Made by a program: the position numbers and the translations under genes. Below, piece by piece: positions 1 to 64,000 of a stretch of 64,000 nt of DNA. The DNA is taken from contig NZ_CP017641.1 of assembly GCF_001983935.1 (NCBI RefSeq), positions 7,676,001-7,740,000 of the forward strand, written 5' to 3'. The notes under the pieces were generated by a model. That model was not told the origin of the DNA. It worked only from the letters and a program-made list of their open reading frames with translations, and ran no database searches. Each line of letters starts with the position of its first letter. Positions within the stretch are counted from its first letter, which is position 1. Source of the DNA: Fuerstiella marisgermanici (GTDB lineage: Bacteria; Planctomycetota; Planctomycetia; Planctomycetales; Planctomycetaceae).

Positions 1-1132
1 GCTTGTCGATATCCTCTTGTGAATTGTAAAGATGAGCTGATACACGCAGGAAGCGTCGCCCATTCCAGGCGGCGACCGGAAGTTCGATGCCGTGTTCATC
101 GCGAAGTTCCAACTGTAATGGATCCGGATGCCCGTGGTAGCCGGGTTTCCAGTCGGCCGGTTGAGGCAATTCGACGGCGCACATACTGACAACGTCGGCT
201 TCGGTCGACGTGCAAAACGGACCAATGCCGTCCATGGCCAGAAGTTCTCGACGAGCATGGCAGATCAGCTTGTGGGCGTGCTGGCGGAACGTGTCGAGGC
301 CGAGTTCACTAAAGAATTCGATGGCGGCAGGAATGGAGAGTAACGGCGCGGGGTCTCGCGTTCCCAGCCAGTTGATGCGGTCCTGCCAGCACGATGGTCG
401 ACCGGCAATCGAACCACCCCAGCTTGTGATCGGGCAACGGATCTTGCCGTGGTGTTTTGGGTGAGCCCACAGAAAACCGCTACCGAACGGAGCACACAGC
501 CATTTGTGACAGCTGGCACAATAGTAGTCACAGCCGATATCGTCCAGATGGACGTCGAGCATCGCGATGGCATGCGGGCCGTCGATCGCCGTCAGGATGC
601 CGTATCGTTTCGCAAGTTGGCAGATGGCTTTCACGGGCAGAATGGCAGCCGTCGGCGATGTGACATGACTGATGACAATCATCTTCGTGTTGTCGCTGAT
701 GGCGTTTTCAAGGGCCGTGACGATGCCTTCGTCGTCCAGCGGGAACGGCAGTTGAGCGGTGATGATTTTGGCGCCGGTCTGCTGACTTTTGTGGTTCCAG
801 ATGTTGCGGACGGCTCCGTATTCGTGATCGGTCAGCAGCACTTCGTCGCCCGGCTTCAGGTCGACGCTTTCGGCAACGATGTTCATCGCGACGGTAGCGT
901 TGTCGACCAAAGCCAGACGAGCGGCTTTTGTGTGCAGGAATTTTGCCAGGTGTTCGGCGGCGACGTGCAGTTCGGCTTCCATGTCCTGGCAGAAGAATCG
1001 CATCGGCTGGCGTTCCAGCCTTGCGGACCACTCTTCACGTGCTTTGCGTACCGCGATCGGCGAAGGACCAAATGAGCCGTGATTTAGGTATGTAGTTGAT
1101 GGATCAAGATTCCAGTGGTCGGCGTGTGGCAT
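1..1132 (-). CDS. Class V aminotransferase, isopenicillin-N-epimerase-like (C-terminus cut by window edge)
   Basis: Reading the minus strand from an ATG at 1132 gives an open frame that runs off the window at base 1, so the last part is missing. The protein starts MPHADHWNLD, followed by YLNHGSFG, the early motif of PLP-dependent class V aminotransferases of the isopenicillin N epimerase (CefD-like) group. Later come SHVTSPTAA, the AIDGPHA segment with the cofactor-binding Asp, and CASCHKWL, whose Lys is the expected Schiff-base lysine. Family members act on small amino acids, as epimerases, desulfurases or transaminases; the substrate cannot be told here, and a beta-lactam role is not implied. 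No signal peptide is seen, so it is probably cytoplasmic. It lies 155 bp upstream of the minus-strand MATE gene. Confidence 0.85.
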   Translation of the reverse strand, partial: MPHADHWNLDPSTTYLNHGSFGPSPIAVRKAREEWSARLERQPMRFFCQDMEAELHVAAEHLAKFLHTKAARLALVDNATVAMNIVAESVDLKPGDEVLLTDHEYGAVRNIWNHKSQQTGAKIITAQLPFPLDDEGIVTALENAISDNTKMIVISHVTSPTAAILPVKAICQLAKRYGILTAIDGPHAIAMLDVHLDDIGCDYYCASCHKWLCAPFGSGFLWAHPKHHGKIRCPITSWGGSIAGRPSCWQDRINWLGTRDPAPLLSIPAAIEFFSELGLDTFRQHAHKLICHARRELLAMDGIGPFCTSTEADVVSMCAVELPQPADWKPGYHGHPDPLQLELRDEHGIELPVAAWNGRRFLRVSAHLYNSQEDIDK

Positions 1133-1287
1133 GGAGTTTCCCTGGCCTGAATTTTCAGAGTCGTGCAGTTTCGCTTTTCTGGATTTGGTCGTGTGCGAAG
1201 CCACGTTTGAATCGTCGCTTGTCTGCCTGCGAATCACTGGCGATTCGGTGCTTGCTTGGTGTTGCGCGTACCTGCGGCCGGACGCCG

Positions 1288-2694
1288 CTATGTCAGGTGA
1301 ATCTTCTTCCACTTCCCGGACAGGAATCGCCACAACATCGCGGACCCCATCAGCATGATGTGAGCGGTACACGTCAGCCACAGGTGCTGAATGGTGGCTC
1401 CTTCGCTGCGAACGATCAACCATGCCGGCAACGTCATAACAAACCAGCTCGAAAGCATCGTGATCAGCATCGGAAACAACGTGTCTCCTGCCCCCCGCAG
1501 CGCGGACGCAAAGACGACTGCAAGAGCATCGAAGATCGAATAAATGGCGACAAACGTCAGTAAGCGACTCGCCGCCGGAAGGATGCTCTCAATGCTGGGC
1601 CCGGAATCGGAGTTAGGATCGGTGAACGCCAGGAACGGTTGCAGACAGGTTTCTGGAAAGAACACCAGCAAAACAGCAGCGACACCCGTCCACACGATGC
1701 CCATTCGAATTGCGTTCCACGTCGTGCGAATCGCGGCGCTTTGCAGATTGGCTCCGATGTGATGTCCCACCAGCGTTTGAACGGCCGTCCCGAAGCCGAG
1801 CAGTGGAACAAAGATGACAGCGTTGACGCTGAATGCCAGATTTGTGGCGGCCATATCGTCGCGACTTAGACTTCCCACGATAAACAGAAATGCGAGGAAG
1901 CCTGAGTTGTCAACAAAGTAGTGCAGTCCGCTGGGGACGCCAAACTTCAGGTACTTTTTGAGTATCTGGGCGTCGGGTTTCCAGGTCGATCGCAGTGGGT
2001 ATTCGCTGCGTCGACTGTGCAGATAGATCAGCACTGAGAACATTGCGATGTCGCAGCAGCGAGCCAGCAAGGTTCCCACCGCCGCTCCGGTGATGCCCAT
2101 TTCCGGCAGGCCCCAGTTGCCGAAGATGAGTGCGTAATCCAGCACGACGTTGATCATCACGCTAATGATATTCACCCACATGACGATCGCTGTCTTCTGG
2201 CGACCGCTGAAAAAACAACTGAGGGCATTGGATAGCAGCAGCAGCACACTGCCGCCGCACAGCGTGTTGAAGTAGGCGGTTTCCTGAGCCACCATGGTTT
2301 CGCTGTGCCCGGCCAGCGTGAACAGTGGTTGCGCAAACGGCAGGAACGCGATCAGGAGCAGTCCAGAAACAATCGCCAGCCAGATGCACTGCCACAGTGA
2401 CGCCGCCAGTTCGCGAGGCTTGTTGGCACCGTCAAACTGGGCGATAAACGTATTCGCATACAGGATTGTTCCCAGAGGAATGCACACGACCGTCCAGTGC
2501 AACATGCCGGCGGGCATTACGGCGGCGATAACGTCCAGTGCCGTGCCGGGGGGAGCGTCGCTGGGGCTGTATCCAGCCAGCATGACGCGATCGGCAAGGT
2601 TCATCAGCGAATGCGAACCAGCACTGATGATCAGCGGCAGCGAAACAACAAACAGCTCGCGAAAACTGCCGGGGTGATGATGAGCGGTGGGCAT
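1288..2694 (-). CDS. MATE family multidrug/cation efflux protein
   Basis: 468 residues, the usual MATE length of about 450-480, with alternating hydrophobic segments throughout consistent with 12 membrane helices. The N-terminus (SLPLIISAGSHSLMNLADRVMLAG) matches the first MATE helix and its conserved substrate-pocket region. A second half-repeat begins near residue 240 (KFGVPSGLHYFVDNSGFLAF). Such proteins export cationic drugs or metabolites using Na+ or H+ gradients across the inner membrane. The substrate is unknown. The ATG at 2694 is the natural start because hydrophobic sequence begins shortly after it. The gene appears monocistronic, with 173 bp separating it from the crcB-like gene behind it on the same strand. 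Confidence 0.9.
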   Translation of the reverse strand: MPTAHHHPGSFRELFVVSLPLIISAGSHSLMNLADRVMLAGYSPSDAPPGTALDVIAAVMPAGMLHWTVVCIPLGTILYANTFIAQFDGANKPRELAASLWQCIWLAIVSGLLLIAFLPFAQPLFTLAGHSETMVAQETAYFNTLCGGSVLLLLSNALSCFFSGRQKTAIVMWVNIISVMINVVLDYALIFGNWGLPEMGITGAAVGTLLARCCDIAMFSVLIYLHSRRSEYPLRSTWKPDAQILKKYLKFGVPSGLHYFVDNSGFLAFLFIVGSLSRDDMAATNLAFSVNAVIFVPLLGFGTAVQTLVGHHIGANLQSAAIRTTWNAIRMGIVWTGVAAVLLVFFPETCLQPFLAFTDPNSDSGPSIESILPAASRLLTFVAIYSIFDALAVVFASALRGAGDTLFPMLITMLSSWFVMTLPAWLIVRSEGATIQHLWLTCTAHIMLMGSAMLWRFLSGKWKKIHLT

Positions 2695-2867
2695 TTGAGG
2701 TGGTTTAGGGAACTCCGTTATTGGATCCGGTTGGGTGGGCTTCAGTGGCTTGTAGGACGCGGTGTGTCTCTACAGACCTTGCGGCGGTCAACAGAGAATG
2801 GTGCCGGTATTCGGCAAGAATACGGGGCGAATGGATCAACAGGGGGCACGTTTGGGGGGACGGAACA

Positions 2868-3272
2868 TTAACCGGACGTTTCGCCACTCACAAACATGCC
2901 AGCCACTGCCATGCCTGCCCACACCAGCAACAGTCCGGCAAACACGTTCACGCTAAGATTGGCGAGTGCTGCCCGGACACGCCCACTTTGCAGCAGGATC
3001 AGAGAATCCAGGGCGAATGTGGAAAATGTGGTCAATGATCCCAACAGGCCGGTGATCAAAAGGCGTTGCATCACGGGCGACACGTGCGACGTTTTCAGGA
3101 CCAGCGTCCAGAGGATCCCGATGGCAAAGCAACCGAGCAGGTTGACGGCGATCGTTGCCACAAATGCAAGTTCAGTACCAACCGTCTTCACGATGGCGGC
3201 GGACGTGTAAAACCGCAGCAGAGCTCCAGCGAAGCCACCAATGCCGACGGCGATGGGGAGGGATAGATTCAT
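2868..3272 (-). CDS. crcB: Fluoride-specific ion channel CrcB/Fluc
   Basis: 134 residues with four hydrophobic segments, the standard size of one Fluc subunit, which works as an antiparallel dimer to let fluoride leave the cell. The N-terminal GGFAGALLRFY and the segment GLLGSLTTFSTFALD are the most conserved CrcB signatures; the second holds the Thr/Ser and Phe residues lining the pore and the central Na+ site. The ATG at 3272 precedes the first helix directly. Only one crcB copy is present, so a homodimer is expected. I looked for a fluoride riboswitch in the roughly 200 bases upstream and did not find its conserved elements. Confidence 0.93.
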   Translation of the reverse strand: MNLSLPIAVGIGGFAGALLRFYTSAAIVKTVGTELAFVATIAVNLLGCFAIGILWTLVLKTSHVSPVMQRLLITGLLGSLTTFSTFALDSLILLQSGRVRAALANLSVNVFAGLLLVWAGMAVAGMFVSGETSG

Positions 3273-3487
3273 GAGCAGATCGTGTCGCCTGACTCCAATG
3301 ATTCGAGCGGTTTCGATTCATGTAAACGTTGCCGCGCCAATTGTGATACCTGAGGAACCTGGCGGAGAATGATCTTTCAGCGGGATGCGACTCGGTGATC
3401 ATCGACGCCCTGAACTCGACTTCGGCGAACCAACGCACATCGCGATTTTCCGATTCGACTTGCCAGCCTCCGTCGAATGGTCTCGAC

Positions 3488-4711
3488 TTAGAACGGCTTC
3501 GCAAATTTCCACAGGTGGCCATCGCTGCGAATGTATAAAGCGTCGTCGGCAGCGGCCGGGCTGCTGAGAATTGTTTCGCCGAGGTCCAGTTCCGAAACGA
3601 TTTCGCCTTTGTCTTTCGACGGCTTGACCACAAACGCTTTTCCTTCTTCATTAAAGAAGAACAGGTGACCATTGGATGCCAGAGGAGTGCCACTGAACTT
3701 CCCCTTCAGCCGCAGTTGCCACAGACGCTTGCCGGTTTCAGCATCGCCCGCCGAAAGAGCTCCGGACGAATTCACGACAAACGCCATGCCATCCAGTACG
3801 ACCGGACTGGAAGTTGACGGCGACAGGTTCGAAGCGTTCCAACCTTCTTCGATGGATTTTCCATCTGCCGTTGGTTTGACGGTCGTGAGTCCATGCGACG
3901 GAATGAAGACTGTGCCGTCGATCACCGACGATGAAGAAATCGTGGACGCTCCATTATCAAATTCCCACAGTGTGTCTCCGGTTTCCGGGTCCACGGCCGT
4001 CAGTCCTTTCGATGATTGCAGCAGCGCCAATGTCGGTTCGTCATTGGTGCCGGGCAGCAGCGTGGGCGAACTCCAGTTGGCTTTGCGAGGGCGTTCGATT
4101 TTCCATTTGGTTTCGCCGGTTTCGGCATCAATGCCGACGGCGAATGCTTCGGCATCACTTTCGACCTGAGCGATCACGGTACCGTCGATGACCAGCAGTG
4201 ACGACGCCATTCCGATGCTGTTACTGGCGTTTGGAAATTCTTCGCCAAGTCCTCGGTACCACAGCAGGTTGCCTGCGAGGTCCGTGCAGATCAGGTCGTT
4301 GCTGGAATAAAACGCAAACACTCGTTCGCCGTCACTGGCGGGGGTTGGAGTGGCCACGCACATTTTGTCGTGACAGCCCGTTCGCCCGGTTGCCTGGAAT
4401 TGACGCTCCCACTGCGTTTCTCCGGTGGACGAGTCGAAGCTGATGATATGCAGGCGATCCTGTGAGTACCCGGAACTGGCGGTCAGATAGATCTGTTCGC
4501 CAACCGCGATCGGGCTGGATACGCCTCGCCCCGGCAGTTGCACCTTCCACGCCACGCTGCCGCCGCTAAGCTCCGTCGGCACGGTCTCGCCAGTGGCAAC
4601 GGAGTTGGCAAGGTTGCCCCGAAATTGTCGCCAGTCACCGGCGGTTGTGGAACTGGTCACCATTGTTGCTGTAGTGGCGCACAGAAGTGTCAGAATGAAA
4701 AGGTGTCTCAC
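3488..4711 (-). CDS. Secreted PQQ-binding-like beta-propeller repeat protein
   Basis: Start chosen at GTG 4711, giving 407 residues: it has an AGGGA-like ribosome site just upstream and begins with a clean signal peptide (VRHLFILTLLCATTATMV). An in-frame ATG at 4747 would add 12 polar residues before it. After cleavage the sequence begins DWRQFRGNLANS, the typical opening of planctomycete PQQ-like propellers (WPQFRG). Repeated blades follow of the form (L/V)...GD..WEF, ETGKRLWQL and DSSTGETQWE, each ending in a Trp as in PQQ_2/YVTN-type propellers. The Trp-docking pattern shows the fold; whether PQQ is bound is uncertain, since many such proteins lack the enzymatic domain. Likely exported to the periplasm. 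Function unknown, perhaps binding or sensing of polysaccharides or alcohols. Confidence 0.85.
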   Translation of the reverse strand: MRHLFILTLLCATTATMVTSSTTAGDWRQFRGNLANSVATGETVPTELSGGSVAWKVQLPGRGVSSPIAVGEQIYLTASSGYSQDRLHIISFDSSTGETQWERQFQATGRTGCHDKMCVATPTPASDGERVFAFYSSNDLICTDLAGNLLWYRGLGEEFPNASNSIGMASSLLVIDGTVIAQVESDAEAFAVGIDAETGETKWKIERPRKANWSSPTLLPGTNDEPTLALLQSSKGLTAVDPETGDTLWEFDNGASTISSSSVIDGTVFIPSHGLTTVKPTADGKSIEEGWNASNLSPSTSSPVVLDGMAFVVNSSGALSAGDAETGKRLWQLRLKGKFSGTPLASNGHLFFFNEEGKAFVVKPSKDKGEIVSELDLGETILSSPAAADDALYIRSDGHLWKFAKPF

Positions 4712-4777
4712 GTTTAAGTCCCTTGTGTGATCTAAAGCGTCGCTCAAACCTGCCGCTGTTCGGCTTTGCAGAGTGCG

Positions 4778-5857
4778 TCAATTTACGGCCGATCCCGTAT
4801 TGTCGCACACTCGAAGTTGAAACTGGTATCGCTGCGCCCAGTCCTGGTCCTGCTCATTCTGGCAGATCTTTAGCAGGATTGTGTTGGGACCTGATTGCAG
4901 TTTTACGGGCACTCGATACTGGTCCATGCTGGTGCCTCGGTGATACTCTTCTCGCCCGAACACCAGTTCTCCGTTCACCCACAGCTTCCACGCGTTCGGC
5001 GTACCCAGCCGAATTTCGGCGGACTGTTCCTTGTCGCTTTCAAAGGTTGTGGTGGCGTACATCACCGAACCCTTGTAGTTCTCGATCTGCCTGGCGATAT
5101 CCACCATTCCAAAATCGTTATCGGTTTCGACTTCGCCCCACTTCACTTTGCCGAGCTGGCCGTCATATTCGGCATCCAGATCGACCGACTTTTCGGGAGG
5201 GTATTCGACGGGAAAGCCCTGCATGTCTTTGTTATCGAACGGCCCGATGATCTTCCATGCTGCCAGAAATCCGAAGTGCTTTTGAATGTCCACCTCTTCG
5301 CCAGCACTTCTCAGAGCTTTGGCGATGGTCTTGACCTGGTCTTCATGGACGGCTCCGGTCATGGCCTTGCGATACGTGGCCGTGGCGGCTTCGCCTTGCA
5401 GCGACTTGGCTTTGTTGATCAGCCGAGTCACGGCGTCGCGGCGAAATTCCGGACTGGGATCCAGCAGCATTTCGGGGATCAGAGTGTCTTCCAGCTGAGG
5501 GCTCCTTTTCAGCAGCCATTCGTACGCCAGTCGTCGAGCTGCAGGCGACTCCTGCGTGCTTTTTACGAAGGCCACCAGTTCGTCTTTGGGAAGTGAACGG
5601 CCTGCCTTGATTTCGGCATCGGCGATGGCCTCGAAAGTGCTCCGCAACCAGTTGGTCGCCAGCACCGAACTTCCCTTGAACGCCTTCAGCAACGGAAGCA
5701 GGTTTTTACTGCCTTCATTGATGAGTTCAGCACTGGCTTCACGAGCCGCAGCGGCTCCGGCGGCCGCGGGACCAACAGATTGCAAAGCTTCAATGTTGTC
5801 GGCGCGGGTCGTTGCTGTGACCAGCGTCAGCAGGATTGCGGTGCAAGTGCATTTCAT
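4778..5857 (-). CDS. Secreted HEAT-like protein with C-terminal galactose-binding-like domain (unknown function)
   Basis: 359 residues. A signal peptide (MKCTCTAILLTLVTATTRA) follows the ATG at 5857, which has an AGGA ribosome site. Residues about 20-190 are helical and Ala/Glu rich with pairs of amphipathic helices (ARRLAYEWLLKRSP, EFRRDAVTRLINKA), resembling HEAT/ARM repeats. From about residue 195 a beta-rich region begins at WKIIGPFDN, a motif often placed before jelly-roll carbohydrate-binding domains in planctomycete secreted proteins. The end (KLWVNGELVFGREEYHRG ... GPNTILLKICQNE) reads like a PA14/galactose-binding fold. I do not recognise a catalytic site. It is probably an exported scaffold or carbohydrate-associated protein, on the same strand as the PQQ-like gene 66 bp downstream. 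Confidence 0.7.
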   Translation of the reverse strand: MKCTCTAILLTLVTATTRADNIEALQSVGPAAAGAAAAREASAELINEGSKNLLPLLKAFKGSSVLATNWLRSTFEAIADAEIKAGRSLPKDELVAFVKSTQESPAARRLAYEWLLKRSPQLEDTLIPEMLLDPSPEFRRDAVTRLINKAKSLQGEAATATYRKAMTGAVHEDQVKTIAKALRSAGEEVDIQKHFGFLAAWKIIGPFDNKDMQGFPVEYPPEKSVDLDAEYDGQLGKVKWGEVETDNDFGMVDIARQIENYKGSVMYATTTFESDKEQSAEIRLGTPNAWKLWVNGELVFGREEYHRGTSMDQYRVPVKLQSGPNTILLKICQNEQDQDWAQRYQFQLRVCDNTGSAVN

Positions 5858-5981
5858 TGTTGGTTCCTGTTATTTGCGTCGCTGAGCAGGGTCGAGCACG
5901 TTCAATACTTGTGGAAGTAACCGTTCATGTTTCCGATCGGCCCTGACCACAATCGTTGGTCAGGGCCAGACTCCGGCTGCA

Positions 5982-7361
5982 TTACTTTTTCTTCAGCACG
6001 AAGTGTCGGGTCTTCGGCTGATTCGCTTCGTAGATGCTGTCCTCAATCGCTTTGGCTTCCTGTTCTGCTTTTTCGATGGTCGCTTCCAGGTCCTGCAGTT
6101 TTTCTTCATCCTTGGCGACTGCCGCGGCCAGTTCCTTGTTGTTCGGCTGGTTTTTCGCATCGCGGTTTCGACGAGCCCAGCTTTGGAACTTTAACCAGGC
6201 ACCTCGAAGGTCCTTGATGGGCCCTTCGTTGCGTTGCTTGTTCAGCATCGCCACTTTCAAGGCCTGCTGGTACTGAGGAGTCTTTGAATTCGCTTGCAGT
6301 TCGATATGCCGTGACAGCGACGTCGCCGGATACGTTCCCACGGTTTCGCCATCAATCGTCAATTCATATTTGCCTGGAGCAAGTCCGTGAACTTCCAGAC
6401 CTTCTTTGGTGGCTCGATGTCCAAGATTCAGCATCTTCACACCGACCTGAGCTTCTTCCGGCAGCACCCATGGAAGGCCGTCCGCCGTCCAGTCGAATTC
6501 CACCATGTCGTCACTCGATTTCAGATTCTCGACCTTGCCGCCGGTCGCCGTCGCTTTCAGCTTTCCATTGGCATTTGGCTGAATCCGAATGTTTGACAAC
6601 GGGCGTCGCAGGCCAAGGTCATCAATCATCGCATACGCCATCACAATCTGTCCGGGCGGATCCGGATGAATGGCGTCCTTGATCAGAGTGAACGTTGGAT
6701 CCTTTTCGCGAGCTTCCACGGTCAGGTCATTCAGCAGGCTGAACATGTCGACGTACGAGGTGCCCGATTCAATGGCGACATCCTGCAACCAACGACCGTA
6801 ATACGCCAGCACGCTGTTGTACTGAGACAGCATTTCCGGAGTTCGTTTGCGACGCGGGTTCGCCTGCGCGGCCCGACTGTCAAACATGGTGGGCGACATC
6901 AGGATCGGAGTCGCTCCGCCTTCGCGAATTTTGGCGATCAGTTCTGTCATGTCTTTTTCATAGGTCGCAAAGACATCCGCGTCGAACGGACGGTAACTGC
7001 CGTCGTTCATCCCCAACAGAATGCTCACATATCGTGGCTTGTAGTCCAAAACGTCGCGGCTAAGTCGAGCCAACGCATCCCACGCTCGCGCGCCGCCGAC
7101 TCCTGCATTGTGGAAGGTGATTCGGCGTTCGGGAAACCGCTGGTAGAAGAAGTTTTCGACGTACTGCGTGTACAGTCGTTGGTGTGTAATGCTGTCCCCA
7201 AGAAAGACAAACGTATCGCCATCCTGCAGGTCAATCTTCGCGGGGATGGCGGGCGGGGCTGCAGCGGTATCAGCTTCGGCAACGGCCTGAGCATTCGCGA
7301 GCTGTGGTGCCAGGGCGATGAATGTGACAACAAGGAGCGTGAGGAACGTGCGTTTTGGCAT
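5982..7361 (-). CDS. Secreted SGNH/GDSL-family hydrolase
   Basis: Start chosen at ATG 7361 (459 residues): GGAG lies 8 bases upstream and a signal peptide follows (MPKRTFLTLLVVTFIALAPQLANAQA). Upstream in-frame starts give only polar sequence. Block I is FVFLGDSITHQ (catalytic Ser about residue 57), block II is the Gly in GVGGARAWDAL, block III is LGMNDG with its Asn, and block V is DAIHPDPPGQ with the Asp and His of the triad. The set of Ser-Gly-Asn-His residues is therefore complete. The last 120 residues are a charged, probably coiled region (EEKLQDLEATIEKAEQEAKAIEDS) unusual for simple GDSL esterases. Expected role: exported carbohydrate or lipid esterase. Substrate not inferable. Confidence 0.88.
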   Translation of the reverse strand: MPKRTFLTLLVVTFIALAPQLANAQAVAEADTAAAPPAIPAKIDLQDGDTFVFLGDSITHQRLYTQYVENFFYQRFPERRITFHNAGVGGARAWDALARLSRDVLDYKPRYVSILLGMNDGSYRPFDADVFATYEKDMTELIAKIREGGATPILMSPTMFDSRAAQANPRRKRTPEMLSQYNSVLAYYGRWLQDVAIESGTSYVDMFSLLNDLTVEAREKDPTFTLIKDAIHPDPPGQIVMAYAMIDDLGLRRPLSNIRIQPNANGKLKATATGGKVENLKSSDDMVEFDWTADGLPWVLPEEAQVGVKMLNLGHRATKEGLEVHGLAPGKYELTIDGETVGTYPATSLSRHIELQANSKTPQYQQALKVAMLNKQRNEGPIKDLRGAWLKFQSWARRNRDAKNQPNNKELAAAVAKDEEKLQDLEATIEKAEQEAKAIEDSIYEANQPKTRHFVLKKK

Positions 7362-7580
7362 GGAGTACTCCAAACTTCGGCAGGAACTGCGGGAGAACAG
7401 GAAATCGGCAGCGGCAGAAATGCCGGAAGGACGGTCGCAGGCCGGCATTCGTATTCGGAAACGATATACGAACGGCTAGTCTGCTCACCGAGAAGTGCCG
7501 CGACGCGCATAATCGACGATTCGGCGGCGATTTGCCAGCGACGGCGCCAACTTCAAGACGAAACTCATCGGACAGTACAG

Positions 7581-7772
7581 ATGAAGCGACTCGCCCTCTT
7601 AGGCCTCATTCTGACAGTGACCAGCGGCTGCCAGGGACTCATGCACGAACTGCAACCGCACCGCTTGTGGCGGCTCAACTATCAGGAGCCTTCCGGGCGG
7701 ACAGATGGCGTCTATTTCTCCATCAGCGACCCTTTGGATCAGCCGATTGAATCGACGCCGGCCACAGAATAG
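7581..7772 (+). CDS. Small predicted lipoprotein
   Basis: 63 residues from ATG 7581. The sequence MKRLALLGLILTVTSGCQG is a compact lipoprotein signal with lipobox VTSGC, so the mature protein would begin at Cys17 and be only about 47 residues: rich in Pro/Arg, with no cysteine besides the lipid anchor. I do not recognise a family. It is convergent with the next gene, with 6 bp between the two stop codons. The short length makes this call moderate, but the n-region, h-region and lipobox are in the right order and spacing. Confidence 0.6.
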   Translation: MKRLALLGLILTVTSGCQGLMHELQPHRLWRLNYQEPSGRTDGVYFSISDPLDQPIESTPATE

Positions 7773-7778
7773 AGCTGG

Positions 7779-8162
7779 CTATTCTTCTGCTTCCAGTTCT
7801 TCCAGCGCTTCGTTCACTGAAGCGCGGATTTCACGAAGCGAGATTGGGTATTCGGCGGTCCACAGGTTTTCGGATTCCGCCATTTCTGAAACGATCGACA
7901 TCTGCAACTGAGTCAGCAGCGCGATAATCGGCGACTCGCAATGTTCTTCGACAAACGCACCGAATTTGCAAATGTCGGGGCTGGGCAGTGACGAGCCCGC
8001 CAGAACAATGAGATGGGGCGACTTTGCGGCGACGCCTTCACGGCCCGAGGCGAGTCCATCAAAGACCTGGCAGTTGAACTGATGCTTCTGAAAATACTTT
8101 GTCAGCGAATCGCGTTCGGACGGTGCGGCGCAAATCAGATAGATCAGCTTGTCGGTACTCAT
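7779..8162 (-). CDS. Degenerate response-regulator receiver-like protein
   Basis: 127 residues from ATG 8162 (MSTDKLIYLICAAPSERDSL). The pattern of a short beta strand, acidic turn and helix, then PHLIVLAGSSLP, PIIALLT and a final helix follows the receiver (CheY-like) fold. At the position where a receiver has the phosphorylated Asp (usually LLDxxMP) this protein has Ala (VLAGSSLP), and the late Lys is replaced in AEYPIS. If the fold assignment is right this is a non-phosphorylatable pseudo-receiver. The C-terminus is strongly acidic (EALEELEAEE). There is no output domain and no kinase nearby, so a partner cannot be named. An upstream start at 8243 is possible but gives an unconvincing N-terminus. 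Confidence 0.6.
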   Translation of the reverse strand: MSTDKLIYLICAAPSERDSLTKYFQKHQFNCQVFDGLASGREGVAAKSPHLIVLAGSSLPSPDICKFGAFVEEHCESPIIALLTQLQMSIVSEMAESENLWTAEYPISLREIRASVNEALEELEAEE

Positions 8163-8444
8163 TATCGAACTCCGGATTCTCACACTCACGACGTCAGGCC
8201 AGGCAGTAGCGGTCCATAAAAACATTGGTTGTCTACGAGCCAAACGTCACAGACGACTGCGTTATTCGACACATCCTGGGGTTTGAAGCAGCTCAATAAC
8301 AGCGAATTTTCGGGCGTCTCACCCATTGGAGTGACAACGGTCCGATTTTGCTGGCATGTCCCCATGACGGCACGCTTCGGCAAAGGCGGCATTCTGAGCA
8401 AAGCCGGTTCCGACGGCAGAATCAACGCAGACGCAAGACGTCTG

Positions 8445-9932
8445 TTACGCCAGAATTTCATCGACAACGCGCGCCGGTTCTGCACCGGTCAGTTTTTGAT
8501 CGAGTCCCTGATAGCGGAACGTCAACCGGTTGTGATCGATGCCCAGTTGGTGCAGCAACGTGGCGTTCATGTCCCGGATGTGCACAGGGTTCTCGACGAT
8601 GTTGTAACAGTATTCGTCTGTCTTCCCGAACTCGAAGCCGCGTTTGATGCCCGCACCAGCCATCCACATCGTGAAGCAGCGGCCGTGATGGTCTCGGCCA
8701 TGGTTATCCGCCGTCAGCGTTCCCTGGGAATAAATTGTACGACCGAATTCACCGCCCCACACGATCAGCGTGTCTTCAAACAGACCTCGCTGTTTCAGAT
8801 CGGTAATCAAACCGTAGATGGGGTGATCGATCGATTCGCACTGACCACGCAAAAGCTTCGGCAGGTTGCCATGCTGATCCCAGCCGCGATGGAACAACTG
8901 CACAAACGGAACACCCTGCTCTGCCAGCCGCCGAGCGATCACGCAATTGCGAGCGAACGAGCCCGGTGTTTCGATCTCGGGCCCGTACAGTGCCTTCGTG
9001 TTTTCTGTTTCGGTCGACAGGTCCATCAGCCCCGGCACGGACGTCTGCATACGAAACGCCATTTCGTACTGAGCGATCCGAGTCAGTGTTTCCGGATCGC
9101 CAAAGTTGCGGTACGTTTCCTGGTTGATGGCGGCGATGCGGTCCAGCATCCGGCGTCGAGTCGCCCGATCAATTCCGTCCGGATCGTTCAGGTACAAAAC
9201 GGGACTCTTGCCGGCTCGCAAAGCAACTCCCTGATGCTGGGACGGCAAAAATCCGCTTCCCCACAGTCGACTGTAGAGTGCCTGCTTCTGGCCGGGGCCC
9301 TTCGAAATCATTACGACATACGATGGCAGGTTTTTGTTGGGACTGCCCAGTCCATAACTCACCCAGGCACCCATGCTGGCCTTTCCGGGCTGCTGAACTC
9401 CAGTGTTGATGAAGGTGATCGCGGGGTCATGGTTGATGGCTTCGGTGTGCACCGACTTCACCAGGCAGATGTCGTCGACCAGCTTTGCCGTGTGAGGCAG
9501 AATTTCGCTCACCCACGTCCCGTTCTGCCCATGCTGCGAAAATTCAAACATGGGTGCCACGCACGGAAACGCTTTTTGACCGGATGTCATCGTGGTAATT
9601 CGTTGCTCGTTGCGAATCGAATCCGGCAACTCCTGGCCATGGATTTTTCGCAATTCTGGTTTGTAATCCCACGTGTCGATATGTGACGGCCCGCCCGTCA
9701 TCATCAGATAGATCACCCGCTTTGCCTTTGGAGCAAAGTGCGGCAGATCAGGAAGCCCGCCGTTGATCGCCGCCGGCGCAGCGGCACTCGGTGCGGCCGT
9801 TGTTTCGTTCGCGAGCAAAGAAGCCAGCGCTGCGGCTCCTAACGTGCGGCCGGAATTATTCAGGAGAAGCCGTCGAGACAATTGTGGATCGTGCATGAAA
9901 GTATGGTTTTGCGTCATCAGATCATCCGACAT
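8445..9932 (-). CDS. DUF1501 domain-containing protein
   Basis: 495 residues if started at ATG 9932 (a further ATG at 9917 and a TTG at 9986 are alternatives). The N-terminus has a Tat-like [23 protein letters not shown] segment, so export in a folded state is likely. The body carries DUF1501 hallmarks: [33 protein letters not shown], and near the end [13 protein letters not shown] and [18 protein letters not shown], a metal-ligand-like arrangement shared with the alkaline-phosphatase/sulfatase fold to which DUF1501 is related. It follows the PSD1 cytochrome gene directly (about 55 bp from its stop to this ATG), the standard planctomycete pairing, so the two probably act together. The biochemical role of the pair is not established; polysaccharide breakdown is often suggested. 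Confidence 0.9.
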
Positions 9933-9987
9933 GTTGAAGTCGTTTTTTCCAGGTGTATCGTTCGCCTGACAGTTAGCAGCTGCCAAT

Positions 9988-12900
9988 TCAGCCGCGTGTT
10001 AAAGTCTCGTCAAGGTTCAGGATCATACTGCAGACAGCGGTCAGAGCGGCGTGCGTGGCGACATCCAAAGACTCGTCGCGTTTGCTATCGCCGATCGAAA
10101 GAAATTTCTCGGCAGACTCGGGATCGCTGCGGAAGCGTTCCAGTTCTTCTGCATACGCTTCTCGCAACACCGCAAGAATGCCGGCCGAAGGAATAACGCC
10201 GGCGGCTCGACGGTAGGCGAACGAGATTTGTTGTTCAGTAGATGTTCCGTTGGCACGCAGCGCGGCTTCAGCGAGGACTCGGGCCGCTTCGACGAACTGA
10301 GGATCATTCATCGTGACCAAAGCCTGCAACGGCGTATTGGTGCGCGATCGTTTCAGTGAGCACTTTTCTCGCGTGGGGGCATCGAAGATGGTCATTGATG
10401 GAGCCGGCGCCGATCGCTTCCAGTATGTGTACATCGACCGACGATAGAGTTTTTCGCCGCTGTCAGGCTCGAATCGCAGATTGCCGTCGAGACTCACTTC
10501 GTTCCACAGGCCTGGCGGCTGATACGGCTTAACTCCGGGCCCGCCAATGTCAGGCACCAACAATCCGCTGGCGGCCAACGCGTTGTCGCGTACAAATTCT
10601 GCCTGCAGCCGGAACCGACTTCCACGAGACAGCAGGCGGTTTTCGGGATCGGCAGCCAGCTTTTCTGAGGTGACGGCGGATGATTGACGATACGTGGACG
10701 ACATTACCATCTGCTTGATCGTGCGTTTGATGTCCCAGCCATTTTCGACAAAGTCGACGGCCAGCCAGTCCAGCAGCGCCGGATGAGAGGGCCATTCGCC
10801 CTGTGCGCCGAAATCTTCCAGCGAGCGCACGATGCCTTCACCAAACAGCATTGCCCAATAGCGATTCACGGCAACTCGTGCGGTGAGCGGATGGTTAGGC
10901 TGAGTCAACCATGTCGCGAGCCCCAGACGGTTTGAACTTGCTCCGGCCTGCAGCGCGGGCAGTGCTGCCGGAACACCGGGTTGCACTGTGTGGTCCTTCA
11001 AAGGTGACGCATAGTCGCCTCGAGCCAGCACGTAGGTTTTTCGCATTTCCTCCGCGTCGTTCATAATCATCACATTGGCGACCGGTTGCTTCAGTTCGGC
11101 AATTTGCGACGTCAATTTGGCCTGCTGCCGCAACAGAGTCTTGTACGGTTCGTCAACGACGTTCAGATAGTGTTTTCTGAGCGTGGCGTTTTCGGCGTCT
11201 GAGCGTTCAGCCGCCGCTTTGGCGAGCAGCGGAGTGACGACGTCGTTACCAGAAATCGCGGCCACTTCGGCTTCCGCCAACGATCGCGCGTAAACTCGAA
11301 CATCATCGATCAGGCCGTTGAAGTGAGATCCGCCGTTGCGACGCCCCAGATAAAACGGTCCCTTCGATTTGATTGTTCCCGCGAGTCCGTCCTGTTCGAT
11401 TGTCCATTCCTGCGGTTTGCCGTCGACGTAGATTTTGACTCCGGACGCTTTGCCGCTGCCATCGTACGTGACGAAAACGTGCTGCCATTCGTCGGGTTTG
11501 AGTTTGTTCTTCGTCCGAACCTTGATGGCGTCGTCCGGCCATCGGTGGATGATGTGCGGTTCGATCACACCGCCGGAAATGTGCAGGTCATAGCCGCGAA
11601 ACGCATTGGCGTTGTTCATCCGGGCGATCGGAGCTCCCGATGCAGTGCCCTTCGGCTTGATCCACGCTCCATAAGAAAACCCGTGGCTGCCGTCGAAGTC
11701 GCCCGCGTCGCCCATGTCGATAAAGTTAGTGCTGTCGCAATCGAATGACTTGCCGAATTTTCCATCCGCCCACTTTTCTGCGCCATGCAGTTTGCCGTTG
11801 CGTTCTGCATTGGTCGCGTCCACGATGACTCGCCCTTTGCCTTCGTCCAGCGGCACGTGAGCCGTCATGCCAGTCGGCAGCAGTGGCAGGCCGCTCACCT
11901 TTGAAGCGGCTATCGCGACCCACTTCTGATATTCGCCTTCGGCCACCTTCGATCGTTTGTCGAGATCCCTTGCAGTGTCGGCGAGCTGCCTTTCCAGAGT
12001 TTCGGCTTCGCCGATTTTTACACTGTCGAACAGATCAACCGTGGGCACCGCGTTGCCGTTGCGAGTCTGTTTGCCACGATCGGCAGATTGGTTGAAGTAC
12101 GCAAAAAACTGATAGTACTCTTTCTGCGTAATTGGATCGTACTTGTGGTTGTGACACTGAGCGCACTCCATGCTCAAGCCCATCCACACTATGGACGTTG
12201 TCTTCACTCGGTCGATGGCGTATTCGACTCGGTATTCTTCTTCTATTAAACCACCTTCGTCCGTCGTAGCGTTGTTGCGCAGAAAACCGGTGGCCACTTT
12301 TTGCTGAGTTGTCGCGTTTGGAAGCAGGTCGCCAGCAAGCTGTTCCATGGTGAACTGATCGAACGGCTTGTTGCTGTTGTAGGCATCGATCGCCCAGTCT
12401 CGCCATGGCCACATGCTGCGCGGGCCGTCGGCGTGGAAGACGCTGGTGTCGCCGTAGCGAGCCGCGTCCATCCACACAACCGTCATGCGTTCGCCGAAGT
12501 GGGGCGATTTCAACAGCCGGTCGACGACTGTTTCGTATGCGGCTTCCGATTTGTCTGCCAGGAATGCGTCGATGTCGGCAATACTCGGAGGCAGCCCGGT
12601 CAGGTCCAGCGTGATTCGACGAAGAAGGCGTTCTTTGTCCGCGTCGGCGTTGGGCTGCACTTTGTTGGCAAGCAATCGCTGCAGGATGAAGGCGTCGATG
12701 GGATTGCGAGGCCAGTTGCGTGCAGCGTCCGTCGTGAATTCGGGAACCGCCGGTTTGGTCGGCGGGATGAATGACCAATGGCCTTCGTAGGCCGCTCCGG
12801 CTTCGACCCACGCCTTGATCGCAGCGATGTCCTGCGGCTTGAGTTCCACGTGCGAATCCGGCGGCGGCATCACAACGTCGGGATCAGTTGAAGTGATGCG

Positions 12901-13119
12901 TTTCCAACCTTCGCTATTCAGGCCGTCATCGAAGGCGTGACGAATTCCGTCTTCGTTGTCCAATCGCAGGTCGGCTTCGCGGTGAGCGGCGTCCGGACCG
13001 TGACATTTGTTGCAGGCGGTGGACAGCAATGGGCGAATGTCGCGATTGAAAGTGACTTCAGCTGCGAACGCGGAGGGCAGCAGTCCAATTGCGGCCAGGA
13101 ATGAAGCAACGTATTTCAT
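9988..13119 (-). CDS. PSD1-type cytochrome c: PSCyt1, DUF1549, LamG-like, DUF1553
   Basis: 1,043 residues from ATG 13119, which begins a signal peptide ([21 protein letters not shown]). Order of domains: a planctomycete cytochrome c domain with CNKCHG and the distal VVMPPPDSH Met region (residues 25-120); DUF1549 (about 140-360; [25 protein letters not shown]) with a second CxxCH ([14 protein letters not shown]); a concanavalin/LamG-like sugar-binding domain (about 430-620; [48 protein letters not shown]); and DUF1553 (about 700-1030; [37 protein letters not shown]). It is probably periplasmic, with heme electron transfer coupled to the DUF1501 partner just downstream. The inserted LamG-like module is common in this family and suggests binding to a glycan. 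Confidence 0.93.
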
Positions 13120-13317
13120 GGCGGTGGGCCAGGATAAGGAATGGCGGTTCGGTAGGCACCAAGGATATCGCGTACCGGACGCGCTCGCCACTGCCGTCAT
13201 CGCAAACGGCGTGAACGAGTGCTCGCCGCTGCTAACGCTCGATGGCTGATAGCCACTACCTTAGCTCTTAGCCCTGACAAAGCTGTAGTTGGACGTGGCG
13301 GTACAGGCCCGCTGGGC

Positions 13318-16017
13318 TTAGGACTGAATTTCGTCCAGAAAATTCGCCCCCGCAAACTCTGCCATCACGGCGGCTATTGGATCCGGCTTGGCACGACGAT
13401 TTGCCCCGTGATCCTGACTCTGTTCGGGATTAACTTCGGCATCTGAAACCGCTTGCGAACGCTTTTCGTCAGCGCTTGCCACATCGTTGCGGTCGTGTTC
13501 TTCCTGAACCCGCAATTGGGCAAAGTCCCGGCTTACGAGCTGTATTTCGCTGGATAGCGACTCCAACTGGAAGTCGTCCTGATTGGAGCTCACACGGAAA
13601 TCCGTTCGCTGGCTCCAGTCTGACAGGTACTTCTCACCGCCTTCCGCCCGGATAGCTCGGACCCACAACGCATAGGTACTGCGCGGCAGGTTTGGCAGTT
13701 GAAACGAGAGGTCGTGGATGTTGTTTTCGTAAACGACGCGCTCTTCCAGCGTTGTGCCGTTGTCCGTTGTGCATTTCACCCACAAGTCGTACGAGGTTGC
13801 CGCCTTCACGGGCGTCCATGAAACGGTGTTACCGATCAGCTGCACGATAGGCGTACCGCCAATCACAAGTTCCTGCCCGGTACTCCAGTCGTCGCGACTG
13901 CCGTCCGGATAGTTGGCTCGCACAGAAACCAGGTGAGTCCCCAGTTGCAACGGCGCTCCAATGCGATGCGACGTTCCAGTGATTTGTGCAGCGTAATACT
14001 CGCGGTTGCCGCTCAAATCGGTGACGCGAACTTCATAGCTGGATGCTTCAGTCTGAGGTGTCCATTCAATCACGGGCGTCGCGTCGATCCCCGGATCCAG
14101 GCCGCTGGGCATGATGGTTGTTTCGCTACGCAGCAATTCAAATTCCTGTGACTTCGACCACGCCGAAAAGACGCCGGGTGAGTACTCAGAACGCATCCAC
14201 ACGCGATAACGTCGATCAGGCAGTGTTGTTGTGTAGGAATTGCCTTCCAGTCCGGTTTCTACTTTAAACCGCTTGCGAGTGTTCACGTCTGTGATCCAGA
14301 TTTCGTAGCGGCTGTCAACCACGCCGGTTGAATTCCATCGAATCAGCACGTCGTTGGCGACTTCCGGATCGGCTTCAACATCCACGCGGAACAGTGGCGG
14401 AGCCAGATAGTTGCCGAAGTCCGGCCCGTGTCCATCGTTGCCGTCGACGACGTTTACGAAGTTCCGGCCGGGTGCCGGAGCGTCATACAGCAGCGACAGG
14501 TCCTGATGCACGGCCGGTTTCAGCATCGCAATCAGTTCGCCGGACAGCGCTGAACGAGGACTACCGTTCCACTGCAGGAAGGCTCCGTCCGGCGTCACGA
14601 AATACCAATTGCCGGAACCAAAGACCCAGCGTTCGCCGCGGCCACCCCAGTTGAAGAAGTCGCTGGAAGACTGCACGAGGTTCAGGTCGCGGTCCAGTTC
14701 GAAGGCGCGCTGATCGCCGTTGCCAATCGGAGCCGTCTGGACCCAGCCTGGCTGCCGCACTTCCTTCACGTCGTAAGTGCCATTCTGGACGCCTTCGAAC
14801 AGGTAGACGCCCATTTCGGTGGTGGGATCGATGAGGCCATCGTTGTTGAGGTCGATATTTCTGGTGCGAGTCGTATCGACAACGTCGCCAGCCTGATTCA
14901 GCAGCTGGATATCCCAGCCGTTAAGCCAGCCTTCATTGGACGAACGCACGCCGTCGTTGTCCAGATCCTGCCACTTGCGACCGATGATATTTGGTCCATT
15001 CGTGTCGACGTCAAAGTCGATCACCGCGTTAAATCCGCCGCCCTCCTGCATTCCGGGACCGATTTCGGCGACGATGGTGTGCTCGTCAACGATCCGGACA
15101 TTCGGCACGAGCGCGGTAGACGTACGTGCGGAAGCGGACGAGATGTAATCATTGGTGCCGAGATCAAAGTCAAAGTAGAAGCGTTTGAACGTATCGGGCG
15201 GGACGTCGAACGGGCCGTTGGGAAAGAGTTCGACCAGCCCGCCTGGACTCCAGTTTATCGAGATCGTCCCCAGCTCGACATTGATGCGATAGCGGTTATT
15301 GAGATCTCCTGGATCAGGGTATTCTGCTCCAGAAAAGCCTGCCGCGTAATTGATCGTCGCCGTGACTGGGCCACGATCAGGCACTTCAATGCCGCTGGTC
15401 TGCAGAGCTGATTCAAATGTCTTGGTGATCGTGACTGCAGTCCCCTCCAGCGATCGCGGCGTGCTGTCCACATCCACCAGAATTCGAGCATCAAAGTTCT
15501 CACCGATCTGCATTCCGGGACCAATTTCCACCACAATAGTATCGCCGTCCGCCAGCGTGACGTTTGGCACAAGGTTACGAGTCGTATCGGCCACCGCCGA
15601 ACTGATGAAGTCACCGGGTGCCAATCCTTCCACCTTGAACCGGTAGCGATCAAACGTGCCCGCTTCAATCACGCGAGCCGGATCGGAACCGTAGCTCTCC
15701 GACAGGTTGTACCGCATCGAAATCTCACCGCCGTCGATGTCGATATCGTACAGCCCCGAAAACTGTTTCAGTTCCGGATCGTTAATCGTTTGCTGCACAG
15801 TGACTCGTTCGAGATCGCCAACCGGTGTTTCTTCACTTCCCGTGGCGATCGATTCAAACGTGTTACCCACGGTGACTTCCGCTCCGATGAGCGATGTGAG
15901 CACGGAGCGGACTTCCAGTTGTTCGAGCTGCAATTCGTGAGTCGGCCATGCCTTGCGACGTCGCAGGTTCAGGCGTTTGCAGAGAACGTTATTCAGTATT
16001 CGACGTACCAGAATCAT
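13318..16017 (-). CDS. Large secreted surface protein with duplicated N-terminal module, SdrD_B-like and fibronectin-III-like domains
   Basis: 899 residues. The N-terminus is basic and contains LQLEQLEVRSVLTS near residue 30, matching the LExLExRxLL motif that begins many planctomycete extracellular proteins. Two related modules of about 150 residues follow (about 45-190 and 195-340); each contains an FESA/FESI strand, an (I/L)VPNV strand and a near-identical VEIGPGMQ or AEIGPGMQ segment. Residues about 343-430 read as an SdrD_B/CnaB-like domain (GRKWQDLDNDGVRSSNEGW ... YDVKEVRQPGWVQTAP) with calcium-binding-like Asp/Asn runs. A unique segment follows, then three or so fibronectin-III-like repeats (about 540-850) with tandem SxYExxxTD and RxxxWSxxxxF patterns. 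The tail is charged. A role at the cell surface or in adhesion is inferred. Confidence 0.8.
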   Translation of the reverse strand: MILVRRILNNVLCKRLNLRRRKAWPTHELQLEQLEVRSVLTSLIGAEVTVGNTFESIATGSEETPVGDLERVTVQQTINDPELKQFSGLYDIDIDGGEISMRYNLSESYGSDPARVIEAGTFDRYRFKVEGLAPGDFISSAVADTTRNLVPNVTLADGDTIVVEIGPGMQIGENFDARILVDVDSTPRSLEGTAVTITKTFESALQTSGIEVPDRGPVTATINYAAGFSGAEYPDPGDLNNRYRINVELGTISINWSPGGLVELFPNGPFDVPPDTFKRFYFDFDLGTNDYISSASARTSTALVPNVRIVDEHTIVAEIGPGMQEGGGFNAVIDFDVDTNGPNIIGRKWQDLDNDGVRSSNEGWLNGWDIQLLNQAGDVVDTTRTRNIDLNNDGLIDPTTEMGVYLFEGVQNGTYDVKEVRQPGWVQTAPIGNGDQRAFELDRDLNLVQSSSDFFNWGGRGERWVFGSGNWYFVTPDGAFLQWNGSPRSALSGELIAMLKPAVHQDLSLLYDAPAPGRNFVNVVDGNDGHGPDFGNYLAPPLFRVDVEADPEVANDVLIRWNSTGVVDSRYEIWITDVNTRKRFKVETGLEGNSYTTTLPDRRYRVWMRSEYSPGVFSAWSKSQEFELLRSETTIMPSGLDPGIDATPVIEWTPQTEASSYEVRVTDLSGNREYYAAQITGTSHRIGAPLQLGTHLVSVRANYPDGSRDDWSTGQELVIGGTPIVQLIGNTVSWTPVKAATSYDLWVKCTTDNGTTLEERVVYENNIHDLSFQLPNLPRSTYALWVRAIRAEGGEKYLSDWSQRTDFRVSSNQDDFQLESLSSEIQLVSRDFAQLRVQEEHDRNDVASADEKRSQAVSDAEVNPEQSQDHGANRRAKPDPIAAVMAEFAGANFLDEIQS

Positions 16018-16139
16018 CTGTGCGGTCCCATCTCAACCAGTTGATCAATGCGGCTTTCGACGAATATTAAGAATAAGCCGAGCGTACACGGAACACAACA
16101 AGTCGTCAGCAGATTTGCCGATGAGTTGTCCGAGCAGAC

Positions 16140-16376
16140 CTACGGCGGGTCGTATCCGCCAGGGTTCCATGGATGGCATTTCGAAATGCGACGCACACCC
16201 TTTAATGCTCCCCAAATCAAACCGTGTTTTCGAACCGCCAGAATGAAGTACTGGCTGCATGTTGGGTGAAAACGGCAATTTGGCCCCAGCCAGGGGCTGA
16301 TTAGTAACTGGTAACCTCGCACCAGCAGAATGACCACGTGCGACGGCAAAGTAGCCAACCACTTCAGCACCTTCAC
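16140..16376 (-). CDS. yidD: Membrane protein insertion efficiency factor YidD
   Basis: 78 residues with the defining YidD core RGYQLLISPWLG followed by CRFHPTCSQYFILAVRKHG and the end WNPGGYDPP. The two invariant Cys and the HPTCS motif are present. YidD assists the YidC insertase at the inner membrane. Its start overlaps the end of rnpA by 4 bases, the usual rnpA-yidD arrangement and a sign of translational coupling. A yidC gene would normally follow, but here the next gene (13318-16017) is an unrelated secreted protein in the same orientation. Confidence 0.95.
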   Translation of the reverse strand: MKVLKWLATLPSHVVILLVRGYQLLISPWLGPNCRFHPTCSQYFILAVRKHGLIWGALKGVRRISKCHPWNPGGYDPP

Positions 16377-16759
16377 GACGCCGCTCCACTGTCAGGCTGC
16401 ATGCGTCGCTGCAGCTTTGCGGCAAGTCGAATTAACGACGCCCGATAGTCGGCCAGCGCGGAATCCGAACGTTGCCGCGGCACCAGAACGAAGTCCACCC
16501 CAGAAGGCAGTTCATGCTGCAGCAACCGAAACGCCTCCCGCAGCAACCGCTTCTTTCGATTTCGTTTGACCGCATTACCGTGCTTTTTAGAAACGCTCAC
16601 ACCAACGCGGCTGTGTTCCAAACCGTTCGGCAAAACGAACACCAACAAGTGATTGTCCCCCGCGCGCAGGCCGGAATCGTAGCACTGCTGGAACTCGCGA
16701 GTAGTGCGAATCCGCTGCGCTTGAGTCAGCCGGAATTCGTGCTGAGGTGAAGGGTTCAA
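16373..16759 (-). CDS. rnpA: Ribonuclease P protein component
   Basis: 128 residues. The RNR signature is clear in KKHGNAVKRNRKKRLLREAFR, preceded by SRVGVSVSKK, and the N-terminal RIRTTREFQQCYDSG is the usual RnpA beginning. The protein binds RNase P RNA and helps 5' maturation of tRNA. In most bacteria rpmH (ribosomal protein L34) lies just upstream; I read the stretch 16760-16960 on this strand and see no L34 coding sequence, so that link is broken here. The gene overlaps yidD by 4 bases. Confidence 0.95.
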   Translation of the reverse strand: MNPSPQHEFRLTQAQRIRTTREFQQCYDSGLRAGDNHLLVFVLPNGLEHSRVGVSVSKKHGNAVKRNRKKRLLREAFRLLQHELPSGVDFVLVPRQRSDSALADYRASLIRLAAKLQRRMQPDSGAAS

Positions 16760-16832
16760 TCGAATAAGCCTGAAAGGTCGTAAAACTCACATTTTGGCGC
16801 GGCGCAATCCCACGCCGAATCCTCTGTACTGG

Positions 16833-17330
16833 ATTTCACCAGAAATCCCAACCGATCGCGGAGTCCCAAATACTCTGACGCGGCTCCCCGACAAGCGGCT
16901 CAGCGAGAAACCCCACCCTCCCCTCTGCGACCTCCGCGGTTAATCCATTCGCCCATCGGTTGCCGACGAGTTTATCGCAACGCAGGTGAACCGCAGAGGA
17001 CGCCGAGAAGCGCAGAGTCCAGTAATCCTGCGTTTCCTTCTGATTGCGTCCGTCCGTTCATCGGCCCGTAGTCGATTTCGCCAGAAATCCCAACCGATTG
17101 CGGAGTCCCAAATACTCTGATGCGTCCCCGCGACAAGCGGCTCAGCGAGAAAACCCACCCTCCTCTCTGCGTTCCTCAGCGACCTCCGCGGTTAATCCAT
17201 TCGTTCATCGGTTGCCGACAAGTTCAACGAAACGCACGTGAACCGCAGAGGACGCCGAGAATCGCGGAGTCCAGTAATCTTGCGTTTCCTTGTGGTTGCG
17301 TCCGTTCATTCACCGGCCCGTCGGGGAATT
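16833..17330. repeat. Imperfect tandem duplication of a ~245 bp intergenic unit
   Basis: Two head-to-tail copies, about 16833-17074 and 17075-17330, share long identical runs such as CGGAGTCCCAAATACTCTGA, ACAAGCGGCTCAGCGAGAAA, CGGTTAATCCATTCG and GTGAACCGCAGAGGACGCCG. Each unit contains a CTCTGCG...CCGCGGTTAA arm and a later AACCGCAGAGG...GCGCAGAG-type arm in the opposite sense, so each can fold on itself. Copy 2 has a short extra GTTCCTCAGC stretch compared with copy 1. The whole region 16760-17504 between rnpA and rhaB has no convincing gene; this repeat is its main content. A shorter relative of the CTCTGCG/CGCAGAG pair occurs at 25995-26048. Confidence 0.85.
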
Positions 17331-17504
17331 CGCCACCAAAAGGCCCACTGATCGCGGTACAGCGGGAACTCTGGCGAGTCCTTCGGCAGGTCATCGCCCT
17401 CGAGTTTTGCCGTCGGTCCGACATCCATCGATGCCGCTGCACTTGGTTTTTCAGCAACCTTGATCCCGCTATCATGCGGCTTCTGACACTCACAGGAACG
17501 AGCA

Positions 17505-18992
17505 ATGGCACAAAAAAACTACATCGCGGTGGATCTCGGCGCGGAAAGCGGTCGTGTGATGGCCGGGCGTTTCGATGGTGGAAAGATTGCACTTGAGCAG
17601 TTCCACCGTTTCCCCAACGGTCCGGTAAATCTCGGCGGCACGCTGCGTTGGAATCTTGTCAGCCTCTGGTCAGAAATCCAAAACGGACTGCGCGAAGCCG
17701 CTTCGAAACTGGGCGGCTCTGCCGTATCGGTCGGGGTCGATACGTGGGGCGTCGACTTCGTTTTGATGAACAAGAACGACGAACTACTGGGCCAGCCCTG
17801 GAACTATCGTGACAAACGCACGGACGGCATGATGCAAAAAGCCTCATCGCGCGTGCCTCGCCCGGAAATCTTCGCCGAGACCGGTCTGCAGTTTATGCAG
17901 ATCAATTCGCTGTATCAGTTGCTCGCTATGTGCGAACGCGACCCTGGGCTTGTCGCGGAAGCGAAGCGGTTTCTGATGGTGCCCGACTTCTTTCACTGGT
18001 GCCTTAGCGGTAGCCGAGTCGTCGAATTCACCAACGCGACGACCACTCAAATGCTGAACGCCACCACCCGTGACTGGGCGTTCGACATGTTGCGGAAGCT
18101 GGAAATTCCGACGGACATGTTTCCGGAAATCGTGACGCCCGGCACAAATCTCGGCACGCTTCGCGGTGAGGTGGCGGAATTCACGGGTCTTGGCAAACTG
18201 AACGTCGTGACACCCGCCACGCATGACACAGGAGCCGCCGTCGCCGCTGTGCCGACGCGCCGTACCGGCAATCCGGACTGGGCCTACATCAGCAGCGGCA
18301 CATGGTCGCTGATGGGCGTCGAAGTCGATAACGCTGTGCTCACGCCGAAAGCGTTGGAATATAACGTGACCAATGAAGGCGGCGTTGACGGCACCTATCG
18401 CCTGCTGAAAAACATCATGGGCCTGTGGCTGGTGCAACGCTGCAAAGTCGCCTTCGCCGCGCTTGGCAAGGACATTGACTACGCAGAACTGACTCGGCTG
18501 GCCACCGAAGCTCAGCCGTTCCGGTCGTTGATCGATCCTGACCGAGCCGAATTTCTGAGCCCACCCAATATGCCGAAGGCGATCGCCGAAGAATGTCGTC
18601 GCACGGGGCAGGTCATCCCGGAAACCGAAGGCCAGTTTGTCCGCTGTGCGTTGGAAAGCCTGGCTCTGAAGTACCGGCAGGTGCTGAGCTGGATGGAAGA
18701 ACTGACAGGCGTGCGTGTTGAGGTCATTCATATTGTCGGCGGAGGAACTCAGAATCAGCTTCTCAACCAGTTCACCGCCGATGCCTGTGGCCGTCCTGTG
18801 TTTGCCGGTCCCATCGAAGCCACGGCTCTCGGAAATGTGTTGCTGCAGGCTCGAGCAGCGGGAGATATTTCCTCTTTGTCAGAAATCCGCGAGGTGGTGC
18901 GGTCTTCAGAGACCATCGGCGAATACACTCCCAAGGATTCTGCCGCGTGGGGCGATGCGTGGGGGCGATTTCAGGAGCTGGTGAAAGTCTGA
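17505..18992 (+). CDS. rhaB: Rhamnulokinase (FGGY carbohydrate kinase)
   Basis: 495 residues. It opens with [19 protein letters not shown], the ATP-binding phosphate-1 loop of FGGY kinases in the form typical of RhaB (DLGAESGR), followed by HRFPNGPV and LRWNLVSLW, and then [11 protein letters not shown] with the substrate-side Asp. The C-terminal lobe has [19 protein letters not shown] and the adenosine motif [19 protein letters not shown]. The enzyme phosphorylates L-rhamnulose to rhamnulose-1-phosphate in the cytoplasm. No other rhamnose gene (isomerase, aldolase, transporter) is next to it, so this kinase may feed a dispersed pathway. Another FGGY sugar is a weaker alternative. Confidence 0.9.
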
Positions 18993-19052
18993 CGGTGTCG
19001 CTTTCGCACGCCATGCACATAACATTTCAGAGCGGCGGCTCGACAATCGGGG

Positions 19053-19069
19053 CAAGGGCCGTGCCCTTG
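19053..19069 (+). terminator. Hairpin after rhaB, weak terminator candidate
   Basis: CAAGGGC and GCCCTTG form a 7 bp perfect stem with a 3-base loop, 60 bp past the rhaB stop. There is no T-run after it, so termination would need Rho or another factor. Confidence 0.3.
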
Positions 19070-19185
19070 TTCGTGTCTGACAGTGTGACTTTTGCGAGCG
19101 TTGCGCGTATCTTTTAGAGCGACAACAGAGCGTTTCGGAGCGGTAGCTTCAATTGGATGTGGGCCTGCCCACGTTGGGAAATAAA

Positions 19186-20127
19186 ATGGGATTGTTTGAC
19201 CGACTCAAAGCCGGATTAAAAAAGACGAAAGACATTCTGCGCACCGACTTGCGCGACCTGTTTAAAGCGGGCGCGATTCTCGACGACGATGTGCTTGAAG
19301 AATTCGAAGGCCGCCTGATTCGCACTGACATGGGCGTCGCCGCCAGCGACCGGATCGTCACTAAATTGCGAGAAGACCATGGCGGACGGACCGTCGATGT
19401 CGATGCGGTGTGGGACACCGTGCGAGGCGAATTGCGGGAATTGTTGAAGGGCGATGGTTCGACCAACTGGGATCTGGAGAACCCGCTTTCACCGCTGGCA
19501 AAAGCCGATTCCGGCCCGACCGTGATTCTGGTGGCGGGCGTCAACGGCGTTGGCAAGACGACTTCCATCGCGAAAATATCGAACCTGCTGCAGAAGAACG
19601 GCAACAAGGTTGTGCTGGCAGCCGGCGACACCTTCCGCGCCGCAGCTGTCGAACAGCTCACAATGTGGAGCGAGCGACTTGGCTGCGATATTGTCCGCAA
19701 AGACAGTGGAGCCGACCCGGCGTCTGTGGCCTACGAAGGCGCGACGAAAGCGGTTGAACTAAACGCCGACTACCTGATCGTCGACACAGCCGGACGTCTG
19801 CAGACTCAGAAGAACCTGATGGACGAATTGGACAAGATCCGGCGTGTCCTGCAGAAAGTGATCCCGGAAGCCCCTCACGAAAGCCTGCTTGTCCTCGACG
19901 CAACGACCGGACAAAATGGACTCAGCCAGGCGAAAAGTTTCTCCGCCGCCGTCGAATGCACCGGGCTGGTACTGGCAAAACTGGACGGCACGGCTCGCGG
20001 CGGTGTGACCGTGGCAATTCGTCAGGAAATGGGTATTCCTGTGAAATACATCGGTGTTGGCGAAGGCATCGACGACCTGGAAATTTTCGATCCGGACGGG
20101 TTTGTGGACGCACTGTTTTCCAACTAG
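19186..20127 (+). CDS. ftsY: Signal recognition particle receptor FtsY
   Basis: 313 residues from ATG 19186, with a GGGA ribosome site; an upstream TTG gives an unlikely N-terminus. The helical N domain (MGLFDRLKAGLKKTKDIL) leads into the NG GTPase: G1 GVNGVGKTTSIAKI, the DTFRAAAVEQL helix, G3 DTAGRLQTQKNLMDEL, G4-type LAKLDGTARGGV, and the closing GVGEGIDDLEIFDPDGFVDAL. FtsY docks SRP-ribosome complexes at the inner membrane and drives co-translational membrane insertion with Ffh. The acidic A domain seen in E. coli is absent, as in many bacteria. The neighbouring dnaJ-like gene 65 bp downstream could be co-transcribed. Confidence 0.96.
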   Translation: MGLFDRLKAGLKKTKDILRTDLRDLFKAGAILDDDVLEEFEGRLIRTDMGVAASDRIVTKLREDHGGRTVDVDAVWDTVRGELRELLKGDGSTNWDLENPLSPLAKADSGPTVILVAGVNGVGKTTSIAKISNLLQKNGNKVVLAAGDTFRAAAVEQLTMWSERLGCDIVRKDSGADPASVAYEGATKAVELNADYLIVDTAGRLQTQKNLMDELDKIRRVLQKVIPEAPHESLLVLDATTGQNGLSQAKSFSAAVECTGLVLAKLDGTARGGVTVAIRQEMGIPVKYIGVGEGIDDLEIFDPDGFVDALFSN

Positions 20128-20192
20128 TTCTTCAAACACGACAAGCTGCCTCATTGGTCATTTGACAATCTAAATTAGTCATTCCCCCGAAC

Positions 20193-21134
20193 ATGTCCCA
20201 AAGCGATTACTACGAAGCACTCGGCGTTTCCCGATCCGCCAGCGCGGACGAAATCAAGAAGGCCTACCGCAAGCTGGCCAAACAGCATCACCCGGACGCC
20301 AATCCGGATGACGCGGGAGCTCAAAAGAAGTTTTCCGAGATTACCGAAGCCTACGACGTTCTTAGCGACGACGAAAAACGGAAGAAGTACGACCAGTTCG
20401 GAGCCAACTGGAACAAAGTCGGCGGCGGACCTGGCGGAGGCGGACGCAATCCGTTTGAAGGCTTCGGCGGCGCTGGCGGAACCAGCTTTGACCTCGACGA
20501 CATTCTGGGCGGAATGTTCGGCGGCGGCGGAGGAGGCGGTAGCCCCTTCGGTGGCGGTGGTGGGCGGCGTCCCCCGCGTTCTCAAAGAGGCCAGAATGTC
20601 GAAGCGGAAATTCGAGTCCCCTTTCGTGTCGGCGTAGAAGGCGGCGAACACGAACTGACTCTGCATACCGGCGGCAAGGTGCAACGCATTGGTGTGAAGA
20701 TCCCCGCAGGCATGGACGACGGCGCCAAAATTCGTTTGGCCGGTCAGGGGCACCCCGGCCACGGCGGCGGCTCAGCTGGCGATGTGATTGTGACGGTGCG
20801 GATTTCAGGGCATCCCTGGTTTCGTCGCGACGGTAAGAACCTGCTGGTTGACGTGCCGATCACGCCGTCTGAAGCAGCTCTTGGAGCGAAGGTCGACGTC
20901 CCGACTCTTACGGAAGGCACGGTCGTCATGTCGATCCCACCTGGCACGTCCGGCGGCGCGAAACTGCGTCTGCGCGGCAAGGGCGTTCGCGACCGCAAGA
21001 CGGGTGAACGAGGCGACCAGCTTGTCGTGGTGAAAGTCGTCGTCCCGAAGGACCTGTCGGACGAAGCGAAAGAACTCTATCGCAAGCTGGAAGAAGCCGC
21101 TCCCCAGAATCCTCGCGAAGACTTGTGGACGTAA
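20193..21134 (+). CDS. DnaJ-type co-chaperone without zinc fingers (CbpA-like)
   Basis: 313 residues. The J domain spans residues 4-70 ([23 protein letters not shown], then HHPDANPDD with the HPD triad, then [17 protein letters not shown]). A Gly/Phe-rich linker (about 75-130) contains runs such as [15 protein letters not shown]. The C-terminal client-binding beta domains ([47 protein letters not shown]) follow directly with no CxxCxGxG repeats, so this is a type II (CbpA/DjlA-like) rather than a canonical DnaJ. It stimulates the ATPase of DnaK and presents substrates. No dnaK or grpE lies nearby. Confidence 0.93.
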
Positions 21135-21159
21135 AGTAGGTGCCGAGCGAGGCAACAGC

Positions 21160-21285
21160 CAGATCGTTTAACCCGCAGCCAAAGGCGCAGGCGGTCTCTG
21201 ATCGGGTTCCGTGACTCGCCAGCATCCACTGATGCACAACCGTCTTCCGCTCGCCTGCACCTCCGGCTGCGGGTTAAACGATCTG
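21160..21285. repeat. Long palindromic intergenic element with perfect 21 bp arms
   Basis: CAGATCGTTTAACCCGCAGCC at 21160-21180 is the exact reverse complement of 21265-21285. Similarity continues inward for about 14 bases (AAAGGCGCAGGCGG against the complement of CGCCTGCACCTCC). The 84-base centre is not symmetric. The element sits between the cbpA-like gene and the DUF1080 gene. Its size and shape fit a non-autonomous mobile or REP-like palindromic unit. It lacks a T-run, so it is not a classic terminator. Confidence 0.85.
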
Positions 21286-21409
21286 TTAGCCCCACTGCGA
21301 TTCGCGATGTCCGGCAGAAAGGACCTACTCCCCACACTTGCCTCCCTGCCCTGCTTCCGTCATCCTTGAGCGACACTTTTCCGCCTAACTATCGCTCAAA
21401 GGCCGCGCC

Positions 21410-22183
21410 ATGAAGCAACTCGCCATCTGTGTGTCACTCTGCAGTATTCTGTCCACTGTCGCAACAGCCGACGTCGGCGTCGGAGCCAAGCCACTGCCCG
21501 GTGCGGAAGTCATCATCGATGGCTCGCGTGAGATGCTGGACCAGAAATGGACCTACTGGGAAGGACCGCGGTTTGCCTCTTCACTTCCGATCAAATGGAA
21601 GATTGTCGACGACCCGGTTGAGGGCGGCACATGCTTGATGACGGACGATCCCGTTGCTGCCGGAGGCAAGTATGGCACGGCCGACATTGTCACGAAGAAG
21701 CCTTATCGCGACTTCCGGCTGCACGTGGAATTTCTCATTACGAAACTAGGCGGCAACAGCGGCGTCTACCTGCAGAACCGCTTCGAAATCCAGGTACTCG
21801 ACGGCGACAAAACCAAGCACGGCATGGGAGCCGTCATCAACGAAACCGAATCGCCTTATCACGCCTACAACGGCGTCGGCAAGTGGAACGCCTACGACAT
21901 CACCTTCCGAGCCGCTCGTTTTGAGGACGGCAAGATGGTTCAGAAACCGCTGGTGTCGATGTACTTCAACGGCAAGAAGGTCCATGAAAACGTCGAGATC
22001 AACAAAGTCTGGGGCGGCCCGAATTCCGGTGTCGACGGCGGCAACAACAACGGCTTCGGTATCACGGATACGCCTCAGGGCCTGAAGCTGCAATGCGAAG
22101 GCCATGACGTCCGCTACCGAAACACATGGATTAAAGAGCTGGACCTAAAGGAAGCCAACACCAACTTCAACGAAGACGAATAG
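21410..22183 (+). CDS. Secreted DUF1080 (3-keto-disaccharide hydrolase-like) protein
   Basis: 257 residues with a signal peptide (MKQLAICVSLCSILSTVATADV). The DUF1080 jelly-roll is marked by KWKIVDDP, GTADIVTKKPYRDFRLHVEFLI, GNSGVYLQNRFEIQVLD, YNGVGKWNAYDITFRA and the closing LQCEGHDVRYRNTWIKEL. The family has a concanavalin-like fold, and some members hydrolyse 3-keto-glycosides after sugar oxidation. It lies 105 bp upstream of the CxxCH dehydrogenase-like gene, and such pairs are frequent in planctomycetes, consistent with an oxidation-then-hydrolysis route for extracellular sugars. That link is inference. Confidence 0.9.
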   Translation: MKQLAICVSLCSILSTVATADVGVGAKPLPGAEVIIDGSREMLDQKWTYWEGPRFASSLPIKWKIVDDPVEGGTCLMTDDPVAAGGKYGTADIVTKKPYRDFRLHVEFLITKLGGNSGVYLQNRFEIQVLDGDKTKHGMGAVINETESPYHAYNGVGKWNAYDITFRAARFEDGKMVQKPLVSMYFNGKKVHENVEINKVWGGPNSGVDGGNNNGFGITDTPQGLKLQCEGHDVRYRNTWIKELDLKEANTNFNEDE

Positions 22184-22288
22184 CGGCGACCCGTGGCTCG
22201 ACCTCTCCGAGTCGTTTCGAGTCCCCAACAAGCAACAACACGACCCCGATATCTCTCTCACCAATCCACTCCGCTGCAGCCATCCAAC

Positions 22289-25200
22289 ATGTCACCACAA
22301 CCTACCGCTCGCCTTATCGTTCTGTTGGCCGCGACATACGGCCTTCCTGCGGGACTCGCTCAGACGTCGAACCAAAGTCCCGAAGCCACAGCCAAACGTG
22401 TCTTTCGCCAAACGCCGGAATTGCAGGAGGCAATGGAACGCGGTGCGGAATCTTCAGCCACCGCAAACACGAAATCTGCGCCCACAAATCCAGAACCCCA
22501 GGTCTCCGATGCCGAATTCTCTGCAAGTCCGAAGCCACAGTGGATCTGGGGAAAAGACAACAATTCCGACTATGTCCTCAAAACATCCTTCACTGCGAAG
22601 GACGTCACGGCCGCCCGGCTGAAGGCATCGTGTGACAACGAGGGCACTGTCTTCATCAACGGCAGGCGGGTCGCAGCCAGTGCGGCATGGGAAGAACCTA
22701 TGTCGGCTGATGTGGCCAAATATATCGTCAACGGCCAAAATACGATCACCGCCAAAGTGGCCAATCATGGCGGCATCGCGGCCTTTGTTCTGGAGCTGGC
22801 AATCAAGGATACAGGCGGCGAGGTGAGTCACGTGGTCACCAACGCCGAATGGACCGTCGATTCGGAAGATGCAAACGGCGATCAGAAGGTCGCCTCGCGA
22901 GGGAACTACGGCGACGGGCCATGGGGCGATGTGTTCTCGAACGTGTCACTGGCCGGTCGAGTTCCACGGGGCGTGTTCGAAGTCCTGCCTGGTTTTCAGG
23001 TCGAGAAGCTGTTCACCGTTCCCAAAGACGAACTGGGTTCCTGGGTTTGCATTGCGTTCGACAACAAAGGCCGCCTGCTGGCGAGCGATCAGGGCGACAA
23101 GGGGATCTGTCGCATAACGCTTCCACCGGTTGCAACATCTTCCCTTCTCCCCCAAGGGGGAGAAGGTGCCCGAAGGGCGGATGAGGGGGCCGCGCGCACG
23201 GAACACCACCTAACCCCGGACCTTTCTCCCGCAGGGGGCGAGGGAGTCCCGACAGAAACAACCGTCGAACGCCTCGATTTCAGCCGCTGCGAACATCAGC
23301 CCAGCGGTGCTCAGGGAATGCTGTGGGCTTTCGACAGCCTCTACTTCTGCTGCAACGGCGGTCCCGGCAGCGGGCTTTATCGAGCTCGCGACACCGATGG
23401 TGATGACCAGTTCGACGAATGCGTGAAACTAAAAGAATTCAAAGGCGGAGGCGAACATGGGCCTCATTCGATTCGCCTGTCACCCGACGGAAATCGTATT
23501 TTCGTCATCGCCGGCAACCACACGGACCCGCCGTTCAAGCCGGGCGAAGAACTGGAAAACGAAAACTACAGCAGCCGAGTTCCCACCAACTGGGGCGAAG
23601 ACCTGTTGCTGCCGCGCATGTGGGATGCCAACGGCCACGCTCGCGGCAAACTGGCACCGGGCGGCTGGATCGCCAGCACGGATCCGGACGGCAAGACGTG
23701 GGAAATCTGGAGTATCGGATACCGCAACCCGTACGACATGGCGTTCAACGCCGACGGCGAACTGTTCGCCTACGACGCGGACATGGAATGGGACGTCGGC
23801 ACTCCGTGGTACCGTCCAACTCGAGTCGTCCACGCCACAAGCGGCAGCGAGTTCGGCTGGCGCAGCGGCACCGGCAAATGGCCGGAGTATTACATCGACA
23901 GCCTGCCACCACTCATCAACATCGGCCCAGGCTCACCGGTGGGAGTCGACTTCGGCTATGGCCCGCCTCGCGAAGCCGACAGCGAAGCCGCGAAGAATGC
24001 CTGGGCACGAGTTCCCGCGAAAGGATCTGGTAGGCCGGATCACGGCCGTCGAGCTGCCGGAACAGCGCGGCCGACGGAAGAAGTTTCCAACGCCAAAGAG
24101 TCTGCAACCACCAGCGAGTCAGGCCGCCGCTCCGGTACCGAGGGCCGCTCGGTCCGGCCTACAAACTATGTATTCACACCGCTCGCGTTCCCCGCCAAAT
24201 ATCAGAAGGCGCTGTACATCTGCGACTGGACCTTCGGCACGATGTACGCCATCCACATGGAACCACATCAAAGCAGCTATAGGGCGACAAAGGAAGAATT
24301 TGTCTCACGCAGCCCGCTGCCTCTGACAGACGTGGCGGCGGGGCCGGATGGAGCGTTGTACTTCAGCGTGGGCGGACGAGGGACGCATTCGGAGTTGTTT
24401 CGCGTGGTTTACTTGGGCGACGAGTCAACGAGTCCGTTGGTGCCAAGCAGCGACAGTCTCACGTCTGCCGCTCAAGATCGTAAGATTCTGGAGTCGCGTC
24501 CTGCCAGTCAAACCTATGACAAGCCGGAGGAGTGGTTCAAAGACAATTCGTTTCAAAAATCGTTTGTAACTCCATACCTCGCCTCTACCGACCCGTTTCT
24601 TCGATTTGCAGCCATCAGGCAAAGAGAGAAATTCGTCGCCGCACAAATGCAAACTTCCCTTCGCGAGAACCGAAAAACTGTTGCTGCAGGTGGAAAATTG
24701 AAAGTTCCAACAGGTCCGCAGGCCTTACTCACGCCAGAAAAGTTCGCACCACCATCTGTGATCATCGGCGACTGGTTAGCAAACGCACGCAACGCAGCAT
24801 TGCTTCGACAGGTTCACGCACTACCGTGGCCTGACGACGAGACGCCTCCGCCGCTCGAATCGGTTATCAGCGATCTACCCCTCGCGAAATTTCCTCTCAA
24901 TGCGTTGTCGGTGACAGATCGGCTTAGTTATCTCAGGATGCTCTCGCTTGTCTTCATACGGATCGCTCCCCCTAGTGAAAACGCAAGAGATCGACTGCTT
25001 CACCAGCTGGACCGTGCGTTTCCGGCCGACGACCCGCGACTCAACCGCGAACTCTGCCAGATGCTGGTCTATCTGGATTCACCCAGTGTGGTCGCAAAGA
25101 CCATCGCGCTGATGAATCAGCCGCCGCAGCGGGAAGACATCGACATGACCGATTTGCTGGCTCGCAACGCGGGCTATGGCAAAGCGATCAAAGCCATGAT

Positions 25201-25972
25201 CGATAACCAGCCGGACAAACAGCAGATGTGGTACGCATTCTGTCTGCGAGTCGCGAAAGTGGGCTGGACGCCGGAGCTGCGATCCGACTACTACCGCTGG
25301 TTTGGTCGGGCTCAGACGTGGTCCGGCGGTAACAGCTACAAGAAGTTTCTTCAGAACATTGAAAACGAAGCATGGGACATCACACCGTTCGATCATCGTG
25401 TGCTTGTCGAAGCAGCGGGGGCTCGGACGCCTTACAAGGTTCCGGAACTGCCAAAGCCAACTGGCCCCGGCCAAGACTGGACGCTGGACGAAGTGCGTGC
25501 TTTGGCGGCGGACGGTTTGAAGAACCGCAACTTTGAAAACGGTCAGAAGATGTTCGCGGCAACTCGCTGTATCGTCTGCCATCGCTTTGCCGGAGACGGT
25601 GGAGCCACCGGCCCGGATCTGACTCAACTTGCCGGTCGCTTTAACATCGAAGCACTGACCGAAGCCATCGTGGACCCCAGTAAAGTCATCAGCGACCAAT
25701 ACAAGGGCAGCACAGTCGTGACGTCTGACGGCAAAACGATCAACGGTCGAATCGTGTCTGAGAACGACGAACAAATCAGCGTGCTAACCGACCCGGAAGA
25801 TAGCACGAAAATCGTCGATATTCCAAAGTCGGACATCGACGAGACACTGCCATCAAAGGTGTCCATCATGCCTGCGGATTTGCTGAAGCCGCTTAACAAG
25901 GACGAAGTTCTCGACCTGCTGGCCTATCTGCTGTCACGCGGCGATGAGAAGCATCCAATGTTCAGGCAGTAA
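22289..25972 (+). CDS. PVC-type heme-binding CxxCH protein / membrane-bound dehydrogenase-like, carrying two in-frame repeat insertions
   Basis: 1,227 residues from ATG 22289, which starts a signal peptide (MSPQPTARLIVLLAATYGLPAGLA); a GTG at 22193 would add an unlikely leader. Residues about 75-225 look like a PA14/galactose-binding-type domain (KTSFTAKDVTAARLKASCDNE). The propeller characteristic of this family begins near VLPGFQVEKLFTVPKDELGSWV (about 232) and runs to the DVAAGPDGALYFSVGG region (about 680). The C-terminus carries a cytochrome c domain with CIVCH at about 1094-1098 and GPDLTQLAGRF. Two stretches, about residues 285-322 and 581-625, are low-complexity Arg/Gly/Glu-rich translations of palindromic DNA repeats rather than family sequence. 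The frame stays open through both. Between propeller and heme lies a helical region (about 700-1060). Likely periplasmic oxidation of sugars with electrons passed to the heme. Confidence 0.88.
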   Translation: MSPQPTARLIVLLAATYGLPAGLAQTSNQSPEATAKRVFRQTPELQEAMERGAESSATANTKSAPTNPEPQVSDAEFSASPKPQWIWGKDNNSDYVLKTSFTAKDVTAARLKASCDNEGTVFINGRRVAASAAWEEPMSADVAKYIVNGQNTITAKVANHGGIAAFVLELAIKDTGGEVSHVVTNAEWTVDSEDANGDQKVASRGNYGDGPWGDVFSNVSLAGRVPRGVFEVLPGFQVEKLFTVPKDELGSWVCIAFDNKGRLLASDQGDKGICRITLPPVATSSLLPQGGEGARRADEGAARTEHHLTPDLSPAGGEGVPTETTVERLDFSRCEHQPSGAQGMLWAFDSLYFCCNGGPGSGLYRARDTDGDDQFDECVKLKEFKGGGEHGPHSIRLSPDGNRIFVIAGNHTDPPFKPGEELENENYSSRVPTNWGEDLLLPRMWDANGHARGKLAPGGWIASTDPDGKTWEIWSIGYRNPYDMAFNADGELFAYDADMEWDVGTPWYRPTRVVHATSGSEFGWRSGTGKWPEYYIDSLPPLINIGPGSPVGVDFGYGPPREADSEAAKNAWARVPAKGSGRPDHGRRAAGTARPTEEVSNAKESATTSESGRRSGTEGRSVRPTNYVFTPLAFPAKYQKALYICDWTFGTMYAIHMEPHQSSYRATKEEFVSRSPLPLTDVAAGPDGALYFSVGGRGTHSELFRVVYLGDESTSPLVPSSDSLTSAAQDRKILESRPASQTYDKPEEWFKDNSFQKSFVTPYLASTDPFLRFAAIRQREKFVAAQMQTSLRENRKTVAAGGKLKVPTGPQALLTPEKFAPPSVIIGDWLANARNAALLRQVHALPWPDDETPPPLESVISDLPLAKFPLNALSVTDRLSYLRMLSLVFIRIAPPSENARDRLLHQLDRAFPADDPRLNRELCQMLVYLDSPSVVAKTIALMNQPPQREDIDMTDLLARNAGYGKAIKAMIDNQPDKQQMWYAFCLRVAKVGWTPELRSDYYRWFGRAQTWSGGNSYKKFLQNIENEAWDITPFDHRVLVEAAGARTPYKVPELPKPTGPGQDWTLDEVRALAADGLKNRNFENGQKMFAATRCIVCHRFAGDGGATGPDLTQLAGRFNIEALTEAIVDPSKVISDQYKGSTVVTSDGKTINGRIVSENDEQISVLTDPEDSTKIVDIPKSDIDETLPSKVSIMPADLLKPLNKDEVLDLLAYLLSRGDEKHPMFRQ
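23143..23255. repeat. Palindrome-containing repeat inserted in frame within the CxxCH protein gene
   Basis: Begins with an 11 bp perfect inverted repeat, CCTTCTCCCCC at 23143-23153 and GGGGGAGAAGG at 23156-23166, then a second small hairpin GCCCGAAGGGC at 23168-23178, and ends with a related TTTCTCCCGCAGGGGGCGAGGGA stretch. It translates to residues such as LPQGGEGARRADEGAART, typical of such repeats when they fall in coding DNA. The surrounding propeller sequence resumes in frame. Confidence 0.8.
24030..24162. repeat. Second in-frame palindromic insertion, ends GTAGGCCGGA / TCCGGCCTAC
   Basis: GTAGGCCGGA at 24030-24039 is the exact reverse complement of 24153-24162. Between them are GC-rich, Arg/Ser/Glu-coding bases, including GCCGTCGAGCTGCCGGAAC and a TCCGGTACCGAGGGCCGCTCGG hairpin-like end. 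It lies just before the conserved propeller segment FPAKYQKALYICDWTFG. Its base composition and amino acids do not match the family, and it is unlike the element at 23143, so it is a separate insertion. Confidence 0.75.
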
Positions 25973-25994
25973 CACTCGCCGCACAAAACTCTGT

Positions 25995-26048
25995 GGCCCT
26001 CTGCGACTTTGCGACCTCTGCGTTTGTCCTTGTTCAACGCAGAGGGCC
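25995..26048. terminator. Inverted repeat between convergent genes, possible bidirectional terminator and dispersed-repeat relative
   Basis: GGCCCTCTGCG (25995-26005) pairs perfectly with CGCAGAGGGCC (26038-26048), 11 bp arms with a 32-base loop. It sits between the stops of the CxxCH gene and the MFS gene. The CTCTGCG/CGCAGAG words also recur in the 16833-17330 repeat, so it may be a remnant of the same element that happens to serve as terminator. No clear T-run. Confidence 0.45.
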
Positions 26049-26098
26049 GCCGAGAAGACAATAACAGTAGCGGTGTTCCGCAGAATCACCGCTGCAGA

Positions 26099-27655
26099 TT
26101 ACCCCGCGTCTCCCTTAATCGCGGGCTTCGGTGTCCGGATCGACGCCACGGCTAAACCACCTACCAGCATCAGGCTTGCTCCGGCAATGTACGGCGTCGC
26201 AGCGGATAAGTCCAGTAATTGGATGCCGATGTAGGGGCCCAGAATTCTGGCAAGCGATGAGAGGCTCTGGCCGGTGCCGAGGACTGCTCCCTGTTCGTCT
26301 TCGGCGGCTGCCTGAGACAACAACGACTGCAGGGAAGGTGTCACGGATGAAAAGCCGATCGTGACGACGGGCAGGATGTACCACAAAGCGTTGGCGGGCA
26401 GAGTTCGGTTGCCGGTTAATGCGATCAGTATAAAGCCGGCGGTCATCAAGACCACGCCGATGAGGGCCATGCGGTATTCGCCGATTTTAGGCAGCAATCG
26501 TCGCACCAGCAGGCCCTGACCGACCATCAGGATCGCTCCGATGTAGGCGTACAGCAGGAAGTTGCGTTTGGGGCTGTAGCCGAATTCCCGCGTCAGCAAT
26601 GACAGAGTGCTTTCGAACTGAGCGAACGCGAACGTGGTGATAAAGATCGCTGTCAGCACGACCGCAAACTTGCGAGCCGTCATGTGACGTACGACCGTTC
26701 CCAGTTGCAGCAGTCCGCCTCGCCTGTGAGTGGTCTGGGCAGAGGAATCTGCCGGCCGCGATTCGGGAAGCTTGGCAATGGCCAGCAGCAGCGCCAGAGC
26801 CGACAGCACGGCAGCGACATAGCCCGGCATGGCAGACGGTGGTGCCAGTAGAGTGGCTTTCACTTCGGCCTGTGGTCTGGGTTCCGCGAGGAGTTGACCG
26901 GCCGATTCCTGGTCGGCCGGCTGCAGTTCTCCGTGTTCCGTCAGCAGTGCGAGCAGTTCTCCTTCTGCGATCGGCGTTTCCGTCGCGTCCCAATCACGGA
27001 CGGCGGCGTATTGAGCGTCGTTGAGCGCTATCGACGGATCGCTGGATGTGCAGGCGGCGCCAATTAGAGGCCCGAAGGTGAATCCGATTCCGAACGCCGC
27101 GCCGATCAACGCCATGCCTTTGCCTCGCCCGGCCGCTCCTGTGCTGTCAGCGATTACCGCCTGAGCTGTCGCAATGGTTGCTCCGGCGATTCCGGCGGCG
27201 ATACGAGTGATGAACAGCCACGGAATCGCACCGAGGCCCAGCAAGGTTCCTTCACGACCCAGTTCAGAGGCCACGCCGAACATGGCGTAAGACAGCGTTG
27301 AACCCACCAAGCCGACAATCAGCACTGGCCGGCGGCCGATGCGGTCCGACAGGGCGCCCCACATCGGAGCGAACAGAAACTGCATGGCTGAAAACGATGC
27401 CATCAACAGGCCAAGCTGCATGCTGGTCGCGTTGAAGACGGCTCCATACCGAGGCAGCAGCGGCAGCACGATCCCAAAACCCAGCAGGTCGATGAAAACG
27501 ACCACAAAGACGATCAGCAGCGTGGTTTTCTTCGCACCACCATGTGCGGCTTGAGGGGGCGTGTCGGCAGAGGTCGCGTGCGAGGTGTCAGGGCTGGACA
27601 AGTGAACAATACCAATGCGAAATGAAGTGAGGTGAACCGCGGAGCCGCATTTCAC
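26099..27655 (-). CDS. MFS transporter, TetA/drug-H+ antiporter-like, with long central loop insert
   Basis: 518 residues from GTG 27655; the N-terminal 45 residues before the first helix are polar and the true start could be further in (for example a TTG near 27600). Twelve membrane segments are apparent. The first helix (VVVFIDLLGFGIVLPLLPRY) and the loop-2 motif GALSDRIGRRPVL are the signature of the tetracycline-type MFS branch. The loop between helices 6 and 7 is about 80 residues (from ACTSSDPSIALND to LLAPPSAMPGY), longer than usual, acidic and Gln/Glu rich. Proton-driven export is expected; substrate unknown. Same strand as mntR with 179 bp between them. Confidence 0.85.
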   Translation of the reverse strand: MKCGSAVHLTSFRIGIVHLSSPDTSHATSADTPPQAAHGGAKKTTLLIVFVVVFIDLLGFGIVLPLLPRYGAVFNATSMQLGLLMASFSAMQFLFAPMWGALSDRIGRRPVLIVGLVGSTLSYAMFGVASELGREGTLLGLGAIPWLFITRIAAGIAGATIATAQAVIADSTGAAGRGKGMALIGAAFGIGFTFGPLIGAACTSSDPSIALNDAQYAAVRDWDATETPIAEGELLALLTEHGELQPADQESAGQLLAEPRPQAEVKATLLAPPSAMPGYVAAVLSALALLLAIAKLPESRPADSSAQTTHRRGGLLQLGTVVRHMTARKFAVVLTAIFITTFAFAQFESTLSLLTREFGYSPKRNFLLYAYIGAILMVGQGLLVRRLLPKIGEYRMALIGVVLMTAGFILIALTGNRTLPANALWYILPVVTIGFSSVTPSLQSLLSQAAAEDEQGAVLGTGQSLSSLARILGPYIGIQLLDLSAATPYIAGASLMLVGGLAVASIRTPKPAIKGDAG

Positions 27656-27834
27656 TCACTGACCCGCAGCGAATCCAGTCTGGCGTGGCGCAGAACCGCG
27701 AATGGATACGAATTGTTGCGATTCAACGACTTCGAGCCACAAACCTCGCGGCACACTCAGGTTTTGTTCGGGGAAGGCAATTCAACCTAAGGGAGGCGTC
27801 GGCCGGCGATGCCCATGCATTGAGCTTCGTTACG

Positions 27835-28248
27835 CTATTCGCCGGGCGGAACGGGCTGTGCCTTAAGGAAACTGCGCATGGCTTTCAGAGTTTCCGGGCT
27901 GACGTGGTGTTCAATGCCCTCGCTGTCCGCCGTGGCAGTCGCTTCGCTCACGCCCAGGGCGAGTAGAAACGTGCGTACGATTTCGTGTCGTTCGCGGCAT
28001 TTTCTCGCCAGCGTTTTGCCTTTGCCGGTCAGTTCCAGCGGCCGGTACGGCTCCGTGGTGACGTAGCCGTCGCGCACGAGACGTCCCACGGTGTTGTTGA
28101 CCGTGGCGTGAGTGACTTTGAACAGCTGGACCAGGTCGCTGGCACGGCAGACGCCGCTGTGGTCAATGATGTCAAAAATGGCTTCGACGTAGTCTTCTGC
28201 CATTTCTGATGCATGGTCAGTTCGTGTTCTTTGGTGAACGTTGGCCAT
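27835..28248 (-). CDS. mntR: Manganese transport regulator MntR (DtxR family)
   Basis: 137 residues. A winged helix (about 18-75) is followed by the metal-binding dimer domain. Alignment by eye to Bacillus MntR places all six metal ligands: Asp19 and Glu22 (MAEDYVEAI), His88 (RHEIV), Glu110, Glu113 and His114 (SEGIEHH). The SH3-like third domain of DtxR is absent, as in MntR. With Mn2+ bound it should repress manganese uptake genes. No manganese transporter is in this window. Two near-identical palindromes at 28335-28382 lie upstream on the far side of its promoter region and may be its operators, shared with the divergent gene at 28419. Confidence 0.92.
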   Translation of the reverse strand: MANVHQRTRTDHASEMAEDYVEAIFDIIDHSGVCRASDLVQLFKVTHATVNNTVGRLVRDGYVTTEPYRPLELTGKGKTLARKCRERHEIVRTFLLALGVSEATATADSEGIEHHVSPETLKAMRSFLKAQPVPPGE

Positions 28249-28334
28249 TGAGCCCCTTCAGAAACGTGTCAGGCGAGCCTAAATGCTAGCAGGAAGTCGC
28301 GTTCCTGAAAAACGCTCCGATCCGGACTAGGCAC

Positions 28335-28356
28335 AAAACTTAGTCGATGCTAAACT
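28335..28356. promoter_or_regulatory. MntR-like operator, site A (imperfect palindrome)
   Basis: AAAACTTAGTCGATGCTAAACT. The first ten bases equal those of site B four bases on, and the ACTTAG/CTAA halves are quasi-symmetric. It lies about 90 bp upstream of mntR on one side and 63 bp upstream of the DUF1559 gene on the other. Assigning MntR as the binder rests on position and palindrome style, not on a known planctomycete motif. Confidence 0.55.
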
Positions 28357-28360
28357 CGCT

Positions 28361-28382
28361 AAAACTTAGTATGGGCTAAGTT
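28361..28382. promoter_or_regulatory. MntR-like operator, site B (perfect 7 bp arms)
   Basis: AACTTAG (28363-28369) and CTAAGTT (28376-28382) are perfect inverted arms separated by TATGGG. Shares AAAACTTAGT and the downstream GCTAA with site A; centre-to-centre distance is 26 bp. It ends 36 bp before the DUF1559 start, a place where a bound repressor would block transcription. Confidence 0.6.
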
Positions 28383-28418
28383 GTTCGCGGCGGAAATTTC
28401 TGGTGGGAGGTTACGGCA

Positions 28419-29501
28419 ATGAAGGTTCTTCGGCTCAAGGTCGCACGGCGCGCGTTTACGCTCATCGAGCTTCTGGTGGTGATTGCGATCATTGCCATCC
28501 TGATTTCGCTGTTATTGCCCGCCGTGCAACAGGCTCGGGAAGCGGCTCGGCGAACTCAATGCAAAAACAACCTTAAACAGCTTGGGTTGGCACTGCACAA
28601 CTATCACGATGTGCATCGAAGACTTCCCGCCGGGTACTTCAGTTATCCAACTTCCAATGGCGCCGCGCCAGCGTGGGCTCAACTTGATCCGAATACGTGG
28701 GATGGGGCTCCGGGCTGGAGTTGGGGAGCGATGCTGCTGCCGTTTCTCGATCAGGGCAACATCACGAATTCCGTTGATTTCGACCGGCCGGTTTGGACCA
28801 CGCAGCATCGTGACGTGCTTTCGACGAAGCTGCCCGTGTTCCTGTGTCCGACGTCAAGCGGAGGCGACGACGCTTTCACTGTTCAGGGGGCCGATGGTTC
28901 ACCCCGCTTGATTAACGGTCAGCCGGTTGTGGTCGGGCGTTCTCACTACGTCGCCAGTCACGGCCAGGAATCGTGTTGGGGAGAATGCGGGTCGGCGACA
29001 ACCGGTATTGTTTTCAGCAACATCTATACGTCAGCCACCAGGACGGTCGCAATTAACGGCGACGCTGGTCGAGTTGCCGATGGCCCGTTCTATCGCAATT
29101 CCGGAACGCGGTTTCGCGACGTGACTGATGGTCTGACGAACACGGTATTTCTGGGTGAACATTCGTCAAAGCTAAGCGACAAGACGTGGGTTGGCGTCGT
29201 TCCGGGAGCGTCAACGCCGCCTCGGTTTCGCAGTCCGGAAAACGGTCCTGATGCTGCAGCGACAATGGTGTTGGTGCATGCCGGGCCGTCTGGTGGCGAA
29301 CTTGACATCACCGGTTTTCCCATCATTCATCCGGTGAATTTTCCGACCTTTCATGTCGGTCAGATGTACTCAGAACACATGGGCGGCGGGCACGTGAGTT
29401 TGGGTGATGGATCTGTCCGCTTCATTTCAGAAAACATTGACCTGCTTCTGTGGGCAGAATTGTCCAGCATGAACGAAGGCGAAGTCATCGGAGAATTTTA
29501 G
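28419..29501 (+). CDS. DUF1559 domain-containing protein with type IV pilin-like N-terminus
   Basis: 360 residues from ATG 28419, preceded by a strong GGGAGG ribosome site 8 bases upstream. The N-terminus ARRAFTLIELLVVIAIIAILISLLLPAVQQ is a prepilin peptidase site followed by the pilin helix. Then ARRTQCKNNLKQLGLALHNYHD marks the start of DUF1559, and the protein ends with GHVSLGDGSVRFISENID, the usual closing motif. DUF1559 proteins are abundant in planctomycetes and are thought to be secreted or surface pseudopilins; their function is unsettled. It forms a two-gene operon with the next gene (2 bp gap). The paired MntR-like palindromes upstream suggest metal-dependent control. Confidence 0.95.
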   Translation: MKVLRLKVARRAFTLIELLVVIAIIAILISLLLPAVQQAREAARRTQCKNNLKQLGLALHNYHDVHRRLPAGYFSYPTSNGAAPAWAQLDPNTWDGAPGWSWGAMLLPFLDQGNITNSVDFDRPVWTTQHRDVLSTKLPVFLCPTSSGGDDAFTVQGADGSPRLINGQPVVVGRSHYVASHGQESCWGECGSATTGIVFSNIYTSATRTVAINGDAGRVADGPFYRNSGTRFRDVTDGLTNTVFLGEHSSKLSDKTWVGVVPGASTPPRFRSPENGPDAAATMVLVHAGPSGGELDITGFPIIHPVNFPTFHVGQMYSEHMGGGHVSLGDGSVRFISENIDLLLWAELSSMNEGEVIGEF

Positions 29502-29503
29502 CC

Positions 29504-29827
29504 ATGAACCTGCACACGAAAATCCTGGTTTCAAGCTTGCCACTGCTGGCCATCGTCGTGTTTCTTGTGCGAGGCTGCACGCACTATGGTGAAGTCAACG
29601 CAGCCACTTATGAACACGCCAAAGCTCTGTATTCGATTTGCAATCGCAAAGACGCACAACGGCTGGAAGTGTGCGCAGCCATGATCGAAGAAGCGGCAAC
29701 TGCTGCCCAGATTTCACGAACGGAAACCGCCTACTTAAACGACATTATTACCACGGCTCGCGATCGTAACTGGACGGACGCGCTTGCCATGTCCCGGCAG
29801 TTGATGGTCGATCAGATTGATCGGTGA
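29504..29827 (+). CDS. Small membrane-anchored protein in DUF1559 operon
   Basis: 107 residues from ATG 29504, two bases after the DUF1559 stop. MNLHTKILVSSLPLLAIVVFLVRGCTHYG is a single N-terminal hydrophobic segment ending in RGC, so it is either membrane-anchored or a lipoprotein with an atypical lipobox. The rest is helical and soluble (YEHAKALYSICNRKDAQRLE, TAAQISRTETAYLNDIITTA). Small proteins of this shape often follow DUF1559 genes in planctomycetes; no function is known to me. The tight spacing implies co-translation. Confidence 0.8.
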   Translation: MNLHTKILVSSLPLLAIVVFLVRGCTHYGEVNAATYEHAKALYSICNRKDAQRLEVCAAMIEEAATAAQISRTETAYLNDIITTARDRNWTDALAMSRQLMVDQIDR

Positions 29828-29874
29828 GGCAGCAGCGGTGGACGTGGAATGTCTATGCTTGTTGTCTGTCAAAT

Positions 29875-29890
29875 TCAGGCAGCTGCCTGA
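29875..29890. terminator. 16 bp perfect palindrome between convergent genes
   Basis: TCAGGCAGCTGCCTGA is self-complementary and lies between the stops of the small operon protein (29827) and the sorbosone-dehydrogenase-like gene (29922). No loop bases and no T-run, so it may be a protein site rather than a terminator. Confidence 0.3.
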
Positions 29891-29921
29891 GTCTCGCGCA
29901 TTTGCGGCGACCGTTTCCGGA

Positions 29922-31670
29922 TCAGTTTTCGGGCGATCGTTTTTCTCGAGTTGAGCTTCTGAGCAGTTTTAGTGATCCGTCCGCTCCGAATTTTGACTGA
30001 GTGCCAAAGTCGGCGATGTACAAAATGCCCGTGCGCTTGTCCTGCGTGATATCCAGCGGGCCGTTGAGTGGCAGCTTACCTTCGGCTGAACGCAACCCGG
30101 CAACGTTGACGGGCAAACCGTCGTCGCCGAGGCGAATGGCTGCGATCTTCTTTGTGGAGTAGAAACAGCTCAGCAGACAACCGGAAAGTGGGTGAGCCGT
30201 TTCTAGCTGATACTCGATCATTCCGTTTGCACTCGTGCCGCCATGCTGCCAAATTTCAAACATCAGTTCCGCAGCAAAGCCATCTTCGGGCAGTGTGCCA
30301 ACCGGGTAATCTGAGATCTCAAAAGGATCTATTTGCGCAGTCGGGTTTCCGCCATGAAGCACGTATTGTGCTCGCGATGGATTGGGGAATCCGTAGTGCC
30401 GGCCTCGTTGCAGCAGAAAGAGGCTCTCATGGTCCGGCGTCGTTTGTTTGATCAACGAGTTTTGGTCACCGAGAATATCGGGGTCATCCGGTACGCCGTC
30501 CTGCGGGCCCCCTCGATCATTGATATTGGTGGCCGTGTAAAGGTGTCCGTTGGAATGTGAAACAATTTCCAGAGCGTTGCGAACTCCGGTCGCGAAGATC
30601 TTTACAGCAGAATCCGGTGCCGATGGATCGATCCCCGAACTCGGGTGTACGTCCAGCGGAGCGTCGATCGACTGGTAATCGAATTCCAGAATGCAGCTCG
30701 AAAGTGGCTGCTCGGGAATGCCCCAGTTCGGCGGTCCCCCTGAACTGCTGGTGGACCCAACCGATTGATAGAGCTTGCCGTCGCGAAAGACGAGCCCATT
30801 CGGCTGATGTGGCAGCGTGTCAAAACCGCCCTGCCGTTCTCGTCCGTGAGGCAAGCCATAGACGATTGTCTCTTCGTGGATTTCCTCGTGGCTCTTTCCG
30901 CCAAGTTTGATCCGCACAATCGTGCCGGTGAAGTAGTAGCGATCGTCTTTTTCCGCGAGTCGCTGCGAATAACTGGCCCAAAGGATCAGGTTGTCAGACG
31001 TCGCGGAGGGATCCCATTCCAGATCGATGTACTGCCGACTCTTTTTCGGGTCGCTAAGTAAAACGGTACGGTTTTGAGGACGGCCTTCGTCGTCGATATC
31101 CCATCGCACCAGATGGCCGAACGCATCGGCCGCGTACAGGCGACGGTCAGGCCCGAACAGGATCGTGGTCATCGAACGTGTGCCATCGAATGTTTCCATC
31201 TCAAACGTTGGCAAAGCAGACTCAGCCGCAGAAGTCTCGCCCGTCGTGAACTTCCGCGCAAACGGAACCAGTGGTTCACCGCTTCTTGACAGGACACGCT
31301 CCGAACCGTGGCAAGAATATTCCGTGAGCGGCCTCAAATCATTTTGCGGGACAAGCGTGATCGACGCATTGGTCAGGTCGGTGGATTTGCGGCACGGCAT
31401 TTCTGAGCCATCGGCAGCAACCAGCTTCAGAAACTTCAGTGAATCCGGATCAACGGCCTGGTTGAAACGCAGATTGATCGCAACGCCCGTTGGCACGTTC
31501 AAAGCGTTCTCACGAGGAAAACCGGCCGCTAGCTGAAACACTTCTGTGGCGGGCTCGTTACGCTGTGCGAAACCAAAGTCAGCGACCAGCAGCACCATCA
31601 TCGGCAAGCCACATCGTAACGCCAGTCCTAAGAAGTTTCGGTCCAATCGGTCTGTAGCAGTTGCGATCAT
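29922..31670 (-). CDS. Secreted glucose/sorbosone-dehydrogenase-like propeller with N-terminal Ig-like domain
   Basis: 582 residues from ATG 31670, which has a GAGGA ribosome site and starts a signal region (LGLALRCGLPMMVLLVADFGFAQ). Residues about 45-150 resemble a Big_5 bacterial Ig-like domain (NVPTGVAINLRFNQAVDPDSL ... LRPLTEYSCHGSERV). Residues about 165-570 form a sorbosone dehydrogenase-type propeller: FGPDRRLYAADAFGHLVRW, GLPHGRERQGGFDTLPHQPNGLVFRDGKLY, ATGVRNALEIVSHSNGHLYTA. The RHY/HQPNG pattern matches soluble quinoprotein glucose dehydrogenases, but I cannot verify that the PQQ and calcium ligands are complete. Exported; the oxidised sugar is unknown. Translation from the farther upstream ATG at 31793 is possible but less likely. 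Confidence 0.82.
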   Translation of the reverse strand: MIATATDRLDRNFLGLALRCGLPMMVLLVADFGFAQRNEPATEVFQLAAGFPRENALNVPTGVAINLRFNQAVDPDSLKFLKLVAADGSEMPCRKSTDLTNASITLVPQNDLRPLTEYSCHGSERVLSRSGEPLVPFARKFTTGETSAAESALPTFEMETFDGTRSMTTILFGPDRRLYAADAFGHLVRWDIDDEGRPQNRTVLLSDPKKSRQYIDLEWDPSATSDNLILWASYSQRLAEKDDRYYFTGTIVRIKLGGKSHEEIHEETIVYGLPHGRERQGGFDTLPHQPNGLVFRDGKLYQSVGSTSSSGGPPNWGIPEQPLSSCILEFDYQSIDAPLDVHPSSGIDPSAPDSAVKIFATGVRNALEIVSHSNGHLYTATNINDRGGPQDGVPDDPDILGDQNSLIKQTTPDHESLFLLQRGRHYGFPNPSRAQYVLHGGNPTAQIDPFEISDYPVGTLPEDGFAAELMFEIWQHGGTSANGMIEYQLETAHPLSGCLLSCFYSTKKIAAIRLGDDGLPVNVAGLRSAEGKLPLNGPLDITQDKRTGILYIADFGTQSKFGADGSLKLLRSSTREKRSPEN

Positions 31671-31914
31671 TCGGTTCCTCTGTCGAAGTGTGCGCTTGGC
31701 GTCAGCGGTCAACGCCGAGAAAATTCCAACCAACTCGGAGGCGACGAAGATCATACCTCGGTGGAAGTGCAAGTACGATTGTGTGCCACCCATCGCCTAA
31801 CAATTTGCTCGCTGTGTCCCGGTTTGTTTTCCGTCTTAACCCAGTGTAATGTGTCCTTATTGACGGAAGGGGAGTGTTGAAAGTGCTTGTGGTCGTGCCG
31901 TGCGGAGTTCACAC

Positions 31915-32760
31915 ATGAGTTCTGGATTCGATTTTATTCAGTCTGTCAGCCCCACGTCGGCAACCCTGATCGGGGAACTTCGAGGCGGTGGTGTCATCTG
32001 GTGCGATATTCAGATCGAGCTTTCAGAGTTTGAGTACGAAGGTGAAACTGAGAACGGTCCTGTAATGCTGGAGTGCATTGACTTCGGAGTGACTGATTTG
32101 AGTGAACTGGTGAATCGTGAGTTTACGTTTCCCCGGAACCCCGAGGATGGTTATGTAGAAGGCTCGCTGTGTCTGGGCTACGACTACATTCCCGCAGATC
32201 TCACGAAGATTGTCTTTGGAGACACAAATGCGAGTACGATCGACGCAGTACTGACAATCCACTTAGTTTTTGGATGGCCATGGAAAGAAGTGCCCGACAC
32301 GTTCGTCGTGGAATGGAAAATCAAGCTTGCTTTTGATTCTGAAGAACTAGGTAGGTCCTTTGCAGAACTTCGCGAAGACCTCGAAACTTCCAACTACAAT
32401 CTCCCGCCCATCGAACATCCAGTGCTCGGTACATTGACCTACGAGAATGTCACCGAGATGTATAACGGCTCCGTTGCGAACGGCACCAAATCGATTCCCT
32501 CGGGGCTAAGCGCGAGCGAGTGTGATGACCTTGATTCTCTGGTTGAGGCGGCGTGTGAAATCACTGCGGACTTGCGGAACTTGGCAGCCGCTGCTACCGA
32601 GTTCATAGGCGAAAACTCAGACAACATTGACGCCGCCAGTTCGCTGTCGTTGATATCCCTCGTCGTGTATCCCCGCGGAGCCGCCGCTTGGTTTTTTCGC
32701 AATGGCACATCCCTCGCAGCGGTCACAATGGCGTCCGATCGATCGTTCGAATTACTGTGA
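31915..32760 (+). CDS. Unrecognised soluble protein, two-part (C-terminal half DUF2004/DUF6985-like)
   Basis: 281 residues from ATG 31915, which has GGAG upstream; a GTG at 31900 is an alternative. No signal peptide or membrane helix. The first 140 residues are beta-rich and acidic with no family I know. Around residue 165 the sequence HPVLGTLTYENVTEMYNGSV resembles the HPVLGxLxYD..xxWxG start of DUF2004/DUF6985 proteins, many of which are proposed immunity proteins or partners of contact-dependent systems. The end has AEFIGENSDNIDAASSL and a short aromatic stretch. Base composition is somewhat more AT-rich than the flanking genes. Function not assigned. Confidence 0.55.
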   Translation: MSSGFDFIQSVSPTSATLIGELRGGGVIWCDIQIELSEFEYEGETENGPVMLECIDFGVTDLSELVNREFTFPRNPEDGYVEGSLCLGYDYIPADLTKIVFGDTNASTIDAVLTIHLVFGWPWKEVPDTFVVEWKIKLAFDSEELGRSFAELREDLETSNYNLPPIEHPVLGTLTYENVTEMYNGSVANGTKSIPSGLSASECDDLDSLVEAACEITADLRNLAAAATEFIGENSDNIDAASSLSLISLVVYPRGAAAWFFRNGTSLAAVTMASDRSFELL

Positions 32761-32912
32761 GCGAATGCCACGGTAGGCCTGTACACTCCCGGCTGCCGCG
32801 ATAAACAACCAGGCAGGGACCCGATTGACGAATTCCGAAATCCATGCGTCACGTGGCCGCTTGGTTTTACTGGACGATTCCGACTGAAACATTCAAGCGG
32901 CAGGTAGGTTTC

Positions 32913-33341
32913 ATGAAACAACACGCTACGAAAACCGCTCGCACCGGATCCGGGAAAATGCAGTGGCACCCCGGCGAGCGGTTCGGCGGAATCGTCGGTG
33001 GACCATCCTGGCTCGCGTATGGTGCGATCGTACTTGCCTGGAAGGGGCAGCTCATTGCGTCAGCGGTGTCCGCTGTATCCTGCCTGCTTGTGGTTGCTCT
33101 TGGCTGTTGGTTGTGGACACGTCGTGATCGAGTCGCTCCGTCCCATGCCTTTGCTTGTGTGCTGCTCACGTTTTCCCTTGTAGTTCCAATCGTGTGGTTT
33201 GTCTGTTGGGACGTTCCCATCGCCGAACGCGTGCCATCACTACAGTGGGTTCGGGGCTACCGGTCTGTCGCTGCCTGCTTGCTGGGACCTGTGATATTGC
33301 TGTGCTTTTTCATGCGGGAGCGTTTTGGGGTAACCAAGTAG
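32913..33341 (+). CDS. Small membrane protein, four predicted helices, unknown function
   Basis: 142 residues from ATG 32913 (MKQHATKTART), preceded by an AGGTAGG-like ribosome site; a further upstream ATG at 32844 is in frame. Four hydrophobic stretches are seen: LAYGAIVLAW, AVSAVSCLLVVALGCWLW, FACVLLTFSLVVPIVWFVCW and SVAACLLGPVILLCFFM. The N-terminal 30 residues are basic and polar, so it is likely an inner-membrane protein with the N-terminus inside. I recognise no family. It follows the previous gene on the same strand after 152 bp. Confidence 0.55.
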   Translation: MKQHATKTARTGSGKMQWHPGERFGGIVGGPSWLAYGAIVLAWKGQLIASAVSAVSCLLVVALGCWLWTRRDRVAPSHAFACVLLTFSLVVPIVWFVCWDVPIAERVPSLQWVRGYRSVAACLLGPVILLCFFMRERFGVTK

Positions 33342-33667
33342 ATTGTGCCCGTCCGAGATGACGGGGCAATCAACAGGCTGACTCAGCGAGCGTTGATGAC
33401 GACAGTCCGGACAGCGTTCCCCAGCGAATTGCAGATCAACCACCCAGCCATGGAAAAATACAGACGAAATCGTGGACGCGATTCTTGTTAATGCTGCGTG
33501 CCACTGCGGTCAACTTGCTGATGGGCCGTTCCGGCACGGAGTCGTCGTCCGTTTCGCAATCCTTCATTGGGCTGAAGCTTGCGGCGCTTGTCAGGTTCCT
33601 GAAATCGCGGTACTCTTCGCTGCCTCCCTGCCCTGTAAGCCATTCACCGACTGCTGAGACTGAAACG
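33342..33667. other. Gene-poor 326 bp leader before the ketosynthase gene
   Basis: No convincing gene. Open frames here lack typical features; one in frame with the ketosynthase can extend it upstream by about 60 residues but that extension does not match the family. Confidence 0.5.
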
Positions 33668-34903
33668 TTGGCCCTCGACGACCGCATTGTCATTACCGGA
33701 ATTGGACTGACTTCCCCCAACGGCAACAACCTGGCCGAATTTCGCCAGAATTTGCTCAACGGGAAGTCGGGCGTGGTGGACTACGAAACTCGCTATATGG
33801 GAGCCGTGCTCGCCGGCGTTTGCGACTTTGATCAAACTCGCTACCAGAAGCGGCGAGACGTCCGCCGGGGAACTCGGGCCGGTTCGATCGCCGTTTACTG
33901 TTCCAACGAGGCTGTGGCCGATTCAGGGCTGGATTGGCCCGCCGTGTCAAAGGACCGAGTCGGCGTCTATCTGGGCATCACAGAACACGGGAATGTCGAG
34001 ACGGAAAACGAAATCTATGAGATTTCGCAGTTCGAATACGACACGAAGGTTTGGTCGCATCACCACAATCCTCGCACGGTCGCGAACAACCCGGCGGGTG
34101 AAGTGACTCTGAATATGGGAGTCACCGGGCCTCACCTGACCATTGGAGCCGCCTGTGCGGCTGGCAATGCCGGCTTCATTCAGGCAGCTCAAATGCTGCG
34201 GCTGGGCGAATGCGACCTGGCCATTGCGGGCGGCGTTTCGGAAAGTATTCACACATTCGGCATCTTTGCCAGCTTCCAAAGTCAGGGAGCTTTGGCCACG
34301 CATGCTGATCCGGCCAAAGCCTGCCGCCCGTTTGACGAAGATCGCAACGGAATTGTGGTGGCCGAAGGCGGCGGGATTTGCACTGTTGAGCGGCTTGATG
34401 ACGCGTTGGCTCGTGGGGCGAAGATTTACGGTGAAATCATTGGATATGCAATGAATTCGGATGCGTCCGACTTCGTGCTGCCGAATTCAACTCGCCAGGC
34501 GGAGTGCATTCGGCTGGCTTTGGGGCGAGCGGGCATTACGGCGGATGACGTGGATATTGTGAGCAGCCACGCCACGGCGACGGAACAGGGAGATATCGAG
34601 GAAGCGACGGCATTGAGGGCGGTCTTTGGCGAATCCAAAGCCGTGATCAATAACACGAAGAGCTTTATTGGGCATGCAATGGGGGCAGCGGGTGCTTTGG
34701 AGCTTCTGGGTAACTTGCCGTCATTTGACGATGGGGTGGCCCACGCTACAATCAATCTTGAGAAAGCGGACCCAAGATGTGCATTGCCCAATTTAGTGGC
34801 GAATGAGCCGCGAAATCTGGGCGAAGTCGGCTGTATATTGAACAACTCGTTTGGGATGCTGGGTATCAATTCGGTCCTGATTATAAAGAAGTACGAGTCG
34901 TAA
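33668..34903 (+). CDS. Beta-ketoacyl-ACP synthase (FabF-like condensing enzyme)
   Basis: 411 residues from TTG 33668, chosen because the length and position of catalytic residues then match FabF exactly: Cys163 in IGAACAAGNAGF, His301 in SSHATATEQGD and His336 in KSFIGHAMGAAGALE, near the canonical Cys163/His303/His340. The N-terminus IVITGIGLTSPNG is the standard KAS start. Longer in-frame starts exist, the farthest at 33485. It condenses malonyl-ACP with a growing acyl chain. The following gene encodes an acyl carrier protein (11 bp away) and the next a desaturase-like flavoprotein, so this is a dedicated cassette rather than the housekeeping FAS set; there is no fabD, fabG or fabH here. 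Product unknown. Confidence 0.88.
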   Translation: MALDDRIVITGIGLTSPNGNNLAEFRQNLLNGKSGVVDYETRYMGAVLAGVCDFDQTRYQKRRDVRRGTRAGSIAVYCSNEAVADSGLDWPAVSKDRVGVYLGITEHGNVETENEIYEISQFEYDTKVWSHHHNPRTVANNPAGEVTLNMGVTGPHLTIGAACAAGNAGFIQAAQMLRLGECDLAIAGGVSESIHTFGIFASFQSQGALATHADPAKACRPFDEDRNGIVVAEGGGICTVERLDDALARGAKIYGEIIGYAMNSDASDFVLPNSTRQAECIRLALGRAGITADDVDIVSSHATATEQGDIEEATALRAVFGESKAVINNTKSFIGHAMGAAGALELLGNLPSFDDGVAHATINLEKADPRCALPNLVANEPRNLGEVGCILNNSFGMLGINSVLIIKKYES

Positions 34904-34914
34904 GGGGATTTTTG

Positions 34915-35178
34915 ATGACGGGTGAGGAGATCAGGCAGGTCGTTCTGGAAATTCTGGAGCGAATCGCTCCGGACGAAGATCTGTCCGATCTGGACGATTC
35001 TGTCGCCTTCCGCGAACAGATGGAGCTGGACAGCATGGACTTCCTGGACATTGTGATGGAGCTGCGCAAAGCGTATCGCGTGCAGATTCCGGAAGAGGAT
35101 TACCAAAACCTCAACACGATGTCTTCGACGGTCGAGTATCTAACGCCAAAACTCAAAGACGTGCCGGTCACGACGTAG
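34915..35178 (+). CDS. Acyl carrier protein
   Basis: 87 residues from ATG 34915. The phosphopantetheine-attachment motif is MELDSMDFLDIVMEL, with Ser40 in the DSMD box, and the surrounding helices (VVLEILERI at the start, YRVQIPEEDYQNLNTMSSTVEYL at the end) match ACP helices I-III. It is 11 bp after the ketosynthase stop and 25 bp before the flavoprotein start, so one operon. This is a specialised ACP, not necessarily the fatty-acid AcpP. Without the Ser modified by a PPTase it would be inactive; no PPTase is in the window. Confidence 0.93.
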   Translation: MTGEEIRQVVLEILERIAPDEDLSDLDDSVAFREQMELDSMDFLDIVMELRKAYRVQIPEEDYQNLNTMSSTVEYLTPKLKDVPVTT

Positions 35179-35203
35179 ATCGATCTCTTTGGAGAACACC
35201 GCC

Positions 35204-36583
35204 GTGCACTACGATACGGTTATCATCGGTGCCGGTATGTCTGGCCTTTCTGCGGGCGTGCGGCTGGCGTACTTCGAAAAAAACGTCTGCATCCTGGAAC
35301 GACACACCACCATCGGTGGTCTGAATTCGTTCTACCGCTTGCGCAAACGCAATTATGACGTGGGCCTGCACGCGGTGACTAACTACGCGGAACCCGGCAG
35401 CAAAGGCGGTCCGCTTAGTAAACTGCTACGTCAGTTGCGGATGAAGTGGGAAGACTTCGATCTGCGTCCACAGCTGCAATCGTCGATCGCCTTTCCCGAC
35501 TGCACGCTGCGATTCACCAACGATTTCGCTCTGTTGCTGGACCAGATCGCCACGGCATTCCCGAAACAGATTGACGGGTTTCGCCGGCTTTTGAGCGTCA
35601 TCGACAACCACGACGCGTTGGATCTGGAGAACCGGAAGAACATTTCGGCTCGCAAGGTCCTGGGCGAGCATATCAGCGACCCGCTGCTGATCGACATGCT
35701 GTTTTGTCCGCTGATGTTTTACGGCAGCCCGACCCCGCGCGACATGGACTTCAGTCAGTTCGTGATCATGTTCAAGAGCATCTTCTACGAAGGTTTTGGA
35801 CGCCCTTTTGATGGCATCCGCCTGATTCTGAAGAAGCTGGTTCGTCACTTTAAGTCGCTGGGTGGACACCTGAAGCTGCGGGCCGGTGTCAGTGAAATTA
35901 AGCAGAGTGACGGCAAAGCGAAAGCCGTGATTCTGGATGACGGTACCGAGATCACAGCAGACAATGTGCTGTCGTCGGCGGGTGCTGCGGAAACGATGAG
36001 GATGGTCGATCCGACTCGACCGGCCAAACGCCCCATCCCTGGAGACATCTCATTTGTAGAATCGATTTCGGTGCTCGATTGCGAACCGTCATCGCTCGGC
36101 CACAACGATACGATCGTGTTTTATAACGACGCTCCCTCGTTTCATTACGAACGTCCTCAGGAGCCGATCGACCTTCGCAGCGGTATCATCTGCTCGCCCA
36201 ACAACTTCGACTATTCTCGACCACTGGAAGACGGTCGTGTCCGCATCACGGCTCTGGCAGAACCCGACTACTGGATCAACATGCCGGAAGACGAGTACGC
36301 TCAGCAGAAGATGAAATGGAACGACCGGATCATCGAAAGCGCGCTGAAGCACATTCCTGACTTCCGGTCGCACGTTATTGATACCGACGTGTTTACGCCT
36401 AGAACGATTCGCCGCTTTACCGGTCACGACAACGGCTGCGTGTATGGAGCTCCCGAGAAGTTTGTCGACGGTCAAACGCCCGTTCGCAATCTGTATTTAT
36501 GTGGTACCGACCAAGGCTTCCTCGGCATTGTCGGAGCCATGCTCTCCGGCATCACGATCGCCAACCGCTATTTGTTGAAATAA
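35204..36583 (+). CDS. FAD-dependent phytoene-desaturase/carotenoid-isomerase-like oxidoreductase
   Basis: 459 residues from GTG 35204, with GGAG eight bases upstream; a TTG at 35189 is in frame. The Rossmann motif VIIGAGMSGLSAGVRL is followed by the second motif ILERHTTIGGLNSFYRLRK, typical of the CrtI/retinol-saturase family. The C-terminus has LYLCGTDQGFLGIVGAMLSGITIANRYL, the usual FAD-binding end. The DVGLHAV sequence near residue 55 is characteristic of the branch. Such enzymes desaturate, saturate or isomerise polyene chains. Placed after a ketosynthase and an ACP, its likely substrate is an ACP-bound polyene, not a free carotenoid, though this is inference. No crtB or other carotenoid gene is near. 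Confidence 0.85.
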   Translation: MHYDTVIIGAGMSGLSAGVRLAYFEKNVCILERHTTIGGLNSFYRLRKRNYDVGLHAVTNYAEPGSKGGPLSKLLRQLRMKWEDFDLRPQLQSSIAFPDCTLRFTNDFALLLDQIATAFPKQIDGFRRLLSVIDNHDALDLENRKNISARKVLGEHISDPLLIDMLFCPLMFYGSPTPRDMDFSQFVIMFKSIFYEGFGRPFDGIRLILKKLVRHFKSLGGHLKLRAGVSEIKQSDGKAKAVILDDGTEITADNVLSSAGAAETMRMVDPTRPAKRPIPGDISFVESISVLDCEPSSLGHNDTIVFYNDAPSFHYERPQEPIDLRSGIICSPNNFDYSRPLEDGRVRITALAEPDYWINMPEDEYAQQKMKWNDRIIESALKHIPDFRSHVIDTDVFTPRTIRRFTGHDNGCVYGAPEKFVDGQTPVRNLYLCGTDQGFLGIVGAMLSGITIANRYLLK

Positions 36584-36664
36584 CGGTGCTGAATCGTCGG
36601 CTTCATCTTTTTGCAGCGATCCATGGGGTGATCGTTTCCGTGCTAAAGTCGAGCTTGAGCTCTT

Positions 36665-37924
36665 TCAGGCAACCGCGAAGCGGCGGACTACGTCTTCGTC
36701 GATTTCAATTCCCAGGCCGGGTTTGTCCGGTATTGTGATGAAGCCGTTGCGTACTGTCAGTGGAATTTTCGCGAGACCATTGCGCCAGGGGTTTTCAGTC
36801 TGGTCAAGCTCCAACAGCGGCGTGTCTGTTGGAGGGCCCCAGTGAGGGTCGGGTAGCAGTGAAAGCAAGTGTGCCGAGGCTGCGATCGCGATGTCCCCGC
36901 CCCAGCAATGCGGCATACAGCGAACGCCGGCCAGCGCTGCCAGTTCGGCGATGAAAAGCGCTTCTCCAATTCCGCCGCACAGGCTGACGTCCGGTTGAAT
37001 GATGTCGAAGCAGCCACGATTGATAAGAGTTCGCCCGGCCGCCCGAGAATCAAGTCCTTCACCACCAGCCAGAGGCAGAGGCATCTTTCGGCGCAGTTCT
37101 TCATAGCCGGTATAGTTCGGGGTGACCTGCGGAAGTGGTTCTTCGAAGTAATCGAAATTCAGTTCATTAAGAGCGTCCGCCATGCGCAATGCTGTTCCCT
37201 GCGTGTACCCTCCGTTGCCGTCGACCATCAATTTAACGTCCGGTCCGACCGTGTCCCGAACACGCTGAGCGACACGTGCTTCGCGAGCGACGGAATATCG
37301 TCCCAGTCGCATCTTGATGGCGCGGTGCCCGAGCGCCACCATCTCGGCAGCGACTTTCGGATATTCTTCTTCGATCTCAGGCTGGTTCACATAGCTGAGT
37401 GCCGAAACATAGACCGGCACCTGGTCTCGGAATCGGCCACCAAACAGTTCGGCTACGGGCAGGTTCAAGGCCTTGCCTCGCAGGTCATTCAAAGCGATTT
37501 CCACGCCGCCGACCGCCAGTCCGTTTCCAAAGTTGGCGCCCCAAAGCTTTCGCCACAGGCGGCGATAGTCCAGCGGGTTTTCGCCAATCAGTCGCGGTGT
37601 CAAATGATTGTCGATGGTTCCGCGCGTGCCGGAGATGGGACTCTTCTCGCCCCAGCCAACCAACCCCTGATCCGTCTCAATTCGAATCAACAACGCTTCG
37701 CGTGTTGTCGGCAGCGGTACAGAAACAGAGACGCCATTCGGTCGTTCCAGTTTGTGCCGCAGCAGGTAGGTCTTTACAGAAGTGATCTTCAGCGGCGGCG
37801 CGTTCCCCTGGCTCACTGCGTCGCGCTCATCTGCTGAGGCGATATTCGCCATTCCGGAGATCCCACCAGCGGCAATCCCAGCTCCGAGCCGCAGCAGTTG
37901 GCGGCGATTGTTTCTTATCGGCAT
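36665..37924 (-). CDS. Enolase-superfamily (mandelate racemase/muconate lactonizing-like) protein, exported
   Basis: 419 residues. The N-terminus carries an RRQLLRLGAGIAAGGISGMA segment resembling a Tat signal. The lid domain (ITSVKTYLLRHKLERPNG) precedes the barrel. Metal ligands are apparent as Asp in MVDGNGGYT, Glu in YFEEPLPQ and Glu in LAGGEGLD. The KxK base motif reads IKMRLG, so the second Lys is Arg, and the late catalytic region has PHCWGGDIA. An enzyme abstracting a proton alpha to a carboxylate, such as a sugar-acid dehydratase or racemase, is expected. The substrate is not inferable. It is convergent with the desaturase-like gene (81 bp). Confidence 0.85.
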   Translation of the reverse strand: MPIRNNRRQLLRLGAGIAAGGISGMANIASADERDAVSQGNAPPLKITSVKTYLLRHKLERPNGVSVSVPLPTTREALLIRIETDQGLVGWGEKSPISGTRGTIDNHLTPRLIGENPLDYRRLWRKLWGANFGNGLAVGGVEIALNDLRGKALNLPVAELFGGRFRDQVPVYVSALSYVNQPEIEEEYPKVAAEMVALGHRAIKMRLGRYSVAREARVAQRVRDTVGPDVKLMVDGNGGYTQGTALRMADALNELNFDYFEEPLPQVTPNYTGYEELRRKMPLPLAGGEGLDSRAAGRTLINRGCFDIIQPDVSLCGGIGEALFIAELAALAGVRCMPHCWGGDIAIAASAHLLSLLPDPHWGPPTDTPLLELDQTENPWRNGLAKIPLTVRNGFITIPDKPGLGIEIDEDVVRRFAVA

Positions 37925-38415
37925 CAGTCATGACCTCAATGAGGATACGGCAAAGATACCCGAGCATATCGACATCCCCGCCACCACGCCACCGCCACCA
38001 GCCATAGTGATCCCTACGCTGTTCAACGCGGTATCGCGGAAGCCGAACACTCATTCCATCGGCAAGGAGTCCGCGAAGGGGCGATTCCGAAGGGGCCGAT
38101 TCGGGATTGAATTGACTGACGGTCTCTGCAGGCGGCTCGACCTGGCAAGCGACGTGTCGCAAAATTTCACGTTGCCCTTGCCCGCGAATGACGAGCAGGT
38201 TAAGTAAGTGCCTGGATTATATGACCACGGCAGATCGGCGGTTCGGCGTGATGCTTCCAGATAGCTGAATTGGCGCGGCTTGGCGGCTGGAGCAAAATCG
38301 GATAAATGTTGTTTGGGGCCACTGGCAGAACTGAGTGAATCGCGACGTTTGTGCCGCGAGGCTTCAGGCGGCCGACACTGACATTCAAACCAGCAACACT
38401 CTTGAAGGGGCCATG
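37925..38415. other. Divergent intergenic region, 491 bp, nothing recognised
   Basis: Lies between divergent genes and should carry both promoters. Several short open frames overlap here on both strands but none has a ribosome site or family-like sequence. No repeat or RNA fold was recognised. Confidence 0.5.
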
Positions 38416-39456
38416 ATGAATCGTTGTTTCACCGGCTATGTTCGATGGGGCTTGCTGCTACGACTATTGATTGCCGTCGTGGCGACTTCGCTCGTCGGCC
38501 CTGTGCAAGCTGCGGAACTTCGCATCACTTCGACACCAAACGGCGCGTCCATCTTTGTCAACGGCAAGGCAACGAAAGCTGTCACTCCCGCAGCAGTTGA
38601 ATTGGGTGTTGGGGACAAGGTGCGGCTCGGACTGGATGGGCATGAACCGTTCGCACAGGAAATTCAGTCACTCGACGACCGAGTGAATCCCAGGCTGGAT
38701 GAAGTCACTGCTTTTCGGATGTTTCTGGATGTCAAAACGGCGAACAGGAAAAATGCGGGGACAGACGATCTTTCTGTCGTGATATTGCTTAATGGCGATC
38801 CGTCCCAACGCCGCGTTCTCAACAGGCCGCGGTACGATGCGCGTCGTGTTGGGGCGATTGATCACTTTCAATTCGACTTCGATTGTCCAACGCAGCAACT
38901 GAAGGGGATTCAGGGCAGGGTTGAAGGTGGTGCCGACGCATGGAAATGCGAAGGGATGGTCATCCGTATGGAAAAAGGTGACGCATTAACAAGTCGGACT
39001 TACAACAAAGTCATCAATAAATGGATGTCGGCGGATGCGAAAGAGGGTGTTTCATGGATCGACATTCCGCTTGCCGGCGTCCGCTTTCGCCCTTTCAGGA
39101 TTCCCGAAAAGCCTTTCAGGGTGACGGTTTCCGGCAGGCAGACTCAAGCCAATTCCGCGCGGATCGGGCGCGTCAACGTCGGCGATCGGGTTACAATTGC
39201 TCCGGTGTCCGGGACTTGGTCGAGCGGCGGGACGCGTGCGGGCAAATTCTGCGACTGGCGCGGCTATGAGGGCGGTCAGGCCGTGATGGCCCTGCATATC
39301 GCCGTCGGCGACAAACGAACCGCCGTCACTGACAGGGAATTCACATTCCGGGTGGAAGATGCCGGCTTGCTCGCTCTGTATGCCAATGACAAGGATCCTC
39401 GCGGAAACACGGGGTCGCTCGTGGTAATGGTGACGGTCGATCGGGCTTCGCCATAG
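38416..39456 (+). CDS. Secreted protein with PEGA-like, PLAT-like and lectin-like regions (unknown function)
   Basis: 346 residues from ATG 38416; AAGGGG sits 5 bases upstream (the ATG at 38413 is an alternative). A signal peptide ([22 protein letters not shown]) is followed by a PEGA-like strand-turn motif, [18 protein letters not shown]. Next, [21 protein letters not shown] ... [11 protein letters not shown] ... [17 protein letters not shown] is suggestive of a PLAT/LH2 beta-sandwich. The last 100 residues ([17 protein letters not shown] ... [27 protein letters not shown]) echo the galactophilic lectin LecA pattern of a Trp-containing strand and a late NDxxxxNxGxL loop. All are eye-made calls. 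It appears to be a carbohydrate- or lipid-binding exported protein. No enzyme motif. Confidence 0.6.
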
Positions 39457-39760
39457 CAGCGGGCGGCCCACGGTTGAGTCACGCAACGAGTTTTGGGCAG
39501 GACGAGAACCGGGATGCTCGTTGGTGGCGATGATTCTGCGTGTAGCCGCCAGGCTGGAAAAAGGGGCGAATGTTGATGTCCCGGCCAGGCATTTTCCCTT
39601 CCCATTGCTGGGATGGAACGTCGAGTCCGCTTGCGTCCGGCAACCCGCCTCATATAATCGCCAGCAACGTGCTCAGTCGACTTATTGGGCTGCTTGTTTG
39701 CTGGTAAAAGCTGTGTTGTTGGCTCGCCAACGACGCGGAAAGCATAGAGAAACGATCATC
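39457..39760. other. 304 bp upstream region of the nuo cluster
   Basis: Precedes nuoI. No gene, repeat or clear promoter motif recognised; the nuoI frame remains open upstream to 39521, without a start that suits the family. Confidence 0.45.
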
Positions 39761-40312
39761 ATGTTGACGTGGTTTCGGAATGTCTGGTTGGCGGTTTCTA
39801 CCGTCGCGCACGGCATGGGAGTGACATTAGTCACATTGCTGAAAACCTATCATCGCGATCGCCAGACATTCGCCGACACATATACTTACCCCGAAACACC
39901 GATCAAGGTGAAGCCACGTTACCGAGGCTTCCACCGCTTTGATTTGACGGTCTGCATCGGTTGCGAAAAGTGTGCTCAGGCGTGCCCTGTCGACTGCATC
40001 TACATTGAAAAAGTGAAAAGCCCGGTTGGTAAAGGGTTTCGCATTGATACGTTCGGGATCGATTACACGAAGTGCATGTTCTGCGCGTTGTGTGTTGAGC
40101 CCTGCCCTGTCGATTGCATCTTCATGGGGTCTAACCACGATCTTAGCTGCTACAGTCGCGACGGATGTATTGTGGACTACGCAAAGCTGCCGCTGGAATT
40201 GGCGTGGGGTAAAGCCACGTTGAATCCGACTGCTGTGGCGGAGTCAAAAGTGTTGCATAAGCCGGTTTGGGTGAAGGGCGAAGAAAGTCCTTTTGAGTTT
40301 GCTGAAAGTTAG
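39761..40312 (+). CDS. nuoI: NADH-quinone oxidoreductase subunit I (NuoI)
   Basis: 183 residues from ATG 39761. Two 4Fe-4S motifs are clear: [15 protein letters not shown] and [15 protein letters not shown], spaced as in NuoI, where they bind clusters N6a and N6b in the peripheral arm. A hydrophobic N-terminus ([20 protein letters not shown]) and the linker RYRGFHRFD are also typical. It carries electrons toward N2 and the quinone site. It is first in a set nuoI, DUF2203, nuoA, nuoC, nuoD. Complex I genes are normally nuoA-N; the rest must lie elsewhere. Confidence 0.95.
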
Positions 40313-40373
40313 GGTTCCTGACGTCAGTGCCCTGCGTCTCGCTTTTCCGAAAACACGGTAACGGGTGCGACAC

Positions 40374-40805
40374 ATGCGAACGGACGATTCTCTGTTGACG
40401 GTTGACGATGCAAATCAGCGACTGCCTTTAGTGCGAGCGATTGTGCGGGATGCGATTGACTTGAAGCGGGATGTCCTGCAGCGGCAAAGTCGTCTTTTGG
40501 ACTTGCGGGAACGCTATCCGGACGAGGGTGATGACGGATCTCCGTACGCGGAAGAAGTTTTGCAGATGGAGGAGTCGCTGGAGGCGGATGAAATTCGCAT
40601 CGACGGGTATTCACAGGAGTTGCGGCAGATCGGCGCGACTCTTCAGGATGCTGAAACCGGCCTTGTTGAATTTGCGTCGTCACTGGATGGCGACCCTGTG
40701 TGGTTGAGCTGGGTGTACGACGAACCGGACGTCAGTTTCTGGCGTTCTGAACGTGACGAACCCGCAAATCGTCGGCCGCTGGAACCAGCGGAACAAACGA
40801 ACTGA
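40374..40805 (+). CDS. DUF2203 family protein
   Basis: 143 residues from ATG 40374; a GTG nine bases upstream is an alternative. DUF2203 features: LTVDDANQRLPLVRAIVRD at the N-terminus and, at the end, ETGLVEFASSLDGDPVWLSWVYDEPDVSFWRSE, which matches the family's GLVDFPS..G..V.LCW..GE..I.FWH pattern. The middle is a long helical, acidic region that may form a coiled coil. The function of DUF2203 is not known. It sits between nuoI and nuoA, on the same strand with 61 bp and 7 bp gaps, so it is probably co-transcribed with complex I genes. Confidence 0.85.
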   Translation: MRTDDSLLTVDDANQRLPLVRAIVRDAIDLKRDVLQRQSRLLDLRERYPDEGDDGSPYAEEVLQMEESLEADEIRIDGYSQELRQIGATLQDAETGLVEFASSLDGDPVWLSWVYDEPDVSFWRSERDEPANRRPLEPAEQTN

Positions 40806-40812
40806 AAACGAT

Positions 40813-41379
40813 ATGACAAACCTTGTTGGACATCTTCTGCTTTTCGGCACTTCAGTGTGTGTGCTACTGGCGTTGCCGATTTTTATCGGTCGACTGGTGC
40901 GTCCCAAACTGCCGACACCGGAAAAAGACTCGATCTACGAGTGTGGTGAGCCTGCGATTGGTTCCAGCTACATTCAGTTCGACCTTCGGTTTTACGTCGT
41001 CGCGTTGCTGTTTATCGTGTTCGACGTCGAAGTGGCCTTCTTCTTTCCGTGGGCTGCGATTTATGGCAGTGCGACTCAGCTTGCCGATTCGCGACTCACT
41101 GACGAAGCTCGCTTGCAGCTTAGTGCTCGCCTGCAGGACTTGAATCCCGCGACAATGGATGCGGGCAACATTGTCTCAGCTGAGGCCGCTCAGTCGCTGG
41201 CAATCACTGGTTTTCTTGACCTGTTAGTTTTCTTCGCCGTGCTTATGGTTGGCTTCGCTTATGTCTGGAAGCGAGGCGATCTGGACTGGATTCGAGCTGT
41301 CACTCAGAAGTCACGCCAGGCGGCGGACCAAACCGTGGTTCCCGCAAGTCGGACGACCTCCGTGGCCACGCCCGTCTAG
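40813..41379 (+). CDS. nuoA: NADH-quinone oxidoreductase subunit A (NuoA)
   Basis: 188 residues from ATG 40813, longer than the common 120-150. Three membrane helices are visible. The loop YECGEPAIGSSYIQFDLRFYVVALLFIVFDVEVAFFFPW is the strongest NuoA signature, including the YECG Cys loop near the quinone site. Between helices 2 and 3 there is a polar stretch of about 50 residues (TQLADSRLTDEARLQLSARLQDLNPATMD), absent from most NuoA, and the C-terminus adds a polar tail. It starts 7 bp after the DUF2203 stop. Confidence 0.95.
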   Translation: MTNLVGHLLLFGTSVCVLLALPIFIGRLVRPKLPTPEKDSIYECGEPAIGSSYIQFDLRFYVVALLFIVFDVEVAFFFPWAAIYGSATQLADSRLTDEARLQLSARLQDLNPATMDAGNIVSAEAAQSLAITGFLDLLVFFAVLMVGFAYVWKRGDLDWIRAVTQKSRQAADQTVVPASRTTSVATPV

Positions 41380-41389
41380 AGTGTTATTG

Positions 41390-41410
41390 CCGGGACTTAC
41401 CCGGTTTTTT
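41390..41410 (+). terminator. Short intrinsic-terminator-like hairpin between nuoA and nuoC
   Basis: CCGGG (41390-41394) and CCCGG (41400-41404) flank loop ACTTA and are followed by six T (41405-41410), ten bases past the nuoA stop. The stem is short, so partial termination or attenuation inside the nuo cluster is more likely than full stop. Confidence 0.5.
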
Positions 41411-41515
41411 CCGAGTGCTTTCTGCCCTCTACTCTTCGACTCCACCAGCCGCAAAGCGTTGCTCTGGTTGGTAAAGCAACACCCGGGCAAATGCCCTGTG
41501 GTTGACTGAAACACC

Positions 41516-42049
41516 ATGAATATCAACGACATCCATTCCATACTGCTGGAAAAGTTTGGCGAAGCTGCTGTTGGTAGCGCCCCGGTCGAAGCCACCGATC
41601 CGTGGATCGTTGTCAGCCCGGAGAGCATCGTCGAAGTTGGCACGTTTGTGCGTGACGACGAACGTCTTCAGTTTGATCACCTCAATGATTTGTGTGGGTG
41701 TGATTACTTTGAGCCGGATGAGAAGAAGGCAGCAAAGTTCGGGCACGATCCGCACATCGAAGTTGTCTACAACCTGTCGAGTATTGAACTGAAGCACTAC
41801 TTGAAGCTGAAAGTCATTCTGCCACGCTGGAAGGATGACGTCGATGGTCAGCTTCCGGAAGCACCATCGGTGAGCACCGTTTGGAAGATCGCTGACTGGC
41901 ACGAACGCGAGGCCTACGATCTTGTCGGCATTCACTTCACCAATCATCCCAATCTCAGACGTATCCTGTGCCCCGAAGACTGGGTCGGACATGCTCTGCG
42001 AAAAGACTACGACTTCCCTCTGGAATACCACGGCGTTCGAGGCCGATAA
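41516..42049 (+). CDS. nuoC: NADH-quinone oxidoreductase subunit C (NuoC)
   Basis: 177 residues. The C-terminal signature is plain: [38 protein letters not shown], ending HGVRGR. The middle has the beta strand [12 protein letters not shown] and YNLSS. It is a separate NuoC rather than the NuoCD fusion. It pairs with NuoD, which starts 6 bp after its stop. The usual upstream nuoB is absent: the 136 bp between nuoA and nuoC hold no coding sequence. Confidence 0.95.
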
Positions 42050-42054
42050 GTGAT

Positions 42055-43293
42055 ATGAGCCTAACAATCGAAGATCCTCGCGTTGTCGAGTTTGACGTCC
42101 AGACCGACGAAATGTTGGTCAACATGGGGCCGCAGCATCCCAGCACGCACGGCGTTCTGCGGCTGCTGTTGAGAACTGACGGCGAAATCGTGCATGAGTG
42201 CACGCCGCATATCGGTTACCTGCATCGCTGCGCAGAAAAGATTGGTGAGAATCTTTGCGCGCCGCAGTGGATTCCGTACACCGACCGGATGGACTATCTG
42301 GCCGCGATGAACATGAATCTTGGCTTCGCTTTGACGATCGAGAAAATGATCGGCATGGAAGTTAACGAGAAGGCTCGGCATCTGCGAGTATTCATCGCGG
42401 AACTGGGCCGCATCGCCAGCCACCTTGTCGGTATGGGAGCTTATGGACTCGACTTGGGCACGTTTAGTCCGTTCCTGTATGCCTTCCGTGAACGCGAAAT
42501 TATTCTGGACTTCTTCGAAGACATCTGCGGTGCTCGCCTGACCTGCAGCTACGTCACGATGGGCGGAGCGACCCATGATTTACCGGAATCCATCGATGTT
42601 CCGGATGGTCTTGCGGCATTGCTGAAGATTCCGAAGGGCGGACACAAGCCGTTTTTCGAAGTCATCGAAATGTTCCTGTCATGGCTGGAAAAACGCGTTG
42701 CCGAGTACCACGCGTTACTGACCAACAACGCGATCTTCATCAAGCGGACAGCAGGAATTGGAATTCTGACGCGGGAAATGGCGATCAGTCATGGTTGCAC
42801 CGGACCAGTCTTGCGAGGCAGTGGTGTCGACTACGACCTGCGTCGCGATGGCGAACCGATCTACACACGAATGTACGCCGACTACGACTTCAAAGTGCAT
42901 TCCGCGCCGTTTAAAGACGCTCCGCGTGACGTTGTTTTGGGTGACTGCTGGTCTCGCTTTTATGTTCGCATGGTCGAACTGGTTGAAGCTATCGGGATCG
43001 TTCGCCAGTCCATTCCAAAGTATCAGGCAGCCGAAGGCAGCCATAAAGACACGTTCAAGTTCAATACGAAACTGCCGAAGGACGAAGTGTATCTGGAAAC
43101 CGAGTGTCCTCGCGGCCAGATGGGTTTCTACGTCGTCGGCAACGGCACTGCAGAACCGCTCCGCACTCGAGCCAAAAGCAGTTGCTTCTGCAATCTGTCG
43201 ATTACGGACCACATCTGCGCGGGCGTGCCTTTGGCTGACGTCCCGGCTGTGGTTGGTTCGCTGGACATCGTGATGGGCGAGATCGACCGGTAA
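42055..43293 (+). CDS. nuoD: NADH-quinone oxidoreductase subunit D (NuoD)
   Basis: 412 residues from ATG 42055. Family motifs: NMGPQHPSTHGVLRLLL near the quinone-binding pocket, HIGYLHRCAEKIGEN, PYTDRMDYLAAMNMN, and the final CFCNLSITDHICAGVPLADVPAVVGSLDIVMGEIDR. NuoD lines the quinone chamber together with NuoB. Because NuoB, which carries cluster N2, is not in this locus, it must be encoded elsewhere for complex I to work. The gene follows nuoC by 5 bases and ends the nuo group in this window. Confidence 0.97.
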   Translation: MSLTIEDPRVVEFDVQTDEMLVNMGPQHPSTHGVLRLLLRTDGEIVHECTPHIGYLHRCAEKIGENLCAPQWIPYTDRMDYLAAMNMNLGFALTIEKMIGMEVNEKARHLRVFIAELGRIASHLVGMGAYGLDLGTFSPFLYAFREREIILDFFEDICGARLTCSYVTMGGATHDLPESIDVPDGLAALLKIPKGGHKPFFEVIEMFLSWLEKRVAEYHALLTNNAIFIKRTAGIGILTREMAISHGCTGPVLRGSGVDYDLRRDGEPIYTRMYADYDFKVHSAPFKDAPRDVVLGDCWSRFYVRMVELVEAIGIVRQSIPKYQAAEGSHKDTFKFNTKLPKDEVYLETECPRGQMGFYVVGNGTAEPLRTRAKSSCFCNLSITDHICAGVPLADVPAVVGSLDIVMGEIDR

Positions 43294-43949
43294 CAACGCA
43301 GGTCGTCAATCGCGGACCTGCACAACGGTCTCTTCCAGTTTGGGCCGGGGCCAGAACCGTGGAAGCCTGAATTGGGTCAGCCAACAGGTTTGGTGGTTGG
43401 CTGGGCACCGGCTGTCGACTTCGAGACGCCATATCGCGAGAGAGTCCCATCGCGCCGGAGTTGCTTGCTCCGCTGAATAAGTGCGCGTTACGGCCCCTGA
43501 CGAAGCCTCCGCTGTCAGCGTGGGCTCGCTTTCGGTCTCCTTCCCGTGCTGCGCAGACACGAGAGAGCTGATCGTCTGGAAGGCGGCTTTGCTATGCGCT
43601 CTATGCCCGCTTCTCCATACAGCCGCGACGCATCCAATATGCAGGCTGCGTGAGCCCGGCACATTGATGCCTGTAAATGTTGCATAGTTGCGATTTGATG
43701 AGGCATTGTTCGGTGTGTGGATCTGCGGGTCGCATCGGATTTACGATCAAATCGCTGACTGTGCGCGCGGTTGAGTCGTAAATTTACAATGTTGCTTAAT
43801 GTGGCCGTTTTTTCGCTCGCGCCATGGCATGCCGATTGCGAATGGCTTAGGGCATTGGAACCGTGTGCTCGTTGCGAGTGCACACCGCCCTCGTCTCATC
43901 GGGATTGCTCCAGCATGTTGGTGAGCAGTTCGACTCAAGAGCCACCGCC
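43294..43949. other. 656 bp non-coding region before the nitrate cluster, with an inverted repeat
   Basis: No convincing gene. Near its start GCAGGTC (43298-43304) and GACCTGC (43315-43321) form a weak hairpin after nuoD. Later, ATTTACGA (43739-43746) and TCGTAAAT (43776-43783) are perfect 8 bp arms 29 bases apart, and the second overlaps the palindrome GTAAATTTAC (43778-43787). These lie about 170-210 bp before the transporter start and are candidate regulator sites. No nitrogen-regulator consensus was recognised with confidence. Confidence 0.45.
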
Positions 43950-44506
43950 ATGGAAATTCAAAACAAAGCCACCCGGATTCGTCTGTTTAACATTGGAACG
44001 CCGCAGATGCGGGCTTTCCACATGTCGTGGTTTGCTTTCTTTTTATGCTTCTTCGCCTGGTTCGGCATTGCACCACTGATGAAAGTGGTGCGTGATGAGA
44101 TGTCGCTGACGAAAGAACAGATCGGCTGGTGCATTATCGGATCGGTCAGCGTCACCGTGCTGGCTCGACTTTTCATCGGCTGGTTATGTGACCGCATCGG
44201 CCCGCGACTGGCTTACACGTGGCTGCTGTTGCTCGGATCGGTGCCGGTGATGTGTATCGGATTCGCGAACGACTACACCACGTTTCTGTGTTTTCGAATC
44301 GCCATCGGAGCGATCGGGGCTTCTTTTGTGATCACTCAGTATCACACGTCGATCATGTTTGCTCCCAACTGCGTGGGAACCGCCAATGCGACGTCTGCCG
44401 GGTGGGGGAACCTGGGTGGTGGAGTGACTCAACTGGTGATGCCATTGTTCTTTGCGACCTTCGTGGGCACTCTTGGTTTCAGTAACGCGATCGGCTGGCG
44501 CGCGGC

Positions 44507-44514
44507 CATGTTTG
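44507..44514. repeat. Left target-site duplication of the ISL3 element
   Basis: CATGTTTG, identical to 45810-45817 on the far side of the element. Eight bases is the usual ISL3 duplication. Confidence 0.93.
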
Positions 44515-45809
44515 GGTCCATCCGGGATTATTGTGGGTAGAGGTCGAGTCCTCCGCAGTAGAAGAGGATGGCGGTTTTGAAGTTGTCGCGGTTTCGGTAT
44601 CCGCCGACTCTTCGTTTGATGGCCATGATTTTGCTGTTCATTCCTTCGGCGACGGCGTTTGTGATTCCGTGAGTGCAGTAGCTCACCACATTGGCTAAGC
44701 GTTCTTTGATCGTGCGAGCGACTTTCTTCATTGGCTCCAGCTTTGTGTGGATGACTCGCTTGTACCAGTCATTGAAGAACGTCGTGGCCTCTGCCGGAGT
44801 GTCATGAACCCAGAGGTCTCGCAGCATCTCCTTGTAGGCCCACGCTTTGCCCGTGAGTAACTCTGCCTTCCATGCGGCATCAAAGCGTTCCTGCTGTTTT
44901 TCGCTGAGATTCTCCTGGCCTGAAAGCCACAGATACCGAGTTCCCGTCAATCGATCATCGCCTTCGGCGCGAAGCTTCTTCTGCTCCGACCGACGGACCT
45001 TGTCGACGGCTTCGGTTGCCAGCTTCATGATGTGAAAGCGGTCGTGCACAATCTTCTGTTCGGCCAATGCAATGTTGCCTTTGGTGCTCTTGACGTATGC
45101 GGCACTCATGTCCATCGCAACCGCCTCCACAGACTGCTTTTCACTGTCGGAAAGCTGATCGAAACAGGCATCAGCGGCTGCCGTGTCATGACCATCGGAA
45201 ATCGCTTCGACAGTGCTCTTGTCCAAGTCATAGATCAGCGTGACGTAGTTGTGTCGTTTTCGAAAGGCTTTCTCGTCGATGCCGATTCGAGGGAGGTTCT
45301 TCGATTGTTTGCGATCCTTCCCGCGAGCCACCGCCTTCTGCAGAATGTGCCACGATTCATCCCATGAGATCCCCAGAATGCTGCACGCCCCTTTCACGGT
45401 TTGTGTGGCCAGAAGAACGTCGATGGCGAAGCGTTCAAAGAACAATGAGAAGCGGCTGTTCTTTTCCGCCCAGGGAAGCCTGATCTGTTTGACGCCATGA
45501 TCCGGGCACTTCACGCGAGGCGTGCGGGCATGAAGGATGGTCGCAAATTGCATCGTGTCCAGATGCCGCCATTGGCGAGACTTCGTGTGGTCATAGCACG
45601 GCAGCTGCCTGTCGCAATCCGGACAGCAAAAAGTTTCGCCCTCGCCATGTTCGACGAAAACGTCGACCTGTTGAGCTTCCATATCCAGCTGAACGTCCGC
45701 CACAAACCACGGCCCCGTCAGTCCCAAAATCTGTTCGTAAAAGTCTGTTCCCTGCATCCCACGAAAACTAACGAATTAACGCCTCACCCACAAAGAACCC
45801 GGATGGACC
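44515..45809. mobile_element. ISL3-family insertion sequence (1,295 bp)
   Basis: The left end (top strand from 44515) reads GGTCCATCCGGG followed by ATTATTGTGGGT; the right end read inward from 45809 is GGTCCATCCGGG followed by TTCTTTGTGGGT. That is 21 of 24 matching positions. The element is bounded by 8 bp direct repeats and encodes one transposase on the minus strand. Intact ends, exact target duplication and an unbroken transposase indicate a recent, possibly active insertion. Confidence 0.96.
44528..45757 (-). CDS. ISL3-family transposase
   Basis: 409 residues. An N-terminal zinc-binding region (CCPDCDR near residue 45, CPDH near 84) recognises the ends, and a DDE catalytic domain follows: Asp161 in GIDEKAF, Asp216 in AMDMSAAY and Glu371 in NAVAEGMNSKIMAIKRRVGGYRN, which is the family's most conserved C-terminal block. 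HDRFHIMKLATEAVDKVRR is also typical. The start is 52 bp inside the right end and the stop 13 bp from the left end, so the gene fills the element. It runs antisense to the interrupted transporter. Confidence 0.96.
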   Translation of the reverse strand: MQGTDFYEQILGLTGPWFVADVQLDMEAQQVDVFVEHGEGETFCCPDCDRQLPCYDHTKSRQWRHLDTMQFATILHARTPRVKCPDHGVKQIRLPWAEKNSRFSLFFERFAIDVLLATQTVKGACSILGISWDESWHILQKAVARGKDRKQSKNLPRIGIDEKAFRKRHNYVTLIYDLDKSTVEAISDGHDTAAADACFDQLSDSEKQSVEAVAMDMSAAYVKSTKGNIALAEQKIVHDRFHIMKLATEAVDKVRRSEQKKLRAEGDDRLTGTRYLWLSGQENLSEKQQERFDAAWKAELLTGKAWAYKEMLRDLWVHDTPAEATTFFNDWYKRVIHTKLEPMKKVARTIKERLANVVSYCTHGITNAVAEGMNSKIMAIKRRVGGYRNRDNFKTAILFYCGGLDLYPQ

Positions 45810-45817
45810 CATGTTTG
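45810..45817. repeat. Right target-site duplication of the ISL3 element
   Basis: CATGTTTG, exact copy of 44507-44514. Confidence 0.93.
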
Positions 45818-46815
45818 TTGCCGGCATGATGTGCGCCCTGACTGGTGTCGCCTACTTCTTTCTAACTCAGGACGCGCCCGACGGTAACTTCAGCGATCTG
45901 CGAGCTAAGGGGCAGATGGCGGACAAGAAGTCGGTCAAGGGTTCGTTTCTGGCAGCATGCAATGACCGTCGCGTATGGGCGCTCTTCGTGATCTACGGTG
46001 CCTGCTTCGGCATCGAACTCACAATCAACAACGTGGCCGCTTTGTACTTTCTGGACTACTTCGACTACTTCAAAGAAATGAACACTGCGAAGGCGATCAG
46101 CACGGCTGGCATGATCGCCGGGTTGTTTGGATTAATGAACATTTTTGCCCGCACACTGGGTGGGGCATTTGGCGACAGGTTTGGTGCGAAGTGGGGACTG
46201 TCGGGGCGTGTGAAATGGTTGTTCGCGACGCTGTTTTGTGAAGGCTTGGCGCTAATGCTGTTCTCGCAGATGAACGTCCTGACGCTGGCGATTCCGACGT
46301 TGATTCTGTTCAGCCTGTTCGTGCAGATGAGTGAAGGAGCCACGTTCTCTGTGGTGCCGTTCATCAATAAGCGAGCACTGGGGTCTGTTTCCGGGATTGT
46401 CGGAGCAGGCGGAAACGCCGGTGCAGTGGCGGCCGGTTTCCTGTTTAAAGCGGAAACTATCTCGTGGCCAACGGCGCTGTTTATTCTCGGAGCTCTCGTG
46501 ACGTGTTGTTCGTTCCTGACGTTCGTTGTGAATTTCAGTGAGGCCGCCGAAACGGAAGCCCGCGAAGACACAGCGGCGGCAGACACTCAGCCAGTCCCCG
46601 AACTGGCCACGGCAACAGGTTAAGCGCTCTTCTTCTACCCAAGGGTAAGAAGATGCTCAAACCCCAGACGCGGAAGCCGAGCCTCGCAGAAAAACCGCTC
46701 GATGTGAACACCTAAAAGCCGGAATCGCGGCTCTCTCAATTTGGCTCTCTCCTGAGGAATACAGGAGAAGCAACGATTGTGCCCTGCTGTATCGGCCCTG
46801 ATCGAAAATCATCCC

Positions 46816-49686
46816 ATGCCCAACCCTATCGAAGTTTGGAAGTCCGAAAAGCATCCGTTCGACGTCTGGCCCGACGTCGAAAAATATGCCGCCGCGCAGA
46901 CGCCGATGAAGGCCATCGACACGCCTGATCTGGAGCGTATGAAATGGCATGGGTTGTTTTACCGAAAACGCGATGAGCCGGGTCGCTACATGACTCGTAT
47001 TCGCGTGACGGCTGGCGAACTGTCGGCCGATCAAGCTCGCGAAATTGCATTCATCGCGTACGAACTTGGCCACGGCATCGTCGACATAACAACGCGAGCC
47101 AACGTGCAGGTACAGGGGCTGGAAATTGAGCACCTGCCCGCTGTCGTATCGCGACTCGAACACGTCGGGCTTTCTGCAAAGCAAACCGGACACGATAACA
47201 TTCGCAACGTGTTCGCTCATCCTTTCAGCGGTTTGCAACATGATGAACTCATCGACACACGGCAGCTATGCCATGATGTCACCGAAGTGTTTCTGGACAG
47301 CCGCGAATATTCAGACCTGCCGCGCAAACTGAACATCTGCTTAAACGGGACCGATTCGCATTCGGCTCATTTCTGGACTCAGGACTTGAGTTTCCTGGCG
47401 ACTGAAGTCGATGGCGAAGTGCTGTTTCATGTTTTGCTGGCGGGAACTCAGGGCCAGAATCCTCGGCTTGCCTGGCATCTGCCCGTGCTTGTCCGGCCGG
47501 ATCAGGTCGTGGACGTAACGCGCTCCATTCTTGACCTGTTCAAGGCCAAAGGGACTCGTGAAAAACGAAACAAGTCACGGCTGCGTTTTCTGATCGAAGA
47601 CATCGGGATCGGCGGTGTGCTGGAATGGCTCGAACAGGATCTGCCGTTCCCATTGCAGCCTTGTGTGGGGGAACCGATTCCGGCATCCAGTCATGATGAG
47701 CTGGTCGGGTGGTTTCGCCAGACTGATGCGAAACTCTGGACGATGGGGATTTCCATTCCGCTCGGGCGCATGACGTGGCGTCAGCTGGAAGGCCTGGCCC
47801 TGCTCAGCAAAAAGTGGGGCAACGGACAGTTGCGGACAACTCACGAACAGGGCATTGCCGTCATTAACATCCCTACCGGCTTCAAAAACGCAGCGGCCAC
47901 CGATGCTGCAGCGCTGGGGCTGACTGTTCAGGCCGATCCCTTCGAGCTGAATACAATGGCATGCACCGGAAGTCAGTTCTGCAACATCGCTGTGACCGAA
48001 ACCAAGGGGCACATGTTTCAGCTGATTGAAAAACTGCGCAAGCGAGCTCTGAAGCTGCATGGCATTCGGATTCACATGAGCGGTTGTCCGTCCAGTTGTG
48101 CTCAGCACTTTACCGCTGACATCGGACTGAAGGGAGTTCGCGTGCGACGGTTGATCGGCACGCGCGAAGGTTTCGATGTGTTTCTGGGCGGCGGGCTGGC
48201 GGGGCAGGTTCACATGGGACTGCCATACAAACTCGGGGTCGACGTCGATCAGTTGCCAAACCTGGTGGAAGATGTTGTTAACGAATTCTATCTGAAGCAC
48301 CGCTCCGGCCAGACCTTCAGCGCGTATTGGCGTGAAAAACTGCAGGCCGCAGAGGCTGCCAAAGTGGGTGACGAAGAGTACAAAGTTCCTGTGTGGTTGT
48401 GCGAAGCGTGTGACTTCCATCACAACGGTGAAGACCCGCCCGTGTTCTGCCCCAGTTGCGCAGGCCTGCGTCGAAATTTCGCTCGCCTGGAAGATGGAAC
48501 AAGCGACGCGGCAGAAGCGGTTTCAGAAGGCGACAGCTTGCCTCCTGTTCGCGACGATGGTTTTCTGTTCGCGGCGAAGAATTCTGACCTGACGTCAGGT
48601 GCAGGGCTAACTGTGGAAGTTCAGGGGATTGAATACGCCCTGTTTCGTGTCGGCGACAAAGTTCGTTGCATCGATTCGGCGTGTCCACATGAAGGTGCAT
48701 CTTTGGCAGACGGCGAATTGCGTGATGACGTGGTTGTTTGTCCGTGGCATAGCTGGGAATTCGATACCTGCACCGGGTGCAGCCTGGAACCCAAGGGGAA
48801 TGACGTCAGTTCGTATGAAACGCTGATCGATGGTGGCAACATCTTCATTAAGCCGCAGGCAGCGAAGGCCATGCCGGTGAATTCAGCGGCGACTTCGGTT
48901 TTGGATCGCATCAAGGGCAGCGGTTCGGCGCGTCCGAAGGCAGTGAAGCCGGTTGAGGCTGTGCTGCAGGTTGTTGATGTCATTCAGGAAACGCCGGACG
49001 TGAAAACGTTTCGCCTGAATAACGCAGATGGCGCGATCCCGTTCGACCATCCGGGCAAGTTTGCGAAAGTGTGCATTCCGTCAGATGATGGTGATGTGTG
49101 GCGAAGCTTCACCATCAGTTCGCGTCCGGGCGACAAGCACTACCTCGATCTGACGATGAAACTGAACCCTGTTGGTCAGGTTACGCGATACCTGTTCGAC
49201 AACGTCGGTCCGGGCGATTCCATTCGATTAAAGGGGGCTCAAGGCGGCTTCTTTCTGGATACTCAACAGCATCCCGAACCGCTCGTGCTGGTGTCGGCGG
49301 GCAGCGGTATCACGCCAATGATGTCGATTGTTCGGTCGTTGGTGGCTGCTGAAAGTCAGCGACCGGTTACGTTTTTGTATGGGGCTCGCACCGAAGCCGA
49401 CATCATCTTCCGCAAAGAATGCGAACAACTTGCGCAGGACCATTCGTGGTTCAAATACCGAGTTTCGTTGTCGATGCCTGGCGAATCATGGACTGGATCA
49501 CACGGACGAATTGATGGCCCGCAGGTTTTGTCAGCGGTGAACGAGCCGACGGCGTGCCGGTACTTCCTGTGTGGCCCAAATGAATTTATGGAGAGTCTGG
49601 TTGAAGAGCTGAAGCACGCGAACGTGCCTGCTGAGCGGATTCATACGGAGCAATTTCACGCCGTAAAAACGCCGGCCACGATTTGA
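46816..49686 (+). CDS. Assimilatory nitrite reductase fused to rubredoxin-like, Rieske and FAD/NAD(P) reductase modules
   Basis: 956 residues from ATG 46816; an earlier in-frame start at 46777 adds only 13 residues. Residues about 35-510 are a siroheme/4Fe-4S nitrite or sulfite reductase: two half domains, with cluster Cys383 and Cys389 (CTGSQFC) and Cys424 and Cys428 (CPSSC). Residues 527-549 hold a rubredoxin-like Cys529-x2-Cys532 ... Cys545-x2-Cys548 site. Residues 595-680 are a NirD-like Rieske domain with Cys623-x-His625 and Cys642-x2-His645. Residues about 715-950 are a ferredoxin-reductase-type flavin module (RSFTISSRP, SAGSGITPMMSIV, FLCGPNEFM). The C-terminal 2Fe-2S plant-type ferredoxin found in some reductases is absent. 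It would reduce nitrite to ammonium with NAD(P)H-derived electrons within one chain. The Cys spacing favours the nitrite/ferredoxin-NiR branch; sulfite reductase is less likely given the next genes. Confidence 0.9.
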   Translation: MPNPIEVWKSEKHPFDVWPDVEKYAAAQTPMKAIDTPDLERMKWHGLFYRKRDEPGRYMTRIRVTAGELSADQAREIAFIAYELGHGIVDITTRANVQVQGLEIEHLPAVVSRLEHVGLSAKQTGHDNIRNVFAHPFSGLQHDELIDTRQLCHDVTEVFLDSREYSDLPRKLNICLNGTDSHSAHFWTQDLSFLATEVDGEVLFHVLLAGTQGQNPRLAWHLPVLVRPDQVVDVTRSILDLFKAKGTREKRNKSRLRFLIEDIGIGGVLEWLEQDLPFPLQPCVGEPIPASSHDELVGWFRQTDAKLWTMGISIPLGRMTWRQLEGLALLSKKWGNGQLRTTHEQGIAVINIPTGFKNAAATDAAALGLTVQADPFELNTMACTGSQFCNIAVTETKGHMFQLIEKLRKRALKLHGIRIHMSGCPSSCAQHFTADIGLKGVRVRRLIGTREGFDVFLGGGLAGQVHMGLPYKLGVDVDQLPNLVEDVVNEFYLKHRSGQTFSAYWREKLQAAEAAKVGDEEYKVPVWLCEACDFHHNGEDPPVFCPSCAGLRRNFARLEDGTSDAAEAVSEGDSLPPVRDDGFLFAAKNSDLTSGAGLTVEVQGIEYALFRVGDKVRCIDSACPHEGASLADGELRDDVVVCPWHSWEFDTCTGCSLEPKGNDVSSYETLIDGGNIFIKPQAAKAMPVNSAATSVLDRIKGSGSARPKAVKPVEAVLQVVDVIQETPDVKTFRLNNADGAIPFDHPGKFAKVCIPSDDGDVWRSFTISSRPGDKHYLDLTMKLNPVGQVTRYLFDNVGPGDSIRLKGAQGGFFLDTQQHPEPLVLVSAGSGITPMMSIVRSLVAAESQRPVTFLYGARTEADIIFRKECEQLAQDHSWFKYRVSLSMPGESWTGSHGRIDGPQVLSAVNEPTACRYFLCGPNEFMESLVEELKHANVPAERIHTEQFHAVKTPATI

Positions 49687-49714
49687 CGATCTTTCAGCGG
49701 CCCCTGGCACAATC

Positions 49715-51454
49715 ATGTCTTCGACGGAACTGCAACCACCACCCAACAGCCATCACGACGCGAACACAGCGTCGCTGCTGCCGATCATCGATGCGCCTGC
49801 CAGTCCTCCCGAACCGTTCGACCTGATTGGGGCGTTGCTGAAGGACCAGCAGACTTTATCAGCCGTAGACGTGTTCTCACAGGAGCACTCAAGCGGACTG
49901 CCGGCACAAGCGAAGTACTACAACAAGCTGTTGCCCGCATCTTCGCCGGGTGCGGGGCAGCAGTACGGATTCGAAGTTGATCTGGACCTGTGTTCCGGCT
50001 GCAAAGCGTGTGTCACGGCCTGCCATTCTTTAAACGGTCTGGACGAGCAGGAAACGTGGCGTGACGTAGGGTTGCTGCTGGGTGGGACGGCGGCGAATCC
50101 AATAATGCAGCATGTGACGACAGCCTGTCATCACTGTCTGGAACCGGGCTGCATGACGGCGTGTCCCGTCGACGCGTATGAAAAAGATCCGGTTACTGGC
50201 ATTGTTAAGCATCTTGATGATCAGTGCTTTGGCTGCCAGTATTGCACGCTGGCCTGTCCGTACGACGTCCCGAAATACAACGCCGCCAAAGGCATCGTGC
50301 GGAAGTGCGATATGTGCAGCGATCGCCTTGCCGTTGGAGAAGCTCCGGCGTGCGTTCAGGCGTGCCCTCACGAAGCCATCGCGATCAAAGTTGTGGACAA
50401 TCAACAGGTGATCGAAGCAGCGGAAACTGATCATTTTCTGCCGGGTGCTCCCGATCCGCAGATGACGTTGCCGACCACACACTTCAAAACGTCGCGTGTC
50501 TTTCCTCGAAACACGCTGCCAGCCGACTACCACGCCGTCAACCCGCAACACCCGCACTGGCCGCTGATTATCATGCTGGTGCTGACTCAGTTGTCCGTCG
50601 GAGCGTTCATTGTCGGTCAGGTGCTGGAAGCCGTCATCGATTCGTCGTTGCTGACGGAGTTTCGTCAACTGCATTCAACGAGTGCTTTGGGTTTTGGGCT
50701 ATTGGCGCTGGCCGCCAGCACCATGCACCTGGGCCGGCCTCAGTATGCGTTTCGTGCCATCATTGGCCTGCGACATTCGTGGCTGAGCCGTGAGATCGTC
50801 GCCTTCGGAGCGTTTGCCGTAGCAGCAGTGACATTCGCGGCGTTGTGCTGGTTGGATTCGTCTTCGCCATGGATTCCCGCGCTAAGCTGGCTGGTGAGTC
50901 TCACAGGCGTGGCCGGCGTGTTTTGTTCCGTGATGATTTATGTGTTTACCGGTCGTGAATTCTGGAGCTTCGGGCCGACGCTGATGAAGTTTGGTCTGAC
51001 TGGCGCGGTGCTCGGGCTGACCGCAACATGGCTGTCGCTGTTGGTGTTTGGCATCTTTGTTGACGCCACGTCTGCCGACGCATTGCTGCAACAAATCGGC
51101 CCTTCTCTGCTAAGAGCACTGGTGGTCGCTGCCACGGCAAAGCTGGTGTTGGAAGGTTCTTTGTTGCGTCATTTGTGGCACAGGCGACAGTCACCGCTGA
51201 AACGATCGGCCCGGTTGATTGCGGGGCCGCTGGCCGGAGCGATGTTTGCTCGTTGTGCGTGCGGAGTCCTGGGCGGCATTGTGATGCCCCTGTTTCTGTT
51301 GAACGAACTCTCGACGGCCGAACCGCGAGCAGCATTGATTGGGATCAGCGTCACGATGACATTTGTGGCGTGCGTTGTGGGCGAAACACTGGAACGTTAC
51401 CAATTTTTTGCCGCGTGCGCGGCTCCGCGAATGCCGGGCAAGCTGGCGGAGTGA
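49715..51454 (+). CDS. DmsB-DmsC-type fusion: four-cluster ferredoxin plus quinol-linked membrane anchor
   Basis: 579 residues, beginning 28 bp after the nitrite reductase stop. After an 85-residue polar lead, the iron-sulfur part (about 85-255) has CSGCKACVTACH, ACHHCLEPGCMTACPVDAY, CFGCQYCTLACPYDVPK and CDMCSDRLAVGEAPACVQACPHEAI, i.e. four cysteine groups as in DmsB. From about residue 285 to 570 are hydrophobic segments matching DmsC (HSTSALGFGLLALAASTMHLGRPQYAFRAIIGLRHSWLSREI, FTGREFWSF, RYQFF). DmsB and DmsC are usually separate proteins. Just ahead of a molybdopterin nitrate reductase, it should relay electrons from menaquinol to that enzyme. It resembles the electron-transfer part of quinol-linked assimilatory reductases. 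Confidence 0.88.
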   Translation: MSSTELQPPPNSHHDANTASLLPIIDAPASPPEPFDLIGALLKDQQTLSAVDVFSQEHSSGLPAQAKYYNKLLPASSPGAGQQYGFEVDLDLCSGCKACVTACHSLNGLDEQETWRDVGLLLGGTAANPIMQHVTTACHHCLEPGCMTACPVDAYEKDPVTGIVKHLDDQCFGCQYCTLACPYDVPKYNAAKGIVRKCDMCSDRLAVGEAPACVQACPHEAIAIKVVDNQQVIEAAETDHFLPGAPDPQMTLPTTHFKTSRVFPRNTLPADYHAVNPQHPHWPLIIMLVLTQLSVGAFIVGQVLEAVIDSSLLTEFRQLHSTSALGFGLLALAASTMHLGRPQYAFRAIIGLRHSWLSREIVAFGAFAVAAVTFAALCWLDSSSPWIPALSWLVSLTGVAGVFCSVMIYVFTGREFWSFGPTLMKFGLTGAVLGLTATWLSLLVFGIFVDATSADALLQQIGPSLLRALVVAATAKLVLEGSLLRHLWHRRQSPLKRSARLIAGPLAGAMFARCACGVLGGIVMPLFLLNELSTAEPRAALIGISVTMTFVACVVGETLERYQFFAACAAPRMPGKLAE

Positions 51455-51578
51455 CGGGAACGCGGCCGCCGACGTAGAGAAAGTCGCAGCGACGTCCCCT
51501 CAGTTTTGCTGTCTCGCCGATATCGGGGAGGCCCTACGAACGCAGCCTTCGGTTGCAGTAAGGAAATGAACAAACCGC

Positions 51579-53858
51579 ATGACTGAACCTTCCACGCTGC
51601 CACCCGCGCCGGCCGACTCAAAGACACCAATCTACCGGACCTTGCGCAACCTCCTGCATCAACAACGCGGGCCGCTTACGCGCGAACTGTTGCTGGAACC
51701 GGGGAACTTCGGACTGGGCCAGGTTCCCGCAAGAGTTCGTCCGGATGCCACCACGGATATGGTGTGCGGTTACTGTTCCACCGGCTGCAGTTTGCGAGTT
51801 CACCTCAAAGACGGCGAAGCGACCAATCTGACTCCGGCGACTGAGTATCCCGTCAACCTTGGCATGGCGTGCCCGAAAGGTTGGGAAGCGCTTAGTGTGC
51901 TGGATTCGCCCGATCGAGCAACCAGGCCTCTGCTGCGTGACCAGACCGGGCGGCTGAATCCCATCGACTGGGACTCCGCCATGACCACGTTCACCGATCG
52001 CTTCAAGGCTATTCAGGCGGAACACGGCCCGCACTCTGTTGCCTTTCTGAGTACCGGTCAAATGGCCACGGAAGAGATGGCGTTTCTGGGAGCGTTGACG
52101 AAATTCGGCATGGGGCTGCTGCACGGTGACGGGAATACTCGGCAGTGCATGGCGACGGCGGTCGTCGCGTATAAACAGGCATTCGGTTTTGATGCTCCGC
52201 CCTATACGTACGCCGACTTCGAGGAATCCGATGTCATCGTGCTGGTCGGCAGCAACCTGTGTATCGCTCATCCCATCATGTGGGAACGAGTCATGCGGAA
52301 CCCGCATTCGCCTGAAATAATCGTTGTCGATCCGCGAATGACCGAAACCGCCATGAACGCAAGTCAGCATCTTGCGGCTGCTCCAAAGTCGGATCTGTCT
52401 TTGATGTATGGCATCGCTCGCATTCTGATCGACAACGACTGGGTGGATCGCGACTACATCGATCAACATACGAACGACTTCGAAGCCTTCGCCGAACATG
52501 TGGCGACGTTCACGGACGAACGAGTGACCGCAGACACCGGTCTCAGTGCGAAGCAGCTTCACCGGTTTGCGGAAACGATCCACAACGGCCAGCGCGTGTC
52601 GTTTTGGTGGACGATGGGTGTGAACCAAAGTCATCAGGGAACTCGCACGGCTCAGGCCATCATCAATCTCGCTTTGATGACGGGGAATATCGGCCGTCCG
52701 GGTACCGGAGCCAACAGCGTCACGGGCCAATGCAACGCAATGGGTTCGCGACTGTTTAGCAACACGACCAACCTGCTGGGCGGGCACGATTTTACCAGTG
52801 CCGAACATCGTCGCAAGATCGCTGACATTCTGCAGATCGATGAAGCCCTGATTCCACGCGAAAACAGTTTGCCGTACAACGAAATCATGGAAGGCATTTT
52901 GCGAGGAAAGATCAAGGGGCTGTGGGTAGTGTGTACGAACCCCGCTCATTCGTGGATCAACCAGAACCAGTGCCGCGACATTCTGGATCGCCTTGATTTT
53001 CTGGTCGTACAGGACATGTATTCAACAACAGAAACTGCAAACATGGCGGACCTGATTCTGCCGGCCGCTGGTTGGGGCGAAAAAGAAGGCACGCTGATCA
53101 ATTCCGAACGCCGCATAGGCGCGCTTAAGAAAGTTCGCAAAGCGCCGGGCGAGGCGCTCTCGGATTTCAATATCTTCAAACTCGTGGCACACTACTGGGG
53201 TTGCGGCGAGATGTTTCGCGAATGGGATTCTCCCGAGGCTGTGTTTCGGATTTTGCAGCGTTGTTCCGAAGGGCAGCCGTGCGACATTACGGGGATTGAA
53301 GGTTATTCGCAGATTGACGCGACGGGCGGGATTCAATGGCCGTTTGCGAAATCGGAGGGCGATAAGCAGAAGGCGGAGGTGGCGGCCGAACGACGACTGT
53401 TTGCCGACGGCCAATTTTTTCACCCGGACGGACGCGCCAAATTTTTGTTCGAAGCACCTCGACCACTGACCGAACCGCCGAGCCGGAACTTCCCGTTCAT
53501 CCTGCTCACGGGCCGTGGCACGGTCGCTCAGTGGCACACTCAGACGCGCACCGGAAAATCGGCCGTGCTGCGAAAGCTGAGCCCTCAGCAGATCTTCGTC
53601 GAAATCAATCCAGCCGACGCGCGGGCGCTGGCGCTCGAACCGGGCGACATGGCGACCGTGGCTTCACAGCGAGGTCGCCTGCAGGCGCGAACAGTCTGCA
53701 CTCACAGCGTTCAGCCTGGCCACGTCTTCATCGCGATGCATTATGAGGCGGCCAACCAGCTGACGGATGCCGTCTTCGACCCGTATTCGAAACAGCCCGC
53801 ATATAAAGCCTGCGCTGTGCAGGTTTCGCGAGTTCACGGCTACAACGAATCTCGCTGA
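51579..53858 (+). CDS. Molybdopterin nitrate reductase catalytic subunit (NasA/NapA-type)
   Basis: 759 residues. The N-terminal 4Fe-4S site is Cys63-x2-Cys66-x3-Cys70 and Cys98 ([19 protein letters not shown]), and the molybdenum ligand is Cys190 in [18 protein letters not shown], as in Cys-ligated nitrate reductases. Later blocks [37 protein letters not shown]-like [13 protein letters not shown] and [20 protein letters not shown] are typical. There is no twin-arginine leader, so the enzyme is cytoplasmic, and it lacks the C-terminal 2Fe-2S domain of some NasA. Formate dehydrogenase is an alternative by fold but would have Sec/Cys with a different context. It ends the cluster of transporter, nitrite reductase, electron-transfer fusion and this gene. 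Confidence 0.9.
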
Positions 53859-54174
53859 CTTGTGGCCGGGGAACAAGCGTTTCGGACGATGAAGGCTGTT
53901 TTCCACGAGCCCGAGCCGTCTGCAACAAAAGGCAAACTGCTCTAAGTGAGTCATTTGGCTGCCGCCTCGAGATTCACGTGGCACGGCCCGCGGAAGTTCG
54001 TCCCCTGTCCGGGAAATGCTAAGCCCTGCCGTGCTTCAGCCCAGCGTCATTGCTATAAAACGTCGAACATTCTGCTCGATTTTGACGTTTTAAAGGGCCC
54101 GGCCGCAGACGGTACGCGGCCTAAACGCTCGGGACGAGCATTTTCCGGATTCGAACTTCGAGCGAATAACAGCG
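53859..54174. other. 316 bp gene-free region upstream of ilvE, with an inverted repeat
   Basis: AAAACGTC (54057-54064) and GACGTTTT (54084-54091) are 8 bp perfect arms 19 bases apart, about 85 bp before the ilvE start. Possible operator; no known motif matched. The rest has nothing I recognise. Confidence 0.4.
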
Positions 54175-55032
54175 ATGTCACTGCAGATCTATCTGGCAGG
54201 AAAACTGGTGCCTCAGGAGCAGGCGGTTGTCAGCGTTTTCGACCATGGCCTGTTGTACGGCGATGGCGTGTTCGAAGGGATTCGCGTCTACGGCGGAAAA
54301 GTTTTTCTGGAAAAAGAGCACATCGTTCGCCTTTACGAAAGTGCGCATTCCATTCGCCTGCAGATTCCGATCACGCCGGACGAAATGATTCAGGCGGTTC
54401 GAGACACCGTCGCCGCCAATAATATCGTGGACGGCTACGTGCGGCTGGTGGTGACTCGTGGAGCTGGCACCCTTGGGATCGACCCCGCTCGCACAAGCAA
54501 TCCGCAGGTGATCATTATTGCGGACACGATCTCCCTGTACCCTAAGGAATTTTATGACAACGGGTTGAAGCTGGTCACGGCCAGCACGATTCGCAATCAT
54601 TCGGGCGCGCTTAGTCCTCGAATTAAGTCGCTGAATTACTTGAACAACATTATGGCGAAGATCGAAGGTGCCGACGCAGGCACCGTCGAGGCTTTAATGC
54701 TGAACCACAAGGGCGAAGTGGCCGAATGCACGGGCGACAATATTTTCATTGTCAAAGGCGGTGTTTTGAAGACGCCTCCGCCGGACGCCGGTATCTTGGA
54801 AGGTCTCACTCGAAATGCTGTGATGAAACTCGCTCGAGACGCTGGTATTGAGGTTCGCGAAGCCCCAATGGTGCGTCACGACATCTTCATTGCCGATGAA
54901 TGTTTTCTGACTGGCACGGCTGCCGAAGTGATTGCCGTGGTGAGCCTGGACGGTCGCACCATCGGATCCGGAAAACCTGGCCCGGTCACCGCTAAGTTGC
55001 TGGATCTGTTTCGCCAGCGGACTCGCGCCTAG
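54175..55032 (+). CDS. ilvE: Branched-chain amino acid aminotransferase (class IV)
   Basis: 285 residues. Fold-type IV PLP signatures: VFDHGLLYGDGVFEGIRVYGGKVFLEKEHIVRL at the N-terminus, the Schiff-base Lys in RIKSLNYLNNI, EALMLNHKGEVAECTGDNIFIV, and GILEGLTRNAVMKLA. The C-terminal FLTGTAAEVIAVVSLDGR closes it. It transaminates 2-oxo acids to Val, Leu and Ile with glutamate. D-amino-acid transaminase is a related alternative, but the length and the GEVAECTGDNIF segment suit IlvE. It stands between the nitrate cluster and tatC with short gaps and its own upstream region. Confidence 0.9.
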   Translation: MSLQIYLAGKLVPQEQAVVSVFDHGLLYGDGVFEGIRVYGGKVFLEKEHIVRLYESAHSIRLQIPITPDEMIQAVRDTVAANNIVDGYVRLVVTRGAGTLGIDPARTSNPQVIIIADTISLYPKEFYDNGLKLVTASTIRNHSGALSPRIKSLNYLNNIMAKIEGADAGTVEALMLNHKGEVAECTGDNIFIVKGGVLKTPPPDAGILEGLTRNAVMKLARDAGIEVREAPMVRHDIFIADECFLTGTAAEVIAVVSLDGRTIGSGKPGPVTAKLLDLFRQRTRA

Positions 55033-55068
55033 CCCTCCCTGTTCTGCGCCTTCTATTACGAGGCCCCC

Positions 55069-56199
55069 ATGCCCCGCAACCGCGACCTGTTTAACGATTC
55101 GACGATGACGTTTGGCGAACACCTTGAGGTGTTGCGCGTGCATGTCTGGCGAGCGTTGATTGGTCTGGTAATTGGCGTTGTCGCAGCCCTCTTTTTGGGC
55201 GACAAGGTCATTGGCATTCTTAGTCAACCAATCGACGAAGCTCTGCGCCGCAATAACCAGCCCGAAGCCACAGACGATATCGGCGGCATGGACTTCAGCG
55301 GCTTTATCAAACAGATGTTCTCGGACGAAGAAAAGAAGCCGGATAAGCCACCGGTCATGGAGGAAGTGCCGGGCGACGATGAACTGACGGTCGATGTTTC
55401 TATTGCCAGTTTGGTGGCTGCATTGAAAACCGTCGCTCCGGAACTGGTGGTCGAGACACCAGACGTACCGGAGAAAAAGGAGGCCGCAGAGCCCGACGAT
55501 GGCGATGCAGACGCAGCGGCCAATTCAAAGGCAGGCTCGGCCGAAAGCTCAGAGCCGGTGGAATCGGTGTCTCTTGTGCTGCGGTCAGATGAAATTGCTC
55601 TCTTCAAAAAGACGGCCGACCGATTCAATCGCCCGGTTACTTACAAAGTTGAAGAAGCCTTCATGACCTATCTGAAGGTGAGCCTGGTCGCCGGCCTTGT
55701 CCTTGCCGCACCGTGGGTATTCTACCAAGCCTGGCTGTTTGTCGCCGCGGGCCTGTATCCTCACGAACGTAAGCACGTCTACATCTACCTTCCCATGAGC
55801 ATCGGATTGTTCATGGCGGGGGCCGTGTTCTGCTTCTATTTTGTGTTTCCAATCGTGCTGGACTTCCTGATTCAATTCAACGAATGGATTGGTGTCGAGC
55901 TACAGCCTCGGCTGTCGGAATACATCAGTCTAGTGCTGATGCTGCCTGTGATGTTCGGGCTTAGCTTTCAATTGCCGCTGGTCATGTTGTTCCTCGATCG
56001 CATCGGCGTGATGACGGTGAAGGGATACCTGGAAAACTGGCGAATGGCAGTCCTCGTGATTGCGATCGTGTCAATGCTGATGACGCCGGCCGACCCCACC
56101 AGCATGCTGTTAATGATGTTCCCGCTCGTGTTTCTGTACTTTGGCGGAATTATGCTGTGCCGATTCCGTCCCGGAGCATCAACCGACCCATTGGCTTAA
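55069..56199 (+). CDS. tatC: Sec-independent translocase subunit TatC with a large acidic insert
   Basis: 376 residues against about 250 in other bacteria. The N-terminal FGEHLEVLRVHVWRALIGLVIG is the conserved signal-recognition start. Residues about 63-190 form an extra acidic, low-complexity loop (DEEKKPDKPPVMEEVPGDDE, DDGDADAAANSKAGSAESSE) between helix 1 and helix 2, on the periplasmic side. Then TatC resumes with FMTYLKVSLVAGLVLAAPWVFYQAWLFVAAGLYPHERK, FCFYFVFPIVLDFLI, FGLSFQLPLVMLFL and MLMTPADPTSMLLMMFPLVFLYFGG. It forms the Tat receptor for folded exported proteins, several of which are suspected in this window (DUF1501, the enolase-like enzyme). No tatA or tatB lies beside it. Confidence 0.95.
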   Translation: MPRNRDLFNDSTMTFGEHLEVLRVHVWRALIGLVIGVVAALFLGDKVIGILSQPIDEALRRNNQPEATDDIGGMDFSGFIKQMFSDEEKKPDKPPVMEEVPGDDELTVDVSIASLVAALKTVAPELVVETPDVPEKKEAAEPDDGDADAAANSKAGSAESSEPVESVSLVLRSDEIALFKKTADRFNRPVTYKVEEAFMTYLKVSLVAGLVLAAPWVFYQAWLFVAAGLYPHERKHVYIYLPMSIGLFMAGAVFCFYFVFPIVLDFLIQFNEWIGVELQPRLSEYISLVLMLPVMFGLSFQLPLVMLFLDRIGVMTVKGYLENWRMAVLVIAIVSMLMTPADPTSMLLMMFPLVFLYFGGIMLCRFRPGASTDPLA

Positions 56200-56357
56200 C
56201 AGGCAGACCGGAGGCAGGTAACTCGCCAATTTGTTCCTGGTAACGCGAAATCCGGGCCCGAAAAATTGGATGAGTAGAAAATCGGTGAGCCGCCTGCTAG
56301 CTTTTGCCAACCTTTCAAAGAACGTTTACCCCCCCGCTTTTTCAGTGTCTGGTGATC

Positions 56358-56861
56358 ATGACAGCTCAGGCGATTGCTGGCGTTAGTGCCTCTTCCGAAT
56401 CGGTTGTAATGACGGAGTATCCGTCACTCGCAGCTGGTGGTATCGGGCAACTATTGGGCAGCATTTACGAATCAATTCCGCTGCCGCTGGGCCTTCCCAA
56501 GCTCTCGTACATCTTTGCGTTGGTCACGGCACCGCTCGGTCTGCTGCTGTACTTTCTGCAGAAGGCGTTCGGAGAACGGTATGTGCTGACGAATCGTGCC
56601 GTGCAGGTTTGGACGGCTCGAACAGGCCGCAAAGTGGCTGCGATAAATTTGGACGACTACGACCACATCGAACTGGATCAACGCCCCGGTCAGGTTTTTT
56701 ACAATGCCGCCGATCTTCGCTTTGTCGGCCCTAACGGGGATACAAAGCTGCGTTTGAAAGGCGTCAAGGATGCGGGAGCGTTCAAGAACGCCATCGAGAG
56801 CATGCGGACCTCACGGAGCATGGTTCGAGATTCAATGGCTCGGATCGAGGGACGCGGCTAG
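56358..56861 (+). CDS. Membrane protein with bacterial PH-like domain
   Basis: 167 residues from ATG 56358 with GGTGA upstream; a further ATG-like start at 56304 is possible. A hydrophobic segment LSYIFALVTAPLGLLLYFLQKAF precedes YVLTNRAVQVWTARTGRKVAAINLDDYDHIELDQRPGQVFYNAADLRF, the strand pattern (xxYxLTxxRIxxxxG) of the bPH domain family found in membrane-linked proteins. The C-terminus is charged. It ends 30 bp before a strong terminator, so it is probably monocistronic or the last gene. Function unknown. Confidence 0.7.
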   Translation: MTAQAIAGVSASSESVVMTEYPSLAAGGIGQLLGSIYESIPLPLGLPKLSYIFALVTAPLGLLLYFLQKAFGERYVLTNRAVQVWTARTGRKVAAINLDDYDHIELDQRPGQVFYNAADLRFVGPNGDTKLRLKGVKDAGAFKNAIESMRTSRSMVRDSMARIEGRG

Positions 56862-56891
56862 AAGCGCCCGGCAATACAACAAGTCACCTCA

Positions 56892-56924
56892 AAAGCCCGG
56901 CTTTACCCAAAGCTGGGCTTTTTT
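56892..56924 (+). terminator. Strong intrinsic terminator after the PH-like gene
   Basis: AAAGCCCGGCTTT (56892-56904) and AAAGCTGGGCTTT (56909-56921) make a 13 bp stem with one G-U-type mismatch and a four-base loop, then T run to 56924. It lies 30 bp past the stop. Confidence 0.9.
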
Positions 56925-57093
56925 CGTGTTAATGTTCGACCACTGGCGGTCCCTGTCGTCGCATGACCAAGCTGGAAAGTCGGCCGGACATGATTGCTTG
57001 GCTGTAAATTGTAAGGGCTGGAACGCTCGCCTTGCTGCGAGCGGCAAAGAAACTGGCGACTCAGATTTGAGCCAGTTGGCACAGCGCATTAAG

Positions 57094-57142
57094 AAACCCC
57101 TCACCGTGTCTGAAGTCACAGACACCGTCAGGGGTTTTCTTT
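57094..57142. terminator. Long bidirectional terminator between convergent genes
   Basis: AAACCCCTCACCGTGTCTG (57094-57112) pairs with CAGACACCGTCAGGGGTTT (57119-57137), a 19 bp stem with two mismatches and a six-base loop; TTTTCTTTTT follows on the plus strand and the A-rich left flank supplies U on the minus strand. It serves the Hcp-like gene on the minus strand and any read-through on the plus strand. Confidence 0.85.
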
Positions 57143-57271
57143 TTGCGGCAGGAACGAACTGCCAATACTTCGGGGAGCCGGGCGAGTGTTTTGGCCCGCT
57201 GGATGAATCCGCAGAGCAAGTCACCACGTTGCGATGGATGGTTCTCGCCCGGCTTTCCCATATGCCGATAC

Positions 57272-57757
57272 TTACGCCTGACCTTTGCCAGGGTTGTACT
57301 TCCCGGGCACATTGCCAACTGGCTTACCGTTGTTTGGATCGAGTGTGACGTAAGTCCACTCAACTTCAGTATAGCCAAGTGTAATGGACTCAGACGGCAG
57401 TGGATCGCCGCTGGCCATGCCCTGGAAGCTGTAGCTGGAGACGATGACGTTTTTCAACTTGTACTTCAGGTAAGGTTCCTGCTTGTTGCCGACGGTCGAA
57501 CAGAAGTGAATTTCCACTTCATCGAAGAAGGTTCCGTTGGCACAGGATTCCTGCAGTTTCGTCGACGATTTGTCAAGCTCACGCATGACAGCGATGTCAC
57601 CCAAAGTCGTTTCGCCTTTGGTTCGCTGGTGGTCTTTGGCACCTTCAGGAATTGAACGCATGATTGGTGAACTCATTGACTGAATGATGATCCAGTCCTT
57701 GTGTCCGCTGTCTGTTGCTTCGCCTTTGATGTCGCCAAGTTTAATGTACGCTGGCAT
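57272..57757 (-). CDS. Hcp1-family protein (type VI secretion tube/effector-like), orphan
   Basis: 161 residues from ATG 57757, with AGGAG upstream. MPAYIKLGDIKGEATDSGHKDWI is the characteristic Hcp start, and LDKSSTKLQESCANGTFFDEVEIHFC, YLKYKLKNVIVSSYSF and ESITLGYTEVEWTYV are the matching strands. Hcp proteins form hexameric rings stacked into the T6SS tube, and related ones are secreted effectors or unrelated structural rings. No tss gene (sheath, VgrG, ClpV, TssJLM) is nearby. It is flanked by its own terminator and gaps of about 270 bp or more. Many planctomycetes carry such isolated Hcp copies. Confidence 0.9.
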   Translation of the reverse strand: MPAYIKLGDIKGEATDSGHKDWIIIQSMSSPIMRSIPEGAKDHQRTKGETTLGDIAVMRELDKSSTKLQESCANGTFFDEVEIHFCSTVGNKQEPYLKYKLKNVIVSSYSFQGMASGDPLPSESITLGYTEVEWTYVTLDPNNGKPVGNVPGKYNPGKGQA

Positions 57758-58027
57758 CACTAAATCTCCTCAAATCGGCTTACTGAGAATGACAGAGCCA
57801 ACGCCGCATGGTCTCTGCTTTCAGCCCCGCTCAGGGCCGTTCTAAACCCATTCTCGCGGATTCGCCGTGAGGGTTGCGTGGATTTGCAGAAAAACTGCAC
57901 GACGCCCCAATTGCCCTTGCCACGCAAGGGAAATCGTGGGGCGAGGACAAGAGATTCCCGTGGTTGTAGAAGCTTCCGGGCTGATCACGAGCAGCCGGGA
58001 AAATCATGACCGCAAGTGTGCAGGTGA

Positions 58028-59002
58028 TCAGTCTTCCGACGGCATGGGAGAATTTTTTATGCCTCGACGATCTGCCGAACTGCTGGCATCCTGCTGGCGC
58101 GCCAGCGTGCGAGTTTGGTAGTCGTCGTGCAGCAGCAGATTCAGCAGCGAATCGCCGAATTCTTCCCAGACAACCTCTTCGTCGGTCTCACGAGGGAATG
58201 CAAATGTGATCATCTGCTGCGATTCCTGTTCTGACAGATATCGCTCAAGTGTCCCCGGTCGGGATCCTTCCGGCAGCGAATAGAAATCAAAATCCAGCCA
58301 GTCGGCAACTTCCCGAGCAGTCGCGGCGGCACCCGCGCTGGCCGCCATCGCGCCTTTCGTGCCGGGAAACGTGCGGATGTGGATTACCCGTTGAGGCCTC
58401 GTCTTGTTCAGCAGTTCGCGCAGCAGCCGAATTTCGGGCTCTTCAGCAGACAGGGGCTTCGGAACAGCGCTTCGGTCCGTGAATTGCCGATTCAGGACCA
58501 CTCCGTTGGCGTTTGTCCCCTTCTGCATCGCTTCGCCATCTGGGTTGGCGTTCCGAACGATGGTGGCTTCGATCCCGCCAAGAATGATTCCGTTTTGGTG
58601 GATGTGCTGTGCCAGCTTTTCCGTCAGGTCGATCGCGGCGGGATCGTGTCCGGACAGACTGCCGAGAATTAGCGTGCGGTAACCGCCCTGCCCGACGGAA
58701 ATGGCCTGAACCGGGCGATCGCCAGCGCTTTTTCCAAGTTCCTCCCACGCAAACGGCTTTGGTGCCGACACGATGCCGCGAGTGAGATCGCTGCTGGCGA
58801 TTCGTGGCGACTTAGCTTCACTTTGATCGAAGACCGGCATCGGAATGTCGGCCACCGAACGAGTGGTCACGTCAACGGTGGGCGTCGAATCGAACTTCGG
58901 AACGGAAGAACATCCGCTCAGCGTGAAGCTGATTAGCAGCAGCGTTAAATACAGCGTATGACGTAATGTCCTAACGCGGCGAATGTGAGTGAGGAACCAC
59001 AT
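58028..59002 (-). CDS. Lipoprotein related to M14/succinylglutamate-desuccinylase-type peptidases
   Basis: 324 residues from ATG 59002, preceded by GGAG at seven bases; upstream starts give a less plausible leader. Lipobox LSGC gives Cys31 as the anchor. The M14-like core shows LGSLSGHDPAAIDLTEKLAQHI, RNANPDGEAMQ (the NPDG motif) and GVVLNRQF (matching the GVDLNRNF motif), then EPEIRLLRELL and VIHIRTFPG. The expected metal HxxE at the first motif reads His119-Asp-Pro-Ala, so the Glu ligand is missing; the third His candidate is His208. It may be a catalytically reduced homologue that still binds peptidoglycan-type ligands. Export as a lipoprotein to the envelope is likely. Confidence 0.7.
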   Translation of the reverse strand: MWFLTHIRRVRTLRHTLYLTLLLISFTLSGCSSVPKFDSTPTVDVTTRSVADIPMPVFDQSEAKSPRIASSDLTRGIVSAPKPFAWEELGKSAGDRPVQAISVGQGGYRTLILGSLSGHDPAAIDLTEKLAQHIHQNGIILGGIEATIVRNANPDGEAMQKGTNANGVVLNRQFTDRSAVPKPLSAEEPEIRLLRELLNKTRPQRVIHIRTFPGTKGAMAASAGAAATAREVADWLDFDFYSLPEGSRPGTLERYLSEQESQQMITFAFPRETDEEVVWEEFGDSLLNLLLHDDYQTRTLARQQDASSSADRRGIKNSPMPSED

Positions 59003-59101
59003 CGCAAAACTCCAAATGCCTCCTGAAGTCATTCGCCGGTGGGCGAGTGACTTCGGAGGCGATATTAAGAACGAAAGACGATCCAACGTCGTTCGTTCAG
59101 G

Positions 59102-59785
59102 TTAGTCGTCAATTCCCAGGTGGTAACACAGTTGTTCAAACCGCTCCTGGAATTCGTCACTGGAAGAATGCACGTGCTCCGCTTCCGTGATGAATCGAAT
59201 GTTTTCATCGCACTGGACGCCATTTTCAGATAACGCCCATTCATAGCCTTCGTTGTCGTGCCCGTAAACGAACAGAAGCTTGTGTTCGTCCAACTGCACT
59301 TCCATGGGCTTGCGAGGATTCAATACCGCGATGCCGCAACAGCCGTCATCAAGCAGCAGGTCTTCAAAGTCGTAGAGAATGCTTTGCAGCACCGGCATGT
59401 CGATTTGTTCGCGGTACAAATCGGTGTGCTCGCCGTTCGATTTGTCGTGACTGGTTTCCAGCACAACGTCCACCGATTCGCCTAGTGGATCGAGCAGCGA
59501 AAGAAAGGTGTCGAATAGTCGTTCGCGAGTTACAGACGACATGAGTACGGGGATGCGAGCTCCGGATTCCTGGTCGACATACCATTCATGACGGAAGCCG
59601 GTACGCGGCTTGACGTCAAGGTGATAAGCGGGTCTCACGGCGTCGGTTAGCGTAAAATCGCCGTACCGAGCGACACTCATGTGCTCTTCCAACTGAGCTT
59701 CTGTCAGGTTGCGAAAGCTGCTGACTCCCTGCGGAGTTTCGCTGTCGCGGTAGTTCGACTTGAGGAACTTTTTCAGAAATCCCAT
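59102..59785 (-). CDS. Hypothetical soluble protein, conserved style, unknown function
   Basis: 227 residues from ATG 59785, with GAGG just upstream. No signal peptide. Acidic overall, with LDPLGESVDVVLETSHDKSN, QSILYDFEDLLLDDGCCGIAVLNP and EVQLDEHKLLFVYGHD; the beta-alpha spacing suggests a compact mixed fold, but I know no family for it. The N-terminus MGFLKKFLKSNYRDSE is amphipathic and basic, a possible membrane-association helix. It lies 99 bp upstream of the M14-like lipoprotein on the same strand, so the two may be one transcript. Confidence 0.65.
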   Translation of the reverse strand: MGFLKKFLKSNYRDSETPQGVSSFRNLTEAQLEEHMSVARYGDFTLTDAVRPAYHLDVKPRTGFRHEWYVDQESGARIPVLMSSVTRERLFDTFLSLLDPLGESVDVVLETSHDKSNGEHTDLYREQIDMPVLQSILYDFEDLLLDDGCCGIAVLNPRKPMEVQLDEHKLLFVYGHDNEGYEWALSENGVQCDENIRFITEAEHVHSSSDEFQERFEQLCYHLGIDD

Positions 59786-60102
59786 TGGGGCCTCACATCA
59801 GTCTCGTCTGGCTGCAGTGCCGCAGCCATTGTGGCGACGGCGAAAAAAGTGTGTTCTCGCTGGAAACCTAGCATGCGTTCGGGCGATAAAGAGGACGTTT
59901 TGCCTCCATCCGGCAATTCCTGCGTTTCCGTTTCGGCGCTGACACGAACGCGGCGTCCTGCGAAACTATTCGGGTGGTGCCGCGGGACCTGCAACCCGGA
60001 CAATCCGCGCTCCCGGACAATCTGATTGCTGGCAGAGTCGCTTCAGCCGATGGATTGCCTGTAATCGCGCAGATCCCTGCCTCTACTTTCAGGTCGGACA
60101 AG
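59786..60102. other. 317 bp upstream region of transglutaminase-like gene
   Basis: Between divergent genes. No gene or repeat recognised. The transglutaminase frame stays open upstream to 59974 but the extra residues look non-family. Confidence 0.4.
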
Positions 60103-61674
60103 TTGGAAAAAACACGCTCAAACCGCTTTCTGTTGCGATTCCACGGCCAATGCCGAGGGGCCTGGATTCGGCTGGTGTGCGCCGTCGCAATATTGTTGTC
60201 TGGCACGGTGGGATTTCTCCCCATCGCCGCAGGTGATGAGCCTGTGACAGACGGCGAGAGTGCTTCGGAGGCATGGTTTGTAATGAAGTTCGATGGCAAG
60301 CCTGTGGGGTTCGAACGCGTCAAATCGCATGTCCTGCCAGGCACGAATCCACCGCAGTTTTCTCGCGTTCGTCGCACGCGGCTGAAGCTGCAGCGTCTCG
60401 GACAGGATCTGACGGTCGAAGCGACACTGATCACAACAGAATCGCTGACCGGACATTTGCTGGAATTCAGCCTTCAAAGAACGGATGGTTCCGGGGCTCG
60501 AATCGAACGCAGCGGTCGCTTTCTGCCAGAAGAACGGGGTTACCAGGTGACCGATCGAGCCAGCGCATCGGTTCGCACGTTCGATCTGCAGACGGACGGC
60601 GTGGTTCAATCGCCGATCGTTTCTACATGGTTGCCCAGTCTGGTTGCTGAAGGCATAAAGCGAGTGACGCGGCCCGTGCTGTTTCCTGAATCAATGGCGG
60701 TCGCGGACGTCACCGCCGAAACCCGCCGCAGCCGACGAATTCACGACGACCAACGCCGTTCCATTGAAGTCACCCCGATCCACTTCTACCCGCAGCTCGA
60801 CCCGCTTAAGTCGACGCAGTTCTTTGTTGACGCAAGCGGCGCCGTGGTGCGGCAGGAAAAACGAGTGCTCGGTGGCCTGCTGTCGATGGAACTCACAACG
60901 GCCGACCAGGCTCTCGCGGCGATTTCAGGCCAACCACTGGACCTGGATGTTCGGTCGCTGATTCCCATCGACCGATTGTTGTCCACCGGCGCGGAACGAC
61001 AGCAACTTGTGATCGATCTGACGGTAAAAAGTGGCTTTCTGAACGATATTCCGGAGACAGCGTTTCAGAAGGTGAGCCGTGTTGATGCGTCAACTCTACG
61101 AGTCACTCTGACAACGCCCGAACTTCCGCCCATTCGCGCCAATACGTCGTTTCGTCAGGCGAAGCAGCAGGCGATTCCACCCACTCGCTGGATGCAGCTA
61201 GAGGATCCCATCCTGCAGCGTATGGCGGCGACGGGGTCAGGAGGAAAGACGTCAGATGGTGAAGTGTGCCAGCAATTGGAACGGTTTGTGCAATCGAAAA
61301 TCAGGCACTCGGCGTTCTCCATCAATCTGCAGTCTGCCGCAGACGTGGCTCGCACATTACGCGGTGATTGTACGGAACACGCCGTATTGCTGGCTGCCCT
61401 GATGCGAGTCAACGGGATTCCATCGCGAGTGGTCGGAGGGCTGGTACACACCAACCGCCAATATGGATTCATGGGCCATGTCTGGGTTGAAGCATTGGTC
61501 GAAGGCCAGTGGATTCCGTTCGATTCTGCAACCAGCGCGCATAGTCATGGCACAACTCATTTAAAGCTGACTCATTCCAACTTAAACGATGAAACAACCG
61601 GAGCTATTTCGCTGTTCCTGCCTGTACTGGACTTAGCCGGACGAGCGGCCATCAAGGTCGTCTCGCAACAATAA
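60103..61674 (+). CDS. Exported transglutaminase-like protein
   Basis: 523 residues from TTG 60103; a GTG at 59974 is in frame but yields 43 atypical leading residues. A signal-like segment (WIRLVCAVAILLSGTVGFLPIAAG) follows. The large N-terminal region (about 50-380) is beta-rich and unassigned, with repeated phrases such as FVMKFDGKPVGFERV. The catalytic domain begins near residue 390: GDCTEHAVLLAAL gives the nucleophilic Cys, YGFMGHVWVEAL the His and WIPFDSA the Asp of the transglutaminase triad. Family members include peptidases and crosslinkers; the substrate is unknown. Just downstream is an exbD-type gene on the same strand. Confidence 0.82.
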   Translation: MEKTRSNRFLLRFHGQCRGAWIRLVCAVAILLSGTVGFLPIAAGDEPVTDGESASEAWFVMKFDGKPVGFERVKSHVLPGTNPPQFSRVRRTRLKLQRLGQDLTVEATLITTESLTGHLLEFSLQRTDGSGARIERSGRFLPEERGYQVTDRASASVRTFDLQTDGVVQSPIVSTWLPSLVAEGIKRVTRPVLFPESMAVADVTAETRRSRRIHDDQRRSIEVTPIHFYPQLDPLKSTQFFVDASGAVVRQEKRVLGGLLSMELTTADQALAAISGQPLDLDVRSLIPIDRLLSTGAERQQLVIDLTVKSGFLNDIPETAFQKVSRVDASTLRVTLTTPELPPIRANTSFRQAKQQAIPPTRWMQLEDPILQRMAATGSGGKTSDGEVCQQLERFVQSKIRHSAFSINLQSAADVARTLRGDCTEHAVLLAALMRVNGIPSRVVGGLVHTNRQYGFMGHVWVEALVEGQWIPFDSATSAHSHGTTHLKLTHSNLNDETTGAISLFLPVLDLAGRAAIKVVSQQ

Positions 61675-61823
61675 CATAGTGGCCCGTCGATTTGCCGGCC
61701 TGCCAACAAACGGCGGTCTTCGTGGTTCATTCCGAGTTGACAAGCTGCGTATAATCGATTTCACGCCATTCGTTCGTACCCGATGTTGGCCAACACTCAT
61801 CTTTCGCTTGAGTTTCCGATCCC

Positions 61824-62249
61824 ATGCCACTGCGAACTGACTCTCTTGAAGAACCGCAACTAAACCTTACGCCGATGATCGACATCGTGTTTTTGTTGAT
61901 CATCTTCTTCATGGTGGGCACACGTTTCAGCGAAATCGAACAACAGTACGACATCGAACTTCCCACAGCTTCAGCCGTCGAACCCATGACCAGTCGCCCG
62001 GACGCCATGGTGCTGAACGTGGCTCGCAGTGGCGATGTCACCATCGACGGAAAGATCGTTCCGGCGGATCAGTTGCTGGCGCGGCTCGAAGCCGCTCGCA
62101 AAGCATACGCCGAACAGGCGGTGTTGATTCGAGGCGACGGTGAAGGCGTGTATCAGTCCATTGTCGATGTTATGGACGTGTGTCACAAAGCACAGATCCA
62201 TCGCTTTTCACTCGCATTTCAGCCGCGAGTTCCCGGAGCCGCTCCATGA
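61824..62249 (+). CDS. exbD: Biopolymer transport protein ExbD/TolR-like
   Basis: 141 residues. The N-terminal membrane helix is LNLTPMIDIVFLLIIFFMVGT with the proton-conducting Asp20, followed by a periplasmic beta domain (VLNVARSGDVTIDGKIV ... AVLIRGDGEGVYQSIVDVMDVCHKAQI). With ExbB/TolQ it would use the proton gradient to energise an outer-membrane process. No exbB is in view; it may be further away. The stop overlaps the next start by four bases (ATGA), so the two are translationally coupled. Confidence 0.93.
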   Translation: MPLRTDSLEEPQLNLTPMIDIVFLLIIFFMVGTRFSEIEQQYDIELPTASAVEPMTSRPDAMVLNVARSGDVTIDGKIVPADQLLARLEAARKAYAEQAVLIRGDGEGVYQSIVDVMDVCHKAQIHRFSLAFQPRVPGAAP

Positions 62250-64000
62250 CGGTTCTTCGGCAGTTGATCGCAAAACTCTGGCACGGCCAGCAGCTAAACG
62301 GCGACGACATTGTTGCATTAGTGCTGCTGCTTGCGATGGTCGCATCGTTGTCGCACTTGTTCACGATGTTGGTGACTCGTTGGGGAGACCGCCACATTCT
62401 GGTGAAGTCGCTGCTTGCGTCGTTGCTTGTGCATACGGTTTGCCTGTTGGGGCTTGAGGTTTTTGATCCGCTGGATCCGATGTCGCGAGTGACTGCGGCT
62501 GAAGAAATCCGGTCGCAACAAGTGGTGACTCAGATTCTTGCCGAAAGCGAAGACACCCTCGCACTGCGCGAATCCGGCAACACGCCGATTCCTGATAAAC
62601 CGACGTCGCCCGATGTGGAACTTGCCCGCCTGCCCACTGACGCTCGTATCATGGAGCCGACTGACGTTCCGGATCGCGAAGCCGAAATGCTGGACAGCCT
62701 GCAGGCCGACGCGGAAGACGTGTCTCAATTTGAACAATCGACTGCACCGGAAGCCGCCATTCGGGTGGATGCCGGAGTTGAAGGCAAGCGGGTTGTCGCT
62801 GCCAACGACATGGCCGCCGACATCCAAACGATGCTGGAACAAAGTAAGTCCGACGTCTACACGCCAAGCACAGAACGCCGGACCACCAAACCGGGAGACA
62901 TTCAGCCTGACGACCAACCGCAGGAACGCGACATGTCGTCCGGCAAAGTTCCTCAAATCGATACTGAAGTGGTGACCGAAGACGTGTCTATTGCGACCGC
63001 TACAAGTCCGCTTCCCGACGCGGTTTCGCTGCCGACCGACGAGACATCAGAGAACATTGAACGTCGCACGGCTCCGTTGTCTGGCGCTGATCCTCTGGAA
63101 GTGGCCGGATTGAATGTCGAACAACCCAACAAGCGGACCATGCCGGCTCGTTCTTTTGAGTCACGATTGCCGCGTCCGTCGCGAGCCATGATCAACGACG
63201 ATCCGGGCGAACGTCCGGTGCGGCAAAGTTCGCTTTCGCCGCAAACGCCGATTCCGCTTTCGACCGACTATGACGAAGTACGCCGAGGTGAGACGTCTGT
63301 CCATGTGACGGATGCTTTGCAGTCGGCTGCCGCCATGGTAAATGCTGACGTCAACAGCCTGCGGCGAGACGATTCGCGTTCGGCCACGTACAAGTTGCGA
63401 AATGTGGAACAGCGCAAAGAAGCGGCCAGAAGATTTGGTGGTACGGCCGAATCCGAAGCTGCTGTGGAACTTAGTCTTCAATGGCTTAGCCGCATGCAGT
63501 CGCCGGACGGGCACTGGGACGCTCAAACGTTTGGTGCCGGGCAGGTTCGCGTCGACGAATTTGGCGTGCCACGCGATTATGCCGGACGCGACTCAGACAC
63601 CGGCATCACGGCGCTGGTTACGCTCTCGTTCTTAGGCGCTGGCTACACTCATGAAAGCGGCAAGTATGCGTTAAACGTTGACCGCGCGATTCACTGGCTG
63701 ATCTCTCAACAGGACAAGGACGGAAGTCTGGCCGGCGACGCTCGGTACTTCGCGAGAATGTATTGCCATGCCATGGCCACATATGCTCTGGCCGAAGCGC
63801 TTGGCATGCAGGATCGCATGCTGCTGGATCCGATTGTGAACCCGTCGCTTGTTTTCGCCGGGCCAACCGTGGCTAACGGTGTTTCGACTTCGTTTCTGAT
63901 GCAGTGCGGCGTGGCTCCGTTTGGTATCGCAGCGTTGAATGGTAGTGCCTACGGCACATATGCCGATGCGACGGCCTACAACCTGCGAAAGGTGGACGAT
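62246..64000 (+). CDS. Large membrane-anchored protein with prenyltransferase-like alpha/alpha repeats (C-terminus beyond the window)
   Basis: At least 585 residues from ATG 62246, open to the window end. Two N-terminal membrane helices (IVALVLLLAMVASLSHLFTMLV and LVKSLLASLLVHTVCLLGLEVF) are followed by a long polar, Pro/Asp-rich linker (about 90-385). From about residue 400 it enters GTAESEAAVELSLQWLSRMQSPDGHWDAQT, DSDTGITALVTLSFLGAGYTH and RAIHWLISQQDKDGSLAGDARYFARMYCHAMATYALAEALG, the helix pairs of the squalene-cyclase/prenyltransferase repeat (LxxLxxxQxxDGxW). The pairing with ExbD is seen in other planctomycetes; it may be an energised envelope protein. No catalytic DxDD motif is visible before the edge. 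Confidence 0.8.
   Translation, partial: MTVLRQLIAKLWHGQQLNGDDIVALVLLLAMVASLSHLFTMLVTRWGDRHILVKSLLASLLVHTVCLLGLEVFDPLDPMSRVTAAEEIRSQQVVTQILAESEDTLALRESGNTPIPDKPTSPDVELARLPTDARIMEPTDVPDREAEMLDSLQADAEDVSQFEQSTAPEAAIRVDAGVEGKRVVAANDMAADIQTMLEQSKSDVYTPSTERRTTKPGDIQPDDQPQERDMSSGKVPQIDTEVVTEDVSIATATSPLPDAVSLPTDETSENIERRTAPLSGADPLEVAGLNVEQPNKRTMPARSFESRLPRPSRAMINDDPGERPVRQSSLSPQTPIPLSTDYDEVRRGETSVHVTDALQSAAAMVNADVNSLRRDDSRSATYKLRNVEQRKEAARRFGGTAESEAAVELSLQWLSRMQSPDGHWDAQTFGAGQVRVDEFGVPRDYAGRDSDTGITALVTLSFLGAGYTHESGKYALNVDRAIHWLISQQDKDGSLAGDARYFARMYCHAMATYALAEALGMQDRMLLDPIVNPSLVFAGPTVANGVSTSFLMQCGVAPFGIAALNGSAYGTYADATAYNLRKVDD

Follow-up and report, generated by a model that had tools for sequence, protein, structure and literature searches.

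An apparently recent ISL3 insertion splits an NNP-like nitrate transporter gene at the head of a nitrate-assimilation cluster in Fuerstiella marisgermanici

Insertion sequences of the ISL3 family carry a single DDE transposase with a zinc ribbon and a helix-turn-helix, are bounded by imperfect terminal repeats and leave a target duplication, for which 8 bp is the classical length (PMC7643977). In the CLJ-ISL3 burst of Pseudomonas aeruginosa, many copies of one such element, with imperfect terminal repeats and 8-bp duplications, disrupt genes in one strain, and a hybrid duplication was interpreted there as IS–IS recombination (PMC7643977).

Here we describe an ISL3 element in a window of 64,000 nucleotides of the marine planctomycete Fuerstiella marisgermanici (NZ_CP017641.1, positions 7,676,001 to 7,740,000), a species first published as Fuerstia marisgermanici (strain NH11T). 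The element shares the family architecture outlined above, and, as in the CLJ-ISL3 burst, it is present in many copies in one strain. The two cases differ in host, element and context, since CLJ-ISL3 has 2,985 bp and three genes, whereas the present element has 1,295 bp and one gene and no clinical context. The interrupted gene resembles those of the NNP (NarK/NasA/NRT2) porters in its best match (TIGR00886), in a fold close to NarK (model of a relative, L077) and in its glycine-rich AGWGNLGGG and AGGNAGA segments, but unlike the NNP porters its genus relatives fall below the TIGR00886 cut-off, and the window copy is broken. The features of the locus are as follows, in window coordinates.

43950–44514, plus strand: NNP/NarK-like nitrate transporter, 5′ part; 188 native residues, TIGR00886 positions 1–169, 162.6 bits
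44507–44514, no strand: target duplication CATGTTTG, left copy, 8 bp
44515–45809, no strand: complete ISL3-family insertion sequence, 1,295 bp, from its boundaries, repeats and 20 full-length genomic copies
44515–44538, plus strand: left terminal inverted repeat, 21/24 bases matching
44528–45757, minus strand: intact ISL3 transposase, 409 aa, with zinc ribbon, helix-turn-helix and DDE domain (PF14690, PF13542, PF01610; NF033550)
45786–45809, minus strand: right terminal inverted repeat, 21/24 bases matching
45810–45817, no strand: target duplication CATGTTTG, right copy, 8 bp
45811–46623, plus strand: NNP/NarK-like nitrate transporter, 3′ part; 270 codons, TIGR00886 positions 171–368, 116.7 bits, alignment with 13 relatives
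46813–49686, plus strand: fused assimilatory nitrite reductase, 957 aa from the ATG at 46813, with NirA-like, rubredoxin-like, Rieske and FAD/NAD reductase domains (Pfam)
49715–51454, plus strand: DmsB-like iron-sulfur protein fused to a DmsC-like membrane anchor, 579 aa (PF13247, PF04976)
51579–53858, plus strand: molybdopterin oxidoreductase, putative assimilatory nitrate reductase, 759 aa (NCBIfam and cluster position)

An earlier note on this DNA had described an element of 1,295 bp at 44515–45809 with 21/24 terminal repeats, an exact 8-bp duplication and an intact transposase, and each of these values was reproduced on re-measurement. By scripted comparison, the two flanks (CATGTTTG) were identical with zero mismatch. 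The open 409-aa transposase frame scored 318.1 bits against the NCBIfam ISL3 equivalog NF033550 (cut-off 180) and covered all 240 positions of Pfam DDE_Tnp_ISL3 (PF01610) with 247.1 bits (cut-off 23). Thus, a transposase above the curated cut-off was found together with an 8-bp duplication and imperfect terminal inverted repeats, as in the ISL3 family. These results confirm that 44515–45809 is a complete ISL3 insertion, which breaks the transporter gene.

The earlier note had also proposed a search for further copies. The genome of the species is one closed contig of 8,920,478 bases, and within it we identified 20 full-length copies of the element and two short fragments. Compared with the window copy, three were identical (four identical copies in all), seven carried a single base difference and the remaining nine between 2 and 23. 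The transposase frame was open in 19 of the 20 copies and carried a stop in one. Exact 8-bp duplications flanked 12 copies, two more had duplications with one mismatch, and six had none. Because the element has 20 full-length copies, 12 of them with exact duplications, the arrangement in the window is not a matter of chance. The identity among copies suggests recent activity of the element. Other ISL3 copies (L026, L020, L028, L010 and more) also lie inside long reading frames, one of which was recognized by eye as a WD40-repeat protein.

No near-identical element was found outside the species in the genus, family or plasmid searches. A related element, 70% identical, was present in one of the seven other genus genomes. 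In the family, where two candidates were scored per genome, 24 of 170 genomes (own included) gave some match; among matches of at least 1.1 kb the best reached 70–71% DNA identity, higher values being confined to short stretches. The plasmid search gave 3,058 records with a match, all below 60% protein identity and the best-ranked at 40%. Within these searches, the burst of copies is confined to F. marisgermanici.

We next consider the interrupted gene. Read into the element, the 5′ part gains 8 foreign residues and ends at a stop codon at 44538–44540, while the first ATG of the 3′ part lies inside the duplicated target (45811, in frame). The earlier note had predicted a 456-residue protein after excision in silico; joining of the flanks in a script gave 1,371 bases, that is, 456 codons and a stop with no internal stop, so that the predicted protein was recovered, open throughout. 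The NarK family model TIGR00886 was the best NCBIfam match for both halves, and the profile ranges matched by the two halves adjoin.

The assignment to a family requires some care. The two halves together do not reach the curated TIGR00886 cut-off of 311.7 bits, and the intact relatives in genus genomes G002 (278.8 bits) and G004 (276.8 bits) also remain below it; since intact genus relatives behave in the same way, the transporter is best described from its sequence as a divergent NNP-like branch, and we call it NNP-like rather than a full member of the NNP family. The other five of the seven genus genomes gave no TIGR00886 match above 68.6 bits. G004 also has, at C32:30108–33080 (L166), two further neighbouring matches to the NarK family (163 and 252.5 bits). 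Both NNP signatures reported in the earlier note were present and near-invariant in 25 relatives: in AGWGNLGGG every column was invariant except L155 (conserved in at least 90%), and in AGGNAGA all except the fifth. R73 and R300 were invariant in the same relatives. We take the two segments, together with an arginine pair, one in helix 2 and one in helix 8, to be marks of NNP porters, and R73 and R300 to be equivalent to the nitrate-binding arginines of NarK.

An AlphaFold model was made of the relative L077 from a 25-row alignment (mean pLDDT 86.7); L077 and the window protein align to each other free of gaps up to the break and share the same residue numbering. The model places R73 in a helix at residues 55–83 and R300 in a helix at 278–314, the predicted helices 2 and 8, and the break after residue 188 would fall within predicted helix 6 (residues 179–204). 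In a fold search with this model, NarK (4u4w) ranked 2 of 748 matches with TM scores of 0.67/0.70; SV2A ranked first, and many other MFS carriers matched as well. When solved structures were searched by sequence, with the single halves and with half profiles, neither NarK nor NarU chains came up at limits of 0.001, 0.001, 1e-5 and 0.01. Family resemblance and the neighbouring genes are the grounds for taking nitrate as the probable substrate.

Using the 3′ half, we fetched 467 stretches of genome contigs encoding a relative and kept the best 80 loci, a few of which come from the same genome. In all 80 the two halves are contiguous, the 5′ half lying in frame immediately before the 3′ half, and over the part present the window 5′ part is 65–88% identical to every one of them. 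The 5′ half was present from its start in 74 loci; in the other six it begins later or is truncated at a contig end. Of the 80 loci, 79 were free of in-frame stops. The locus L126 (9446–10813), from a Candidatus Zixiibacteriota bin, carries a single in-frame stop at residue 357, late in the transporter, which may be a true gene defect or an error of sequencing; broken relatives may thus exist elsewhere. In an alignment with 13 hand-picked relatives, the window sequence deviated at none of the columns invariant in all the others, 93 in one half and 90 in the other (0/183), compared with up to 6 and 8 deviations for other rows. Against G002, dN/dS was 0.07–0.08 for both halves and two neighbouring genes, but with synonymous sites near saturation and several other comparisons giving no value, this ratio is given no weight here. 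The lack of decay in either half indicates that the gene was whole and kept until recently. Together with the three identical copies and the exact duplication, these observations support the recent origin claimed in the earlier note, and the insertion is apparently recent.

How recent is a separate question. Strain NH11T is kept on a peptone-glucose medium (PMC5177795), and the sequenced type strain could be a domesticated mutant in which the insertion arose during laboratory culture on peptone medium. Both the peptone in the maintenance medium, M2mod, and the identity of the window copy to three others agree with such an origin, but identity over 1,295 bp cannot tell years from a much longer time, and we consider a laboratory origin doubtful, albeit the most plausible of the alternatives weighed here.

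We then examined the genes downstream of the transporter. As the earlier note had claimed, the element breaks the transporter gene while the reductase frames downstream are open. The 957-aa fused nitrite reductase contains the NIR_SIR domain; its rubredoxin-like match is weak (22.0 bits, below the cut-off of 26.5), and its best NCBIfam matches, nitrite reductase/NirA, fall below their cut-offs. From its domain composition it is seemingly a self-contained enzyme. For the molybdopterin oxidoreductase, the NCBIfam scores were 484.5 bits (formate dehydrogenase alpha), 452.3 (NasA) and 433.6 (NasC), all below cut-offs, and it is taken as a nitrate reductase because of its place in the cluster and its neighbours. 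The DmsB–DmsC-like fusion next to an assimilatory-type reductase might point to quinol-driven assimilatory nitrate reduction.

Parts of this cluster recur among the 80 related loci, many of which are cut by contig ends: a relative of the reductase (at least 50% identity, best stretch) was detected in 20, of the iron-sulfur/anchor protein (at least 45%) in 20 and of the nitrite reductase (at least 50%) in 10. Within the genus, G002 has a relative of the reductase at 75% identity and G004 a 66% piece at the end of a contig; in the remaining five genomes, relatives reach about one-third identity or less (best stretch). The fused nitrite reductase was matched at full length only in its own genome among the eight of the genus. 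In the G002 cluster (L164, 6388–9414), a 1,008-aa frame, NirB-like by eye, replaces the fused NirA-like one. Rfam gave no match at gathering scores in 40000–54000, and a hairpin 3′ of the transporter stop was not unusual (z −1.23).

To determine whether nitrate could enter by another route, we searched the closed genome for other importers; the earlier note had suggested looking for another NNP transporter. The TIGR00886 profile matched six places, namely the two halves and then sites of at most 75.6 bits, so that this profile search found no second NNP transporter. The 75.6-bit site, at 2912635, was considered as a backup NNP transporter and rejected; its best match is TIGR00893 (D-galactonate type), itself below the cut-off of that model. 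Two permeases matched the NrtB type with 88 and 47.7 bits (cut-off 209.05). An NrtABC importer was likewise rejected, both permeases lying far below the cut-off and being matched better by SaoP, TauC or SsuC-type models. For the ATPase beside one permease, the nitrate NrtCD type was the second-best model (172.1 bits, cut-off 291.8). No formate/nitrite channel of the NirC/FocA type was detected in the genome. Within the families searched (NNP, NrtB and formate/nitrite channel), the strain is likely to be without a dedicated nitrate importer.

Because no other NNP transporter, cut-off-level NrtB permease or formate/nitrite channel was found, nitrate uptake has probably been lost while the reductase frames stay open. 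The insertion could also be real and yet leave nitrate assimilated as before, with uptake through an ABC importer or a transporter of another family. The three open cluster genes downstream are in agreement with this, as are the two permeases resembling the taurine/sulfonate/nitrate class, one of them adjoining the NrtCD-like ATPase; however, the distance of both from the nitrate-permease model, their closeness to SaoP, TauC or SsuC-type models and the lack of a NirC/FocA-type channel make continued uptake by such a route unlikely.

Taken together, we propose that a recently active ISL3 copy transposed into an 8-bp target in the first gene of a nitrate-assimilation cluster, splitting the transporter, with the main nitrate importer probably lost and the reductases kept; we assign this reading a probability of about 0.85. 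In the proposed sequence of events, the transposase would have duplicated CATGTTTG on insertion, the exact repeats being observed and the mechanism taken from the family. Cut within predicted transmembrane helix 6, the frame could encode no more than an N-terminal piece of five helices ending in 8 foreign residues, and a C-terminal piece would be made only if translation restarts. The invariant arginines of predicted helices 2 and 8 would then lie on separate pieces, and neither should be able to transport nitrate by itself. The loss of uptake would have gone unnoticed during growth on organic nitrogen. Judging from the sequence, the transporter gene is almost surely inactive. Precise excision could in principle restore it, and the culture may be mixed, with some cells lacking the insertion.

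Split carriers of the MFS, such as LacY, can be functional when their parts are co-expressed. We considered whether both pieces might be made here and assemble into a working two-part nitrate carrier split inside helix 6, the duplicated target providing the start codon of the C-terminal piece. An in-frame ATG is indeed present at 45811, and both pieces keep all residues invariant in the 13 relatives, but a recent insertion accounts for this lack of decay equally well, the break is predicted to lie inside helix 6 and not in a loop, and no sigma-70-like promoter was detected between 43300 and 46900, a weak test in this phylum. We regard a two-part carrier as very improbable.

Three other copies of the element gave evidence of rearrangement. 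The copies at 1205459–1206753 (L014), 2313753–2315047 (L018) and 2361582–2362876 (L019) of G000:C1 all lie on the minus strand. None is flanked by a matching pair of targets; instead, each left target recurs as the right target of another copy, forming a closed cycle. Placing the segments in the order S1-S3-S2-S4 recovers all three duplications. From these sequences, two segments appear to have been swapped: one of 46,534 bp (with uvrB), separating the second and third copies, and one of 1,106,999 bp, separating the first and second. Rejoining by this rule gave a 539-aa frame (open at both ends) across one joint, a 403-aa frame across a second and none of at least 80 aa at the third, compared with 344, 151 and 245 aa at the joints as assembled; the frames back the swap only moderately. 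The common orientation of the three copies fits excision and re-integration via recombination between copies, and misassembly among identical repeats would look identical to IS–IS recombination at these three copies.

Further repeats were observed around these joints. One of the three targets also lies beside a fourth copy, L021 (G000:C1:3529496–3530790), which has a stop in its transposase and whose flank duplicates a flank of L014. The stretch common to L021 and L014 measures 2,472 bp and is 99.9% identical, comprising 542 bp of element (as fetched) and about 1,930 bp of flank. Other repeats are common to the flanks of L013, L014, L016 and L021. A phage capsid-like gene (L173, 10356–11477) and a partial tail tape-measure-like gene (left flank of L014) lie near ISL3-bounded joints, and prophage remnants thus seem to be involved in the rearrangement.

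At the transporter site itself, an assembly artefact, in which the assembler placed the element here while the gene is whole in the cell, is the least probable reading of all and was rejected. Misjoins are known to arise where, as here, 20 near-identical copies are present, and three of the others have permuted flanks, but a misjoin would not yield an exact 8-bp duplication and a frame resuming in register, which need a real insertion and show that the flanks belong together. In addition, the published genome was, according to its assembly description, obtained from 13 SMRT cells of long PacBio reads, with sub-reads reaching 20 kb; it was corrected with Illumina data and checked with PacBio data (PMC5177795).

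The main text of the species paper (PMC5177795) does not contain the word 'nitrate' by word search, and its physiology section gives carbon sources and enzymes and not nitrogen sources. Literature searches on insertion sequences in nitrate transporter genes, on planctomycete nitrate assimilation or transporters, on planctomycete insertion sequences or rearrangement, and on Fuerstiella and nitrate gave nothing on this locus in the portions of text covered, including those of PMC6400420.

Disruption of a dispensable gene by an insertion sequence in a cultured strain is a common and well-known type of event, and the split transporter matters mainly for reading the nitrogen diet of this strain: nitrate assimilation by the type strain should not be assumed from its reductase genes. 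A genome with such a burst of near-identical copies is being reshaped by a single element. The locus also offers a simple test of how large a share of a planctomycete's nitrate uptake passes through one NNP-like porter.
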